A DNA stretch of 64,000 bases from positions 89,139 through 153,138 of the forward strand of contig JAQCAB010000003.1 of the NCBI GenBank assembly GCA_027622375.1, written 5' to 3'. The notes under the pieces are model-generated. The model made no database searches, was not told where the DNA came from, and was given only the letters and a program-made list of their open reading frames with translations. Positions 1 to 64,000 of this stretch are shown piece after piece. This stretch comes from Bacteroidota bacterium. GTDB taxonomy: Bacteria; Bacteroidota; Ignavibacteria; UBA10030; UBA8401. Position 1 is the stretch's first letter. Every line of letters starts with the position of its first letter. The translations under genes and the position numbers were made by a program.

Positions 1-806
1 AAACTTTTATTTGGGGATGGCCATTCGTTAATGGATTTTCGATGAATTATGATGGTTCTAAAATTGTAGTTGGAACTAAATCTTGTGATGTGACTCAGAT
101 TAATACTTCAGATGGAAGAATTGATTGGCATTTTGAAACTGGAAATTTTGATGATGCTATTTATTCACCTGATGGAAAATATATTTCAACTTTTAGTGGA
201 TTTATTTTGAATTCAGCAAATGGAGAAGTAATTGGTAAAACTTCATCTGCAACAACTTTTTTCAGTTCAAATTCCAAAATGGTTTTTAAATTACCGAATC
301 AAATTTTTTATTATTATTTAGCGGGAAATCCACTTGGCAAAACAAATATTTCAGGAATCACATTAGCAAGTGCACCAGGTAGCCAATCGCAATGGGGATA
401 TTTAAGTAGTAATGATAAGTTTGCAATTATCTCAGCTCGTGATATGGGATATAATAATGGACCACCTATTCCTTCTCAAGGAATTTTATTTTATGAAAAT
501 CATATATCTGTTTCTGTAGAAAAGAGAGATGGAAATAATCCTACTAATTTTATTTTAAAACAAAATTTTCCAAATCCATTTAATCCATCAACTACAATTG
601 AGTTTCAGCTTCCACAAAAATGTTTTGTAACATTAAAAATTTATAATTTACTTGGAGATGAAGTTGAAACATTGATAAATGAATTAAAAGCGCCTGGGAA
701 ATTTTCAGTAAAATATTTTCCTAAAAAGATATCAAGTGGAATTTATTTTTACAAATTAACAGCTGGCAATTTTATTTCAACTAAAAAATTTATCTTTATT
801 AAATAA
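1..806 (+). CDS. T9SS type A sorting-domain protein with WD40-like N-terminal part, 5' truncated by window edge
   Basis: Frame stays open from base 3 upstream of the listed ATG at 42; C-terminus FILKQNFPNPFNPSTTIEFQLP...GIYFYKLTAGNFISTKKFIFIK is a T9SS C-terminal domain. Confidence 0.8.
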   Translation, partial: TFIWGWPFVNGFSMNYDGSKIVVGTKSCDVTQINTSDGRIDWHFETGNFDDAIYSPDGKYISTFSGFILNSANGEVIGKTSSATTFFSSNSKMVFKLPNQIFYYYLAGNPLGKTNISGITLASAPGSQSQWGYLSSNDKFAIISARDMGYNNGPPIPSQGILFYENHISVSVEKRDGNNPTNFILKQNFPNPFNPSTTIEFQLPQKCFVTLKIYNLLGDEVETLINELKAPGKFSVKYFPKKISSGIYFYKLTAGNFISTKKFIFIK

Positions 807-814
807 TTTTAAGT

Positions 815-1522
815 TTAAGACATTATTTTTTTTATTACTTCATTACACAAATAAGTGATTGAAATAATTGTTATTAAAGTTGCAAAAATGGATTTTACAA
901 AATTAATTAAGCTAAATTCACGCATTATTTTTATCAACCCAATGTTAAACAAAATCAAAAAATAAAAACTCAAGATTGAGGTTAAACCAAAAAAAATTAT
1001 TTTAGTATTTGTTAAAGCAGAAGTAAAAGTTGTAAAAAAAGATAAACCTTCAATTCCTAAACCAATTGGAATTAAAATAAAAAAATAAATAGCGAACGGA
1101 ACACTCGACCACCCTCCAATTGCGTAACAATTTTTAAGACTCACTTTGCAATTAAAAACTTTTAATAGAAGAAAAATAATGTGAGAATATAAAAATGTAA
1201 AAGGAATAAATATTACAGTAGATATTATTTGAGAAAATAAAATAAGATAAATTAAATTATCAAAATTACTTCCAAATTTATTTATCCAAATCGAGAAATA
1301 TACAATAGACGTTGTAAAAGTATAATATAAAAAAAGTGTGTAGTTTTTATGTTCAGCTCTTAAAATTTTATTAAAAGTTTCAAACGGTGATTCGAGAATA
1401 CTCCAAAATGTTTCAAAAAAATTTAAGTTTGCAATTTTATCTTGCAAAATATTCCCACATTGTAAACATTTATAAACTAAATCATCATTTTCACTTCCGC
1501 AATTACTGCAAACAATTTTCAT
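815..1522 (-). CDS. Zinc-ribbon plus multi-TM (Yip1-like) membrane protein
   Basis: N-terminal CSNCGS...CLQCGN zinc ribbon followed by several hydrophobic segments. Confidence 0.65.
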   Translation of the reverse strand: MKIVCSNCGSENDDLVYKCLQCGNILQDKIANLNFFETFWSILESPFETFNKILRAEHKNYTLFLYYTFTTSIVYFSIWINKFGSNFDNLIYLILFSQIISTVIFIPFTFLYSHIIFLLLKVFNCKVSLKNCYAIGGWSSVPFAIYFFILIPIGLGIEGLSFFTTFTSALTNTKIIFFGLTSILSFYFLILFNIGLIKIMREFSLINFVKSIFATLITIISITYLCNEVIKKIMS

Positions 1523-2046
1523 TCATCACCGGATTTATATTTTACTAAACTTAAAAAATCATAATTTTTTAAGTTTTCAATTCCATTTAAAAACTGTAAT
1601 TCGATAACACAACAAACACCTGCAACTTTTGCGCCAGTTTTTTCAATTAATTTTATTGCGGCCTGTAAAGTTCCACCAGTGGCCAAAACATCATCATGTA
1701 ATAAAACATTATCTCCAGTTTTCAAATCCTCCAAATGAATTTCGATCTTATCAGTTCCGTATTCTAATTCATATTCCTGTATTAAAGTTTTGGATGGCAG
1801 TTTTCCCTTTTTGCGAATCGGAATAAAACCAACTCCAATTTTATTTGCAATTATTGGAGCAAAAATAAATCCACGTGATTCAACTCCAACAACTTTTGTA
1901 ATATTTTTATTTTCACAAAATTTTACAAACTCTGATATTATAAAATTTGTAGCATCAGGATTTTTCCAAATTGGAGATAAATCTTTAAAATTAATTCCCT
2001 TTTTTGGAAAATCAGGTACCGATCGGATGATTTGTTTTAAGTCCAC
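1519..2046 (-). CDS. apt: Adenine phosphoribosyltransferase
   Basis: VPDFPKKGINFKDLSP, VESRGFIFAP, VLLHDDVLATGGTLQAA PRPP motif. Confidence 0.95.
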   Translation of the reverse strand: MDLKQIIRSVPDFPKKGINFKDLSPIWKNPDATNFIISEFVKFCENKNITKVVGVESRGFIFAPIIANKIGVGFIPIRKKGKLPSKTLIQEYELEYGTDKIEIHLEDLKTGDNVLLHDDVLATGGTLQAAIKLIEKTGAKVAGVCCVIELQFLNGIENLKNYDFLSLVKYKSGDE

Positions 2047-2051
2047 TTAGT

Positions 2052-4157
2052 TTACAAATTTAAAAGTAGCTCTTTATATTTTGGAACTGGCCATAAATTG
2101 TTTGGAATTATTGTTTCCAAATTATCAACTGTAATTCTTAATTTTAAACATTGAACTTTTATACTTTCAAAATACTTTCCACGTTTAAAAGTATCTTTTA
2201 TTGAATGAGCTGATTTTAACATTTTTTCAAGATTCTTTATTTCAGTAAAACAATCATCAAGTTTTTTGGATAAATCTTTTATCATAAAATTTAATGATGA
2301 ACTTGAATTATTTTTTAATAATGTTAAAGTTGAAAGTAAATCATTTAAATATTTTATTCCAGCAGGATAAAACATTGTCAGTGACATATCCACTGAAACT
2401 TTTGCTTCGATATCAACATTTTTACAATAATTTTCCATATCAACTTCAAACCTTGATTCAACTTCACGAGGATTAAAAATTTTAAGATTTTCTAAAAGTT
2501 TGATACTCTTTTTTTCAATTAAAGCTTTCAATGCATCAGGAGCAGTTTTTAAATTTGGTAATCCTCTTTTTAAAGCAACTTTTTCCCAAGAGGCAGAATA
2601 ATTATCCCCTTCAAATAAAATTGATTTTGTTTCATTGTAAATTTTTCTCAAAACTCGAACAATTGCTTTATTTAAATCTTTTGATTTTTTTACTTCTGAT
2701 TTTATTTGTGCATTAGTTTCAAGCAACGAATTTGCAATTATACTATTTAAAATTGTAATTGATGTTGATGGTGTCGCGCTTGAACCAACTGCGCGGAATT
2801 CAAATTTATTTCCAGTAAATGCAAATGGTGATGTTCTATTTCTATCGGTACTATCTTTACTAATTTCTGGAATCTTATCAATCCCAAATGAAATCCAAGA
2901 TTGATCTTTTGTTTTTGTAACTTTTCCAGCTCCTAAATCAGATAAAACTTTTGATAAAGTTTCTCCAAGAAAAATCGAAATTATTGCTGGTGGTGCTTCA
3001 TTTGCACCAAGTCGATAATCATTTGAACAAGATGCAACTGATGCTCGTAATAATTTTGAATTATTGTAGACAGCTTTAATTGTTGAAATTAAAAAAACTA
3101 AAAATTGCAAATTTGATTCTGGTGTATTTCCCGGAAATAATAAATTTTCTCCAGTATCAGTCGAGATCGACCAATTTGCATGTTTGCCACTTCCATTAAT
3201 TCCGGCAAAAGGTTTTTCGTGAAGCAGAACAGTTAAATTATGTCTTTTTGCAATGCGTTCCATCAAGTCCATTAAAATTTGATTATGATCGATCGCAATA
3301 TTTACATCTTCATAAATTGGTGCAAACTCAAATTGATTTGGAGCTACTTCATTGTGTCTGGTTTTAAGTGGAATTCCAAGCTTGTAAGATTCTTCTTCAA
3401 TTTCTGACATGAAAGCAAAAGCACGTTCCGGAATATTTGCAAAATATTGATCTTCTAATTGCTGATGCTTTTCAGGCATCTTTCCAAATAAAGTTCTTCC
3501 AGTTTGAATCAAATCTGGTCGTTGTTTATAATAATTTCTATCGATTAAAAAATATTCTTGCTCAACTCCCAATGTTGAGAAAACTTTTTTCGCCGGATGA
3601 TTAAATATTTTTAAAATTTCTAAAGCTGCATTATTTAAAACTTGAATTGATCTCAAGAGGGGTGCTTTTCTATCCAAAGTTTCCCCCGTATAAGAAACAA
3701 AAACTGTAGGGATGCAAAGTGTATTGCCATGTGGATATTCGATTATAAATGCAGGCGATGTTGGATCCCAAATTGTGTAACCTCGTGCTTCAAAAGTTGC
3801 TCTAATTCCACCAGATGGAAAAGATGATGCATCGGGTTCTCCTTGAGTTAATTGTTTTCCAGTAAATTTTTCTATCACTCCACCATTCCCATCATAATCT
3901 ATAAATGAATCATGTTTTTCTGCAGTGTAACCAGTCATTGGTTGAAACCAATGTGTATAATGTGTGCAACCTTTTGAGACAGCCCATTTTCGCAAAGCAA
4001 TTGCAACTGCATCCGAAGTTTCTGGTAAAATTTTTTCACCTTGGTTTATTGCATTTTGCAAATTTGAATGAATTTTTTTGGGCGTGTTCTTTAATAATTT
4101 TTTAATATCAAAGGTATTTTCTCCAAAGTAACTTGAAACTGGTTTATTATTTTTCAT
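2052..4157 (-). CDS. glnN: Glutamine synthetase type III
   Basis: 701 aa; THWFQPMTG, FPSGGIRATFEARGYTIWDPTSPAF, GSGKHANWS motifs typical of GSIII. Confidence 0.95.
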   Translation of the reverse strand: MKNNKPVSSYFGENTFDIKKLLKNTPKKIHSNLQNAINQGEKILPETSDAVAIALRKWAVSKGCTHYTHWFQPMTGYTAEKHDSFIDYDGNGGVIEKFTGKQLTQGEPDASSFPSGGIRATFEARGYTIWDPTSPAFIIEYPHGNTLCIPTVFVSYTGETLDRKAPLLRSIQVLNNAALEILKIFNHPAKKVFSTLGVEQEYFLIDRNYYKQRPDLIQTGRTLFGKMPEKHQQLEDQYFANIPERAFAFMSEIEEESYKLGIPLKTRHNEVAPNQFEFAPIYEDVNIAIDHNQILMDLMERIAKRHNLTVLLHEKPFAGINGSGKHANWSISTDTGENLLFPGNTPESNLQFLVFLISTIKAVYNNSKLLRASVASCSNDYRLGANEAPPAIISIFLGETLSKVLSDLGAGKVTKTKDQSWISFGIDKIPEISKDSTDRNRTSPFAFTGNKFEFRAVGSSATPSTSITILNSIIANSLLETNAQIKSEVKKSKDLNKAIVRVLRKIYNETKSILFEGDNYSASWEKVALKRGLPNLKTAPDALKALIEKKSIKLLENLKIFNPREVESRFEVDMENYCKNVDIEAKVSVDMSLTMFYPAGIKYLNDLLSTLTLLKNNSSSSLNFMIKDLSKKLDDCFTEIKNLEKMLKSAHSIKDTFKRGKYFESIKVQCLKLRITVDNLETIIPNNLWPVPKYKELLLNL

Positions 4158-4169
4158 TTTTAATCTCTT

Positions 4170-4634
4170 TTATTTTTTATAAAGTTTAATTTTTGATGTT
4201 TCTTTTGGTGATGATAAAACTAAATGTGTTTTTGTGTGAACAATACCTGACCAAGCTTGAATTTTTGATAATAATTTTTCTAAGGTTGAAGTATTTTCGG
4301 TTCTAACTTTTAATAGATGACTTCCATCTCCAGTAATCGCATGAATTTCTTGAACTTCATCCAAATTATTTGCGTGATCAATAAATGTTTGAAAATGTTT
4401 AGATGAATCTACAGTAACAAAAATAAAAGCAGTAATGTCAAATCCAAGTTTTATTGAATTTAATTTTGCTACATATTCTACTATAAAACCATTTTCCTCC
4501 AGCTTCCTCAATCTTTCACTAACGGATGGAATTGATAAGTGAACAATTTCTGCTAATTCATTTCGTCGAGTTCTCCCTTTTCCCTGTAAAACATTTAATA
4601 TTTTTAAATCAATTTCGTCAATTTGAATTGTCAT
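4170..4634 (-). CDS. Lrp/AsnC family transcriptional regulator
   Basis: HTH LKILNVLQGKGRTRRNELAEIVHLSIPSVSERLRKLEENGFI plus RAM-like ligand domain. Confidence 0.93.
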   Translation of the reverse strand: MTIQIDEIDLKILNVLQGKGRTRRNELAEIVHLSIPSVSERLRKLEENGFIVEYVAKLNSIKLGFDITAFIFVTVDSSKHFQTFIDHANNLDEVQEIHAITGDGSHLLKVRTENTSTLEKLLSKIQAWSGIVHTKTHLVLSSPKETSKIKLYKK

Positions 4635-4639
4635 CTTTA

Positions 4640-4694
4640 TTTAACTTAAATAAATTAGGTTATTCTATCGTTTAACCTAAAATAGTAAGTTAAA
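4640..4694. promoter_or_regulatory. Nested dyad, candidate Lrp-family operator upstream of the lrp-like gene
   Basis: TTTAACTTA(4640-4648)...TTAGGTTA(4655-4662)...TAACCTAA(4673-4680)...TAAGTTAAA(4686-4694), near-common centre at ~4667. Confidence 0.45.
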
Positions 4695-4727
4695 TGCCCC
4701 TTGTCAATAGATTAAGTTTTTAATTTT

Positions 4728-6359
4728 TTAAAACGCAGCTACTTCATCATATAAACCAAATGGCAACTTTAAGCAATTACATATTTCTCCGAGAGTTGCA
4801 TTTGACCTTGCTGCATTAATTAATTTTGGCATTAAATTTAAGCCATCAGTTGCAGCATTTTGCAATTCAAGTAATGAACTATCAACAGCTAATTGATTCC
4901 GAGATTGCCGTAATGCTGCTAAATTTTTTATTTGCATTTTTTCTACTTCTGGTGAAATCAATAAAATTGGAATTTCTAATTTCTCATCTTCTTGAATGTA
5001 TTGATTTACACCTACAATAATTTTTTCTTTTTTATCAACTTCATTTTGATATCTGTAAGCAGATTTTGCAATTTCTTTTTGAAAATATCCTTGTTCAATT
5101 GCTGAAATAACTCCACCAAGTGATTCAATTTTTTCAAAATATTGTTCAGCTTCTTTCTCAATTCTATCAGTTTGAGCTTCAACAAAATAACTTCCACCAA
5201 GTGGATCTGCGGTCATTGCTACTCCAGTTTCGTAAGCAATTATTTGTTGTGTTCTGAGTGCAATCTTTGCAGCTTTATCAGATGGCAATGCTAAAGTTTC
5301 ATCCATCGAGTTTGTATGTAACGACTGAGTTCCACCTAGAACACCAGCGAGAGCTTGAATAGCTGTTCTAACAATATTATTTTCGGGTTGTTGAGCAGTT
5401 AATGAACAACCTGCAGTTTGTGTATGAAATCTCAACATCCAAGATTTAGGATTTTTAGCACCATATTTATTTTTCATTCGCTTTGCATAAATTCTTCGAG
5501 CTGCACGGAACTTTGCAATTTCTTCAAAAAAATCTAAATGAGAATTAAAAAAGAAACTTAATCTTGGCGCAAATTTATCAATATCCATTCCCTTTTCAAT
5601 TGCAGCTTCGATATATGCAAATCCATCTGCCAAAGTAAAAGCAAGTTCTTGTGCTGCCGTTGAACCAGCTTCGCGAATATGATATCCACTAATTGAAATT
5701 GGATTAAACTCAGGCATTTCATTTTTACAAAATTCAAACATATCAGTAATAATTCGCATTGAAGGTCTTGGTGGATAAATCCATTCTTTTTGTGCGATGT
5801 ATTCTTTTAAAATATCATTTTGGATTGTTCCCCTTAATTTTGAAATATCAACCCCTTGATTTTGCGCAGTAACAATATAATAGGCAAAAATCATTGCAGC
5901 CGGTGCATTTATCGTCATTGAAGTTGAAACTTGATCCAATTTAATTCCGGAAAATAATTTTTCCATATCAGCTAACGAACTAACAGAGACTCCGCAAATT
6001 CCAACTTCACCTTCAGACAATCGATCATCCGCATCACAACCCATTAATGTTGGTAAATCAAATGCGGTTGATAATCCTGTTTGACCATGCTCTAATAATA
6101 ATTTAAATCTTTTATTTGTGTCTTCTGGAGAACCAAATCCAGCAAATTGCCTCATTGTCCAAAGTTTTCCCCGATACATTGTGGGATGAATTCCACGAGT
6201 ATATGGAAATTCTCCCGGATGGCCGATATCATGTAAATAATTTATTTCATTTACATCTTCGCTTGTATAAAGCGGATCAATTTCAACTCCACTTATATTT
6301 GTAAATTTAAGTTGGTTAGAATTAATTTTATTTTTTTCGGACCACTCTTTTTTATTCAT
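4728..6359 (-). CDS. Methylmalonyl-CoA mutase large subunit (no B12-binding domain)
   Basis: 543 aa; [65 protein letters not shown]; ends without a DxHxxG B12 domain. Confidence 0.92.
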
Positions 6360-6363
6360 TTTA

Positions 6364-8157
6364 TTAAGTTCTAAAAAATCTTTTATCCAATTCTTGAATT
6401 GAAATTTTAATCATAACGGGTCTTCCATGAGGACAAACATAAGGAATTTTTGTTGCGAAAAGTTGGTCAATTAAAACTCGCATTTCGTTTTCAGTCAACG
6501 AGTCTCCCGCTTTTATTGCTGATTTACATGCAAAAGATTTTGCAATATTATCTCTCGCATTCAACTTTATTTGATTCTGATTTTGTTTGTATTCAGTTAA
6601 AATTTCTTGAATAATTGTAGATTCTTTTCCCGGTTTTACATCAGTTGGAACGCCATCAATTGCAAAAGTATTTTTACCAAATTCTTTAATTTCAAAACCA
6701 AGTTGAAGTAAAAAAGGAAGTAACTCATTTAGTAACTGATAATCATTTGGTGCTAAATGTAAAAGTTGTGTAAAAAGTAATTGTTGTGTTGTCGGCAATT
6801 GATTCTCAAAATTTTGCAATGCTTTTTCATATAAAATTCTTTCATGCGCAACATGCTGATCAATTATCATAATCCCTGTTTTAATTTGCGCTAAAATATA
6901 TTTGTTGTGAATTTGCCAGATGGACATTCCCTCTTCAATTTTATCTTTCTTTTTTTCGTGCTCAAACTGATTAATATTATTTTGTGTTACATCAATTGGA
7001 ATATTATTTAAAGATTCAAAGTTCTTTGGAAATTGAAAATTAGGAATAGTTGACACAATTATTGATTCAGCAATTTTTGCTGAATCAATTCCCTTTGAAT
7101 TTTGGAAAGAGTTATCCGAAAAATTATTTCCATATAAAATTTTTGTTTGTTCTAAAATTACAGGATTTAAATGTTGAGCAATTGCTTTTCGCACAACAGT
7201 TAAAACAAATTTGTAAACAAGTGATTCATCAACAAATTTTACTTCCAATTTTGAAGGATGAACATTAACATCCACTTTTGAAGGATTTATTTGCAAGTGC
7301 AAAAGTACGAATGGGAAATTTCCTTTTATGACTAAATTTTCATAGCCAGCAAAAACCGCATGATTTATTGCCCGGTTAATTATAAATCGATTATTTAAAA
7401 ATAAATATTGAGTTGATTTAGTTTTTTTGCTGAATTCTGGTTTTCCAATAAATCCATTTATGGATAATATTTCAGTTTCTTCTTTAAAGGGAATTAATGT
7501 TTCTAAGAAATTTTCTCCAAATAAATTTGCAATTCTTTCGGTTTGAGTGTTTAAAGAGAAATTCATTAATTCTTCATCATCACTTATAAATTGAAAAGCA
7601 ACTTTTGGATTTGAAAGTGCAAATCTTTCAACTACATCATAAATATGTTTAAACTCAGTTGAATTAGATTTAAAAAATTCTCTTCGTGCTGGGGTATTAT
7701 AAAATAAATTTTTAACTGTAATTGAAGTTCCTTCAGAAAATGAAATCTTACTTTCCTCTAATACTTCTCCACCATTTATAATTAATTTAGTTCCGATTTC
7801 ATCAGCAGAATATTTTGTTTTTATTTCCACTTGCGAAACTGAAGCAATTGATGCTAATGCTTCTCCTCTAAAACCAAAAGTTGTAATTTTTGTTAAGTCT
7901 TCAAGATTTTCAATTTTACTTGTGGCATGACTTGCAAATGCAGTTAAGACTTCATTTTTCGGGATTCCACTTCCATTATCATTTACTTGAATAAATTCTT
8001 TTCCAGCTTGTTTAATTATAATTGAAATTTTTGTCGCGCCACCATCAAGAGAATTCTCAATTAATTCTTTTACCACAGCATCAGGTCGCTGGATAACTTC
8101 TCCGGCTGCAATTTTTAGAACTAATGATTCAGGTAAAATTCGAATTACTTTATGCAT
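6364..8157 (-). CDS. mutL: DNA mismatch repair protein MutL
   Basis: [38 protein letters not shown]-terminal CPHGRP. Confidence 0.97.
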
Positions 8158-8159
8158 TT

Positions 8160-9200
8160 TTATAAATAAGTAGTAGCAAAATATTTTTCGTTTGGTTCGA
8201 CACCAAGTCCCGGAAAATCCGAAATAGTTAAATTACCATGCTCATTTTTAATTCCGCTAAATGGATCGTTAGTAATTAAAACATTACCATCTAAATCAGC
8301 ATAATTTAACATTGGCAAAAGTTGCGCGCCGGCAGAAATTGCAACAGAGCTCTCAATCATACAACCCATCATAATTTTTAGATTCAATGCTTGACTAGTG
8401 TGAATCATTCGCATTGCTTCACGAATTCCGGTGCACTTCATTAATTTTATATTTATCCCATCAAACGCATTTGCAATTTTAGGAATATCAATAAGAGTTT
8501 TAACATTCTCGTCTGCAATTAAAGGCAAATTAACTTTTTCGCGTAACCACTTGGTATCATCAATTTGATTTTCTGGCATCGGTTGTTCAACAAATATTAT
8601 ATTTTGATCTTCTAAAAATTTAATTTGTTCAAGAGCATAATTTTTATCTTGCCATGCTTCATTTGCATCAACACAAAATGGTTTATCTGTAATTTTGCGA
8701 ATTGTTTTAATTAATTTTTTATCATCAGCAGTCCCTAATTTTATTTTTAAAAGTGGATACTCTTCAGCTTCATTAATTTTTTGAACTAACATTTCTTCAC
8801 TATCAATACCAATTGTAAAAGATGATGTTACAAGAATTGATCTATCAAATCCAAAATAATTACTAATTGGAATTTTTAATTTTTTTCCAATCCAATCATG
8901 AATTGCCAAATCGATTCCACATTTTGCTGATGAATTTCCTGAATCAATATTATTTACATAATTTAAAATTAAATCAACTTCAAATGGCGAATCGAATTTT
9001 GATACATTTATTTTTTTCAAAAAATTTATAACTGTATTTTCGTTTTCATCATAACGCATGGAAGGAGCCGCTTCTCCATAACCAACAATTCCATCATGGT
9101 GCAATTCAACAATAATAATTGGAGCAATTGATTCTTCTCCGCGAGAAATTCTAAAAACATGTCGCAATTTTAAATTGTAAAGTTTTAATTTCAATTCCAT
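8160..9200 (-). CDS. Dipeptide epimerase (L-Ala-D/L-Glu epimerase type, enolase superfamily)
   Basis: KIKLG, CVDANEAW, FVEQP, IADEN, INIKLMKCTGI catalytic motifs. Confidence 0.88.
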   Translation of the reverse strand: MELKLKLYNLKLRHVFRISRGEESIAPIIIVELHHDGIVGYGEAAPSMRYDENENTVINFLKKINVSKFDSPFEVDLILNYVNNIDSGNSSAKCGIDLAIHDWIGKKLKIPISNYFGFDRSILVTSSFTIGIDSEEMLVQKINEAEEYPLLKIKLGTADDKKLIKTIRKITDKPFCVDANEAWQDKNYALEQIKFLEDQNIIFVEQPMPENQIDDTKWLREKVNLPLIADENVKTLIDIPKIANAFDGINIKLMKCTGIREAMRMIHTSQALNLKIMMGCMIESSVAISAGAQLLPMLNYADLDGNVLITNDPFSGIKNEHGNLTISDFPGLGVEPNEKYFATTYL

Positions 9201-10120
9201 TATTTAACTTCCTCAAGTTGATTAAAAATTGCATTTGTATATGCGGTTGCATCAAATTCTTGTAAATCATCAATTGATTCACCAACACCAATAAATTTAA
9301 TTGGGATTTTTAATTGTTGAACAATATTGACAACAATTCCTCCTTTTGCAGTTCCATCTAATTTTGTAATAATTATTCCTGTCAATCCCAAATATTTTGA
9401 AAATACTTTTGCTTGCTCAATCCCATTTTGACCAGTTGATGCATCAATAACCAAATAAATTTCATGCGGTGCATCCGATATTATTTTTTTTATAACTCTT
9501 CCAATTTTTGAAAGTTCATCCATTAAATTATTTTTTGTGTGTAGTCTTCCTGCAGTATCAATTAAAGCAATGTCATAATTTTTTGCAATTGCAGATTGGA
9601 CAGTATCATATGCAACTGCACCAGGATCCGCACCTTGTTTTTGTTGAACAATGTCAATTCCAAGTCGCGAGGTCCAAATATTTAATTGTTCATTTGCAGC
9701 CACTCTAAAAGTATCTGCTGCGCCAATAATAACTTTTAAATTTTCTTTTTTATAAATATTTGCAAGTTTTGCGATAGTTGTAGTTTTGCCAACTCCATTT
9801 ACGCCAATCAGTAAAATTACTTTCGGTTTTAGAGTTGCTGTACTTTTAGATTCAAATTGATTTAGAGTTTTGATAATTTCATTTTGCAGAACTTCTTGTA
9901 GTGTATTTTCGGTTTCAGTTTTTTTAAAATTATTTTTTAATTCTGAAATTAATTGTTTCGTGAAATCATATCCGAAATCAGAAAGAATTAGTATTTCTTC
10001 AATTTCTTTTAGTTCAGATTCATTTAATTCACGACCTAAAAAGGATATCTGAGAAAGTTTTTCCTTTAAAAAGTTTCTGGTTTTGTTAAATCCTTCACGA
10101 ATTTTTGAAATTGAAAACAT
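9200..10120 (-). CDS. ftsY: Signal recognition particle receptor FtsY
   Basis: GVNGVGKTTTIAKLA, DTAGRLHTKNNLMDEL, TKLDGTAKGG. Confidence 0.96.
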   Translation of the reverse strand: MFSISKIREGFNKTRNFLKEKLSQISFLGRELNESELKEIEEILILSDFGYDFTKQLISELKNNFKKTETENTLQEVLQNEIIKTLNQFESKSTATLKPKVILLIGVNGVGKTTTIAKLANIYKKENLKVIIGAADTFRVAANEQLNIWTSRLGIDIVQQKQGADPGAVAYDTVQSAIAKNYDIALIDTAGRLHTKNNLMDELSKIGRVIKKIISDAPHEIYLVIDASTGQNGIEQAKVFSKYLGLTGIIITKLDGTAKGGIVVNIVQQLKIPIKFIGVGESIDDLQEFDATAYTNAIFNQLEEVK

Positions 10121-10122
10121 AT

Positions 10123-10656
10123 TTATACTTTTTCTTCTACAATTAATTTAAACTCTTGCCAATATAAATAGACTGAATAGAATGAATAAATAGTTGCAAT
10201 TAAAATTATTATTTCTTTTAAAATATAAATTTGAGAATAATTTAAAAGTGCCAAGGATAATGCAACTGAAATAAAGAAAATTGTAATTTTCCCTGTAGTA
10301 TTTGACTTGATTACTTTATTGTATTTTTGTTTTAAATAAATTGCAGCACTCAAAATTAATATATCTCTTCCCAAAACTACTACAAAAAACCACGTTGCTA
10401 TATTATTCCAAAGCCAAAGTATAATTATAAAAATTGTTATTGCAATTTTATCTACTAGAGGATCAATAATTATACCAATCTCGCTTGATAAATTATATTT
10501 ACGCGCAATGTAGCCATCAAATCTGTCAGTCAATCCAGCGATTACCACAATTGAAAAAGCAAACCACCTTTGATATTGTAAATCATTATTCATCATAACC
10601 ATGAAAAAAGGAATTACAAGCAGCAACCTAAAAATACTTAAAATATTTGGCAGCAT
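10123..10656 (-). CDS. pgsA: CDP-diacylglycerol-glycerol-3-phosphate 3-phosphatidyltransferase
   Basis: CDP-alcohol phosphatidyltransferase motif LTDRFDGYIARKYN...DPLVDK; TM segments. Confidence 0.88.
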   Translation of the reverse strand: MLPNILSIFRLLLVIPFFMVMMNNDLQYQRWFAFSIVVIAGLTDRFDGYIARKYNLSSEIGIIIDPLVDKIAITIFIIILWLWNNIATWFFVVVLGRDILILSAAIYLKQKYNKVIKSNTTGKITIFFISVALSLALLNYSQIYILKEIIILIATIYSFYSVYLYWQEFKLIVEEKV

Positions 10657-10661
10657 TTATT

Positions 10662-12158
10662 TTATTTATCCAATTCCTCTTTTATTTTTCCTTTTTCAAT
10701 TGGAGTTGGATATGGTCCTCCAAAACATGCATAACAATAATTTTTAGTTTTACTTTTTGGAACCGATTCTAATAATTTTTCGATTGAAAGAAATTGCAAA
10801 GAGTCCACTCCAATTTCTTTTCTTATTTTCTCAACATCCTTATTACATTGGACAGCAATTAATTCTTTGCTACTCGGGAAATCCATTCCATAATGACAAG
10901 GTTGAACAATTGGCGGTGAAGTTATACGCATGTGGATTTCAGATGGAGATGCTTCTTTTAATAATTTTACAAGTTGTTTTGCTGTAGTGCCACGAACTAT
11001 TGAGTCATCAACAACAATGACTTTTTTATTTTTTAAAACTTGTTTAACAGTGTTGAATTTAGTTTTAACTTTCATTGCTCTATCATCTTCAGCTGGCTGG
11101 ATAAAAGTTCTTCCGACATAATGATTCCTAATTAAGCCAATTTCATATTGTGATGAACTTCCAAGTTTTTGACTTTCAGTTACAAATCCAAGTGTTGCTG
11201 TATTACTTGAATCAGGAACACTAATTATAACCGGTGCTGAATTATTATCTGATTTGACAAATGATTCTTGAGCTAATGCTTGACCAAGTTTACGACGAAC
11301 TTTATCAACTGATTCTCCATTTATATAACTATCGGGACGAGAAAAATAAATATATTCAAAAATACAATGATGAGTTGTTTGGGTTTTCTTTTTTAGCTTA
11401 TAACTTTTCATTTTTCCCGATGTTAAACTTTTTTTATCAATTACAATTAATTCACCAGGTTTTACATCTCTTACAAATTCTGCGTCAATGATATCAAACG
11501 CACAAGTTTCGGATGCGACAATAAACGATTTCCCTTTTTTTGCAATTGAAAGTGGTCTAAATCCAAAAACATCTCGCGCAATAATCAAAGATGTATCAGT
11601 TAAAATTAAAATTGAAAATGCGCCTTCAACTTTATTGACTGCATCAAGTATTTTATCAATTTGATTTTTCTTTTTACTCCGCGCAATTAAATGTAAAAAT
11701 AACTCGCTATCTGAAGTTGTTTGAAAAATCGTTCCACTATTTTGTAACTCAGTTCTTAGTTTATGAAAATTTGTTAAATTTCCGTTATGAGCAACAGCCA
11801 AATTTCCATTTGCATAATTAACAATGAATGGTTGAATATTTTGTCTATTTTTTGATGCACCAGAAGTTGAATATCGATTATGTCCGATGCTTGAATTCCC
11901 TTTTAATTGTTCTGATAAAATCTTTTGATCCTTAAAAACATCAGTAACTAATCCCATTCCTTTAATAATATTGAACACTTGTTTCTTCTTTTTTTTATCA
12001 AATTGAGATGAAACTATTCCGGCAGCTTCTTGACCACGATGTTGCAATGCATGTAAACCAAAATAAGTTAAAAGTGAAGCACTGGGATTTCCAAAAACTC
12101 CGAATACACCACAAGCACATCTTGGTTTATCGATTGGGAGTTTATTTTTTTTAATCAT
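10662..12158 (-). CDS. purF: Amidophosphoribosyltransferase
   Basis: CGVFGVFG after short propeptide, LQHRGQEAAGI, VIVVDDSIVRGTT, CYACFGGPYPTP (Fe-S type). Confidence 0.96.
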   Translation of the reverse strand: MIKKNKLPIDKPRCACGVFGVFGNPSASLLTYFGLHALQHRGQEAAGIVSSQFDKKKKKQVFNIIKGMGLVTDVFKDQKILSEQLKGNSSIGHNRYSTSGASKNRQNIQPFIVNYANGNLAVAHNGNLTNFHKLRTELQNSGTIFQTTSDSELFLHLIARSKKKNQIDKILDAVNKVEGAFSILILTDTSLIIARDVFGFRPLSIAKKGKSFIVASETCAFDIIDAEFVRDVKPGELIVIDKKSLTSGKMKSYKLKKKTQTTHHCIFEYIYFSRPDSYINGESVDKVRRKLGQALAQESFVKSDNNSAPVIISVPDSSNTATLGFVTESQKLGSSSQYEIGLIRNHYVGRTFIQPAEDDRAMKVKTKFNTVKQVLKNKKVIVVDDSIVRGTTAKQLVKLLKEASPSEIHMRITSPPIVQPCHYGMDFPSSKELIAVQCNKDVEKIRKEIGVDSLQFLSIEKLLESVPKSKTKNYCYACFGGPYPTPIEKGKIKEELDK

Positions 12159-12176
12159 AATGCAATATCCTAAAAT

Positions 12177-13772
12177 TTAAGTTGTAACTCCACTGAAGGA
12201 ATCTTTTTTCCAATTCAAATCATCAACATTCGGAAAATCTAAAATGTAATGCAAACCTCTTGATTCATTTCTGCTTAAAGCTGATGAGATTATTAAATTT
12301 GCAACAATTGCTAGATTACGAAGCTCAATTAACTCTTCTGTAACTTTTGTGCGTTTATAAAATTCTAATATTTCATTTAAAATTAAATTTATTCTATCTT
12401 TTGCACGTTCTAATCTAATTTTACTTCTAACAATTCCGACATAATCCATCATTAAGGTTTGAATTTCTTTTCTATTATGCGCAATTAAAATCCATTCTTG
12501 ATTATTAATTGTTCCTGAATCGTTCCATTCTTTTATTTCAGGCAGATTTGTTTTGTAATCACCAACTTCTTTAATTTTATTAAAAGCTCTATATGAAAAA
12601 ACTAAAGCTTCCAATAACGAATTACTTGCAAGTCGATTTGCACCATGCACACCAGTCATTGCAACTTCGCCAATTGCATATAAACCAATTATTGATGTTT
12701 CACCATTTTCAGTTGTATAAACTCCACCGCAACAATAATGTGCTGCCGGAACAACTGGTATCATTTCTTTTGTAATGTCAATTTTAAGTGACAAACATTT
12801 ATCATAAATATTTGGGAATGTATTTTTGAGTAATTGTTTATCAATATGTGTTGCATCAAGATATACATATTGCTCACCTGATTGTTTTAATTCTGAGTCA
12901 ATTGCTCTTGCAACAATATCACGTGATGCAAGTGAACCTCGTATATCATATTTTGAAATAAAATCTTCACCATTTTTATTTTTAAGAATTGCACCTGCGC
13001 CTCTCAAGGCTTCTGAAATTAAAAATGATGGCGATCCTGAATTAAATAAACTTGTTGGATGAAATTGAATAAACTCCATATTTGATATTTTTGCACCAGC
13101 TCTGTACGACATTGCAATTCCATCACCAGTTGCAATAAGTGGATTTGTTGTATGCAAATAAACTTGTCCAACTCCGCCAGTTGCCAAAATTGTTACATTT
13201 GATTTAAAAATTTTTATTTTGTTTGCATTTACATCAAGTGCATAAACACCCCAACATCTTTTTTGAAAATTTGAATTTATAGTTTGATGCTCAGTTAAGA
13301 GATCAACACAAATATGATTTTCAAGAATTTTAATATTTTTGTTTTCAGATATTTTTTGTAAAAGTACTCGCTCAATTTCTTTTCCAGTTAAATCATTCGC
13401 GTGGACAATTCTATTATGCGAGTGTCCACCTTCTCTTCTAAGTTGAATTTCATCTCCTTCAAATGTAAATTCAGCACCAAAATTTAAAAGTTCCTTAACA
13501 CGAATTGGTCCTTCCTTTACAAGAATTTCAACTCTTTTTTCATTGCAAATTCCTGCTCCAGCAATTAATGTGTCATTTATATGAGATTCAAAAGAATCAT
13601 CATTTGAAAAAACTGATGCAATTCCACCTTGTGCGTAATTTGTGTTTGACTCCCTTTTTTCTTTCTTAGTGATTATTGTAACTGATCCAAGTTTTGCAGC
13701 ATTTAAAGCAAAAGTTAATCCTGCAATTCCACTTCCGATAACAAGAAAGTTTGAAGTTTCAGAATTGCTCAT
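12177..13772 (-). CDS. nadB: L-aspartate oxidase
   Basis: GSGIAGLTFALNAA, NYAQGGIASV, EFIQFHPTSL, GVHGANRLASNSLLEALVF. Confidence 0.95.
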   Translation of the reverse strand: MSNSETSNFLVIGSGIAGLTFALNAAKLGSVTIITKKEKRESNTNYAQGGIASVFSNDDSFESHINDTLIAGAGICNEKRVEILVKEGPIRVKELLNFGAEFTFEGDEIQLRREGGHSHNRIVHANDLTGKEIERVLLQKISENKNIKILENHICVDLLTEHQTINSNFQKRCWGVYALDVNANKIKIFKSNVTILATGGVGQVYLHTTNPLIATGDGIAMSYRAGAKISNMEFIQFHPTSLFNSGSPSFLISEALRGAGAILKNKNGEDFISKYDIRGSLASRDIVARAIDSELKQSGEQYVYLDATHIDKQLLKNTFPNIYDKCLSLKIDITKEMIPVVPAAHYCCGGVYTTENGETSIIGLYAIGEVAMTGVHGANRLASNSLLEALVFSYRAFNKIKEVGDYKTNLPEIKEWNDSGTINNQEWILIAHNRKEIQTLMMDYVGIVRSKIRLERAKDRINLILNEILEFYKRTKVTEELIELRNLAIVANLIISSALSRNESRGLHYILDFPNVDDLNWKKDSFSGVTT

Positions 13773-13773
13773 T

Positions 13774-14373
13774 TTAGTTTTTTGCTATTTTCTTAAATAA
13801 TTCAAAATAAAATTTAGAAATATTTTTTAGATCTTTTAAGCTTTTATTATTTATAATTATAAAATCTGATATTTGTTCGTACTCAGAATCTTTTGGTTGA
13901 TTTTTTGAACGATTTATTAATTCCTCTTTTGAAAATTGATTTTTCAATTTTCTTTCAAATCTAATATTCTTATCAAGCATGATAGAAATTATAAAATCAC
14001 AATATTTAATTAATTGCGTCTTGGGAAGAATTGCACTTTCAATTAATACTAATTTATTTGTTAATGATAATGATTTTATTTTTTTTCGAACTTGGTGAAT
14101 TACTGCTGAGTGTACAATTTCATTTAGCTTTTTTAGTTTTAATTTATTTTTAAAAACTATATCAGCTAAATAATTTTTGTTAATTTTATTTTCAGGAGTT
14201 AAAACTGAGGCTCCAAAATATCTTATTATTTGAAATCTAACATTATAATTATTTGCTAAAACAAAATGGCCAACTTCATCTGCAATAATTACAGGAATAC
14301 CAAGTTTGCTAAAATAGTTGCAAAACGTTGTTTTGCCACTACCAATTCCACCTGTAACACCAATTATAATCAC
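13774..14373 (-). CDS. coaE: Dephospho-CoA kinase
   Basis: IIIGVTGGIGSGKTTFCNYF, IADEVGH. Confidence 0.92.
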   Translation of the reverse strand: MIIIGVTGGIGSGKTTFCNYFSKLGIPVIIADEVGHFVLANNYNVRFQIIRYFGASVLTPENKINKNYLADIVFKNKLKLKKLNEIVHSAVIHQVRKKIKSLSLTNKLVLIESAILPKTQLIKYCDFIISIMLDKNIRFERKLKNQFSKEELINRSKNQPKDSEYEQISDFIIINNKSLKDLKNISKFYFELFKKIAKN

Positions 14374-14376
14374 AGT

Positions 14377-15933
14377 TTATTTTGCAATTGCGATTGATCT
14401 TTTTTCTCTAATTACTACAACTTTAATTTGTCCGGGATATTCTAATTCTTGTTGAATTTTTTTTGCAATGTCTAAAGCCATTTGTTCAGCCATCATATCA
14501 TCAACAATATCATGTTCAACAATAACTCTAATTTCGCGACCAGCTTGAATTGCGTAAGTTTTTTGAACACCTTTAAATGACGATGCGAGAGTTTCAAGTT
14601 TTTCTAATCGCTTTGCATATCCTTCAACTGATTCTCTTCTTGCGCCAGGTCGTGATCCACTTATAGAATCCGCAGATTGAACTAAAGAAGAAATTGGATG
14701 CTCCATAGGAATATCATCATGATGTGCACCAATTCCATTTAAAACAATTAAATGTTCACCATATTTTTTTGCAAAATCCATTCCTATTATTGCATGCGGA
14801 CCTTCAATACTTTTATCAATTGTTTTTCCGATATCGTGTAATAATCCCGCCCGTTTTGCAAGAGTTATATCAAGTCCAAGTTCTGCCGCCATAATTCCAC
14901 AAAGATGTGATACTTCAATACTATGCTGTAGTAAATTTTGACCGTAACTTGTTCTAAACTTCATTTTGCCAATATGACGGAAAATTTCTTTATGTGCTCC
15001 GCCCAATCCAACTTCAACAAAAGTATTTTCACCAACACGAAGTGCTTCTTCCAATAATTCTTTTTCAACTTTCGAAACTACTTCTTCAATTCTTGCTGGA
15101 TGAATTCTACCATCAGAAATTAATCTTTCAAGTGAAACTCTAGCGACTTCTCTTCTAAAAGCATCAAATCCAGATAATATTACAGCTTCAGGTGTATCGT
15201 CAACAATAACATCAACTCCAGTTGCAGCTTCAAGCGCGCGAATATTTCTTCCTTCCTTCCCAATAATTCGCCCCTTCATTTCATCACTTTCTAAATGAAG
15301 AACGCTTACAGTAGTTTCAACTGCATGATCAGTTGCAGTGCGTTGAATTGCCTGAACAATAATTTTTTGAGCTTCACGTTTTGCTTCTTCTTTTAAGTTA
15401 TCCCGAATTTCTTTTAAACTTAGAGCTGCGTCAGTTTTTGCTTCCTCAATTAAATTTTGAATTAAAAGTTTTTTTGCCTCTTCCCGAGACATTCCACTTG
15501 CTCTTTCGAGTCGTGTATTTTCTTCCGCTATTAAATTATCAAGTTCTTCAGTTTTTATTTGAGCAGTTTTTTTCTTTTCCTCTAAATCTGTTTGATTAGT
15601 TTGAAGTTCACGCTCTTTTTTATTTAATAACTCAGCACGCCGTTCTAAATTTTCTTCTCGCCCATTTAATTGTTTTTCGTAAGCTAAATGTTTTTGTTTT
15701 TTTTGATTTGCATCAATATCATACTCATGCTTTTTTTTATGCCATTCTTGTTTTACTTCATTTGATTTTTGTTGTTTTATATTTTGAGCTTCTTTTTCTG
15801 CTTCAGATATTATTTTTTTTGCTCTTTCCTCAAGTCTTCCAACTTTTGAAACATTAATTCTCGATTGAAAACTCCAACCCAAAAAAACACCTATAATTAA
15901 ACTTATAATTATCAAAACCACATTTGCATCCAT
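14377..15933 (-). CDS. rny: Ribonuclease Y
   Basis: N-terminal TM, long coiled coil, KH motif GRIIGKEGRNIRALE and HD domain LLHDIGKT. Start placed at ATG 15933 (MDANVV) after GGAGGA, not the GTG at 15960. Confidence 0.95.
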   Translation of the reverse strand: MDANVVLIIISLIIGVFLGWSFQSRINVSKVGRLEERAKKIISEAEKEAQNIKQQKSNEVKQEWHKKKHEYDIDANQKKQKHLAYEKQLNGREENLERRAELLNKKERELQTNQTDLEEKKKTAQIKTEELDNLIAEENTRLERASGMSREEAKKLLIQNLIEEAKTDAALSLKEIRDNLKEEAKREAQKIIVQAIQRTATDHAVETTVSVLHLESDEMKGRIIGKEGRNIRALEAATGVDVIVDDTPEAVILSGFDAFRREVARVSLERLISDGRIHPARIEEVVSKVEKELLEEALRVGENTFVEVGLGGAHKEIFRHIGKMKFRTSYGQNLLQHSIEVSHLCGIMAAELGLDITLAKRAGLLHDIGKTIDKSIEGPHAIIGMDFAKKYGEHLIVLNGIGAHHDDIPMEHPISSLVQSADSISGSRPGARRESVEGYAKRLEKLETLASSFKGVQKTYAIQAGREIRVIVEHDIVDDMMAEQMALDIAKKIQQELEYPGQIKVVVIREKRSIAIAK

Positions 15934-15945
15934 AAATCCTCCATT

Positions 15946-16172
15946 AAAAAAAATCCGCACAAATCAACATTCGTCTAGTGACATGAAAGAACCCTTTCAA
16001 TTTCACTTTTGGTGTGTTCCGAATCGTTTCTTACTTCCACAGATTGTGCAAAATGCACAATACTAGAATTAACTAGTCGAGGCCTGTAATATGACGTTAA
16101 CGAGTAACACTCCGAATTTATTACTTATTCGGTTCTTTATGTAATAAAGACGATGGCTGACAGCGCGGATTA
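15946..16172 (-). ncRNA. ssrS: Structured RNA between zapA and rny, candidate 6S RNA
   Basis: Nested helices AAUCCGC/GCGGAUU (16165-16171 with 15952-15958), UCGUCU/AGACGA (16148-16153 with 15971-15976), AAAGAACC/GGUUCUUU (16131-16138 with 15986-15993), internal hairpin UUGUGCA-UUU-UGCACAA, then a U8 tract; no plausible ORF. Confidence 0.68.
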
Positions 16173-16177
16173 TATAC

Positions 16178-16522
16178 TTATTTATTTTCATCTGGATCTA
16201 AATTTTCATCACTCGTTTCATCTTTTGCCGGTTGAATTGGCAAATATGAATCCATATAGTTTGTCATTTTAATTAATTCATCTTCCAGAAGCGTTTTAAT
16301 ATTTTTAGCAGTTTCTCTTTCTTTGAACAAATCTTCAGTAATGTTTAATGCCGATAAAACAGAAACAGTCAACGGCGGTTGATCTGGGATTTGTTTATGC
16401 ACTACATCAATCATAGAATCTACGTAATGTGCAATACTTCTCGTAAATTCTTCGCTGTCACCTCGTAATGGGTATTCTAACCCAAAAATTTTAACTCTTA
16501 TACTTTTTCGTTTCTCAGTCAT
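16178..16522 (-). CDS. zapA: Cell division protein ZapA
   Basis: SIRVKIFGLEYPLRGDSEEFTRSIAHYVDSMIDVV...SVLSALNITEDLF. Confidence 0.9.
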   Translation of the reverse strand: MTEKRKSIRVKIFGLEYPLRGDSEEFTRSIAHYVDSMIDVVHKQIPDQPPLTVSVLSALNITEDLFKERETAKNIKTLLEDELIKMTNYMDSYLPIQPAKDETSDENLDPDENK

Positions 16523-16523
16523 T

Positions 16524-16928
16524 TTACGAAATATAATTATTTAATTTATCTAAAACGTCTTCAATCTCTGCTTTAAATTTAACTCTTTCATTTTGCGAAA
16601 AAAATACACCACTAGAAATTTTTTCGTTTGCTTCGATTAATTGATCTCTTAATTTTTTAATTTCAGTACTTTTTAAGAATAAAGAATTATTTACATCACT
16701 TAAATTAGTTTCACATTGCTGTAAATTATTATTTATTGTAGAATTTTCTTGTTGCAATGCAGTTAAAGAATTATTTACATCATGTAAATTAGTTTCACAT
16801 TGCTGTAAATTATTATTTATTGTAGAATTTTCTTGTTGCAATGCAGTTATTGTTGCACCTGCAATTGTAATCTTTTCCCAAAGATTTTCTAAAAGTACTT
16901 TTACATTTTCTTCAGATTCACTCGGCAT
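16524..16928 (-). CDS. Small coiled-coil protein (ZapB-like) with internal duplication
   Basis: 134 aa heptad-rich; 28-aa repeat TALQQENSTINNNLQQCETNL[H/S]DVNNSL twice in tandem; between pheT and zapA. Confidence 0.7.
   Translation of the reverse strand: MPSESEENVKVLLENLWEKITIAGATITALQQENSTINNNLQQCETNLHDVNNSLTALQQENSTINNNLQQCETNLSDVNNSLFLKSTEIKKLRDQLIEANEKISSGVFFSQNERVKFKAEIEDVLDKLNNYIS
16681..16848 (-). repeat. Tandem duplication, 2 x 84 bp, in frame
   Basis: 16681-16764 and 16765-16848 differ at only 2 adjacent bases (82/84 identical). Confidence 0.97.
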
Positions 16929-16932
16929 AATT

Positions 16933-19371
16933 TTAATTTGTTTTTCGTCTTACAGTTATATCGTTGTTCGATTCTAATTTATTAATAATTTTATTTACAT
17001 TTAAATCAACTTCTTGCTCAGTTAAAGTTCGTTCAAGAGATTGATAAAATAAACTTATTCCAATGCTCTTAACGCCTTTTCCAAACTCGTTACTTGAATA
17101 TAAATCAAAAATTTCGTGATGTTCAAGTAATTCGTTAGAATATTTATTAATTATTTCTTTTATATAATTGTAATTTAAGTTGTTAGGTATCAAAATTGCC
17201 AAATCTCGTTTAATTCCAGGAAAGCGTGGGATTGGCGTATATTTTTTTATATACTTTTCAGTGAGTTTTAAGAATTTTTCTAAATCAATTTCAGCATAAA
17301 ACACATCATCGATAAGTCCAAAATCGTTTAATATATTTTTTGAAATCACTCCAATTTTTCCAAAACAAACATTTCCTAAATTAATAGTAAAAATAACAGA
17401 ATTAACTTCACTTTTATTAGATTCCAAATAATTTACTTTTTCACCTAAATATTTAGGTGAAATTTGATCAACAATTCCTTTTATATCGAATAAATCAAAA
17501 TTTCTTTCAGATTGATACCAGGTTTTATTTTGACAATTCCCTGTAAACGCAATTAAAAGTTGTTGACTTTCTTTATAATCCAAAATATTATTACCAGTTT
17601 TGTATGATTCGCTTTTTTCATAAACAGTTCCAATTTCAAATAACTGCAAATCATTAGTTCCCTTATTTTTATTTAAACTAATAATCTCAAGCATTGTGGG
17701 AATCAAATTTGATTTTAATATTTCTAAATCTGTTGAAATCGGATTATCAACTTTAACAAAATTACTTCCGAATTTTTTAGCAACTTTTTGTTTTATAAAA
17801 CTATTTGTACAAATCTCATTTAATCCGATTGAAGTGAAATAATTTTTTAATCCATTTATAACTTCTTCATCTTTATTTTGAAAATTAGAAAAATGATAAT
17901 GAACTTCGTTTGATGATGGGATAAAATCATATCCATGTATTCTTGATATTTCTTCAATTAAATCTACATCTTGCTCAATATCATTTCGATGCGATGGAAT
18001 ACTGCATTCAATTTTATCTTTTGTAAATGAAAGAACTTTTAATTCAAGTGAGTTTAAATATTTTTTTACTTTCACTTTTGGAATTTCAAATCCCAAATAT
18101 GAATTTAACTTTTCAAATGTAAGTGTAATTGATTTGTTAGAATTTTTTGATTTTCCACTTGCATAAATTTCAGAAACAATTTTACCATTTGATGTAAGTG
18201 CAATTAACTGGCTTGCTCTGTTTAATGCCCAAATAATTTTTGAATTATCAATTCCCCTTTCAAATCTTGTTGCGGCATCAGTTTGTATTCCGAGATATTT
18301 TGAACTTTTGCGAATTGAAGTAGAATTAAAAATTGCCGCTTCCAATAAAATATTTTTAGTTGATCTTGAAATCTCTGAATATGATCCTCCCATAATTCCA
18401 CCAATTGCAACCGATTGATTTGAATCGCAAATCATAATTGTTCCATCATTTAAATTATGCGTTTTATCATCAAGCGTTTTAAACTTTTCACCCTTTTTGG
18501 AATCTTTAACAATTATTTTTGAACCAGAAATTTTATCTAAATCAAAAGCATGTAGTGGTTGGCCAATTTCATGCATCACATAATTTGTTACATCAACAAT
18601 ATTATTAATTGATCTAATTCCAATTGATGACAATCTAGTTTTTAACCAATCTGGCGATTCCTGAATCTTTACATCTGAAATAATTCTTGCCAAGTAAAGA
18701 GGACAATTATTGGAATTAATTTCAATTTTAAATTTAATTTTTTCTTTCGAAATATTTTCATTAATTAAAATAATAGGGAGAGTTAATTTTTTATTTAATT
18801 TTGCTGCAAGCTCACGAGCAATACCAAAATGATTTAAACAATCTCCTCTATTTGGCGTTAATGCTATATCAAAAATTATATCATTGTAATTTAAAAAATC
18901 AGAAAAATTTTGGCCAATAGTTGTTGAATCTTGCAATACATAAATCGAATCTTTATCATCCGATAAATCAAGTTCAAATTTTGAACAAATCATTCCATTT
19001 GATTCAACTCCACGGATTGTTGCTTTTGTTAATGTAAATGGTTTCTCAAGTGGATCATGTTGATTGCGAGGAATAGTTGCACCAACAAGCGCTACAACAA
19101 CTTTTTGTGAAGCTGAAACTTTTGTGTCGCCACAAATTATTTTAAGTTTTCCAATTTTACTTCCAACATCAACTGTACAAAGTTTTAATTTATTTGCATT
19201 TGGATGATCTTCAACAGATAAAACTTTTGCTGAAAAAATATTTTTATATTTTTCAGATTGATACTCAATATTTTCAACTTCCAAACCAAGTGAATTTAAA
19301 GTAGCAGCAATTATTTTAGGCTCTTCAGCAATTTTAATAAAATCTTTAAGCCAATTAATTGAGATCTTCAT
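16933..19371 (-). CDS. pheT: Phenylalanyl-tRNA synthetase beta subunit
   Basis: MKISINWLKDFI, VMHEIGQPLHAFD, IPSHRNDIEQDVDLIEEISRIHGYD. Confidence 0.97.
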   Translation of the reverse strand: MKISINWLKDFIKIAEEPKIIAATLNSLGLEVENIEYQSEKYKNIFSAKVLSVEDHPNANKLKLCTVDVGSKIGKLKIICGDTKVSASQKVVVALVGATIPRNQHDPLEKPFTLTKATIRGVESNGMICSKFELDLSDDKDSIYVLQDSTTIGQNFSDFLNYNDIIFDIALTPNRGDCLNHFGIARELAAKLNKKLTLPIILINENISKEKIKFKIEINSNNCPLYLARIISDVKIQESPDWLKTRLSSIGIRSINNIVDVTNYVMHEIGQPLHAFDLDKISGSKIIVKDSKKGEKFKTLDDKTHNLNDGTIMICDSNQSVAIGGIMGGSYSEISRSTKNILLEAAIFNSTSIRKSSKYLGIQTDAATRFERGIDNSKIIWALNRASQLIALTSNGKIVSEIYASGKSKNSNKSITLTFEKLNSYLGFEIPKVKVKKYLNSLELKVLSFTKDKIECSIPSHRNDIEQDVDLIEEISRIHGYDFIPSSNEVHYHFSNFQNKDEEVINGLKNYFTSIGLNEICTNSFIKQKVAKKFGSNFVKVDNPISTDLEILKSNLIPTMLEIISLNKNKGTNDLQLFEIGTVYEKSESYKTGNNILDYKESQQLLIAFTGNCQNKTWYQSERNFDLFDIKGIVDQISPKYLGEKVNYLESNKSEVNSVIFTINLGNVCFGKIGVISKNILNDFGLIDDVFYAEIDLEKFLKLTEKYIKKYTPIPRFPGIKRDLAILIPNNLNYNYIKEIINKYSNELLEHHEIFDLYSSNEFGKGVKSIGISLFYQSLERTLTEQEVDLNVNKIINKLESNNDITVRRKTN

Positions 19372-19374
19372 TTT

Positions 19375-20400
19375 TTATGCAAGCTGTTTTAACATTCTGA
19401 TATCATTTTCGTACAACATTCTGATATCATCAATTCCCATTCTTAAAATTGTAATTCTTTCAATCCCCATTCCAAATGCAAAACCATTCCATTCATTTTT
19501 ATTCAATCCAACATTTTTATAAACATTTGGATGTATCATTCCTGCACCTAAAATTTCGAGCCAACCTGATTGTTTACAAATTCTGCATCCTTTCGATTTA
19601 CATAAAAAACAACTTATATCCATTTCGAGAGAAGGTTCTGTAAATGGAAAATAACTTGGCCTAATTTTAAATTTTATTGAATTGCCATAAAACTGTTTTG
19701 CAAAATTTATAAGAGTCCCTTTTAAATCTGCCATTGAGACTTTTTTATCAATGTATACTCCATCAACCTGATGAAATAAACAATAACTTCTTGCGCTAAT
19801 TGCTTCATTTCGGAAAACTCTGCCAGGCATAATAATTCTAATCGGAGGTTTTCCAGTTTCCATTGCACGAATTTGTACCGAAGTAGTATGCGTACGCAAT
19901 AAAATATTTTGATTTATAAAAAAAGTATCTTGCAAATCTCTTGCTGGATGATCTGGTGGAAAATTTAATGCAGAAAAATTATGAAAGTCATCTTCAATTT
20001 CTGGGCCATACTCTGAACTGAATCCCATCCTATTAAAAATATTTTTAATTTCCATCATAGTTTGAGTAATTGGATGTAAACTTCCCTTTGACGAAATTCT
20101 CCCCGGTAATGAATAGTCAAATAATTTTTCTTCTTGTTTAGAAGAATCATTTAATTCAAGAAGTTTAGAATCAAATTGTGAAGTGACTTCGGTTTTGAGT
20201 TCATTCAAAAACTTGCCAGCTAATTTTTTATCATTAACTGACAAAATTTTTAATTTTTCAAAAAGTAATGCAATCTCACCTTTGCGTGATAAATATTTAT
20301 TTTTAAAAAAATCAATTTTTTCTGAAGTAATGTTTTGCAAATCAGTAATTGCACTACTTCTTGTCTTTTCAATCTCAATTTGTAAAGATTGTAAAGACAT
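19375..20400 (-). CDS. pheS: Phenylalanyl-tRNA synthetase alpha subunit
   Basis: HPITQTMMEI, LRTHTTSVQIR, GRVFRNEAI, FHQVDG, GFAFGMGIERITILRMGIDDIRMLYENDIRML. Confidence 0.97.
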   Translation of the reverse strand: MSLQSLQIEIEKTRSSAITDLQNITSEKIDFFKNKYLSRKGEIALLFEKLKILSVNDKKLAGKFLNELKTEVTSQFDSKLLELNDSSKQEEKLFDYSLPGRISSKGSLHPITQTMMEIKNIFNRMGFSSEYGPEIEDDFHNFSALNFPPDHPARDLQDTFFINQNILLRTHTTSVQIRAMETGKPPIRIIMPGRVFRNEAISARSYCLFHQVDGVYIDKKVSMADLKGTLINFAKQFYGNSIKFKIRPSYFPFTEPSLEMDISCFLCKSKGCRICKQSGWLEILGAGMIHPNVYKNVGLNKNEWNGFAFGMGIERITILRMGIDDIRMLYENDIRMLKQLA

Positions 20401-20457
20401 ATTAATCCTTTAAAAATAAATAACTAAGCGCTACCACATGAGTAGTGTCAGTCATAT

Positions 20458-20802
20458 TTATTTTACAAAATCGAGTATTGCGTTAAATGCTTCTGGTTGC
20501 TCTGCGGCTAATTGTGCAAGTACTTTACGATTTATAATTACACCTTTTTTCTTGAGTGCATTTATAAATTCAGAATATGTCATTCCCTTTTCACGAACAG
20601 CAGCATTAATTCGTGTAATCCAAAGTTGACGGAATTCTGATTTTTTTGCTTTTCTATCTCGATAAGCATATTGCATTGCTTTATCGACGTGATGTTTAGC
20701 AATAGTGTGTACTTTGCTTCTGGCTCCCCAATAACCTTTCGCAGCTTTTAAAACTTTTTTGCGACGGCGATGGGAGGCAACCTTATTTTGTGATCTTGGC
20801 AT
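20458..20802 (-). CDS. rplT: 50S ribosomal protein L20
   Basis: [43 protein letters not shown]. Confidence 0.97.
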
Positions 20803-20846
20803 AGTTGCTCTTTATATTTTAGTGATTAGTTTAGTTAATTATTTTT

Positions 20847-21035
20847 TTATAACATTTCTCGAATTCGTTTTTCATGTGCAGGAGCTAAAATTCCTGGTTT
20901 ACGCAAACGACGTTTTCTTTTCGAACTTTTACTTGTTAAAATGTGGCGGCGATTCATTTTACGTCGTTTAACTTTTCTTGTTGCTGTTAACGAAAATCTT
21001 TTTCTCGCGCCTCTATTTGTTTTTAATTTTGGCAT
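20847..21035 (-). CDS. rpmI: 50S ribosomal protein L35
   Basis: [46 protein letters not shown]. Confidence 0.93.
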
Positions 21036-21057
21036 TATTGTACCTTTGTTTTTTCTA

Positions 21058-21594
21058 TTATAACTTTATTATTTTTTTAATTGATTTATCTTGTGTTAAA
21101 ACTGCAATCAATGCTTTTCCTTCTAATTTTACCTCTTGATCAATTTTTGAAACTTCGGATAATCTTTCAATAAATCTTTGCATAATTTCTTCACCTGGTG
21201 CTTTGTAAGCAATTTGCCTTCCTCTAAATATTACTGCAACTTTTACTTTATGACCATCCTCAATAAATTGTTCGGCATGTTTAGCCTTAAAATTAAAATC
21301 ATGTACATCTGTGTTTGGATGTAATCTGATTTCTTTTATAGAAATAATTTGTTGATTCTTTTTTTGAAGTTTTTCTTTTTTCTGCAATTCATATTTAAAT
21401 TTTCCTAAATCCATTATTTTACAAACTGGAGGTTTTGCAGTTGGCGAAACTTCTATCAAATCTAATCCTCTTTGCCTAGCCATATATGTTGCTTCTCTTG
21501 GAGAAAGTATTCCAAGTTGCGAACCAAATTCGTCAATAACTCGAACTTGCAGTGATTTTATTTCTTCGTTGCAGCGTACTTTTAATCCTTTAAT
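21058..21594 (-). CDS. infC: Translation initiation factor IF-3, start at AUU
   Basis: Frame extends upstream of the listed ATG (21483) as [36 protein letters not shown], the canonical IF3 N-terminus; ATT at 21592-21594 preceded by GAAAGGG; no in-frame ATG/GTG/TTG there. Confidence 0.9.
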
Positions 21595-21606
21595 ATTTTT
21601 ACCCTT

Positions 21607-23532
21607 TCAATTTATGATTGATATTTCTTGATTTATTTTTTTTACGAAATCTTCAATTTTAAAAATTCCCAAATCACCATCTTTATGTTTACGAACAGAA
21701 ACAGTTTTTGATGAACTTTCTTTTTCGCCAACAACTAACATGTATGGTATTTTTTTATTTTCAGCTTCTCTAATTTTATATCCAATTTTTTCGTTTCGTG
21801 AATCTAATTCAACCCTAAAACCTAATTGGGTTAATTTTTGTTCTATTTCAGTTCCGTAATTTACGAATAGATCTGAGATTGGAAAAACAATTATTTGCAC
21901 AGGTGCAATCCAAAGTGGAAAATCGCCGGCAAAATGTTCAATCAATAATCCTACAAATCTTTCCATCGATCCAAATGGAGCTCTATGAATTATAACTGGT
22001 CTCTTTTTTAAACCATCTGTTGAAGTATAATCTAATTTAAACCTTTCAGGCATTACATAATCTACTTGAACTGTTCCCAATTGCCAAGTTCTTCCGATTG
22101 CATCTTTTACCATAAAATCAATTTTTGGACCATAAAAAGAAGCATCACCAATTCCAATAAAATAATTTAGATTCATTTCCTTTGCAACTTCCAAAATTTC
22201 TTTTTGCGCTCTTTCCCAATATTCAGTCTCACCACCATATTTTTCAGAATTATCATCTCTAAAAGATAATCGAGTTTGAACTTCCATTCCAAAAGTAGAA
22301 AAAACAAGTTGAGTTAATTCAACTGTGTTTTTAATTTCTTGTTTCAATTGTTCGTGAGTGCAATAAATATGAGCATCATCTTGAGTAAAAGATCTTACAC
22401 GGATTAAACCATTTAATTCTCCAGATTGCTCGTATCTGTAAACTGTTCCAAATTCTGCTAATCGTAACGGAAGATCACGATACGATCTTGGTTTAGTCAT
22501 ATAAATTTGATGATGATGTGGACAATTCATCGGCTTCAACATAAACTCTTCACCATTTTCAAAATGAATTGGTGGAAATTGTGAATCTTTATAATATGGA
22601 TAATGACCTGAAGTTTTAAATAATTCTATGTTCGCGATGTGTGGAGTTACAACACTCAAGTAGCCACGTTTTTTTTGTTCACGCCGCATAAATTTTTCTA
22701 ACTCTTCACGGATGATAGTTCCTTTTGGTAACCAAAGTGGCAAACCTGCACCAATATTTGGTGTAATTGTAAATAATTCTAATTCAACTCCAAGTTTGCG
22801 ATGATCTCTCCTTTTTGCTTCTTCAAGTTGAAATAAATAATCATCAAGTTCTTTTTTTGTTGGGAAGGTGATGCCGTAAATTCGTTGCATCATTTTATTT
22901 TTTTCATTCCCACGCCAATATGCTCCAGCAATACTTAAAAGTTTTACAAATTTTATTTTTCCTGATGATGGGATATGTGGACCAAAACATAAATCTGTAA
23001 AATCACCTTGCTGATACATTGTAATTGGTTTGCCAATTAATCCATCAAGTAGTTCAAGTTTGTAGGGATCTTTTTTTGAAGTAAAATATTTTTTTGCTTC
23101 ATCCCAAGTTACTTCACTTCTAATAAATTCAACATCACGTTTAGAAAGTTCCAGCATTAAATTTTCAATTTTTTGAAGATCCTCTAAAGTGAGTTGGTAA
23201 TTTGGAATATCAATATCATAATAAAATCCATTTTCAATAGCAGGACCGATTCCAAACTTTGTATTTGGAAATAATTTTTCAATTGCTTCAGCCATTAAAT
23301 GTGCGCTACTATGCCAATAAGTTGATTTGCCTTCAAGAGAATCCCAAGTGTTAATTTTTATTTCAGAATTATCTTTTATCTCTCTTGAAAGATCCCAAAT
23401 TGATCCATTTACAGAAATGGAAAGCGCAGCTTTAGATAACGAGGAACCAATATCTGCAGCAATTTTAGCACCATTTACTGAAGAAGTATATTTTTTTTTA
23501 CTTCCATCCGGTAATTTAATTTCAATATTCAT
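21607..23532 (-). CDS. thrS: Threonyl-tRNA synthetase
   Basis: TGS domain, WHSSAHLMAEAI, MNCPHHHQIY, HRAPFGSMERFVGLLIEH. Confidence 0.97.
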   Translation of the reverse strand: MNIEIKLPDGSKKKYTSSVNGAKIAADIGSSLSKAALSISVNGSIWDLSREIKDNSEIKINTWDSLEGKSTYWHSSAHLMAEAIEKLFPNTKFGIGPAIENGFYYDIDIPNYQLTLEDLQKIENLMLELSKRDVEFIRSEVTWDEAKKYFTSKKDPYKLELLDGLIGKPITMYQQGDFTDLCFGPHIPSSGKIKFVKLLSIAGAYWRGNEKNKMMQRIYGITFPTKKELDDYLFQLEEAKRRDHRKLGVELELFTITPNIGAGLPLWLPKGTIIREELEKFMRREQKKRGYLSVVTPHIANIELFKTSGHYPYYKDSQFPPIHFENGEEFMLKPMNCPHHHQIYMTKPRSYRDLPLRLAEFGTVYRYEQSGELNGLIRVRSFTQDDAHIYCTHEQLKQEIKNTVELTQLVFSTFGMEVQTRLSFRDDNSEKYGGETEYWERAQKEILEVAKEMNLNYFIGIGDASFYGPKIDFMVKDAIGRTWQLGTVQVDYVMPERFKLDYTSTDGLKKRPVIIHRAPFGSMERFVGLLIEHFAGDFPLWIAPVQIIVFPISDLFVNYGTEIEQKLTQLGFRVELDSRNEKIGYKIREAENKKIPYMLVVGEKESSSKTVSVRKHKDGDLGIFKIEDFVKKINQEISIIN

Positions 23533-23541
23533 ATTAATAAA

Positions 23542-23600
23542 AAATCGGAATAGTTAAACTCCGATTTCACAAAAATACAAAAAGTTATAAAGTTTTACAA
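23542..23600 (-). promoter_or_regulatory. Candidate thrS promoter (TTG-N20-TATTTTTG) and 5' leader hairpin
   Basis: TATTTTTG at 23570-23577, TTG at 23598-23600; hairpin AAATCGGA/TCCGATTT (23560-23567 with 23542-23549) followed by T-rich run and ATG at 23532. Confidence 0.4.
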
Positions 23601-23613
23601 TCTTTATACGCAC

Positions 23614-24399
23614 TTATTCTAAATTCTTTGAATGAAATTTTAAATGATCTTCAATATGCATGCCCCAATATTTCCAATTATGGTTTCCTTCAAACTCAAT
23701 ATATTCATGTGCAATTTTCAGTTCGTTTAATTTTTTTTGATAAACTCTATTTTCTTCCAGTAATCTATCTTCAGTTCCAATGTCAAATTTAATTTTCATT
23801 TTGTTTTTTAGATTTGGGGCTAATAACAATAAATCATTTTCTTCCCATTTTTTCTTATAAAATTTTATCGGACCAAAGGCTGAATCCATCCACCAATTAT
23901 TTGTTTTATGATTTAAAATATCCAAAACTCCGCTTAAACTTGAAACCGAAATAAATTTTTCAGGATATTTTGATGCAAATTTTAATGCACCATATCCTCC
24001 CATACTTAATCCACAAATTGCTTTTTTATTTTTATTATTGAAAAGTGAATCCACAAATGGAATTAATTCATTTATAAAATAACTTTCATATTGCCAGTCT
24101 TTTTTTACAGGACTATTATTATACCAAGAGAATTCTCCACCATCAGGCATTACAATTGTTAAATTAAATTGATCTGCAATAAATTCAATATCAGTTAAAT
24201 CGGTCCAGTTTTTATAATTGCCATAAGCGCCGTGTAATAAAAATAAAATTTTACTGCCAGTATTTTTTTCTGGAAAATAAATTATCAGCGATTGATCTTT
24301 ATTTAAAGATTTACTGAAATGTGTAAATTTTTTGAGATTAGATTCTTTAGAAAAAGAAAAACTAATTACAACTAAAAGCAGAAAGCAAATTTTTTTCAA
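23614..24399 (-). CDS. Secreted alpha/beta hydrolase, esterase D / S-formylglutathione hydrolase-like
   Basis: Signal peptide; LLHGAYGNYKNW, CGLSMGGYGALKFASKYP nucleophile elbow. Confidence 0.85.
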   Translation of the reverse strand: MKKICFLLLVVISFSFSKESNLKKFTHFSKSLNKDQSLIIYFPEKNTGSKILFLLHGAYGNYKNWTDLTDIEFIADQFNLTIVMPDGGEFSWYNNSPVKKDWQYESYFINELIPFVDSLFNNKNKKAICGLSMGGYGALKFASKYPEKFISVSSLSGVLDILNHKTNNWWMDSAFGPIKFYKKKWEENDLLLLAPNLKNKMKIKFDIGTEDRLLEENRVYQKKLNELKIAHEYIEFEGNHNWKYWGMHIEDHLKFHSKNLE

Positions 24400-26577
24400 T
24401 TATAAATTTGTGAGAATAAAATTTGTCATCAAGGTGTAAAGTTGAAAAGAAGTGTTTCCGCCACCTATTCCATGATTCTTATTCGGATAATACATTGTGG
24501 AAAATTGTTTTGCTTCTTTTTGCAATGCATATACAAAATTTACTGAATTTTGAAAATGAACATTATCATCACCAGTACCATGAATTAATAAAAATTTACC
24601 TTTTAATTTTTTTGCGTGATTTACCGGTGCGGTATCATCATAATTTGCTGAGTTAAATTGTGGCAATCCCATATATCGTTCAGTATAAATTGAATCATAA
24701 AATCTCCAATTTGTAACGGGTGCAACTGCAATTGCCAATTTAAAATAATCAGCTCCTTCTAAAATTGTATAACTTGACATGTATCCGCCATAACTCCAGC
24801 CCCAAATTCCAATTCGGTCTTTATCCACAAAAGAAAGTGAAGATAAATACTTTGCACCTTCAATTTGATCCCGTACTTCTATTTTTCCAAGTTGACCATA
24901 AGTTATTTGTCTAAAATCCCGACCACGAGCACCAGTGCCACGATTATCAAGCATGAAAATTAAATATCCATTTTGGCAAAGATAACTATTCCATAACGCA
25001 CCACGAGCGCCGCCCCAATTATTTGTAACAACTTGAGAACCAGGACCTCCGTAAGTAAAAACTAAAACTGGATATTTTTTTGTTGAATCAAAATCTTCGG
25101 GCAACATTAAAGAAGCATTTAAATTAACACCATCGGTTGTAGTAAAATTAAAATATTTTGTTAATGCAAGCTGATATTCGTTGATTGGTAAATGCTCATT
25201 TGCTTCTAAAACTTCAACAAGTTTTCCATCATTTTTATTTAACGAAATTTTTGTTGGGGTTACATTATTTGAAAAATAATTTATGAAATAATCAAAACTT
25301 GGAGAAAAATTTGCTCTATTTGTTCCAGAAAGTTGAGTTAAAACTTTTTTATTATTTCCATTAATTTTGATTGAATAAATTTTTCTTTCAAGTGGAGTTT
25401 CTTCACTACTTGAAAAATAAATTATTTTTGAATCTTCATCAATTCCATAAAATTGATCGACATCAAACTGGCCTTTTGTAATTTGATGAATTAATTTTCC
25501 ATTGTTGCCATAATAATAAATGTGTCTGTATCCATCTCGTTCAGATGCCCATAAAAATGAACCATCCTTTAAAAATTTTAAGTCATCGTGGATATCTAAA
25601 TATTTATCTGCAACCTCTTCAAAAAGTTTTGATATTATTTTTGAATTTGTGTTGTAAACTAAAAATTCTAATTTATTTTGTAAACGATTCATTTTTTCTA
25701 CAACAAGTTCATTTGAGTTTTTCCACAAAATTCTTGGAATGTAAATATCTTTTTCAATTCCTAAATCGACCCAATTAGTTTGCCCAGTTGAAGCATTAAT
25801 TACACCAATTTTCACAATTGCATTCGGGTCACCTGCTTTTGGATACTTCATTGTTTTTAAAGTTAAATGAAGTGAGTCCCATTCTGTTAAAGTGTAATCG
25901 GGCTCTCCACTTTGATCAAGTTGCCAAAAAGCAATTTGTTTTGAATCTGGTGACCAACGCGATCCATCTGCAATTCCAAACTCTTCTTCATAAACCCAGT
26001 CAAATTTTCCATTAATTATATTTTCAGTTCCATCAAAAGTTAGTTGAGTTATATTTGAATTTGACAAATCAATTGAATAAATATTATGCTTAAAAACATA
26101 TCCCACAAACTTTCCGTCAAATGAAAATTTGGGGTGATAAATTTCTTCGGAATAATTTGTTAGTTGCTGAAATGAATTATTTTTAATAGAGTATAAAAAT
26201 AAATTTCCAGCAGGAGTTAATCGCGAAAGATATTGTCTTTCTGGTGGAAGAGCTATAAATATTGCTGACTCTTGATTCTCAGAAATTTGATAGCTCGAAA
26301 ATTTCATTGGCTGAGTTGCATCATCTAATTTTAAATTTTTGCCTTCAACAAAAATTGATCTCTTTTTAGTTTCACAATCATACTTCATAATATTCATAAC
26401 TTTCAACAAAGTATCTTGTTGGAGATATGTAAAAGTATTTTCTTTTTTTTGCCATTGCATACCTGAAATTGACTTACCCATAAATTTTGTAGAAAGAAAT
26501 ATATCTTCCAGAGTAAGTTTTTTATTTTGCGAAAAAGTAATTGTGAAAATAAAACAGAGTATTAAAAGTTTTTTCAT
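24400..26577 (-). CDS. S9 family dipeptidyl peptidase IV-like peptidase
   Basis: Signal peptide, beta-propeller (DWVYEEEFG), IWGWSYGGYMSSY, HGTGDDNVHF, NKNHGI. Confidence 0.93.
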   Translation of the reverse strand: MKKLLILCFIFTITFSQNKKLTLEDIFLSTKFMGKSISGMQWQKKENTFTYLQQDTLLKVMNIMKYDCETKKRSIFVEGKNLKLDDATQPMKFSSYQISENQESAIFIALPPERQYLSRLTPAGNLFLYSIKNNSFQQLTNYSEEIYHPKFSFDGKFVGYVFKHNIYSIDLSNSNITQLTFDGTENIINGKFDWVYEEEFGIADGSRWSPDSKQIAFWQLDQSGEPDYTLTEWDSLHLTLKTMKYPKAGDPNAIVKIGVINASTGQTNWVDLGIEKDIYIPRILWKNSNELVVEKMNRLQNKLEFLVYNTNSKIISKLFEEVADKYLDIHDDLKFLKDGSFLWASERDGYRHIYYYGNNGKLIHQITKGQFDVDQFYGIDEDSKIIYFSSSEETPLERKIYSIKINGNNKKVLTQLSGTNRANFSPSFDYFINYFSNNVTPTKISLNKNDGKLVEVLEANEHLPINEYQLALTKYFNFTTTDGVNLNASLMLPEDFDSTKKYPVLVFTYGGPGSQVVTNNWGGARGALWNSYLCQNGYLIFMLDNRGTGARGRDFRQITYGQLGKIEVRDQIEGAKYLSSLSFVDKDRIGIWGWSYGGYMSSYTILEGADYFKLAIAVAPVTNWRFYDSIYTERYMGLPQFNSANYDDTAPVNHAKKLKGKFLLIHGTGDDNVHFQNSVNFVYALQKEAKQFSTMYYPNKNHGIGGGNTSFQLYTLMTNFILTNL

Positions 26578-26635
26578 TTTTATTTAATTGTTTAAGGTGG
26601 TATTTATGAAGTTTAATTTATCCTTTTAATTTTTG

Positions 26636-26710
26636 TGGACTCTAGTGGGGTCGAACCACTGACCTCTACCGTGTCAGGGTAGCGCTCTGAACCAACTGAG
26701 CTAAGAGTCC
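26636..26710 (-). tRNA. tRNA-Val (GAC)
   Basis: Cloverleaf on minus strand; anticodon loop CTGACAC; acceptor GGACTCT/AGAGTCC. Confidence 0.95.
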
Positions 26711-26785
26711 TATAATTTTTTAAAATACAATAATGTAATTCTTAATAAAATAAAGGAGAAAATTAATTCTCCTTTATTTTATTTG

Positions 26786-26871
26786 TACCGAGAGCCGGAC
26801 TTGAACCGGCACGGAGCTTGCGCCCCACAGGATTTTAAGTCCTGTGCGTCTACCAATTTCGCCATCCCGGC
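26786..26871 (-). tRNA. tRNA-Leu (UAA)
   Basis: Long variable arm; anticodon loop CTTAAAA; acceptor GCCGGGA/TCTCGGT. Confidence 0.95.
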
Positions 26872-26904
26872 AACCACAAAAAATATAAAATTATATTTTT
26901 ATTG

Positions 26905-26976
26905 AGGCGCCGATCAGATTCGAACTGATGCATAAAGGTTTTGCAGACCTCTCCCTTACCACTTGGGTACGGCGCC
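26905..26976 (-). tRNA. tRNA-Cys (GCA)
   Basis: Anticodon loop CTGCAAA; acceptor GGCGCCG/CGGCGCC. Confidence 0.95.
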
Positions 26977-27012
26977 ACTAAAAATAATCTATTGAAATTA
27001 TTTATACCTTCG

Positions 27013-27085
<73 letters not shown>

Positions 27086-27126
27086 AAAATTTATTTAATG
27101 CAAATTTATGAAATCTTTTAAGGATT

Positions 27127-27612
27127 TCATCGCGATATTTCTAAAATTTCGTATCTCAAATTTCCTGCCGGCACTTTTACGTCAACTATATCTTTTACTT
27201 TTTTACCCAACAAACTTTTTCCAATTGGCGATGTTAACGAAATTTTATTTTGATCAAAATCTGCTTCTTCTTGCGCAACAATTTTGAACTCAATAATTTT
27301 ATTTTTGATTAAATCTTTTAATTTCACTTTTGCTAAAATATAAACTTTGTCAATCGGCAAATCTTTTCCATTAATTATTCTTGCACGTGAGAATACATCT
27401 TCAAGTTTTGCAATTTTATATTCAAGATGTTGTTGAGCTTCTTTTGCAGCATCATATTCAGCATTTTCGCTCAAATCTCCATGACCTCTGGCTTCAGCGA
27501 TTTTAAAAGCAATTTCCCTTCTCCCTTTGCCTTTAAGTTCGCGTAATTCTTTTTCTAATTCGGCAAAGCGTTCTTTGCTTAAATATGTTATTGCAGATTT
27601 TTGTTCTTGCAC
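27127..27612 (-). CDS. greA: Transcription elongation factor GreA
   Basis: ARGHGDLSENAEYDAAKEAQ; C-terminal ISLTSPIGKSLLGKKVKD. Confidence 0.96.
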   Translation of the reverse strand: MQEQKSAITYLSKERFAELEKELRELKGKGRREIAFKIAEARGHGDLSENAEYDAAKEAQQHLEYKIAKLEDVFSRARIINGKDLPIDKVYILAKVKLKDLIKNKIIEFKIVAQEEADFDQNKISLTSPIGKSLLGKKVKDIVDVKVPAGNLRYEILEISR

Positions 27613-27631
27613 TTTATTTGTTTAGTTATGA

Positions 27632-27674
27632 AAAAAATAAGCCATCAACTGTTTAAGTTTATGGCTTTTATTTT
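27632..27674 (-). terminator. Intrinsic terminator downstream of yajC (possibly bidirectional)
   Basis: AATAAAAGCCAT-loop-ATGGCTTATTTTTTT on the minus strand. Confidence 0.6.
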
Positions 27675-27708
27675 AAAAATTATTTTAATTTATCTATAAA
27701 TGCAAGTA

Positions 27709-28035
27709 TTATGCTTTATCTATCTGGCCAGCTTTATTTACAATAGCGATTGAAGATTTTTCAAAAGTAACTTTTACTTTATCGGCAATTTCAACCAAAA
27801 CTGTTTTTTCATCCGTACCAGCAACTATTCCATGCAAGCCACCCGATGTAACAACTTTATCACCTTTTTTAATTGATTCGATTAATTTTTGTTTTTCTTT
27901 TTGACGTTTCGATTGTGGTCGCAAAATCATAAAATAAAAAATTAGAATAATCATTCCGAACATCAAAAGTGTACTCCAAATTTCACCACCACCTTGGCCT
28001 TGTTGCGGTGGTGCCATTAATAATATTTGACTCAT
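27709..28035 (-). CDS. yajC: Preprotein translocase subunit YajC
   Basis: FYFMILRPQSKRQKEKQKLIESIKKGDKVVTSGGLHGIV. Confidence 0.94.
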   Translation of the reverse strand: MSQILLMAPPQQGQGGGEIWSTLLMFGMIILIFYFMILRPQSKRQKEKQKLIESIKKGDKVVTSGGLHGIVAGTDEKTVLVEIADKVKVTFEKSSIAIVNKAGQIDKA

Positions 28036-28154
28036 TTAAATTTCTCCGTTTTTTTTCTGTTAATAATTTCCTAAATATAATACATTTTTAATTGGATATT
28101 ATCTTTATTTAGAAAAAATTTTCTTCTTTATAATCTTTAACTGTTCGGGCAGTT

Positions 28155-29285
28155 TTAATTTCTATTTTTATTCAAATTACTTAAAAATGTTTTTTTCCAA
28201 TCCAAAAAATTATTTTGTAAAATATTCTGTCTCGCTTCTTTCATCAAGCTAATATAAAAATGTAAATTATGAGTTGTTGCCAAATTGTAAGCCAACAATT
28301 CTTTTGAATTAAAAAGATGCCGTAAATATCCGCGCGAATGATTTTTACATGTAAAACAATTACAACTTGAATCAATTGCATTTTCATCTTTTGAATATTT
28401 TGCATTTCTAATATTTAATTTTCCATTTTTTGTAAAGAGTTGGCCATTGCGAGCATTTCGAGTTGGTAAAACGCAATCAAAAATATCTGCACCTCTTGAA
28501 ATACATTCAACTAAATTTTCAGGAGTTCCCACACCCATTACATATCTCACTTTTTCTTTTGGCAATTCTGGAATAGTATAATCCAAAACTTCATACATTA
28601 CATCAGCAGGCTCACCAATTGCAAGTCCACCAATTGCATTTCCATTAAAATCTAAATCAATAATTTTTTTTGCGCATTCAATTCTAAAATTTTTATAAAC
28701 TCCACCTTGAACAATTCCAAATAATTGTTGCTTGTGATTGTATTTATTTTCTGTTTCCAAAAAATATTTTTTACTCTCACTCGCCCATCTAATAGTCATC
28801 TCCACAGATTTTTTAATATATTTTTCATCACATGGGAAAGGTGGGCATTCATCTAAAACCATCATTATATCACTACCGAGCGATCGTTCAATATCAATTA
28901 CACTTGTCGGTGTAAAAAAATGTTTTGACCCATCCAGATGTGAAATAAATTCTACACCATTATTAAAAATTTTTCTTTTTTCCGAAAGTGAGAATACTTG
29001 ATAACCACCACTATCAGTTAAAATTGGTTTTTTCCAATTCATAAATTTATGAAGCCCCCCAAATTTTTCAATCACATTTGTTCCCGGTCTTAAATAAAGA
29101 TGATATGTGTTGCCTAAAATAATTTGGGCATTGACTTCATTTAGTTGATCAATCCTCACAGCTTTAACTGATGCTTGAGTGCCGACGGGCATAAACATTG
29201 GAGTTTCAATTTCACCATGCTCAGTAAAAATTTTTCCAGCTCTTGCTAAATTTGAAGTTGCTCCAAGTTTAAAATTCATTATCAA
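28155..29285 (-). CDS. tgt: Queuine tRNA-ribosyltransferase
   Basis: ILGNTYHLYLRPG, LTDSGGYQVFSL, GGLAIGEP, zinc site CNCFTCKNHSRGYLRHLF. Confidence 0.96.
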   Translation of the reverse strand: MIMNFKLGATSNLARAGKIFTEHGEIETPMFMPVGTQASVKAVRIDQLNEVNAQIILGNTYHLYLRPGTNVIEKFGGLHKFMNWKKPILTDSGGYQVFSLSEKRKIFNNGVEFISHLDGSKHFFTPTSVIDIERSLGSDIMMVLDECPPFPCDEKYIKKSVEMTIRWASESKKYFLETENKYNHKQQLFGIVQGGVYKNFRIECAKKIIDLDFNGNAIGGLAIGEPADVMYEVLDYTIPELPKEKVRYVMGVGTPENLVECISRGADIFDCVLPTRNARNGQLFTKNGKLNIRNAKYSKDENAIDSSCNCFTCKNHSRGYLRHLFNSKELLAYNLATTHNLHFYISLMKEARQNILQNNFLDWKKTFLSNLNKNRN

Positions 29286-29355
29286 AATTAATATTTTATT
29301 CTTGAATTCTCACTATCAACTTTGTAGTTTCTTTTTAAAATTAAAAGGAACCATT

Positions 29356-32300
29356 ATGAAAAATTACATCGCAATTATTTTAACTTTTTTATTAATCCAA
29401 AATTCTTATCCACAAAAATCAGATTCGGCTCAAAATAAATCTGCAAAGTGGGATGTATCAATCCCGCACGGCCCAAATAAAACAATTGAATTTGATACCG
29501 ATGAAGGAACTTGGATTTCTGTTGATGTAAGCTCGGATGGAAAAAATATTTTATTTGACTTACTTGGTGATATTTATTTAATGCCAATTACTGGCGGCAG
29601 TGCAAAATTACTTTCTGGGGGAAATTCATACGAAACTCAGCCACGCTTTAATCCAAAAGGAAATAAAATTAGTTATATAAGTGATAAAGATGGTGTCGAA
29701 AATATTTGGATTATGGATTCCGATGGCGCAAATCAAAAACAATTAACAAAAGAAAAAGAGCGACAACTTAATAATGTAACTTGGTCACCAGATGGAAATT
29801 ATTTAGTTGCTCGTAAACATTATCGTAACACGCGCTCACTTGGGTCGGGAGAAGTGTGGCTTTATAATATTTTTGGTGGAGATGGTTCACAAATAACTAA
29901 ACGTAGAAATTGGGAACAAGATGCCGGCGAACCATGTTATTCTCCCGATGGAAAATATCTTTATTACAGTGAAGATGTTTCATCTGGTCCCGGCTTCCAA
30001 TACAATCGAGATCCTTATGGTGTAATCTATGCGATCAAAAGAATAAATCTTGAAAATGGAAAAATTGAAGTTGTTGCCGGTCGCGAAGGTGGATCAGTTC
30101 GTCCACAAATTTCGCATAACGGAAAATTTTTATCATTTGTTAGGAGAGTTGGTTTAAAAAGTGCTCTCTTTGTGCAAGATCTTTCAACGGGAATTGAAAA
30201 ACAAATTTATGATAATTTAAATCGCGATCAACAAGAAGGTTGGGCAATTTTCGGATTACATCCAAATTATAGTTGGACACCAGATGATAAATCAATTATA
30301 ATATCCGCAAAAGGAAAAATTTGGAAAATAAATATTGAAAATGGAAATGCAGAAAATATTCCGTTCAACGCTCATATAAAACAAACAATTGTAGAAGCAT
30401 TACATTTTAAACAAAATGTCTCTCCAGAAAATTTAGATGTAAAAGTTTTACGATGGGTAAAGGTTTTGCCAAATAAAAAACAGGTAATTTATTCAGCACT
30501 CGGTAAACTTTATATAAAAGAAATCCAAAATTCTTCTGTAAAAAGAATTACAAATGATAATTCCAATTTTGAATTTTTTCCTTCAGCTTCAAATGATGGA
30601 AAATATATTACTTACACAACCTGGAACGATGATGAAAAAGGAATGCTTTGGATAAATACAATTGATGGCAAAAATCCAAAAAAATTATTAACTGAACCGG
30701 GGCATTATGTTGAACCATCATTTTCAAGAGATGGCAAAAAAATAGTTTTTAGAAAAGTTGGCGGCGATATGTTACGAGGAACATCATTTGCTAGAGAAAC
30801 AGGAATTTATATTGTTTCATCTGATGGTGGAAAACCACAACTTGTTTCAGAAGATGGCTCAAGTCCCCTTTTTAATTCTTTGGGAGATAGAATTTATTTA
30901 AAATCTTATGATCAAGATAAACTTTCATTAATCAGCTTTGATCTTTATGGAACAAAAAAACAAGTTCATTTTATTTCCGAAAATGCGCAAGAAATTACCC
31001 CCTCTCCAGATGATGAATATTTAAGTTTTGTTGAAAGATTTAATGTTTACGTCTCCCCTTTCCCAAGAACTGGACAAGCAATTAATATGAATATGAATTC
31101 AAATGAATATCCTGTTAAAAAAGTTTCAACTGAATCTGGTTATAATTTGCAATGGTCAAATGATAATAACAATTTATATTGGTCGCTCGGCGCAAATTTA
31201 TTTACAAAAAATATTCAAAATGTTTTTACAGATACTTCAAAAAATAATTTGATTATAAATTCAATTGGTTTTTCCACAAAAACTGATGTTCCAAATTATA
31301 TAATTGCAATTACTGGTGCAACAATTATTAGTATGAATAAGAATGAAGTTATTCAGAGTGGAACAATTTTAATCGAAAAAAATAAAATAACTTCAATTGG
31401 TAAATCTGATGAAATAGAAATTCCAAAATCAGCAAAAATTATAAACGCAAATGGAAAATTTATAATTCCAGGAATGATTGATGCGCACGCACATCTTGGT
31501 CATGGCTCAAATGGTATTCTACCGCAACAAAACTGGGGGCATTTTGCAAATCTTGCTTATGGTGTAACAACAACTCACGATCCATCAAACGGAACTGAAA
31601 TGGTATTTACAGCTTCCGAAATGCAAAAAGCTGGATTAATTACTGGTCCGAGAATTTTTTCAACTGGAACAATACTTTACGGCGCAGAAGGAAGTTTTAA
31701 AGCTGTTGTAAATAATTTAGAGGACGCTGAATCTCATCTAAAAAGATTAAAAGCTTTCGGTGCATTTTCCGTTAAAAGTTACAATCAACCTCGTCGCGAT
31801 CAACGTCAACAAATTATTGAAGCTGCACGAAAACTTGAAATGTTAGTTGTGCCCGAAGGAGGCGCTACATTTTTTTGGAATATGACTCACATTTTAGATG
31901 GCCATACAGGAATTGAACATTCAATTTCAATTTCTCCTCTTTATAAAGATGTTTTAACTTTGTACGAAAATAGTAAATCTGGTTACACACCAACACTTCT
32001 AGTTTCTTATGGTGGATTATCGGGAGAATATTATTGGTTTCAACACAGCGAGGTTTGGAAAAATAAAAAATTACTAAACTTCTTTCCTGAAAATTTAATT
32101 AATTCACGTTCAAGACGTAGAACAATGGTTGCCGAAGATGATTTTAACCACATCGAAAACTCAAAAGTTTGTAAAGATTTAGTTGATAGAAATGTTTCTG
32201 TTCAAATTGGTGGGCATGGTCAACTTCAAGGTTTAGGTCCACATTGGGAATTGTGGAGTTTAGCTCAAGGTGGGATGACAAACCATCAAGCATTGCAATG

Positions 32301-32577
32301 TGCAACAATTAATGGTGCAAAATATTTAGGATTGGATAACGATCTCGGCTCTCTTGAAAAAGGAAAACTTGCAGATTTAATTATTCTTGAAAAAAATCCT
32401 CTTGAAAATATTCAAAACACAAATACAATTACTCATGTAATGTTAAATGGAAGATTGTATGATGGAAATACTTTAATTGAAGTTGATTCTAAAAAAGAAA
32501 GAAAGAAATTTTATTTTGAAACTGAGGGCGTTTCTTCCGGTATTGAAGTTAGTGTTGGCGCAGAATGCAACCATTAA
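29356..32577 (+). CDS. Secreted TolB-like beta-propeller / amidohydrolase fusion
   Basis: Start ATG 29356 after AAAGGAACC with signal peptide; WSPDGNYLVA repeats; IPGMIDAHAHLGHG, LGSLEKGKLADLIIL. Confidence 0.9.
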   Translation: MKNYIAIILTFLLIQNSYPQKSDSAQNKSAKWDVSIPHGPNKTIEFDTDEGTWISVDVSSDGKNILFDLLGDIYLMPITGGSAKLLSGGNSYETQPRFNPKGNKISYISDKDGVENIWIMDSDGANQKQLTKEKERQLNNVTWSPDGNYLVARKHYRNTRSLGSGEVWLYNIFGGDGSQITKRRNWEQDAGEPCYSPDGKYLYYSEDVSSGPGFQYNRDPYGVIYAIKRINLENGKIEVVAGREGGSVRPQISHNGKFLSFVRRVGLKSALFVQDLSTGIEKQIYDNLNRDQQEGWAIFGLHPNYSWTPDDKSIIISAKGKIWKINIENGNAENIPFNAHIKQTIVEALHFKQNVSPENLDVKVLRWVKVLPNKKQVIYSALGKLYIKEIQNSSVKRITNDNSNFEFFPSASNDGKYITYTTWNDDEKGMLWINTIDGKNPKKLLTEPGHYVEPSFSRDGKKIVFRKVGGDMLRGTSFARETGIYIVSSDGGKPQLVSEDGSSPLFNSLGDRIYLKSYDQDKLSLISFDLYGTKKQVHFISENAQEITPSPDDEYLSFVERFNVYVSPFPRTGQAINMNMNSNEYPVKKVSTESGYNLQWSNDNNNLYWSLGANLFTKNIQNVFTDTSKNNLIINSIGFSTKTDVPNYIIAITGATIISMNKNEVIQSGTILIEKNKITSIGKSDEIEIPKSAKIINANGKFIIPGMIDAHAHLGHGSNGILPQQNWGHFANLAYGVTTTHDPSNGTEMVFTASEMQKAGLITGPRIFSTGTILYGAEGSFKAVVNNLEDAESHLKRLKAFGAFSVKSYNQPRRDQRQQIIEAARKLEMLVVPEGGATFFWNMTHILDGHTGIEHSISISPLYKDVLTLYENSKSGYTPTLLVSYGGLSGEYYWFQHSEVWKNKKLLNFFPENLINSRSRRRTMVAEDDFNHIENSKVCKDLVDRNVSVQIGGHGQLQGLGPHWELWSLAQGGMTNHQALQCATINGAKYLGLDNDLGSLEKGKLADLIILEKNPLENIQNTNTITHVMLNGRLYDGNTLIEVDSKKERKKFYFETEGVSSGIEVSVGAECNH

Positions 32578-33207
32578 TTATGGAGCTAATCTTTCAATAA
32601 TCCATTTCTTATTTTTTTTGGAATATTGAATTCTGTCGTGCAAACGTGAATCTCTTCCCTGCCAGAATTCAAATAAATTTGGAATAACTTTATATCCTCC
32701 CCAATATTTTGGACGAGGCACTTTTTTTCCAAATTTTTTAGCAGATTCATTATATCGATCTTCTAAAAATTTTCTGTTTTTTACAATACTACTTTGTAAT
32801 GAAACCCAAGTGCTAATTTGTGATTCAATTGGTCTTGATTGAAAATATTCATCATTTTCTTTTTCAGAAAGTTTTTCAATTCTCCCTTCAATTCTAATTT
32901 GTCGTTCTAATTCAGCCCAATAAAAAAGTAAAGCTACATTCGGATTTGCAGAAATTTCTTTTCCTTTTTTACTTTCATAATTTGTATAAAAACTAAAACC
33001 ACTTTCATCATATCCTTTTAAAAGCACCATTCTTGAAGATGGTTTATTATTTTCAGAAGTAGAAATTGACATTGCAGTTGCATCAATAAGGTCAGCTTTG
33101 ATTGCTTCATCAATCCATTTTGCAAAGTGTTTAAACGGACTTAGGTCGGCATCTTTTTTATTAAGCGAGGCTCGTTTATAATCTCTTCGGATTTTATCTA
33201 TTGTCAT
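32578..33207 (-). CDS. pdxH: Pyridoxamine 5'-phosphate oxidase
   Basis: SSRMVLLKGYDESGFSFYTNYESKKGKE, WGGYKVIPNLFEFWQGRDSRLHDRI. Confidence 0.96.
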   Translation of the reverse strand: MTIDKIRRDYKRASLNKKDADLSPFKHFAKWIDEAIKADLIDATAMSISTSENNKPSSRMVLLKGYDESGFSFYTNYESKKGKEISANPNVALLFYWAELERQIRIEGRIEKLSEKENDEYFQSRPIESQISTWVSLQSSIVKNRKFLEDRYNESAKKFGKKVPRPKYWGGYKVIPNLFEFWQGRDSRLHDRIQYSKKNKKWIIERLAP

Positions 33208-33338
33208 ATATTAATTTAATAAAATTTCTCAAATTTTATTGATAGAAACATCATTCTTTAATATATTTGTTGAAATTTTTACAATCAATTATTCACAAAT
33301 TCAATCAATAATTTAGAATTTAATTTAATTCTTTAACT

Positions 33339-35756
33339 ATGAAAAAACGATTATCGTTAATACTCGGTTTCTTAATCTCGTTGGCAACTCCTTTATTTGC
33401 TAGCGAAGCTGATTTAAAAATTCCTGCAGCAATCAAAAATGAGACTATACTATATTATGGTTTCATAGTTTGTATTCTTGGATTGCTTTTTGGTTACTAT
33501 CAATTTACAAAAGTAAAAAAACTTCCCGCACACAAATCAATGTTGGATATTGCTGATGTAATCTATCAAACTTGTAAAGCATATTTAAAACAACAAGGCA
33601 AGTTTTTGGCAATTTTATTTTTATTCATCGGTTCAACTGTAGGTTTTTATTTCGGATTTCTTGCAAAAGATCATGATGGAATTGCTTTATTTGGAATCGC
33701 TGAAGTTCTTTTAATTTTAGGATGGACAGTTGTTGGAATTCTTGGTTCGTATGCAGTTGCTGCATTTGGTATTCGTATGAATACTTTGGCAAACTCAAGA
33801 ATGGCTTTTGCAAGTTTAAAAAGAAATCCACTAAACTTACTTACAATTCCTTTGAATGCCGGAATGAGTATTGGAGTTGTTTTAATTTGCGTTGAATTAA
33901 TAATGATGCTGATTATTCTTTTACTTATGCCTGGCGAATTAGCCGGAGCTTGTTTCATCGGTTTTGCAATTGGTGAATCACTCGGTGCATCAGCACTTAG
34001 AATTGCTGGCGGAATTTTTACAAAAATCGCAGACATCGGTTCTGATTTAATGAAAGTTGTTTTTAAAATTGGCGAAGACGATCCTCGCAATCCAGGTGTT
34101 ATTGCAGATTGTACCGGCGATAATGCAGGCGATAGTGTTGGTCCAACTGCCGATGGATTTGAAACTTACGGTGTCACTGGTGTCGCTTTAATTTCTTTTA
34201 TTCTTCTTGCCGTTACAGGTGGCGAACCAATTCAAACAAAACTTTTAGTTTGGATCTTTGCAATGCGCATTCTAATGATTATAACTTCCGTAGTTGCTTT
34301 CTGGTTTAATGGATTTATAAGTAATGCTAAGTATGATAAAAAAGAAGATATTGATTTTGAAAAACCTTTAACAAATTTAGTTTGGATTACTTCTATTTTT
34401 TCTATCATTGTAACATATATCGCAAGTTATGTTTTAATTCCAGATATAAATGGAAACAGAGAAATGTGGTGGATTCTTTCAACAATAATAAGTTGCGGAA
34501 CTTTAGGTGCTGCGCTTATTCCTGAATTCACAAAAATATTTACATCACCAAAATCTGCTCACGTACAAGAAATTGTAAGTGCAGGAAAAGAAGGTGGTGC
34601 ATCTTTAACAATTCTTTCCGGTTTAGTTGCAGGTAATTTTAGTGCGTTTTGGAAAGGAATGGTTTTCTTCGTTCTTATGTTCACTGCATATTATTCAAGC
34701 ACTTTTGGTTTAGAAGGATTTATGATTTATCCTTCCATTTTTGCTTTCGGTTTAGTTGCATTTGGAATGTTGGGAATGGGACCAGTAACAATTGCTGTTG
34801 ATAGTTATGGACCAGTTACCGATAACGCACAATCAATTTATGAATTGTCTTTGATTGAAACTATTCCAAATATTGATTCTGAAATTGAAAAAGATTTTGG
34901 ATTCAAACCAGATTGGAAAAAATCAAAATATTATTTAGAAGCAAATGATGGCGCTGGAAATACATTCAAAGCAACTGCAAAACCAGTTTTAATTGGTACT
35001 GCTGTTGTTGGCGCAACAACTATGATTTTCTCTTTAATCTTAATGATTAAAAGCACACTCGGAATCGAACCAGAAACAGTTCTTAGTTTATTAAATCCAT
35101 ATACACTTCTCGGATTCATTCTTGGTGGTTCAGTTATTTATTGGTTCACTGGAGCATCAATGCAAGCTGTTACAACTGGCGCTTACAGAGCTGTTGAGTA
35201 TATTAAAAAGAATATCAATCTTGATCCAAATGCTCCAAAAAAAGCTGATACCGAAAAATCAGTTGAAGTTGTAAAAATTTGCACTCAATATGCACAAAAA
35301 GGAATGTTCAATATTTTTGTTGGAATTTTCTTTTTCGCATTAGCATTTGCTTGTATCTCTTCTCCATCAAGCATTGGTGGAAATAATGCAGTTGCATTAT
35401 TTGTAAGTTATTTAATTGCAATTGCAGTATTTGGATTGTTTCAAGCAATCTTTATGGCAAATGCTGGTGGCGCTTGGGATAATGCAAAAAAAGTTGTTGA
35501 AGTAGAATTAAAAATGAAAGGCACTCCATTACACGATGCAACAATTGTTGGAGATACAGTTGGTGATCCATTTAAAGATACATCGTCAGTTGCATTAAAT
35601 CCAATAATTAAGTTTACCACTTTGTTTGGTTTGCTCGCAATGGAAATTGCAATTTCAGAAACTTTTAGAGATGTAGCTCCATATTTTGGATTACTATTTC
35701 TTGCGATTGCATTAGTTTTTGTTTGGCGCTCGTTTTATAAAATGAGAATTGAATAA
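33339..35756 (+). CDS. hppA: Membrane-bound K+-stimulated or H+-type pyrophosphatase
   Basis: IADCTGDNAGDSVGPTADGFETYGVT; GGAWDNAKK; VGDTVGDPFKDTSSVALN. Confidence 0.96.
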   Translation: MKKRLSLILGFLISLATPLFASEADLKIPAAIKNETILYYGFIVCILGLLFGYYQFTKVKKLPAHKSMLDIADVIYQTCKAYLKQQGKFLAILFLFIGSTVGFYFGFLAKDHDGIALFGIAEVLLILGWTVVGILGSYAVAAFGIRMNTLANSRMAFASLKRNPLNLLTIPLNAGMSIGVVLICVELIMMLIILLLMPGELAGACFIGFAIGESLGASALRIAGGIFTKIADIGSDLMKVVFKIGEDDPRNPGVIADCTGDNAGDSVGPTADGFETYGVTGVALISFILLAVTGGEPIQTKLLVWIFAMRILMIITSVVAFWFNGFISNAKYDKKEDIDFEKPLTNLVWITSIFSIIVTYIASYVLIPDINGNREMWWILSTIISCGTLGAALIPEFTKIFTSPKSAHVQEIVSAGKEGGASLTILSGLVAGNFSAFWKGMVFFVLMFTAYYSSTFGLEGFMIYPSIFAFGLVAFGMLGMGPVTIAVDSYGPVTDNAQSIYELSLIETIPNIDSEIEKDFGFKPDWKKSKYYLEANDGAGNTFKATAKPVLIGTAVVGATTMIFSLILMIKSTLGIEPETVLSLLNPYTLLGFILGGSVIYWFTGASMQAVTTGAYRAVEYIKKNINLDPNAPKKADTEKSVEVVKICTQYAQKGMFNIFVGIFFFALAFACISSPSSIGGNNAVALFVSYLIAIAVFGLFQAIFMANAGGAWDNAKKVVEVELKMKGTPLHDATIVGDTVGDPFKDTSSVALNPIIKFTTLFGLLAMEIAISETFRDVAPYFGLLFLAIALVFVWRSFYKMRIE

Positions 35757-35809
35757 TGATTACGTTAGCACTATCCCAATAATTTATTTAATTTTGTAAA
35801 GAAGTACCG

Positions 35810-35882
35810 GGACAGGTAGCTCAGTTGGTAGAGCAATGGACTGAAAATCCATGTGTCGGGGGTTCAATTCCCTCCCTGTCCA
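35810..35882 (+). tRNA. tRNA-Phe (GAA)
   Basis: Acceptor GGACAGG/CCTGTCC; anticodon loop CTGAAAA. Confidence 0.95.
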
Positions 35883-35930
35883 CTAAATTTTAGTTTGCAC
35901 TCCTTCCCCTTTCTATCTAATTTTAATTAA

Positions 35931-36422
35931 ATGAAAATTAAAATATTTGTAACTGGCGGTACATTTGATAAAGAATATAACGAGCTTACTGGAAATTTAT
36001 TTTTCAACAAAACACATTTAAATGAAATGATTTCTCTTGCGCGCTCTCGTGTTAAAGTGGATATCAAAACATTAATGATGAAAGATAGTTTAGATTTAAT
36101 TGATGTAGATCGTCAAAAAATTGTTGCAGAGTGTCTTTCTACAAAAGAAAATAAAATAATAATCACACACGGAACCGATACAATTGTCGAAACTGCAAAA
36201 GCAATTGCAAAAAATATTAAAGGAAAAACAATTGTTTTAACTGGCGCAATGGTGCCATATAAATTTGGTAGCTCTGATGGATTATTTAATTTAGGAAGCG
36301 CAATTGCATTTGTTCAAACACTTCCAGCAAATGTTTATATTGTAATGAATGGACATTATTTTATGTGGAATAATGTTCGTAAAAATAGAATTGCTGGCGA
36401 ATTTGAAAAAATAAAAAAATAA
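35931..36422 (+). CDS. Single-domain asparaginase/glutaminase-like protein
   Basis: FVTGGTFDKEYN, IIITHGTDTIVETA, VLTGAMVPYKFGSSDG; only the N-terminal asparaginase domain (163 aa). Confidence 0.85.
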   Translation: MKIKIFVTGGTFDKEYNELTGNLFFNKTHLNEMISLARSRVKVDIKTLMMKDSLDLIDVDRQKIVAECLSTKENKIIITHGTDTIVETAKAIAKNIKGKTIVLTGAMVPYKFGSSDGLFNLGSAIAFVQTLPANVYIVMNGHYFMWNNVRKNRIAGEFEKIKK

Positions 36423-37354
36423 TGTTTACAAATTTAGAAACTAATTTACTTTCAAAAATAAAAGTTAACACTCCCGCAGTGCGTCAAAGATTGGCAACAA
36501 TGTTCACGCGCCGCGCAATTAAACAGGGCTCACAAATTGCATATTACATAAAGGCAATTGAGTCAATTGATTTAACAACTTTACAAGCTGATGATACTGA
36601 AACAAACGTTCGCCGTTTGTGCGAAAAAGCAATTAATCCAGTAAATCCAAAATTTTTAAATCAACTTGGTTTTGATAAAAAAATAAAAGTTGGCGCAGTT
36701 TGTGTTTATGAAAGGATGATTCCATACGCAAAAGAAGTTTTAATAAATTCTGAGATTCCAATTGCAGCAGTTTCAACCGACTTCCCTGCCGGACAAACAA
36801 GTTTAGATAATCGTCTTTCACAAATTGAACATGCTGTTAAACTTGGCGCTAATGAAATTGATGTTGTGATAAATCGTGAGTTACTTTTAACAAATCAATA
36901 CAAAAAATTATTTGATGAAATTAAAGAGATGAAAAAATCATGCGGTAATACACATATGAAAGTAATTTTAGGAACCGGTCAACTCGGTACACTTGAAACT
37001 GTTTGGCGTGGTAGCGAAGTTGCAATGCAAGCAGGGGCCGATTTTATTAAAACATCAACTGGTTTTGAACAAATCAATGCAACTTTTTCTGTTGGTTTAA
37101 CAATGATAAGAGCAATCAGAAATTTTTATGAGAGAACTGGTAAAAAAATTGGATTTAAACCTGCCGGTGGAATTAAAACTGCCGCTGATAGTTTAAAATG
37201 GTTGACCTTAATAAAAGAAGAATTAGGTGACGAATGGTTAAATCCAAAATTATTTAGAATTGGTGCCAGCACTTTACTTGCTGATATTGAAAGGCAATTA
37301 CAACATTTCGCAACTGGTGGATATGGATCAAACAGATATAATCCAATTTCTTAA
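36422..37354 (+). CDS. deoC: Deoxyribose-phosphate aldolase (eukaryote-type DERA)
   Basis: DFIKTSTGFE, IGFKPAGGIKTAADSLKWLTLIKEELGDEWLNPKLFRIGASTLLADIERQ. Confidence 0.94.
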   Translation: MFTNLETNLLSKIKVNTPAVRQRLATMFTRRAIKQGSQIAYYIKAIESIDLTTLQADDTETNVRRLCEKAINPVNPKFLNQLGFDKKIKVGAVCVYERMIPYAKEVLINSEIPIAAVSTDFPAGQTSLDNRLSQIEHAVKLGANEIDVVINRELLLTNQYKKLFDEIKEMKKSCGNTHMKVILGTGQLGTLETVWRGSEVAMQAGADFIKTSTGFEQINATFSVGLTMIRAIRNFYERTGKKIGFKPAGGIKTAADSLKWLTLIKEELGDEWLNPKLFRIGASTLLADIERQLQHFATGGYGSNRYNPIS

Positions 37355-37360
37355 AAATTA

Positions 37361-39775
37361 TTGAATATGAAAATAAATAAATCCCCAAAATCATCTATGG
37401 ATGCAAAATGGTTTTATGAAAATCCCGATACACTTTCCCCCGCTCCTGAATCTATTCCAAAAAGTGTTGGAGAATTAATTGACCCAAAATATAATTTATT
37501 TATCGGTGGAAAATTTGTTGCGCCACATTCAAAAAAATATTTTGAAACAATAAATCCTTCAAACGGAAAAAAACTTTCTTCAATTGCTTTAGCTGATGAA
37601 GTTGATGTCGATAATGCTGTTCAATCTGCAAAAAAAGGATTTAAAGTTTGGCAAAACTTTTCTCCTTCAGAACGTTCAAAATATTTGTATTCTCTCGCAA
37701 GAATAATTCAGCGAAACAGTCGTCAACTTGCAATTATTGAAACTTTGGATAATGGAAAACCAATTCGGGAAACACGCGATATTGATATTCCACTTGCTGC
37801 CAGACATTTTTATCACCATGCAGGTTGGGCAACATGTTGGCAAGAATCATTTCCAAATTATACTGCACTCGGAGTAATCGGCCAGATTATTCCATGGAAT
37901 TTTCCGTTACTAATGCTTTCATGGAAAATTGCACCAGCACTTGCTGCCGGGAATACTGTAGTTTTAAAACCTGCAGAATTTACTCCACTTACTGCTTTAT
38001 ATTTTGCAAAATTGTTAGAGCAAATAAATTTTCCAAAAGGAGTAATTAATATTATTACTGGCGATGGTTCAACGGGAAGTTATTTGGTAAATCACAATGA
38101 AGTTGCTAAAATTGCTTTTACTGGTTCAACTGAAGTTGGTAAAAAAATTATTACTGCAACAAGCGCAACCCATAAAAAATTATCAATGGAGCTTGGTGGC
38201 AAATCAGCTTTTATTGTTTTTGATTCTGCTTCACTAGATGATGCAATTGAAGGTGTTGTTGATGGAATTTATTTTAATCAAGGACAAGTTTGTTGCGCTG
38301 GTTCCCGATTAATTTTACAAGAAAATATTTATGATCAGTTTATCCAAAAGTTAAAAATTAGAATGTCAAAACTTGTAATTGGTGACCCAATGGATAAAGC
38401 TGTTGATATGGGAGCAATAAATTCTCCGCAGCAACTTTCAAAAATTACTGAAATGATTTCAAAAGGAAAATCTGAAGGGGCAAAAATTTGGAATCCAAAA
38501 TGGGCTTGCCCAAAAGATGGATATTGGTATCCACCAACTTTAGTTGAAAATGCAACACCATCAAATATTTTAGTTCGCGAAGAAATTTTTGGGCCAGTTT
38601 TAGTTGCAATAAAATTCCGAACTCCACAAGAAGCAATTCAAATTGCAAATAACACACCATTTGGTCTTGCGGCAAGTATTTGGACAGAGCAAGTTCAACT
38701 TGGATATGAAATTGCAAAAAAACTTTTAGCAGGCACAATTTGGTGGAATTGTACAAATCAGTTTGACGCTTCTGCTCCATTTGGTGGATTTAAAGAAAGC
38801 GGATTTGGAAGAGAAGGTGGTAGAATTGGAATGTTTGAATATTTAATTCCGATTAAAAAGAAATTTAAAACTTCAGCAATTCATAATCCAAAAAAAATAA
38901 AAAGTAATTCATCAACTTCAATTGATCAAACTATAAAACAATTTATTGGCGGAAAAGAAGTTCGCCCTGATGGCGGAATGAGTGTTTCTGTAAAAAATTT
39001 TGATGGAAAAATTATTGGTGAAGTTCCACTTGGAAATAGAAAAGATATTCGCAATGCAGTTGAAGCTGCACGCAATAATCACGAAAGCTGGAAAAACACG
39101 ACATCATTTAACCGAATGCAACTTTTAATGTTTTTGGCTGAAAGATTAAATGAAAGAGAAATAGAAATTTCAGAAAAATTATCTTTAATGACTGGAAGAT
39201 CTTTAAAAAGTACTCAGCTTGAAACTAAAAAAGCAATTGAAAGATTAATGTATTGGGGTGGAAGAGCTGATAAATTAACTGGCGAAATTGAATCAACAAA
39301 TAGCTCGCAAATTGTTCAAACATTTAGAGAATCAATTGGTGTAATCGGATTAACAATGCCAAATGAATTTCCATTTTTATCTTTTATTTCAAGAATTGCT
39401 CCAGCAATTTGTTACGGCAACTCGATAGTTGTAATTCCATCAGAAAAATATCCACTTTCAGTTTCAACTTTTATTGAAATTATTCGTGCTGGTGATATTC
39501 CAGCTGGAGTAATACAAATTGTTTTTGGAAAGAAAATGGAATTAGCGCAAGTTTTAGCACAACATGCAGATATTGATGGAATAAATTTTTACGGAACTGA
39601 AGAAGAAAGTTTTACAATTCGCAAGCTTTCAGCTGAAACCGTAAAACGTGTAACTGTAAATTTTGGAAATGAAGTTAATTGGTTTGATGATTCAATTTTA
39701 CATGGAGAAAGAATTCAGCACGAATTTTGCGAACCAAAAACTTTATGGATTCCTTATGGAGTTGGGATTTCTTAA
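37361..39775 (+). CDS. Two-domain aldehyde dehydrogenase, ALDH16-like
   Basis: Complete first ALDH domain (MELGGKSAF, NQGQVCCAGSRL) plus second truncated ALDH-like domain lacking the catalytic Cys and ELGGK motif. Confidence 0.9.
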   Translation: MNMKINKSPKSSMDAKWFYENPDTLSPAPESIPKSVGELIDPKYNLFIGGKFVAPHSKKYFETINPSNGKKLSSIALADEVDVDNAVQSAKKGFKVWQNFSPSERSKYLYSLARIIQRNSRQLAIIETLDNGKPIRETRDIDIPLAARHFYHHAGWATCWQESFPNYTALGVIGQIIPWNFPLLMLSWKIAPALAAGNTVVLKPAEFTPLTALYFAKLLEQINFPKGVINIITGDGSTGSYLVNHNEVAKIAFTGSTEVGKKIITATSATHKKLSMELGGKSAFIVFDSASLDDAIEGVVDGIYFNQGQVCCAGSRLILQENIYDQFIQKLKIRMSKLVIGDPMDKAVDMGAINSPQQLSKITEMISKGKSEGAKIWNPKWACPKDGYWYPPTLVENATPSNILVREEIFGPVLVAIKFRTPQEAIQIANNTPFGLAASIWTEQVQLGYEIAKKLLAGTIWWNCTNQFDASAPFGGFKESGFGREGGRIGMFEYLIPIKKKFKTSAIHNPKKIKSNSSTSIDQTIKQFIGGKEVRPDGGMSVSVKNFDGKIIGEVPLGNRKDIRNAVEAARNNHESWKNTTSFNRMQLLMFLAERLNEREIEISEKLSLMTGRSLKSTQLETKKAIERLMYWGGRADKLTGEIESTNSSQIVQTFRESIGVIGLTMPNEFPFLSFISRIAPAICYGNSIVVIPSEKYPLSVSTFIEIIRAGDIPAGVIQIVFGKKMELAQVLAQHADIDGINFYGTEEESFTIRKLSAETVKRVTVNFGNEVNWFDDSILHGERIQHEFCEPKTLWIPYGVGIS

Positions 39776-40791
39776 TAAGTTGTAGTTAACGAAATGTAAT
39801 GCACATTTTTTAATCTACCAAAATCTGCAAAGGCATAATCCAAACTAATATAAATTACACTTGAAAGTGGATAATTAATTCCAATCCCCCAAGTCAAACT
39901 TTCTTCTGATTCATCAAGTAAAAGAGATTTAAAACCAACTCTTCCGAAAAACATTTTATCGTAACTAATTTCGGTTCCGACATTTAAATATTCTTTGTTA
40001 TCATTCGGATGAATTGCATCAATTGCTAAAGTTGCTTTTAAATTTTCTACTTCCAAATAATCAATTGCTAAACCAACTCTAAATAATAAGGGAATATCGA
40101 ACTCATCAGTTTGATAAAGTGAATTTACATTTTGCGGACCTTGATTTACAATATTCCCTGGTTCATTTGAATAATTAAGATCAGAACCATTTAATTTTAA
40201 TTTAGTTCCAAAATTAGAAATTGATGAACCAATTCTTAAATCATTCCAATCTGTTCTATAAATAGTTCCGATATCAAATGCATAACCAGTTGCTTTCTCA
40301 TTCCAGATTGATTCATTTATATATTTTAAAGTTCCACCTATTGCAAATTTATCTGTAAGAAGTCTTGCATAAGTTATTCCAAGTGCAAGCGATTGAGCTT
40401 TCCATTTTCTTCCATCACCAAATGGATTATTTTCTGTTCGAACAATATCTTCAGGTGTTGAAAGTGATGTAAACGAAAAACCAATTATCCCAATATTTTC
40501 CAAATTTAAAATCGATGCAGCATAATCATAATTTACATCAGCAATCCACTCTGCATGAGTAAATGCGGAAGAACCTGTAGTTTGATTATTTACAATTAAA
40601 CTTGGATTCCAATAAAGAGAATAAACATCTCCTTCAACCGCAACAGAACTTGAGCCCATTGCAATCGCACGTGCGCCTGAACCGATTTTTAAAAATTGCG
40701 CAGCTGTCGTTCCAACTTTTGTTGTTGATCTAAAAAGTTGAGAATGTGAAATATTAAAAATTAAAAATAATAAAATAATTAACTTCTTCAT
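39772..40791 (-). CDS. PorV/PorQ family outer-membrane beta-barrel protein
   Basis: AAQFLKIGSGARAIAMGSSSVAVEGDVYSLYWNPSLIV; repeated beta-strands. Confidence 0.87.
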   Translation of the reverse strand: MKKLIILLFLIFNISHSQLFRSTTKVGTTAAQFLKIGSGARAIAMGSSSVAVEGDVYSLYWNPSLIVNNQTTGSSAFTHAEWIADVNYDYAASILNLENIGIIGFSFTSLSTPEDIVRTENNPFGDGRKWKAQSLALGITYARLLTDKFAIGGTLKYINESIWNEKATGYAFDIGTIYRTDWNDLRIGSSISNFGTKLKLNGSDLNYSNEPGNIVNQGPQNVNSLYQTDEFDIPLLFRVGLAIDYLEVENLKATLAIDAIHPNDNKEYLNVGTEISYDKMFFGRVGFKSLLLDESEESLTWGIGINYPLSSVIYISLDYAFADFGRLKNVHYISLTTTY

Positions 40792-43700
40792 TTTATTACT
40801 CCAAATCTGCCAATTGTTGTTGCGCCTTCAGCTTCAACCTGATAAACATAAACTCCGTAACTTGTTCTTGCGCTTTCGGATGTAAGTAAATCCCAACTTA
40901 AATAATCTGTTTCATCATTTTTTTCTAAAGTGCGAATTAACTCTCCAGTAATTGTATAAATTCTAATTAGGCATTTTTTTGGAAGATTCCTGAATTGCAA
41001 TGCTCTATCCCCTCGCAAATCTGGTTTATTTGCAGGTTGTTCAAATTGGCTTGAAATAACATATGGATTTGGAACTACAAAAATATTTTTTAATTCATTT
41101 TTTATTTTTGAAGCATCGTATGCAACTTTTGAAGTTGTAAATTTATATTCTTCTGTTGCGACAAATGGCTTTGTGGTTTTCCCTGTAAAAAATTCTCCTC
41201 CATTAATATTTACAATTAAATCACTCGGAAGATTAAAATTAACTTCCATCATTGTTGCAGCGCTTGAACCTTGGTCGTATGGCGCTGGTGTTCTTATAAT
41301 TATTTTATCACCAAATTTCCATTTAGTAATTGTAGTTCCTGTTTTACCAACAAAATATCTGATTTCGGTATTATCAGTTGAGTTTGAAATTTTAAAAGGT
41401 GCAATTAAATATTTTCCATTTGGATTAGATTGAGTCCCTAAAGTATCTCCTGGATATTTATAACTTCCATCAGCAAGAGTATCAAGTTTGTTAAATGTTA
41501 CTCGTATATCAAAAGGGGCAACTCTTACCGTTCCAATTGTTGGTGCTTTTATAGAACCAATAATTTTTGTAGTAGGAACATTAAATGAACTTCCCTTTAA
41601 ATCTAATGCAAGCGGATCGTCAGTTAAAAATAATCTAAATCCATCAAAAGTTTGATTTGCATCTTGCCCACTTAAGTTGCGGCTATTTACAATCGGATAA
41701 TATTGATATTGAATTATATACTTTGATCCTTTTATTAATATTCCTGTTCTTTTTGCTTTAATCAATCCACCAACTGAATCAACTGTAATTTGTGAGACAT
41801 CAACAATTTGTCCTGCTTCTGTTTTAATTACAACTGATGATTTGACAATATTTATATTTAATAAACTTACAAATAAAGTTTCTTTACCATAAAAATTTTC
41901 TTCAAATAAAGTTTCACGTAAAATTGAATAAGCTAAAACTGTATCAGTTCCAATTTTTATTTTTTTAAATGAAAGTTTGTAAGAATTATTCCCGAGTGAG
42001 ATAGGATCTAAAACTTGTAATTTTACTTTTCCAGTTGCAACTCCAGAAGTATGTTGTAAAGTTTTACCAATATTAATTGTATCACTCGGATTAATTATAT
42101 CAGTTGCATAAGCAGATGGTGTTACTTTTGAAGTATTCACATCAAATCTGAATTCCTGAGTAACAGCGTCTCGTTGAATTATGGCTTGAGTTTCAGTTGG
42201 TGGTAATTTTAAACTATCAGTATAAACTCCACGATCGAATGCAACAACAGCATAAAAATATGTTTTTCCATTTGTTACAGTTGAATCAATATATTGGTGC
42301 CGCAAACCACTATTATCATTTGGATCGCCCATATAATATTTTACTGAACGCCCTAAATATTCTGTTGGATGATATCCATTTACATACAAACTTTTTTCTG
42401 AGCTTGACCAAGGATTATGATAAATTGCTGATTTTTGTGCACGATCATCGTATAAAGCTTTTCCTAAAAATGGATAACCAGCGCCATCAGTAATTGAAAA
42501 AACATCCGAAAAAGTATAATCTTCACTTCGATAGATTTTATATCCCATAAAATCATTTTCATTTGTCAACGGATCTTTTGCGTTTTCAGAATCTGTGTTC
42601 CAATACAAAGTAACTCTTCCATTACCAGCAACTGAACGAACAACTGGTTTTGGTGGGGGTTGAGCAAATCTATAATTTGCTTCTAAAATTCTTTGAGCAA
42701 TTTCAGAATTCAAAAGTAAATCATTTAAATCGCTCCCCATTAAAAGTGCAATTGAAAATCTTTGTCGACCTCCTTGCCTTAAAGCAAATGGTCCTGAACC
42801 ATAAAGAAAAATATTATCACCTTGAGTTGGTGGATAAAGTAAACTTACATCACTGGTATCGGATGAAATTTTATCATACATCAAAATATCATTTTTCGGT
42901 CTGTTTGATCCTCCCCATTCCAAAGCCCAAAAACTTTTTAAACCAATTTGATCTGATTCATTAACATCACGAAAACCAAAATTTGGTTCCGAGCCCATCC
43001 AAGTTCCATCACTACTAAATAATTGATCAGGCATTCCATTACCTTCTCCAAAATCAGGAGCATTAGGATTTAAAATTCCATCAACACCAACATCATCTCG
43101 ATTTAGGTCCCAATCTCCATCTTCATCTCCACTCCATCGAGCTTTTGGTTTTCCATAAGCGCGAATATATTTATTTGTATCGGCAATTCCTGTATAAGCT
43201 TGTGATTGGTCAAGAAAAACTCCGCGACCTCCAAATGGATCTTCATCAATTATTCCATCATCATCATTATCCAAATTATCAATACTATTATTTGGGCTTT
43301 CAAGAAATTTATATCCAAAATATCCTGGCGCCATATTTGGGACATCACTTTTTTGATCTGGATCCCATGCATAAACTAAATTTCTACTTCTTTGAGAAGT
43401 TAAAACACCATTTATAATTGTTAAATCATTTCCATCTTTAAAAACAGTTCCTTCGCGCGATGGGATAAATGAAGCTGCATCATCAGAATAATTTCTATCT
43501 CCACCGACATGCGGATCACCAAACATTCCGAAATAAACTTTCGGTAAAGTTTTAGGACTACTATTTTCTGCAGTGTAAACTAAAAAAATAATATCTTCAG
43601 CAAGTGGATTTGAAAATTGAAAAGTTCGAACTTCGAGATTTAATCCTAAACCACGTTTACTTGAATCATCGGCAAAAGGATAATAATCAAATTCTTTTTT

Positions 43701-44360
43701 TGTGTAATCATCAACAACATAATAAAGCTCTTCATCTGGAACAGTTGAATTGCCACCTAAAAATGAAGGATAAACATATTGATTTAATCCAGCATTGTAC
43801 CAACTTTCGGGCCATGATGGAGGACGAAGTCTTAAATCGTTATTAACTTTTGCACGAGCTCCCCAACTTGCAACATCAGGTTGACCAGATGCTGAGTAAC
43901 CAACTTTTGGAAGCCATCCCCATTTTAAACCATCAGGACCATATTCTCCATCTGACGGAGAATCAAATCCTTCAGTAACAATTTTTAAAGTGTCAGTTAA
44001 TTCTTTTTTTGCCTTTGGGACTTTTGCACCAACAAGTGGACCAAATTCATAACCATATCCAAGTCCATTCCAAACTAAATCTAAAACGTTGCCTGTAATC
44101 CCGGGACGACTGATTGAACCAGTGTTGTAAAGAATTGTTTTAATTTTATTGCCTTGAATTACTAAACTTTTTATTTCGGAACGATAACCAATTGATTTTC
44201 GCAATCGTGAAATAAATGATTTACGAGAATTTTCATATTCACGTAATTCGGATTCTGATAAACCTTTTACATCAGTTGTAAGAAAATCTATTTTTTTATT
44301 TTGTTGAGAAAATATTCCAACTGATAAAGAAATAAATAAAAATAAAAATTTAAAGTTCAT
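40788..44360 (-). CDS. Large secreted surface protein with acidic Ca-binding-like loops and a T9SS/FlgD-like C-terminus
   Basis: 1190 aa; signal peptide; DNLDNDDDGIIDEDPFGG; C-terminus VYVYQVEAEGATTIGRFGVIK. Confidence 0.75.
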   Translation of the reverse strand: MNFKFLFLFISLSVGIFSQQNKKIDFLTTDVKGLSESELREYENSRKSFISRLRKSIGYRSEIKSLVIQGNKIKTILYNTGSISRPGITGNVLDLVWNGLGYGYEFGPLVGAKVPKAKKELTDTLKIVTEGFDSPSDGEYGPDGLKWGWLPKVGYSASGQPDVASWGARAKVNNDLRLRPPSWPESWYNAGLNQYVYPSFLGGNSTVPDEELYYVVDDYTKKEFDYYPFADDSSKRGLGLNLEVRTFQFSNPLAEDIIFLVYTAENSSPKTLPKVYFGMFGDPHVGGDRNYSDDAASFIPSREGTVFKDGNDLTIINGVLTSQRSRNLVYAWDPDQKSDVPNMAPGYFGYKFLESPNNSIDNLDNDDDGIIDEDPFGGRGVFLDQSQAYTGIADTNKYIRAYGKPKARWSGDEDGDWDLNRDDVGVDGILNPNAPDFGEGNGMPDQLFSSDGTWMGSEPNFGFRDVNESDQIGLKSFWALEWGGSNRPKNDILMYDKISSDTSDVSLLYPPTQGDNIFLYGSGPFALRQGGRQRFSIALLMGSDLNDLLLNSEIAQRILEANYRFAQPPPKPVVRSVAGNGRVTLYWNTDSENAKDPLTNENDFMGYKIYRSEDYTFSDVFSITDGAGYPFLGKALYDDRAQKSAIYHNPWSSSEKSLYVNGYHPTEYLGRSVKYYMGDPNDNSGLRHQYIDSTVTNGKTYFYAVVAFDRGVYTDSLKLPPTETQAIIQRDAVTQEFRFDVNTSKVTPSAYATDIINPSDTINIGKTLQHTSGVATGKVKLQVLDPISLGNNSYKLSFKKIKIGTDTVLAYSILRETLFEENFYGKETLFVSLLNINIVKSSVVIKTEAGQIVDVSQITVDSVGGLIKAKRTGILIKGSKYIIQYQYYPIVNSRNLSGQDANQTFDGFRLFLTDDPLALDLKGSSFNVPTTKIIGSIKAPTIGTVRVAPFDIRVTFNKLDTLADGSYKYPGDTLGTQSNPNGKYLIAPFKISNSTDNTEIRYFVGKTGTTITKWKFGDKIIIRTPAPYDQGSSAATMMEVNFNLPSDLIVNINGGEFFTGKTTKPFVATEEYKFTTSKVAYDASKIKNELKNIFVVPNPYVISSQFEQPANKPDLRGDRALQFRNLPKKCLIRIYTITGELIRTLEKNDETDYLSWDLLTSESARTSYGVYVYQVEAEGATTIGRFGVIK

Positions 44361-44371
44361 TAATTTTAAAA

Positions 44372-47335
44372 TTAAAAATAGTACATAAATCCAATTCGGA
44401 CTAATCTTGGACGACTAACATTTATAGGATCAATAAAATAATTTGTGATAGCTTCCATCGGTATTAATCCATTGTGCCCTTTATTTATACGGCTTGTAAT
44501 TTGATTGAATTGAGTTGGATTAGCAATTACATCTGCATTATATAAAGCTCTTCCACTATTTGAATAAACATCAAGTTCATTTTGAATATCAAACAAATTA
44601 TCAATTTGAGCTGAAATTTTTAAAGTATTCCCTGTAAATTTTAAAGTTTTTTCAATTTTTAAATCTGTTGAATATTGAAATGGTTTTAGTGCACTATTTT
44701 GGACAAATGTTGTTTGTTGTAAAGATAAACTTGCAGGTATTGATGGCGTGTAAGGTGAACCAGATTGTAATCTAAAAATTACACTAGCAGAATAATCATT
44801 TGGTTCAGTAAAACTGAAAGTTGTATTTAAAATATGAGATCTATCAAAACTTAATGGAACTAAAAATGTTTCTGCACTTTTCCCAGATTTTTCGCTATAA
44901 AAGAAATCTTCGCGAGGTTCGGTTCTATTTCCTTCGGCAACAGAAAAAGTATAATCAACGGTGGAATTAAAATTACTGCCAGCAACTCTGCGTTGATAAA
45001 GTGAAATTGTCAATCCACGAGTATTTGCATAATCCAAATTTGTTAAAACCTCGTAACTTATATCTCCTTTTGAAGTGATTACAATTTGTCGAAAAATATA
45101 ATCTCGAACATCTTTTTGGAAACCAACAACTTCAAGTCGTAAATCGGGAGTTAAACCTTGCTGCAAACCAATTTCGTATTGAACACTTCTTTGAGGTTTT
45201 ACATTTGCATTTCCAAAAATTGGACGCACACCATCTGGTGCTCTAAAATTTGGATTTGTATAAACTGATGAAAGATTTCCGAATTGATAAAAATGTCCGT
45301 ACGAAAATCTAATCACACCTTGATCAGTAATTGGATAAGCAATGCTTAAACGAGGACTAATATTTATTTTTGGTTTTGTATCAGTTAAATCTTTTATGAG
45401 AAATAAAGTATCACGATTTGAAAGAGCATCACTCAAATTTGGATTATGTTTTGCGGCTGGATCTTCATACTCAACACGAACGCCACCATTTAAAATTAAA
45501 GATTGCCAAAGTTCAATTTTATCTTGCAGATAAGCAGAAATTTGAATTGGCTCACGAGTATAAGAAGTGTATCCAGAGGCTACATCTGGTATTCGAGCAA
45601 TATATTTTATGCTATCATTATAAATATCATGAAAATTTGTAATAATTTTTTCTGGATTTGATTTGTCAATAAATTGAAGAGTATAACTTTCAAGTTTAAG
45701 TTTATGTTTTCGGAATTCAATTCCTGTTTTAATTTCATTAATTCCTGTTTGCGCAACTAAATCAAATTTAAAACCGAGTGTTGAAGAATTTACAAAAGTT
45801 CTGCCATTATAAGTTCCACCTGTTAAAAAACTTGTTGATGGTAAAGAAGTTTGATAAAAACCGGGCAAATAATCGGGATGATCAATATCTTTACGAAAAT
45901 AAGTTTTATCACTAGCATCAATATAAGAAGCCTTTAAAGTGTAAAATATTTCGTTGGTCAGAGTTTGTGTAAAATCAAGTGACTGAATTATTGATTTGGA
46001 ATAATTTGTAGGTCTTCCATTCGGATTAAATCTGTAAGAATAATAAAACGCATCTTGACTTTCTCCCTGATCTGTGATTATTTCATATTTTAATTTTGAA
46101 GTTGATGAAAGATTGTATGAAATATTTGCTTGCCAATTTAAACTTGTAAACCAATTTAATGGAACGAGTGAATTATCTCCACTTGGCAAACTATTTAATT
46201 TAGAAGTATCATTTGAAATCGGATCAAAATAAAATGGACCATTTAAATTACCAAGTCGGGGATCGGAATAATAAATATAATTTCCACCTGCATCTCGCAA
46301 AGGAGTTCCATTTGCATCATATTTAATTTCCTGCCAATTCAAATCGGAAGCATAAACATAAAAATCTTTTGGATTATAAATTCTATCACCATACAACCAC
46401 CCATTTTCTCTGCGATGAACTGCAGATGTATAAAATTTTAATCCATCAATAAATAGTGGCCCCCCAAATGTAACTTCATATCTTTGTTTGTTAAATGGAT
46501 CAACTTTATCAATGTGTGGATAAATATCTTTTTTTGAACTTACATAATCACCATTTAATGTTCTGAAACTTCCTGAATATTTTTCGGATCCTTCTTTTGT
46601 TACATAATTAACAACACCACTTAAAGCGTTTCCATATTCTGCACTAAAAGTTCCAGTTGAAATTGAAACTTCTTGTAAAGCGTTTGTTGCAACATCAATA
46701 TTACTTTGATTGTTATATGGATTATTAAGCGACACTCCATTTAATGCAAAAGATATTTCATTACTTCTTCCACCGCGAACATGAATTCCTCCACCATCAT
46801 CAACAACAATCCCAGCTTGCAAACCAATAACTTCGGAAACACTATTAACAGGAAGTGCTTCAAAATCTTCTGCAGAAATTGAAACAACAGGATTAGTTTG
46901 ATCTTGTTTGATTAATGGTCGCTGACTTTGGATTACAACTTCACCCATTTCTACAGATTCTTCCTTCAATTTTATATTTTGAATTGTAGTAAAATCAGCA
47001 GAAATTTTTACATTTATTATTTTAATTTGATGATAACCGATTAAATTTATTGTTAAAGCATATGTATTTGGAGGTAAATTTAAAATTATAAAATTACCTT
47101 CAATATCAGTTACTGCTCCAAGTGATGTTCCTTCAACTCTTACAATTGCAGAAACAAGTGCTTCGCCAGTTTTTTCGGATGTAATTTTTCCAACAATTTT
47201 GCCTGTAACACCAGCATTTAATTGAATAGTACAAATAAATAAAATCGTTACAATTTTAATTGAAAATAATTTTGAAATGCGTATTAATTGCATTTTTGAA
47301 TTAATTTGTTTTATATATTTAAGAAGTTGTAACAT
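44372..47335 (-). CDS. TonB-dependent receptor with carboxypeptidase-regulatory-like N-terminal domain
   Basis: GKITSEKTGEALVSAIVRVEGTSLGAVTDIEGNFII; plug GGGIHVRGGRSNEISFALNGV; C-terminal RPRLVRIGFMYYF. Confidence 0.93.
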   Translation of the reverse strand: MLQLLKYIKQINSKMQLIRISKLFSIKIVTILFICTIQLNAGVTGKIVGKITSEKTGEALVSAIVRVEGTSLGAVTDIEGNFIILNLPPNTYALTINLIGYHQIKIINVKISADFTTIQNIKLKEESVEMGEVVIQSQRPLIKQDQTNPVVSISAEDFEALPVNSVSEVIGLQAGIVVDDGGGIHVRGGRSNEISFALNGVSLNNPYNNQSNIDVATNALQEVSISTGTFSAEYGNALSGVVNYVTKEGSEKYSGSFRTLNGDYVSSKKDIYPHIDKVDPFNKQRYEVTFGGPLFIDGLKFYTSAVHRRENGWLYGDRIYNPKDFYVYASDLNWQEIKYDANGTPLRDAGGNYIYYSDPRLGNLNGPFYFDPISNDTSKLNSLPSGDNSLVPLNWFTSLNWQANISYNLSSTSKLKYEIITDQGESQDAFYYSYRFNPNGRPTNYSKSIIQSLDFTQTLTNEIFYTLKASYIDASDKTYFRKDIDHPDYLPGFYQTSLPSTSFLTGGTYNGRTFVNSSTLGFKFDLVAQTGINEIKTGIEFRKHKLKLESYTLQFIDKSNPEKIITNFHDIYNDSIKYIARIPDVASGYTSYTREPIQISAYLQDKIELWQSLILNGGVRVEYEDPAAKHNPNLSDALSNRDTLFLIKDLTDTKPKINISPRLSIAYPITDQGVIRFSYGHFYQFGNLSSVYTNPNFRAPDGVRPIFGNANVKPQRSVQYEIGLQQGLTPDLRLEVVGFQKDVRDYIFRQIVITSKGDISYEVLTNLDYANTRGLTISLYQRRVAGSNFNSTVDYTFSVAEGNRTEPREDFFYSEKSGKSAETFLVPLSFDRSHILNTTFSFTEPNDYSASVIFRLQSGSPYTPSIPASLSLQQTTFVQNSALKPFQYSTDLKIEKTLKFTGNTLKISAQIDNLFDIQNELDVYSNSGRALYNADVIANPTQFNQITSRINKGHNGLIPMEAITNYFIDPINVSRPRLVRIGFMYYF

Positions 47336-47385
47336 TTTTTTTAATATATAAAATGAATTAATTTAATACAAAAGGAATTCTTAAA

Positions 47386-48828
47386 ATGAAAAATAAAATT
47401 TTTTGTAATCTTTTTTTAATTTTTTTCTTTTCACTTGATTTATTTTCACAGACACAATGGACATCTAAATGGAAAGAAGTTTATGCAACGTACGATGATG
47501 AATCAAATGGAACTGGTGATAAAACTGCTTCAGTTGCAGTTTTTAAAGAAAATAAATTTATTGCTGTTGTTACTTCTAGAAATTCGTTAAGTTTTTTAAT
47601 ACCGTATGTTAATGCCGATTCCGGATTGGGTAGAAAAATGAGTTACGGATATAATCCAACAACAGTTGGTGTTTATTTAAAATGGTTTGTTGGCTTTGAT
47701 GAAGTTTATTTAAAAAATACTTGGCAGGTTGCAATTGGTCCTGATTCTTTAATTTATGTTGCAAATAATGATGATGCACATAACATTCTTGTTTTTGCTT
47801 TAAAGGATACAATCGAGCCGGTTGATTTTAGAACTGAGACAGGAACAAATGGAATACATTCTCTTCATGTTGATAAAAATGGATACGTTTATGTTTTAAA
47901 TGATACATCAATTGGAAAAACTGATGACTTAAAAATATTCCCTCCAAAAAATCAATGGAGTTCTGATCGTAAAACTCAACCGATTAAAACTTTAGATTTG
48001 CCGGATGGAATTTATAAAGGTGTTGTAACAAGTAAAGATGGAAAAGTTTTATTTATAAGTGATTATACAAATAGAAAAGTTTATAGATATGATGGTTCAC
48101 CAACATCTGGTTATACCAAAATAAATACTTTTAAATTTGATGTATTAAAAGATACAGTTCAACTTGCTACAACTATGGATACAGCCACAGTTTTGGGTTT
48201 AGGTTTTAATGATTCAAAAGGATTATTATTTGTTGCATGTTCAAAACTTTTTGGATTTACACCATGGTATAAATATGGAAGGATTTATATGTTGAGTGCA
48301 AAAACTGGAGATGTTTTAGATACAATTGATCAAGCATATTGGAATTATTTTTGGACTGGTGGTTATAACAAAAGAACAAATGGTACTTCACCAGGAAATG
48401 TTTCAGGATATACATCCACTTATGATGTTGATGTTGATGAAAAAGGAAATATTTATTCACAATCATATTATGGTTGGACTGTTGAAAAATGGAAATATGA
48501 TGGGACTTTGCCAACTATAACAAAAATCGAAAAAGTTGAAAATACAATTCCAATTGGATTTGAATTAGAACAAAATTATCCAAATCCATTTAATCCATCT
48601 ACAACAATTAATTTTTCCATAATGGAAGATGGACAAACTAAACTTATTATTTATAATTCACTCGGAGAATTTGTTCAAGAAGTTATAAATGATTTTCTTA
48701 CAAAAGGAAGTTATAAAATAAGTTTTAATTCAAATATTAAAGGAAAACAAATTTCAAGTGGAATTTATTTTTATAAATTAACATCGAACAAAAAAAGTAT
48801 TACAAAGAAGATGGTTCTTTTAAAATAA
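47386..48828 (+). CDS. Beta-propeller protein with T9SS type A sorting domain
   Basis: Signal peptide; C-terminal FELEQNYPNPFNPSTTINFSI...GIYFYKLTSNKKSITKKMVLLK. Confidence 0.85.
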   Translation: MKNKIFCNLFLIFFFSLDLFSQTQWTSKWKEVYATYDDESNGTGDKTASVAVFKENKFIAVVTSRNSLSFLIPYVNADSGLGRKMSYGYNPTTVGVYLKWFVGFDEVYLKNTWQVAIGPDSLIYVANNDDAHNILVFALKDTIEPVDFRTETGTNGIHSLHVDKNGYVYVLNDTSIGKTDDLKIFPPKNQWSSDRKTQPIKTLDLPDGIYKGVVTSKDGKVLFISDYTNRKVYRYDGSPTSGYTKINTFKFDVLKDTVQLATTMDTATVLGLGFNDSKGLLFVACSKLFGFTPWYKYGRIYMLSAKTGDVLDTIDQAYWNYFWTGGYNKRTNGTSPGNVSGYTSTYDVDVDEKGNIYSQSYYGWTVEKWKYDGTLPTITKIEKVENTIPIGFELEQNYPNPFNPSTTINFSIMEDGQTKLIIYNSLGEFVQEVINDFLTKGSYKISFNSNIKGKQISSGIYFYKLTSNKKSITKKMVLLK

Positions 48829-48830
48829 AT

Positions 48831-50093
48831 TTATTCTTTATTTTTTAACCAAGTATAAACTTGTTTAAAAGTTGGACGTTTGCCAGTTAATAAAATTCCA
48901 ATTCTAAATATTTTACCTGCAATAATTGTCATATAATATCCTGAAATAATTAAAACTAGTAATGACATTAATATTTCTAAATAAGATGGGGTTTGAAAAT
49001 TTATTCTCATTATCATTATTGATGGTGTAAATAATGGAATAAACGAAAGAATTTTTACAAATAATGCATTTGGTGTTTGCATGACAGGGACCAACAACAA
49101 AAGTGGAACTACAAATATGAAACTTAAGTAACCTGTAATTTGTTGCGCATCTTGTTCGGATGATGTTAGTGAACCGATTGCAATAAAAAATGAAGAATAT
49201 AAAAAATAACCTGAAATCAAAAATAAGGATGATAAAAATAAATTTACTGTTTCAAAAGATACAATTGATTGAGTTGAAACAATACTTGCTAAAAGAAATA
49301 AAATAATCCAAAAAATAATAATTGATAAACCGAGTAAACTTAATCCGATTATTTTACCAGATAATAATTCTTTTGATGAGCAAGAACTTAAAAGAACTTC
49401 CACTAATTTATTTGATTTTTCTTCCACTAAACTACGAACCATCATTTGACCAGTTGTAAAAACTAAGATTAAAAGCATAATGTTTAATAAATATCCAGAA
49501 AAAAATACTTGTAATGGTCCTTGATTGTTAGAATCTTCTTCCGAAGTAATTTTAATGGCATTTAAATCAATATTCGGTTTAAGCTTTGTTACTTCAGCAT
49601 AATTATAGCCCTTTTTTTCCAATTGAAATGTGAAAAGAATTTCTTCAACCTCATTTTTTAATCTTTCCTGATCTTGAAGAATAAATATATTTTTACTTCC
49701 AAATTCAATTTTTACTTTATGACTAGATAATGCATTTCTTGGAATAAATATGTAACCATCAATTTCTTCATTTAAAACTTTATTTATTGCAATAGATTTT
49801 TGTACTGGAAAATTATTACCAAATTCATCCAATTCTAATATTTTATAAAATGGCATTTTTGATTCAAGTTTATATTTTTCTGATAATTTGGAATTTAAAA
49901 TTGGTTTTACGATTTCTGTTTCATCAATAATTACAAATACTTTTTGTTTATCTCCCTCTTTATCAGAGAAATAAGCAGGGATTAAAAATGAACCTAAAAG
50001 AAATAATGGTGTTAAAAGTAAACTTGCTATAAAAGATTTCTTTTTAACTTTCTCGAGATACTCCCAGCGGGCAATTGCATAAATTTTATTCAT
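48831..50093 (-). CDS. ABC transporter permease, NatB-like
   Basis: MNKIYAIARWEYLEKVKKKSFIASLLLTPLF; MMVRSLVEEKSNKLVEVLLSSCSSKELLSGKIIGL. Confidence 0.88.
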   Translation of the reverse strand: MNKIYAIARWEYLEKVKKKSFIASLLLTPLFLLGSFLIPAYFSDKEGDKQKVFVIIDETEIVKPILNSKLSEKYKLESKMPFYKILELDEFGNNFPVQKSIAINKVLNEEIDGYIFIPRNALSSHKVKIEFGSKNIFILQDQERLKNEVEEILFTFQLEKKGYNYAEVTKLKPNIDLNAIKITSEEDSNNQGPLQVFFSGYLLNIMLLILVFTTGQMMVRSLVEEKSNKLVEVLLSSCSSKELLSGKIIGLSLLGLSIIIFWIILFLLASIVSTQSIVSFETVNLFLSSLFLISGYFLYSSFFIAIGSLTSSEQDAQQITGYLSFIFVVPLLLLVPVMQTPNALFVKILSFIPLFTPSIMIMRINFQTPSYLEILMSLLVLIISGYYMTIIAGKIFRIGILLTGKRPTFKQVYTWLKNKE

Positions 50094-50994
50094 TTGCCTG
50101 AACCTCACTTTTAGCGACTGAAGTCATAAATATTTTTTCTAGCGATGGTTCAACGAATTCAAATTTTTTAATTGAAATAGTATCGGGTATCGAGTTTAAG
50201 AATTGCTTTGTTGAAATATTATTTTTGAGTTCACACTCCAAATAGTTTTCAAATAAATTTAGTTTAATGATGTTTTCATTTTTTTCTAAGTTGCTGCTTT
50301 CGCCATCAAACTCAAGCCGAATTGTTTTATCACCAAAATCTTTTTTTATTTTTGAAAGTTCTCCTTGAACTACAACTTTGCCGTTGTTAATTATAGAAAT
50401 TGAATCACAAAGTTTTTCGGCGGCTTCCATTTGATGAGTCGAAAATATTATTACTTTCCCTTGTTCTTTTAGTTCATTAATTATTTCTTTCAATAAAATT
50501 TGATTTATTGGATCAAGCCCGCTAAATGGTTCATCTAAAATTATATAATCAGGATTATGTAGGATGGAAATAATAAATTGTACTTTTTGCTGATTCCCTT
50601 TTGAAAGTTCCCTTATTTGTTTTTTTGCATAAGTAATTAAATCGAATCTTCCCAACAATTTTAGGGCAACTTTATTTGATTCAGAAATATTCATTCCTTT
50701 TAAGGAAGCAAAATAATTTAATACATCGATTAAATTATTTTTTTGATAAACTCCTCTTTCTTCGGGCAAATAACCTACTTTATTTCTTATCGCATCATTA
50801 AAAGAAATTTCATCATAAGTAATTTTTCCACTGTCGGGTAATAGTATAGATAGCAACATTCTGATTGTTGTGCTTTTACCAGCACCATTTGGACCGAGAA
50901 GTCCAAAAATTTCTCCCCGCTTTACATTAAATGAAAGATTATTTACAGCAGTAATTCCTTCAAAAGTTTTGACGAGATTTTGAGCAACTATCAT
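50086..50994 (-). CDS. ABC transporter ATP-binding protein, NatA-like
   Basis: GLLGPNGAGKSTTIRML, LSKGNQQKVQFI, YIILDEPFSGLDP. Confidence 0.94.
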   Translation of the reverse strand: MIVAQNLVKTFEGITAVNNLSFNVKRGEIFGLLGPNGAGKSTTIRMLLSILLPDSGKITYDEISFNDAIRNKVGYLPEERGVYQKNNLIDVLNYFASLKGMNISESNKVALKLLGRFDLITYAKKQIRELSKGNQQKVQFIISILHNPDYIILDEPFSGLDPINQILLKEIINELKEQGKVIIFSTHQMEAAEKLCDSISIINNGKVVVQGELSKIKKDFGDKTIRLEFDGESSNLEKNENIIKLNLFENYLECELKNNISTKQFLNSIPDTISIKKFEFVEPSLEKIFMTSVAKSEVQANE

Positions 50995-50997
50995 AAC

Positions 50998-51795
50998 TTA
51001 TTTTTGGGCTACAAGATGATGATATTCTAATTGCCCTGTATTAAAAGAATTATAAACACGAGTATTTTTTACCCCTGCAAAATCTTTAAAAGTAGAACGA
51101 ATTATTTTGGGGACAAAATTATTTATTGCGGTTTCTTTAGTCTCAGTAATTTCGTCAAGTGCTTTTAAAACATTCAAAGTAATATTTTCAGAATAAATTA
51201 TTTTAAAATTATTTTCCTTTACAAATTGTACAACTTCTTCCAATTCATTAACAGTGCATAAATCTGCCCAACAAAAATATCCAGTATTTTTCAATACGCG
51301 ACAAACTTCAGATGTAAATTTTTTTCGTGAACCATAACAATGAGATGATTCAATATTGTAAACAACATCGAATTCATTTTCAGAAAATGGAATATTTTCG
51401 GAATCTCCAAATTTAAAATTTAAATTTTCCAATTGATTATTGTTGTTGCAAAGTTGAACTGCATTTAAAGAAATATCAATTCCGATTAATTCTTTTGGTT
51501 TTAAATATTTTGCGACATAATTAGCACCACCACCACGCCCCGAACCAACTTCTAAAACTTTTTTGTTTTGGATTGAAACTTTTGACAAAACTTTATCATA
51601 CAGTTGTATAAAAACCCTGTTCGATTCATCAAATTTATCTAAAGTTGGATTAATGCCATTTATAAAACCATAATTCATGAAAGTAAAATTTGGCAATCTA
51701 TTTTTTTTGGAAATTAACTGATACCAATTTTTCCAAATTAATCTTTTTGCAAAACTAGAATTACTTGAAAGTAATCTATAAAATTCGACTAACAT
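50998..51795 (-). CDS. Class I SAM-dependent methyltransferase
   Basis: KVLEVGSGRGGGANYVAKYLKPKELIGIDIS. Confidence 0.88.
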   Translation of the reverse strand: MLVEFYRLLSSNSSFAKRLIWKNWYQLISKKNRLPNFTFMNYGFINGINPTLDKFDESNRVFIQLYDKVLSKVSIQNKKVLEVGSGRGGGANYVAKYLKPKELIGIDISLNAVQLCNNNNQLENLNFKFGDSENIPFSENEFDVVYNIESSHCYGSRKKFTSEVCRVLKNTGYFCWADLCTVNELEEVVQFVKENNFKIIYSENITLNVLKALDEITETKETAINNFVPKIIRSTFKDFAGVKNTRVYNSFNTGQLEYHHLVAQK

Positions 51796-51798
51796 TTT

Positions 51799-53094
51799 TT
51801 AAGGAGTTATTCTATGAATCATTCTCGGGAATGGTGATGATTCGCGAATATGTTCCAATCCGCAAACCCACGCGACTGTTCGTTCTAATCCTAGACCAAA
51901 TCCTGAATGAGGAACTGTACCATATTTTCTCAAATCCAAATACCAATTAAAAGCTTCCATCGGTAATTTATGTTCCTCGATTCTTTTTAGTAAAAGATTA
52001 AGATCGTCTTCTCTCTGACTTCCACCAATAATTTCTCCATAACCTTCCGGCGCTAAAACATCCAATGCAAGTGCAAGTTTTTCATTTTCAGGATCACGCT
52101 TCATATAAAATGCTTTTACTACAGATGGATAACGATGAATTAAAACTGGTCTATCAAATGCCTGCGAAATTATTGTTTCATCAGCACCGCCAAAATCATT
52201 TCCCCATTCAAATGGAATATTTTTTTTATGAAGAATTTTTACTGCATCATCATAACTAATTCTTGGAAAAGGTTTTTTTACTTTTTCCAAAAAGGAAGTA
52301 TTTCTTTCTAAAATTTCGAGTTCAGATTTTTTATTTTTTAAAGTTCGTTGAATAATATATTCCAAAAAATCTTCTGCCAAATCCATATTGTCATTTAAGT
52401 CAGCAAATGCAACTTCAGGTTCAATCATCCAAAATTCTGTCAAATGTCTTCTTGTTTTGGATTTTTCCGCACGAAAAGTTGGACCGAATGAATAAACTTT
52501 TCCATGCGCCATTGCAGAGGCTTCTGCATAAAGTTGACTTGATTGAGTTAAATATGCTTTTCCCAAATCAAAATATTCTGTTTCAAATAACGTTGAAGTT
52601 CCCTCGCAAGCAGCTGGTGTTAAAATTGGACCATCAATAAGTGTAAAACCATTATTATCAAAATAATCACGCATAGAACGGATTAGTTCGTGACGGATTT
52701 TGAGAATTGCATGTTGACGTGATGAACGCAACCACAGATGTCGATTCTCAGAAAGAAAATCGATTCCATGATCTTTTGGAGAAATTGGATATGGTTCTGC
52801 AATTTGTATGATTTCAAATTTTTCGATTTCAACTTCGAATCCACCAGGAGAACGTTTTTCCTCTTTTACTTTTCCGGTAATGATAATTGAAGATTCTTGA
52901 GTGAGTTGTAATGATTTTTGAAATACTTCATCACCAACATTAGGTTTAAATAAAACGCACTGGCAAAGGCCTGTACCATCACGAATAATAATAAAATTTA
53001 ATTTTCCTTTATTTGTTGAATTGTAAACCCATCCTTTTAAAACAACGGATAATCCAACATGTTTTGAAAGCTCCTTAATATAAGTTTGTGGCAT
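51799..53094 (-). CDS. asnS: Asparaginyl-tRNA synthetase
   Basis: OB-fold N-terminus; [50 protein letters not shown]. Confidence 0.95.
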
Positions 53095-53144
53095 AATTTG
53101 TGAAGATATTGATTATTAAATAAAGTTGGAAATAAAATATATTT

Positions 53145-54104
53145 TTAACTCAACGCCAACATTTTATCAATCGGGATTCTTGCTTTAGAAATGATTTCTT
53201 CTGAAAGAATAATTTCAGGCGAACGATTCTTCATGCAAAGATATAATTTCTCAAGTGTATTTTTTTTCATATGCGGACATTCATTACAAGCGCAGTTTGC
53301 TTCAGGAGGAGCAGCAATAAATTCTTTTTCAGGAGCAAATTTAATCATTTGATGAATTATTCCGACTTCGGTTGCTACTATAAATTTTTTATTTGGACTT
53401 TGTTGAACAAATTTTAATAAAGCGCTTGTTGAACCAATAAAATTTGCTTTATCTAAAATATGATCTTCGCATTCGGGATGTGCAATCAAAATCGCATCGG
53501 GATTTTCTAACATCAAATTAATTATTTTGCGTTCGCTAAATGCTTCGTGAACAATGCAACTACCATTCCACAAAGTCATTTTACGACCAGTTTTTTTCAT
53601 CAAATAGGCTCCTAAATTTCTATCTGGTGAAAACAAAATTTCTTTTTCTAATGGAATTGAATTAATTAATTTCTCCGCATTACTCGAAGTGCAAATCAAA
53701 TCACTCATTGCTTTTACTTCTGCAGTGCAATTAATATATGTAATTGCAAAATGATTAGGATTATTTTTTCTAAAATTTTTAAAATCTTCTGCAGGACAAT
53801 CATCAGCCAAAGAGCAACCGGCTTCTAAATCAGGCAACAAAACTAATTTATTCGGATTTAAAATTTTTGCAGTTTCGGCCATAAAATGAACTCCCGCAAA
53901 AACAATTACATCAGCTTTTGTGGTTGAAGCGCGACGAGCTAATTCCAAACTATCTCCAACAAAATCTGCTAAATCTTGAATTTCAGATTCTTGATAATAA
54001 TGAGCTAAAATAACGGCATTAAGTTCATTTTTTAAACTTAATATTTCGTTAGTCAGATTTTTTGAATCAATTTGATTTATTTTTTCTGAAGTTTCTATTA
54101 ACAT
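53145..54104 (-). CDS. nadA: Quinolinate synthase
   Basis: [58 protein letters not shown]. Confidence 0.96.
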
Positions 54105-54145
54105 TGTAAGTAAATTTAGTCAGCAATTGCAAATATATCAATTAA

Positions 54146-55234
54146 TCATTTTGCAGCTTTTTCAATTCCGTTAATAATTTGATCAACAGTGATCGATGTT
54201 ATTAAATGATCATTTGCTCTTAAAGCGATGTGTCTTTTATTTATTGGTTTCCATTCTTTTGGATCGTTTTTTGCATGGAAAGATAAAGTTGGAATTCTTT
54301 GTGATGACGCAATATGCAAAGTTCCAGTGTCGTTGCATAAAAATAAATCCAGATTTTTTATGAATGCTGAAAACACTCTTAATGGCATAAGTGGCGCAAC
54401 TAAGATTTTAGTATTTAAAGATTTGTTCATTTCGTTTAACAATTCAATCTCGTTTTTACTTACAATCAGAATAAATAAATATTTTTTCTTTGTTAGAATA
54501 TAATTAATTGCAGCAGCCAACTTATCTAAAGGCAATCGCCGAGAAATATCCAATGTGCCGAAATGAACACCAATTAATTTTTTTTTATTTTTTCCAATTA
54601 AATTTTTAAATATTGTATTACCTTCTTCAATTTCATTTTCAGAAAGTATTAAATCGTACTCTCTGCCGTTTGGAATTACTTTTAAAGGTTTTAGAATTTC
54701 TAAATTGAGATTAATTTGATGGATGTGTTTTTCACTATTTTCTGAAAGTAAATTGTAAATTAATTCATTTTTAGTTTTTCTTAATATTGGAATATTTGGA
54801 CCTAAAATAATCTTTGGTTTTGCTAATAGTGATATAATATCTGAACTTACAGAACGAGAAATTGTATTTAATAAAATAACTGTATCATAATTTTCTCGAA
54901 TATCTTTCCATAATTTTATTGCATATTTAAAACTCCACCGATTTATTTTTTCTCGAAAAATAATAATTTTATTTAAATGTGGATTTAATTTTATAACTGG
55001 TTCTGTATATTCTCTAACTAAAATTGAAATAAATGCATTTGGATATTTTTTTCGAAGTGCTCTAATTGCAGGCGTTGTTAGCAACAAATCTCCAAGTTGA
55101 TCATGCTGACGAATTATTAAAATTCGCTTTATAGTATCGAGATTTAAATTTTTTATTGGAAATGGAGAAAAGAAAAAAGAAACTATATTTAATAAAATCT
55201 TTTTAACAAAAAGCTCAATAAACTTCATTCGCAA
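54146..55234 (-). CDS. Glycosyltransferase family 9 (heptosyltransferase-like)
   Basis: RILIIRQHDQLGDLLLTTPAIRALRKKYP; LFLCNDTGTLHIASSQRIPTLSF. Confidence 0.88.
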   Translation of the reverse strand: MRMKFIELFVKKILLNIVSFFFSPFPIKNLNLDTIKRILIIRQHDQLGDLLLTTPAIRALRKKYPNAFISILVREYTEPVIKLNPHLNKIIIFREKINRWSFKYAIKLWKDIRENYDTVILLNTISRSVSSDIISLLAKPKIILGPNIPILRKTKNELIYNLLSENSEKHIHQINLNLEILKPLKVIPNGREYDLILSENEIEEGNTIFKNLIGKNKKKLIGVHFGTLDISRRLPLDKLAAAINYILTKKKYLFILIVSKNEIELLNEMNKSLNTKILVAPLMPLRVFSAFIKNLDLFLCNDTGTLHIASSQRIPTLSFHAKNDPKEWKPINKRHIALRANDHLITSITVDQIINGIEKAAK

Positions 55235-55236
55235 AA

Positions 55237-55425
55237 TTACTTTTTATCTGAAATATCTTCAAAATCTGCATCTTCAATATTTTTATAATCTTTTTTATTC
55301 TTTTTTTTAATAACGTTGATTGCCTTCCCTTTAGAAGAGAACTGCGCAATTAGCAAATTAATTAATGTTACAATAATTTTAATTGAAACATAAATTATCA
55401 GCATGTATAAAAGTAATCGTATCAT
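55237..55425 (-). CDS. Small membrane protein with lysine/acidic tail (DUF4834-like)
   Basis: 62 aa, one TM then KKKNKKDYKNIEDADFEDISDKK; between co-oriented genes with 1-2 bp spacing. Confidence 0.65.
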   Translation of the reverse strand: MIRLLLYMLIIYVSIKIIVTLINLLIAQFSSKGKAINVIKKKNKKDYKNIEDADFEDISDKK

Positions 55426-56064
55426 TTATTTTTCTGGATTAAAATATTCTACAGGTGAACGGCGTGGTGTTGTAATTTTATCAATTAACAATTTTAAATC
55501 TTTCCGATTATTTACAAAATCAATTTCAGAAGAATTTACAACTAAAAGTGGAGCAGCTTTATATCGAAAAAAATAATAATTATACGCTTCACTCAATTCA
55601 GAAATATATTTTTCAGAAATTTGAGATTCAAAAGAACGACCACGAGTTTGAATATTTTTCATTAATCGCGAAACATTTGATTGAAGATATACGACTAAAT
55701 CAGGAGGTTGAATTTTTTTTTCTAAAGAGGTTATCAACGTTTCGTAAAGTGCAAGTTCATCGTTTTGAAGATTCAAATAAGCAAAAATTTTATCTTTATC
55801 AAAAATATAATCCGAAATTACTGATTGTTGAAATAAATCTATTTGGGAAATCTCCTGTTGCTGCTTAAAGCGGCTGAGTGTAAAAAATAGTTGTGTTTGG
55901 AATGCATACCTTTTTTGATCAGCATAAAATCTTTCAAGAAAGGGATTTTCATCAAACTTTTCTAAAACTAGTTTTGCATTTAATTGAGTTGATAATATTT
56001 GTGCAAGTCTTGTTTTGCCTGCTCCAATTACTCCTTCGATTGCAATATATCGTAAATTGTTCAT
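55426..56064 (-). CDS. Deoxynucleoside kinase
   Basis: YIAIEGVIGAGKTRLAQIL; ENPFLERFYAD; QTRGRSFE. Confidence 0.9.
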   Translation of the reverse strand: MNNLRYIAIEGVIGAGKTRLAQILSTQLNAKLVLEKFDENPFLERFYADQKRYAFQTQLFFTLSRFKQQQEISQIDLFQQSVISDYIFDKDKIFAYLNLQNDELALYETLITSLEKKIQPPDLVVYLQSNVSRLMKNIQTRGRSFESQISEKYISELSEAYNYYFFRYKAAPLLVVNSSEIDFVNNRKDLKLLIDKITTPRRSPVEYFNPEK

Positions 56065-56570
56065 TAGATAATTACTTCTTCCAATTTCTTAACATAACCT
56101 GAATCGGAACAGATTTCAAGAACTTGTAATATATTTTTTTCAATTCCAGGAATTATTAAATTGCTATCTATCTCAGCTAGTGGGATTAAAACAAACTTCC
56201 TAAAAACTATTTTCTTGTGCGGGATAGATAATATTTGTGTTTCAATAATTTCATCTCCAAATAAAAGAATATCGATATCAATAATTCTTGGGCCATATTT
56301 AAAAGTCGGAATTCTGCCCAATTCATTTTCAATATTTTTTAATTTAATAAAAAGTTCTTCTGGCTTTAAACTTGATTTTATTTTTACAACTGCATTTATA
56401 AAGTTTTCTTGTTCAGCAAACTCTCTCGGTTCAGTTTCGTAAAAGGATGAATATTTTTCAATTACAGTATTCTCAATTGAAGCAATTTTATTATTTGCAC
56501 TTTTAATATTTGCAATTTTTTCTTCAATATTTGAACCAAGTCCCAAATATATATTTTTATTTAAATTCAT
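56064..56570 (-). CDS. folK: 2-amino-4-hydroxy-6-hydroxymethyldihydropteridine diphosphokinase
   Basis: IYLGLGSNIEEKIANI; FINAVVKIKSSL; GPRIIDIDILLFGD. Confidence 0.95.
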   Translation of the reverse strand: MNLNKNIYLGLGSNIEEKIANIKSANNKIASIENTVIEKYSSFYETEPREFAEQENFINAVVKIKSSLKPEELFIKLKNIENELGRIPTFKYGPRIIDIDILLFGDEIIETQILSIPHKKIVFRKFVLIPLAEIDSNLIIPGIEKNILQVLEICSDSGYVKKLEEVII

Positions 56571-56938
56571 TATTTTCGTTCTTTAATAATTTCAACTTCA
56601 ACTGAATTTAGGTTTTCCATTTTTACTGGATTCATTTTTCGTAAAATTAATTTTACTTTTAAGACATTAATAAAATTATTTAGAATTTCAACCGCAAGTT
56701 GATCTGAGAGTGCTTCTAATAAATTAAACTTCTTAATATTAAACTTTTCTAAAATTAGTTTGTAGACTTCTTCATAATTAATTGTGTCTATCAAATTATC
56801 AGTTGATTTTGAATTTTGAATCTTACAAAATAATTCCAAATCTATTTCAAAATTATTTCCATTTTGCTTTTCAAATTCGTGCACGCCATGAAAACCAAAT
56901 AATTTTAATTTATTAAATCGAATTATTGTTTCACTCAT
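56570..56938 (-). CDS. folB: Dihydroneopterin aldolase
   Basis: LKLFGFHGVHEFEKQNGNNFEIDLEL; LLEALSDQLAVEIL. Confidence 0.92.
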   Translation of the reverse strand: MSETIIRFNKLKLFGFHGVHEFEKQNGNNFEIDLELFCKIQNSKSTDNLIDTINYEEVYKLILEKFNIKKFNLLEALSDQLAVEILNNFINVLKVKLILRKMNPVKMENLNSVEVEIIKERK

Positions 56939-56943
56939 TAAAG

Positions 56944-58380
56944 TTATAATTTTTCTAAACCAAACTTCATTCGTGATAAAACCTTTTGTTTGCCAATTAA
57001 TTCTGCAATATGGAAAACCGATGGACCAACATTAGTTCCTGAAATTAATAATCTAAATGGATTAATTAATACGCCAATTTTAATATTTAATTTAATTGAA
57101 AGTTGTTTTAGAGTGTCTTCTATTTTCAATAAACTAAAATCCTCTAAATTTTCATATTCAATCAATAATTTTTTCATTAATTCTTTTGAATCTGGTTTCC
57201 AATTTTTTGATACTGCCTCATCTGAATAATTTTTTGGATCTTCAAAAAAATATGTACTATTATTTATAAAATCAGTTAAATGTAATACTCTCTCTTTTAA
57301 AAGTTCAATTGTTTTTAAAATATACTCTTTTGAAAAATTTGAACGTACTTTATCAAAATCAGTTTTTAATAATTCAAATATTTTTTCATTCTTTAATTTT
57401 CTTATATGCTGTTGATTCAACCAAATTAGTTTTTCAACATTAAAAATTGCACCAGATTTTCCAACACGTTCGAGTGTAAATTCATTTTTTAATTCTTCCA
57501 TAGAAAATATTTCTCTATCATAACTTGGATGCCAACCTAAAAGAGCAATAAAATTATTTAAACTTTCTTGTAGAAATCCTTTTTTCATATAATCCTCAAC
57601 TGCAACATCACCTTGACGCTTGCTTAATTTACTTTTATCTGCATTTAATAAAAGTGGCAAATGAGCAAATTTTGGAATTTCCCATCCAAAATAATTGTAG
57701 AGTAAAATATGTTTTGGAGTACTCGGCAACCACTCTTCGCCACGAATAACATGTGAAATTTCCATTAAATGATCATCAACAACAACAGCCAAATGATAAG
57801 TTGGAAACCCATCCGATTTTAAAATTACTTGATCATCCAAAATTTTATTTACAAAAGAAACTTTTCCTCGCACGATATCTTCAATTAAAATTTCACCCGA
57901 GAGTGGGATTTTCATCCTGATTACATGTGGTTCATTATTTTTTAATTTTTCATCAACTTGATCTTTGCTTAATTGTCTGCATAATCTATCGTAAGATGGA
58001 GGCAAATGAAGTTCAATTTGTTTTGCGCGAATTTGTCCCAATCTTTCATGCGAGCAAAAACAATAATATGCATTTTCGTTTTCAATTAGTTTTTCAGCAT
58101 GAGTTTTATAAATTTTTAATCTTTGCGATTGGATATATGGACCATATGCACCAATTTTATTTGGCCCTTCATCATATTCAATCCCAGCCCAATGTAAAGT
58201 TGAAATTAAATTTTCAATTGCACCTTCAACCAATCTATTTTGATCGGTATCTTCAATTCGTAAAATAAAATCACCATTATTTTTTTTAGCAAATAAATAA
58301 TTATAAAGCGCAGTTCGTAAACCACCAACGTGTAAAAAACCAGTGGGGCTTGGTGCAAAACGAGTTCTAATTTTGTCCAT
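56944..58380 (-). CDS. gltX: Glutamyl-tRNA synthetase
   Basis: RTRFAPSPTGFLHVGGLRTALYNYLFAK; DKSKLSKRQGDVAVEDY. Confidence 0.96.
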   Translation of the reverse strand: MDKIRTRFAPSPTGFLHVGGLRTALYNYLFAKKNNGDFILRIEDTDQNRLVEGAIENLISTLHWAGIEYDEGPNKIGAYGPYIQSQRLKIYKTHAEKLIENENAYYCFCSHERLGQIRAKQIELHLPPSYDRLCRQLSKDQVDEKLKNNEPHVIRMKIPLSGEILIEDIVRGKVSFVNKILDDQVILKSDGFPTYHLAVVVDDHLMEISHVIRGEEWLPSTPKHILLYNYFGWEIPKFAHLPLLLNADKSKLSKRQGDVAVEDYMKKGFLQESLNNFIALLGWHPSYDREIFSMEELKNEFTLERVGKSGAIFNVEKLIWLNQQHIRKLKNEKIFELLKTDFDKVRSNFSKEYILKTIELLKERVLHLTDFINNSTYFFEDPKNYSDEAVSKNWKPDSKELMKKLLIEYENLEDFSLLKIEDTLKQLSIKLNIKIGVLINPFRLLISGTNVGPSVFHIAELIGKQKVLSRMKFGLEKL

Positions 58381-58465
58381 TTATTTAAAAGAAAATACAA
58401 AAAAATGTATTGGATTTACTATCCCCTTAAAACTGATATTAAATGGAATTTAAAAGATGATTCTT

Positions 58466-59503
58466 CTAAAAATTAAATTGAAAAGTAACTCGTACAATTA
58501 AATTTGAATTTTTTTCGGAACTGTTTGGGTCTTTTGCTTTATTCATTAATACCCACAAATTTGGTATAAAATGAATATTTTTATTAGGTGCATAATCCAA
58601 ACCGAGAATAATTAGATTTTCAGAATAACCAATATTTTTGACTTTAGTGTCGAGATCAAAATAATCAAATCTGCCGACTAGAGTTAAATTTTTTTCGGAT
58701 GGAATTTTATATTTTCCATAAACCGAAAGTGAAGCCGGAATTACTTTTGCAAGAGTTGTAACATTTTTAGTTTGTAAAGCATAGTCCATACCAGTCGAAA
58801 ATTGTTCTGTTTGATAAACTAATAATCCTTTAATTAAATACGAACTTAGTTTCGGTGAGTTTTCTTCAAAATCTGCATAAACTTCTGCAGTTAAATTTTG
58901 TATTGGAGAAAAATTAATTGCACCATAAACTTTTTTCTGTCTATTTTTTTCTGATGTAAAACCACTTCCATTTCCGTAGGTAAAAACATAATTGACATTC
59001 ATTTGTTCACTCAATTTTCCTCTGAGCGATATTCCAAAATCTGTTGGTGAACCAAACCCTCTTAAATCTGGACTTGATTTTTCAATTGAGCGATATCCCC
59101 ATGCTTTTTCAGAATATCCCCATACCCAAGTCGGAGTTGGAACTAAACCAATTGCAATATTATGATTTGGTAAATAATTTTTCCATTCCAAAAATGCATT
59201 TTTAAGATAAAAACCCAATCTGGTTTTTGAATCAAGAGTTCCATCATTAGCTTCAATTAAAAAATTGAGAGTATATTCTTCTGATATATCATTTTGATAA
59301 ATTAAATTAAATCTACGGATTTCAAAAGCATTGTAATCTGATGGCTCATCAGCATATTGTGTTGTACTAGAAATAGTTGGACCTTTTTGTTTGTAAAAGT
59401 AATCTCCAAATATTACACCTCTAAAATTACTTGTAGATTGTGTTTGTGAAAATATTTCTACAAAAGAAATTAAAAGAATAACTGATAATTTTTTATAGTA
59501 CAT
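58466..59503 (-). CDS. Outer membrane porin (OprP/OprO-like)
   Basis: Signal peptide MYYKKLSVILLISFVEIFSQ (start 59503, not 59551); antiparallel beta-strand pattern ending in aromatic F (RVTFQFNF). Confidence 0.75.
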   Translation of the reverse strand: MYYKKLSVILLISFVEIFSQTQSTSNFRGVIFGDYFYKQKGPTISSTTQYADEPSDYNAFEIRRFNLIYQNDISEEYTLNFLIEANDGTLDSKTRLGFYLKNAFLEWKNYLPNHNIAIGLVPTPTWVWGYSEKAWGYRSIEKSSPDLRGFGSPTDFGISLRGKLSEQMNVNYVFTYGNGSGFTSEKNRQKKVYGAINFSPIQNLTAEVYADFEENSPKLSSYLIKGLLVYQTEQFSTGMDYALQTKNVTTLAKVIPASLSVYGKYKIPSEKNLTLVGRFDYFDLDTKVKNIGYSENLIILGLDYAPNKNIHFIPNLWVLMNKAKDPNSSEKNSNLIVRVTFQFNF

Positions 59504-59681
59504 GGCCAACTCCTTTATGACAATCAAAACAATAATTTGAATTTTTCGCAAAATAAATTAGTGAAACTATAAATGCATGGTATTTTATACAATCATTGTG
59601 CACAACTTTTTTACTTTCATCAAAATTACAAATTAATTGGTGAAAAATAAATTCTGCATTCGTGAAGAACACGTTTTGCAT
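59493..59681 (-). pseudogene. Probable remnant of a NapC/NirT/NrfH-like c-type cytochrome C-terminus
   Basis: Frame encodes NDCIKYHAF...NSNYCFDCHKGVGHVL; CFDCHKGxxH resembles the terminal CIDCHKGIAH of NapC/NirT proteins; upstream heme motif degraded (C-I-K-Y-H), no membrane anchor. Confidence 0.45.
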
Positions 59682-59788
59682 TCTAATTTATCACAATCAA
59701 TTGATATGCTCAACATAAACTAATTACTACTCATTTTGATATCTCTTTCATTCTAAAAGTTATTACTTTAAGTTATTAATAATTTTAA

Positions 59789-59998
59789 ATGAAAACATTA
59801 GATTTGCACGGCGTAAAACATGAGGATGTTGAAAAACTAGTTGAAAACTTTATTTTTTTAAACGAAAATCCTCTTAAAATAATTACTGGTTCGAGCAACA
59901 AAATGAAGAAGTTAGTATATCAGATTTTAAATAAACACAAATTTAACTACAACTATTTTGATGATTATAATCTTGGCGAAGTTATAATTACAAAGTAA
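59789..59998 (+). CDS. Stand-alone Smr domain protein
   Basis: 69 aa; LDLHGVKHEDVEKLVENFI...LKIITGSSNKMKKLV. Confidence 0.75.
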   Translation: MKTLDLHGVKHEDVEKLVENFIFLNENPLKIITGSSNKMKKLVYQILNKHKFNYNYFDDYNLGEVIITK

Positions 59999-60013
59999 AT
60001 TAATTTTTTACAA

Positions 60014-60739
60014 CTAATCTATTCTCTTTCGCATTTTTAGATTTAACATCTCTACAAAAAGCGAAAATGCCATTGCAAAGTAAACATATCCTTTTGGAAT
60101 ATGCACATCAAAAGCTTCTACGACTAACAAAACTCCAATCATTAGTAAAAAAGCTAAAGCCAATATTTTTACAGTTGGGTGATTATTCACAAACTCACTC
60201 ACTACTTTAGAAAATAGCATCATAAAAATAATCGAAGCAATTACTGCTATAATCATAATTGCAATGTTTTGTACTAACCCAATTGCAGTTAAAATTGAAT
60301 CGAATGAGAAAACTAGATCAAGAATAATTATTTGCAAAACTACAAGTGTAAAAATATTTTTTTTCTTATCATATTCTGCTTTTTTTTCTTCTCCCTCAAT
60401 TTTAGTGTGGATTTCAGTTGTACTTTTCGCCATTAAAAATAATCCACCAAAAAGTAAAATTAAATCTCTTCCACTAAAATTAATATCACCGATTGAAAAT
60501 AAATTTTGATTTAATCCAATTATTAAAGTAATTAAGAAAAGCAACATAATTCTAAAAATAAGTGCAAGCCACAAACCAATAATACGAGCTTTGTTTTGTT
60601 TTTGTTTGGGAAGTTTTTCTGCAATAATCGAAATAAAAACTATATTATCTATCCCAAGAACTAGTTCAAGTAAAAACAGAGTTGAAAAACTAATAAACCC
60701 TTCGATTGTAAAAATTTGTTGAATATTTGTAAAGTTCAT
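60014..60739 (-). CDS. TerC family integral membrane protein
   Basis: LLELVLGIDNIVFISIIAEKLP...RIIGLWLALIFR; VLQIIILDLVFSFDSILTAIG. Start MNFTNIQQ chosen at 60739. Confidence 0.9.
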   Translation of the reverse strand: MNFTNIQQIFTIEGFISFSTLFLLELVLGIDNIVFISIIAEKLPKQKQNKARIIGLWLALIFRIMLLFLITLIIGLNQNLFSIGDINFSGRDLILLFGGLFLMAKSTTEIHTKIEGEEKKAEYDKKKNIFTLVVLQIIILDLVFSFDSILTAIGLVQNIAIMIIAVIASIIFMMLFSKVVSEFVNNHPTVKILALAFLLMIGVLLVVEAFDVHIPKGYVYFAMAFSLFVEMLNLKMRKRID

Positions 60740-60749
60740 AAGTGATAAA

Positions 60750-61997
60750 TTAAATAAATTTAAAAAAAACAACTGCAACAAAGGTAGGAATTAATGCGGA
60801 TAAAAATAAACCAACTGCGCTAATTGAATTATCTTCAAAATTATTTTTAAGAAGTGAAAATCCCGCGGGGTTTGGTGCATTTGCAATTACAGTTAATCCG
60901 CCACCTGTAATCGCACCAGAAACAATTGCATATTTAAATTCATCAGTCAATCCATTTACAAGCGAAGCCAAATATGTGATTGCTGCATTATCTGCAATTG
61001 ATGTTAATGCAATGGCGCAATAATAAATTTGGTCAACGGTTAAAATTGATAAAATGTATTGCAACCACCATTGTTGTTTTCCACCGAGAACAACTAGTCC
61101 TGCAAGAAAAAAAGCAACCAATAATCCCTCACGAATTAATAATTTATTTTGATTTAATTGATAAGCAGTTGTGATGCCGATAAAAAATAATAGTAGCGAT
61201 AGAAATATTACAGGGTGGTGTGAAAAATAAACTATTCCAAAAAGAAAAAGTAAATTAACTAAAATTGAACCATTTGAATACGATGAAAACTCTGAAATCT
61301 TTTTCTCAGAAATTTTGTTTAATTCACTTTTATAAATAAAACTTACAAGGATTGAATTTACTAAAACAATTAATATTGCTCTCCAACCAAAATTTGACAT
61401 CATAAAATATAAATCCCAGTTCCATTTACCTGCAACCATTAAAACAGGTGGTGCGGCAAATGGAGTTAAAACTCCACCGACCGATATATTTACAAATAAA
61501 ACTCCAAGTGTTGCATATTTTAAATTTTTTGAAATTTTTTGCGAATAAAATAATTCTCTTAAAATTAATGCTGCAAGTGTCATTGCCCCCGGTTCTGTAA
61601 TTAATGACCCAAAAAGTGGAACTAAAAATAGTGTTATAAAATAAATTGATTGCATCTCTTTTAGAGGTAGAATCTTCGAAACTTTTTTTATTATTGCTGT
61701 AACAAATTGTAAAATTTGTTTTGTTCCGGCTACAACCATTATCGCAAAAATAAAAAGTGGTTCGGTAAAACTTCTTGAATCAATGTAATTTAAAGCTTGT
61801 ATTCCCCCTTCAAAATAATAGATAAGAAGTAATAAGATCGCACTCCAAAATCCGAAAACAACTTCAATTTCTGCAAGTAAATTCCATAAACCGGAATGAT
61901 TTTTACTTTTGTGCGCTATTTTCTCAAAAGCTTTTGTTGAGAAAGTATGTAAAACTGCAAGTAAAAAAATAACCAAATAAATATATTCAGATCTCAT
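60750..61997 (-). CDS. Putative Na+/H+ antiporter-type membrane protein
   Basis: Multi-TM; LITEPGAMTLAALIL, GGVLTPFAAPPVLMVA, SIADNAAITYLASL motifs. Confidence 0.78.
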   Translation of the reverse strand: MRSEYIYLVIFLLAVLHTFSTKAFEKIAHKSKNHSGLWNLLAEIEVVFGFWSAILLLLIYYFEGGIQALNYIDSRSFTEPLFIFAIMVVAGTKQILQFVTAIIKKVSKILPLKEMQSIYFITLFLVPLFGSLITEPGAMTLAALILRELFYSQKISKNLKYATLGVLFVNISVGGVLTPFAAPPVLMVAGKWNWDLYFMMSNFGWRAILIVLVNSILVSFIYKSELNKISEKKISEFSSYSNGSILVNLLFLFGIVYFSHHPVIFLSLLLFFIGITTAYQLNQNKLLIREGLLVAFFLAGLVVLGGKQQWWLQYILSILTVDQIYYCAIALTSIADNAAITYLASLVNGLTDEFKYAIVSGAITGGGLTVIANAPNPAGFSLLKNNFEDNSISAVGLFLSALIPTFVAVVFFKFI

Positions 61998-62002
61998 TAA
62001 AA

Positions 62003-62278
62003 TTATTTTAAATAATCAGGGATTTTTATTTTTGGATTTAATTTAGGATCAGAAATTGCTTTTCCTCTAATTGTTGAAATCGGGATTACTCCCGCCCAAT
62101 ATTTTGAATTGTAATCTGCTTCCTCATCAATTGGTGGCCCGGTTCTGATTTTTGCAGAAGAATATTCAATCGGAAATGCAATAATTTTTGTTGCCAATAT
62201 TTCTTTTTTATTAACTGGTCTAACATTTTCCCATCTTTGTGGATGAACTCGATTTGTTAATTGTAATAATACTTTCAT
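62003..62278 (-). pseudogene. C-terminal fragment of a pyridoxamine 5'-phosphate oxidase-like FMN-binding protein
   Basis: VHPQRWENVRPVNKKEILATKIIAFPIEYSSAKIRTGPPIDEEADYNSKYWAGVIPI matches only the C-terminal part of the family; in-frame stop (62291-62293) just upstream. Confidence 0.6.
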
Positions 62279-62423
62279 TCTAATTAATTTCTATACTTTA
62301 TTTTTAGGGTAATTGTTATTTCCGACGAAAGGGGTTTTTTAAAACTAGTTTCTTTTTCTTCATTTGTCGGTTTTAAGTATAATTATAGTACAATATAGGA
62401 AATAAACTCTTTTCTATATAAAC

Positions 62424-63692
62424 TTGAATAAACAAATTGTCGTATTTTATATTAAACTTTACTTAATAGAAGGCACTATAATTAAAAATATAAAATTAAA
62501 AATATTGCAAATTGGTTTCCTAATTTTCATAACAACTGTTTCCTACGGGCAATGGCAGCAATGCTCCGGAACCGAAGCTCTAAATATGCAATCCCTTTTG
62601 ACAAAAGGAAATTATAATTTTGCAGGTGGTCAAACCGGGGCTTACCTTTCAACTAACAGTGGCGCGAGCTATTCGTTATCTAATAGTGGTAATGATGCGG
62701 TTGGTCCGACTCGTGGGTTTGCAAGTGACAATAATTATATTTATACCTGTACAAGTCAGGGGGTTTTTAGAAGTGCAGATAATGGCGCGACTTGGATTTC
62801 AAAAAACACCGGATTAACAAACTTGCTAACTAGTGGAATTATTAAAGTGGGTTCATATTTATTTGTAGTTGGTCCAACCGGAGTTTCAAAATCAAATAAT
62901 CAAGGAGAAAGTTGGAGCACTGCTGGATTATCAGCAACTGATGTACGATGTATTGCTGCAATCCAAGACACGTTGTTTGTTGGAACAAATGGTTCAGGAA
63001 TTTATAAAAGTATTGATTTTGGAATAAACTGGATTCCAATAAATAATGGTTTGACTTCAACAAATTTTAGAGCTATAGAAAGTAAGGGAAATATACTTTT
63101 TTCTGGTGGACAAATTGGTACCGGGGTTTTTCGTTCAACAGATTTTGGTGCGAGTTGGACTTTGCTTTCAGGTGGACTTTCGTCAGGATCTTACAGAGGT
63201 TTTGCAAGTAACGGTCAGTTAATTATTGCGGGATCTTTTGGAGGAGGTGTTTTTTATTCGACAGACAACGGAAATAATTGGACAGCAATTAATACTGGTT
63301 TAACCGATTTAACTATTTTTGATTTAGAGCTTAACAGTACTCATATAATTGCGGCAACTAATACTCAAGGCGTTTTTCGATTTCCATTATCGAGTTTAAA
63401 TTTATCAACTGGTATTCAAAAATCTTTAAATGAAAATGATTTTACTTTTTATCCAAATCCATTTAACAATTCTGTAACTGTAGAAATTAATTTAATTTCT
63501 AACAAACAAGTATCATTGTTAATTTATAATTCGATTGGACAACTCGTTGAAACCACATTAAATAATTTGGAATTGCCAGCTGGAACCTATAAACACAAAC
63601 TTGGTTTCTCTTCATTGCCAAGTGGGTTTTATACTGCAGTTTTGAAAACCAACAAAGAAGTTGTTACAAAAAAAATGATGTATTTAAAATAA
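62424..63692 (+). CDS. BNR/sortilin-like beta-propeller protein with T9SS sorting domain
   Basis: Repeated GVFRSADNGATW / GIYKSIDFGINW / GVFRSTDFGASW / GVFYSTDNGNNW; C-terminal FYPNPFNNSVTVEI...GFYTAVLKTNKEVVTKKMMYLK. Confidence 0.85.
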   Translation: MNKQIVVFYIKLYLIEGTIIKNIKLKILQIGFLIFITTVSYGQWQQCSGTEALNMQSLLTKGNYNFAGGQTGAYLSTNSGASYSLSNSGNDAVGPTRGFASDNNYIYTCTSQGVFRSADNGATWISKNTGLTNLLTSGIIKVGSYLFVVGPTGVSKSNNQGESWSTAGLSATDVRCIAAIQDTLFVGTNGSGIYKSIDFGINWIPINNGLTSTNFRAIESKGNILFSGGQIGTGVFRSTDFGASWTLLSGGLSSGSYRGFASNGQLIIAGSFGGGVFYSTDNGNNWTAINTGLTDLTIFDLELNSTHIIAATNTQGVFRFPLSSLNLSTGIQKSLNENDFTFYPNPFNNSVTVEINLISNKQVSLLIYNSIGQLVETTLNNLELPAGTYKHKLGFSSLPSGFYTAVLKTNKEVVTKKMMYLK

Positions 63693-63726
63693 GCTGTCTA
63701 TCAATTTCTTATTGATAATTCCTTCA

Positions 63727-64000
63727 TCAGTTTCTATTAGGTAGTGATAAAGCTCTTTTAGTTTGGTGCCAAGAAATTAATTTTCCATCAGCAATTTGGT
63801 ACCATTCTTCAAAAACTCCTGAGGGGCCAGTAAATCTAGCATTAACATATTCACCTCTATCTGCGTTGGTTGGTTTTGTAGCGAAAGCATAATTAATTGT
63901 CCATCCCCACTCTTGTTTTTTTGCAAGAGTTTCTTGATAGTCTTTTTCAATATAATCAGCAAAAGCTTGAGGACCTACAAAAACTTCTCCTTTTTCATTT
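63727..64000 (-). CDS. Conserved hypothetical protein, 5' end beyond window
   Basis: Open minus frame NEKGEVFVGPQAFADYIEKDYQETLAKKQEWGWTINYAFATKPTNADRGEYVNARFTGPSGVFEEWYQIADGKLISWHQTKRALSLPNRN* absent from the ORF track, which lists a different frame (63777-63962). Confidence 0.75.
   Translation of the reverse strand, partial: NEKGEVFVGPQAFADYIEKDYQETLAKKQEWGWTINYAFATKPTNADRGEYVNARFTGPSGVFEEWYQIADGKLISWHQTKRALSLPNRN

What the first reader, a model, noticed from the sequence alone, without database searches (positions are those of the whole stretch)
15943..16175. Rod-like structured RNA between zapA and rny, probable 6S RNA that may also act as the rny leader
The 217-bp gap has no plausible ORF but folds as three co-linear helices with nearly symmetric internal loops (11/12 nt and 9/9 nt), a large central region and internal hairpins. 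It ends in AUCCGC/GCGGAU plus U8. The length, closing stem, open central region and a position next to zapA fit 6S RNA. The U8 tract runs directly into the rny Shine-Dalgarno (UUUUUUUUAAUGGAGGAUUUAUG), so termination of the RNA and expression of rny may be mutually exclusive.
Basis: partly seen in the sequence, partly recalled or inferred. Interest (0 to 1): 0.75.

Follow-up and report, generated by a model that had tools for sequence, protein, structure and literature searches.

The report
Divergent 6S RNA upstream of rny
The gap between the cell-division gene zapA and the RNase Y gene holds the bacterium's 6S RNA, a known type of small RNA expected to block RNA polymerase, in a form so diverged that the standard search model misses it here but finds its close relatives in the same gene slot.

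Summary
The zapA-rny spacer (minus strand, about 16170-15946) encodes a rod-shaped structured RNA. It is almost certainly 6S RNA (ssrS). Rfam models give no hit on the window copy itself. However, a profile built without the window's genus matches it over its full length (92.8 bits, E 2e-27). Rfam 6S (RF00013) hits five relatives, two above the curated cut-off, all exactly in the zapA-rny spacer. Across 53 relatives 96.6% of paired cells are standard pairs and 21 of 37 pairs show compensatory changes. A covariance model from these RNAs finds a locus in 110 of 198 genomes of the phylum, overlaps 33 of 34 RF00013 hits there, and scores two of four tested 6S-Flavo RNAs, which also sit just before rny. 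The gene order zapB-like-zapA-6S-rny is therefore phylum-wide.

Beyond a routine member: a conserved alternative hairpin that competes with helix P2 and, in most relatives outside the window's family, an rrn-like boxA before the 6S gene. That rny expression and 6S termination exclude each other is unproven; the tight spacing is common in the window's family, not general. Expression and polymerase binding were not testable.

The parts
15946..16170 (-). 6S (SsrS) RNA gene, about 217-225 nt including the U-tract; exact ends inferred
   Evidence: R1 covariance-model hit 15947-16170 minus, 156.6 bits, full length (R1 includes this sequence); profile without this genus 92.8 bits, E 2e-27; fold z -3.76
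16163..16170 (-). closing helix P1, 5' strand AUCCGCGC
   Evidence: pairs with 15953-15960; 5 of 8 pairs have compensatory changes in 53 sequences
15953..15960 (-). closing helix P1, 3' strand GUGCGGAU
16131..16138 (-). helix P2 5' strand AAAGAACC (inferred pRNA template side)
   Evidence: pairs with 15986-15993, 96.4% of cells paired; template role inferred from E. coli and B. subtilis 6S
15986..15993 (-). helix P2 3' strand GGUUCUUU
16114..16130 (-). 5' strand of the central bubble (promoter-bubble mimic, inferred)
   Evidence: unpaired in the consensus structure
16117..16148 (-). alternative hairpin UUUAUUAC (16148-16141) / GUAAUAAA (16124-16117), competing with P2
   Evidence: 8 bp; conserved with compensatory sequence change in Ignavibacteriales; predicted P2:hairpin balance 0.48:0.27 in the window
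16106..16113 (-). apical-arm helix P3 5' strand GGAGUGUU
   Evidence: pairs with 16011-16018 AACACACC; relatives show compensatory changes in P3
16011..16018 (-). apical-arm helix P3 3' strand AACACACC
16043..16061 (-). terminal hairpin AUUGUGCA-uuu-UGCACAAU
   Evidence: MFE fold
15946..15953 (-). U8 tract at the 3' end, T-rich in nearly all relatives
   Evidence: five T columns at 90% or more
15938..15942 (-). rny Shine-Dalgarno GGAGG, 3 nt after the U-tract
   Evidence: sequence
14377..15933 (-). rny (RNase Y)
   Evidence: RNase_Y_N 9e-47, HD, KH
16178..16522 (-). zapA
   Evidence: PF05164, 50 bits
16524..16928 (-). coiled-coil protein, ZapB-like (below the Pfam cut-off)
   Evidence: PF06005 E 3.5e-5, 24.6 bits against a cut-off of 31.5

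Best explanation
The spacer encodes the organism's 6S RNA. It folds as a rod whose large central bubble mimics an open promoter. By analogy with E. coli and B. subtilis, it would bind the housekeeping RNA polymerase holoenzyme and hold it when nutrients are short. Polymerase would then copy a short product RNA from the P2 5' strand and adjacent bubble (template around AAAGAACC, 16131-16138). That would break P2 and release the enzyme. Shown here: homology to the 6S family, the structure, synteny and single-copy status. Inferred: polymerase binding, pRNA synthesis, and that the conserved alternative hairpin tunes the opening of P2. In this genus rny starts 13 nt after the U-tract, so rny mRNA most likely arises by read-through or processing of a zapA-6S-rny transcript, as for ssrS-ygfA in E. 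coli (inferred).
For: (1) RF00013 hits in five same-family or same-order relatives at 55.7, 47.7, 40.8, 40.0 and 38.3 bits (cut-off 46.4), all in the zapA-rny spacer. (2) A sequence profile with the window genus left out matches the window RNA end to end, 92.8 bits, E 2e-27, and also matches the RF00013-positive loci L075 and L077-L079, which were not seeds. (3) Covariation: 96.6% of cells paired, 21 of 37 pairs with double changes, 0 of 500 shuffles as high, slid controls 38-48%. (4) Model R1 finds a locus in 106 of 119 class genomes and 110 of 198 phylum genomes, almost always a single place, and coincides with 33 of 34 RF00013 hits in the phylum. (5) Known 6S-Flavo RNAs sit 50-130 nt before rny in Flavobacteria, downstream of zapB-like and zapA genes, and R1 scores two of the four tested at those exact places (E 1.6e-5 and 3e-4). 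(6) 6S follows zapA in beta- and gamma-proteobacteria too (PMC7641849).
Against: No Rfam 6S model scores the window copy itself, even at E up to 10. The strongly conserved ACCCACYGUG of the 3' strand is altered in this genus. There is no expression, RNAP-binding or pRNA evidence for any Ignavibacteria. R1 was trained on a set that includes two loci scoring above the RF00013 cut-off, so its overlap with RF00013 is fully independent only outside the order (mainly family f29 and others of the phylum).
Confidence: 0.96

Rival explanations
1. The element is mainly a cis-acting leader of rny: a folded 5' UTR in which RNase Y or a terminator controls rny expression, not a free small RNA.
For: In the window the U8 tract runs into the rny Shine-Dalgarno with no room for a separate promoter; 13-21 nt spacing recurs in about half of the family.
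Against: The spacing is 30-158 nt in many relatives while the RNA is unchanged. In one Kapabacteria group the RNA lies about 900 nt before rny. The conserved features are those of 6S and are hit by RF00013. A dual role is not excluded.
Confidence: 0.12
2. It is a 6S-like RNA with a different partner, such as an Ms1-type RNA that binds core RNA polymerase instead of the holoenzyme.
For: 6S-like rods are not all functionally equivalent: Ms1 is structurally related but binds core RNAP (PMC9130861); binding cannot be tested here.
Against: RF00013 is hit above its cut-off in relatives, and the position matches 6S-Flavo. 6S and pRNAs are experimentally supported in Bacteroides (PMC7366714).
Confidence: 0.03
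3. Chance structure of an AT-rich intergenic spacer.
For: Free-energy z-scores alone (-3.8) can mislead.
Against: Compensatory change in 21 of 37 pairs, invariant motifs in 53 relatives, recovery across the phylum.
Confidence: 0.005

Closest known systems
6S / SsrS RNA (Rfam RF00013)
   Same: Rod with closing helices, large central bubble and apical arm; 217-260 nt; follows zapA; model hits relatives of this RNA above the cut-off at the same locus
   Different: The window copy scores below detection; Ignavibacteriales forms add an alternative hairpin between the P2 side and the 5' bubble, and a variable apical insertion
6S-Flavo RNA (Rfam RF01685)
   Same: Same gene slot (zapB-like, zapA, RNA, rny); two of four tested loci are also scored by the Ignavibacteria model
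   Different: RF01685 does not hit the window or any of 60 relatives (its controls were silent there, but it hits Flavobacteria); shorter modelled region; lacks the alternative hairpin
E. coli ssrS-ygfA locus
   Same: 6S directly after zapA and co-transcribed with a downstream protein gene (PMC7641849)
   Different: Downstream gene is ygfA/fau instead of rny; E. coli relies on a 3'-bubble hairpin for release (PMC8876501)
B. subtilis 6S-1 RNA central bubble collapse helix
   Same: Alternative pairing of the bubble linked to opening of P2 (PMC8876501)
   Different: There the 5' bubble pairs with the 3' strand of P2; here it pairs with the 5' strand of P2 or the bases just upstream of it

Membership tests
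6S RNA (RF00013) | Covariance-model score above the curated cut-off for the window copy itself | tested here: not met
   No hit at gathering or at E up to 10; none in the own genome
6S RNA (RF00013) | Covariance-model score above the cut-off for orthologues at the same locus | tested here: met
   55.7 and 47.7 bits against 46.4 in L075 and L007/L076; three more at 38-41 bits; G065 at 47.1 bits
6S RNA (RF00013) | Rod structure: closing stem, P2, large central bubble, long apical arm | tested here: met
   Consensus structure with 21 covarying pairs
6S RNA (RF00013) | Length about 180-260 nt | tested here: met
   224 nt here; 215-299 nt in relatives
6S RNA (RF00013) | Single copy and no other 6S in the genome | tested here: met
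   R1 hits one place in G000 and in nearly all genomes (extra rows are the reverse strand of the same place); no RF00013 hit elsewhere in 60 relatives
6S RNA (RF00013) | Genomic context next to zapA | tested here: met
   Pfam ZapA with a ZapB-like gene before it in the window, in a family f29 locus and in a Flavobacteria locus
6S RNA (RF00013) | Binds housekeeping RNA polymerase holoenzyme and templates pRNA | not testable with these tools
   Needs biochemistry; pRNAs reported for Bacteroides 6S (PMC7366714)
6S-Flavo (RF01685) | RF01685 model score above cut-off | tested here: not met
   No hit in window, own genome or 60 relatives
6S-Flavo (RF01685) | Positional orthology | tested here: met
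   6S-Flavo hits sit between zapA and rny; R1 scores two of four such loci
Canonical intrinsic terminator at the 3' end | Short G+C-rich local hairpin directly before the T-tract | tested here: not met
   0 found; the T-tract follows the long-range P1 stem

The most novel reading that the evidence does not exclude
Ignavibacteriales 6S RNAs carry a built-in two-state switch, P2 against a 5'-bubble hairpin of about equal predicted stability, that gates pRNA-driven release in a way not described for E. coli or B. subtilis. In most lineages outside the window's family their synthesis is also coupled to the rRNA Nus antitermination machinery through a boxA placed between zapA and the 6S gene.
Probability: 0.3. 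Interest if true: 0.6.

Novelty: new member of a known kind. Interest (0 to 1): 0.36.

Why it matters
It places 6S RNA in a part of the Bacteroidota-Chlorobi group where standard models rarely find it: RF00013 passes its cut-off in 1 of 198 phylum genomes and RF01685 in 9, while the new model hits 110. It indicates that zapB-like-zapA-6S-rny is an old gene order in this phylum. Together with zapB-zapA-ssrS in Proteobacteria, this hints that the zapA-6S link is ancient (inference). It also points to a possibly different release switch and a possible boxA link between rRNA and 6S synthesis, both directly testable.

Tried and rejected
A cmscan of the window and of the spacer gave only chance hits: SNORD73, PhrS and snoR35, all far below cut-off. 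RF01685 gave nothing in 60 relatives; its 14 control genomes were silent too, so I searched the wider phylum, where it does ring in Flavobacteria. A sigma-70 promoter scan found nothing above chance near the 6S start; the minus-strand TATAAT at the 5' end overlaps the RNA itself, so it is not a convincing -10 for this start. A first regex extraction of cores and a first script for the alternative hairpin failed on pattern errors and were replaced. The alternative hairpin is not general: it is weak or absent in the Kapabacteria group, family f29 and 6S-Flavo loci, so I call it an Ignavibacteriales feature. Wehner et al. 2014, the main 6S survey, is not in the library, so I could not check which of these loci were already listed there. 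Literature searches for 6S with boxA, and for Chlorobaculum 6S, found nothing relevant.

Full report
WHAT IS THERE. The window comes from a 1.73 Mb draft genome (G000, 48 contigs) whose nearest named relatives are Ignavibacteria and other Bacteroidota-Chlorobi MAGs. On the minus strand the order is pheT-like, a 134-aa coiled-coil protein that resembles ZapB (PF06005, E 3.5e-5, below cut-off), zapA (PF05164, 50 bits), the spacer, and rny (RNase_Y_N 9e-47, KH, HD). The spacer RNA starts AUCCGCGC at 16170 and ends GUGCGGAU plus U8 at 15946. Then follow GGAGG (15942-15938) and the rny AUG at 15933. The minus strand folds to -66 kcal/mol, z -3.76, 0 of 200 shuffles as low.

IS IT 6S? No Rfam family scores the window copy. 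I therefore went to relatives. tblastn with rny and zapA found the same neighbours and a spacer of similar size in about 40 distinct loci, with clearly conserved motifs in the spacer. The Rfam 6S model RF00013 scanned over 60 whole relatives gave five hits, two above the curated cut-off (55.7 and 47.7 bits against 46.4). All five lie in the zapA-rny spacer and nowhere else. A profile HMM seeded without the window or its sister genome then matched the window RNA from model position 1 to 248 at 92.8 bits (E 2e-27). It also matched the RF00013-positive loci L075 and L077-L079, which were not seeds either. So the window RNA and the Rfam-recognised 6S RNAs are one family.

COVARIATION. In an alignment of 53 relatives the consensus rod has P1 (8 pairs), P2 (8), P3-P6 in the apical arm, and a large bubble between P2 and P3. 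Of all cells 96.6% are standard pairs, 21 of 37 pairs have changes on both sides, the covariation score is 0.326 against 0.148 for shuffles (0 of 500 as high), and slid controls drop to 38-48% paired. The window genus has its own compensated P3 (GGAGUGUU / AACACACC) where many relatives have GGGAGUUCG / CGAACACCC.

DISTRIBUTION AND POSITION. A covariance model (R1) finds this RNA in 106 of 119 genomes of the class and 110 of 198 of the phylum, almost always at a single place. RF00013 rings in 34 of the same 198 genomes, one above cut-off; 33 of the 34 places coincide with R1 hits to within a few tens of bases, by comparison of the two tables. R1 training sequences come from the window's order and a few close MAGs, so hits in other families such as f29 are independent of training. 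RF01685 (6S-Flavo) rings in a different set of 21 genomes. Four of those loci were opened: in each the RNA lies just upstream of rny, behind ZapB-like and ZapA-sized genes, checked by Pfam for one of them (ZapA 70.8 bits). R1 itself scores two of the four at those exact places (E 1.6e-5, 3e-4). Position and sequence model agree that these are orthologous 6S genes. In beta- and gamma-proteobacteria 6S also follows zapB-zapA (PMC7641849), so the link may be ancient (inference).

HOW IT LIKELY WORKS. By established 6S biology the bubble mimics an open promoter, the holoenzyme is trapped, and a pRNA copied from the P2 5' strand and adjacent bubble unwinds P2 and frees the enzyme (PMC8876501). Bacteroides 6S is expressed and yields pRNAs (PMC7366714). 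For the window the template would be around AAAGAACC (16138-16131). This step is inferred; nothing here shows binding or pRNA.

AN EXTRA, CONSERVED SWITCH. Within the window's order the 5' bubble can pair with the 5' strand of P2 or the bases just upstream of it (window UUUAUUAC/GUAAUAAA, 16148-16141 with 16124-16117). The longest Watson-Crick helix averages 7.2 bp against 4.2 for shuffled bubbles, with 38 of 53 sequences at p<0.05. Swapping bubbles between sequences drops it to 5.4, and 0 of 5000 permutations reach 7.2, although the helix sequence differs between groups. Predicted pair probabilities are balanced, P2 0.44 and hairpin 0.45 on average, 0.48 and 0.27 in the window. It is weak or absent in the Kapabacteria group, family f29 and 6S-Flavo loci. 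Known release elements are a 3'-bubble hairpin in E. coli and the collapse helix in B. subtilis (PMC8876501), so this looks like a lineage-specific alternative. No chemical probing exists, and the shuffle and permutation controls do not fully remove relatedness.

THE rny IDEA. In the window and about half of its family 13-21 nt separate the model end from the rny start; elsewhere it is 30-158 nt. The T-tract is conserved, but no ordinary intrinsic terminator precedes it; it follows the long-range P1 stem. In the tight arrangement rny must be read through the 6S gene, processed from it, or started inside it. That is comparable to ssrS-ygfA in E. coli. Strict mutual exclusion is possible but untested.

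boxA. In most relatives outside the window's family a [TC]GTTCTTT motif lies 25-45 nt before the 6S 5' end, between zapA and the RNA. All ten 16S leaders that could be read carry the same GTTCTTTGA motif 98-149 nt before the 16S start, which is the expected rrn boxA. This suggests Nus-factor modification of the polymerase that makes 6S, a point for experiment. The window's own family lacks it.

VERDICT. Firmly a member of the 6S family by homology, structure and position; ordinary in kind, diverged in sequence, with two features that a 6S specialist could test. Whether individual Ignavibacteria loci were already listed in the 2014 6S survey could not be checked.

Noticed in passing
Relatives, e.g. 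L021, L025, L030, L046, L050, L073, L075, L079-L098 (zapA-6S spacer): A boxA-like [TC]GTTCTTT lies 25-45 nt before the 6S RNA in most Ignavibacteria outside the window's family, matching the boxA of their 16S leaders.
   Followed up: partly
window 16117-16148 and the same place in 53 relatives: A conserved alternative hairpin competes with helix P2; predicted occupancy of the two states is about equal across the set.
   Followed up: partly
window 16524-16928 (minus); L144-L147, L141, L138, L133: A small coiled-coil ZapB-like gene precedes zapA across the phylum, so the order is zapB-like, zapA, 6S, rny; the Pfam ZapB score is below cut-off in the four copies scanned.
   Followed up: partly
L059, L060, L061, L068: In one Kapabacteria group the 6S RNA is about 900 nt away from rny, so something is inserted between them.
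   Followed up: no
G000 (window genome) and G001: No 16S rRNA gene was found in these two 1.7 Mb genomes, probably missing from the draft assemblies; the genomes are about half the size of their relatives.
   Followed up: no
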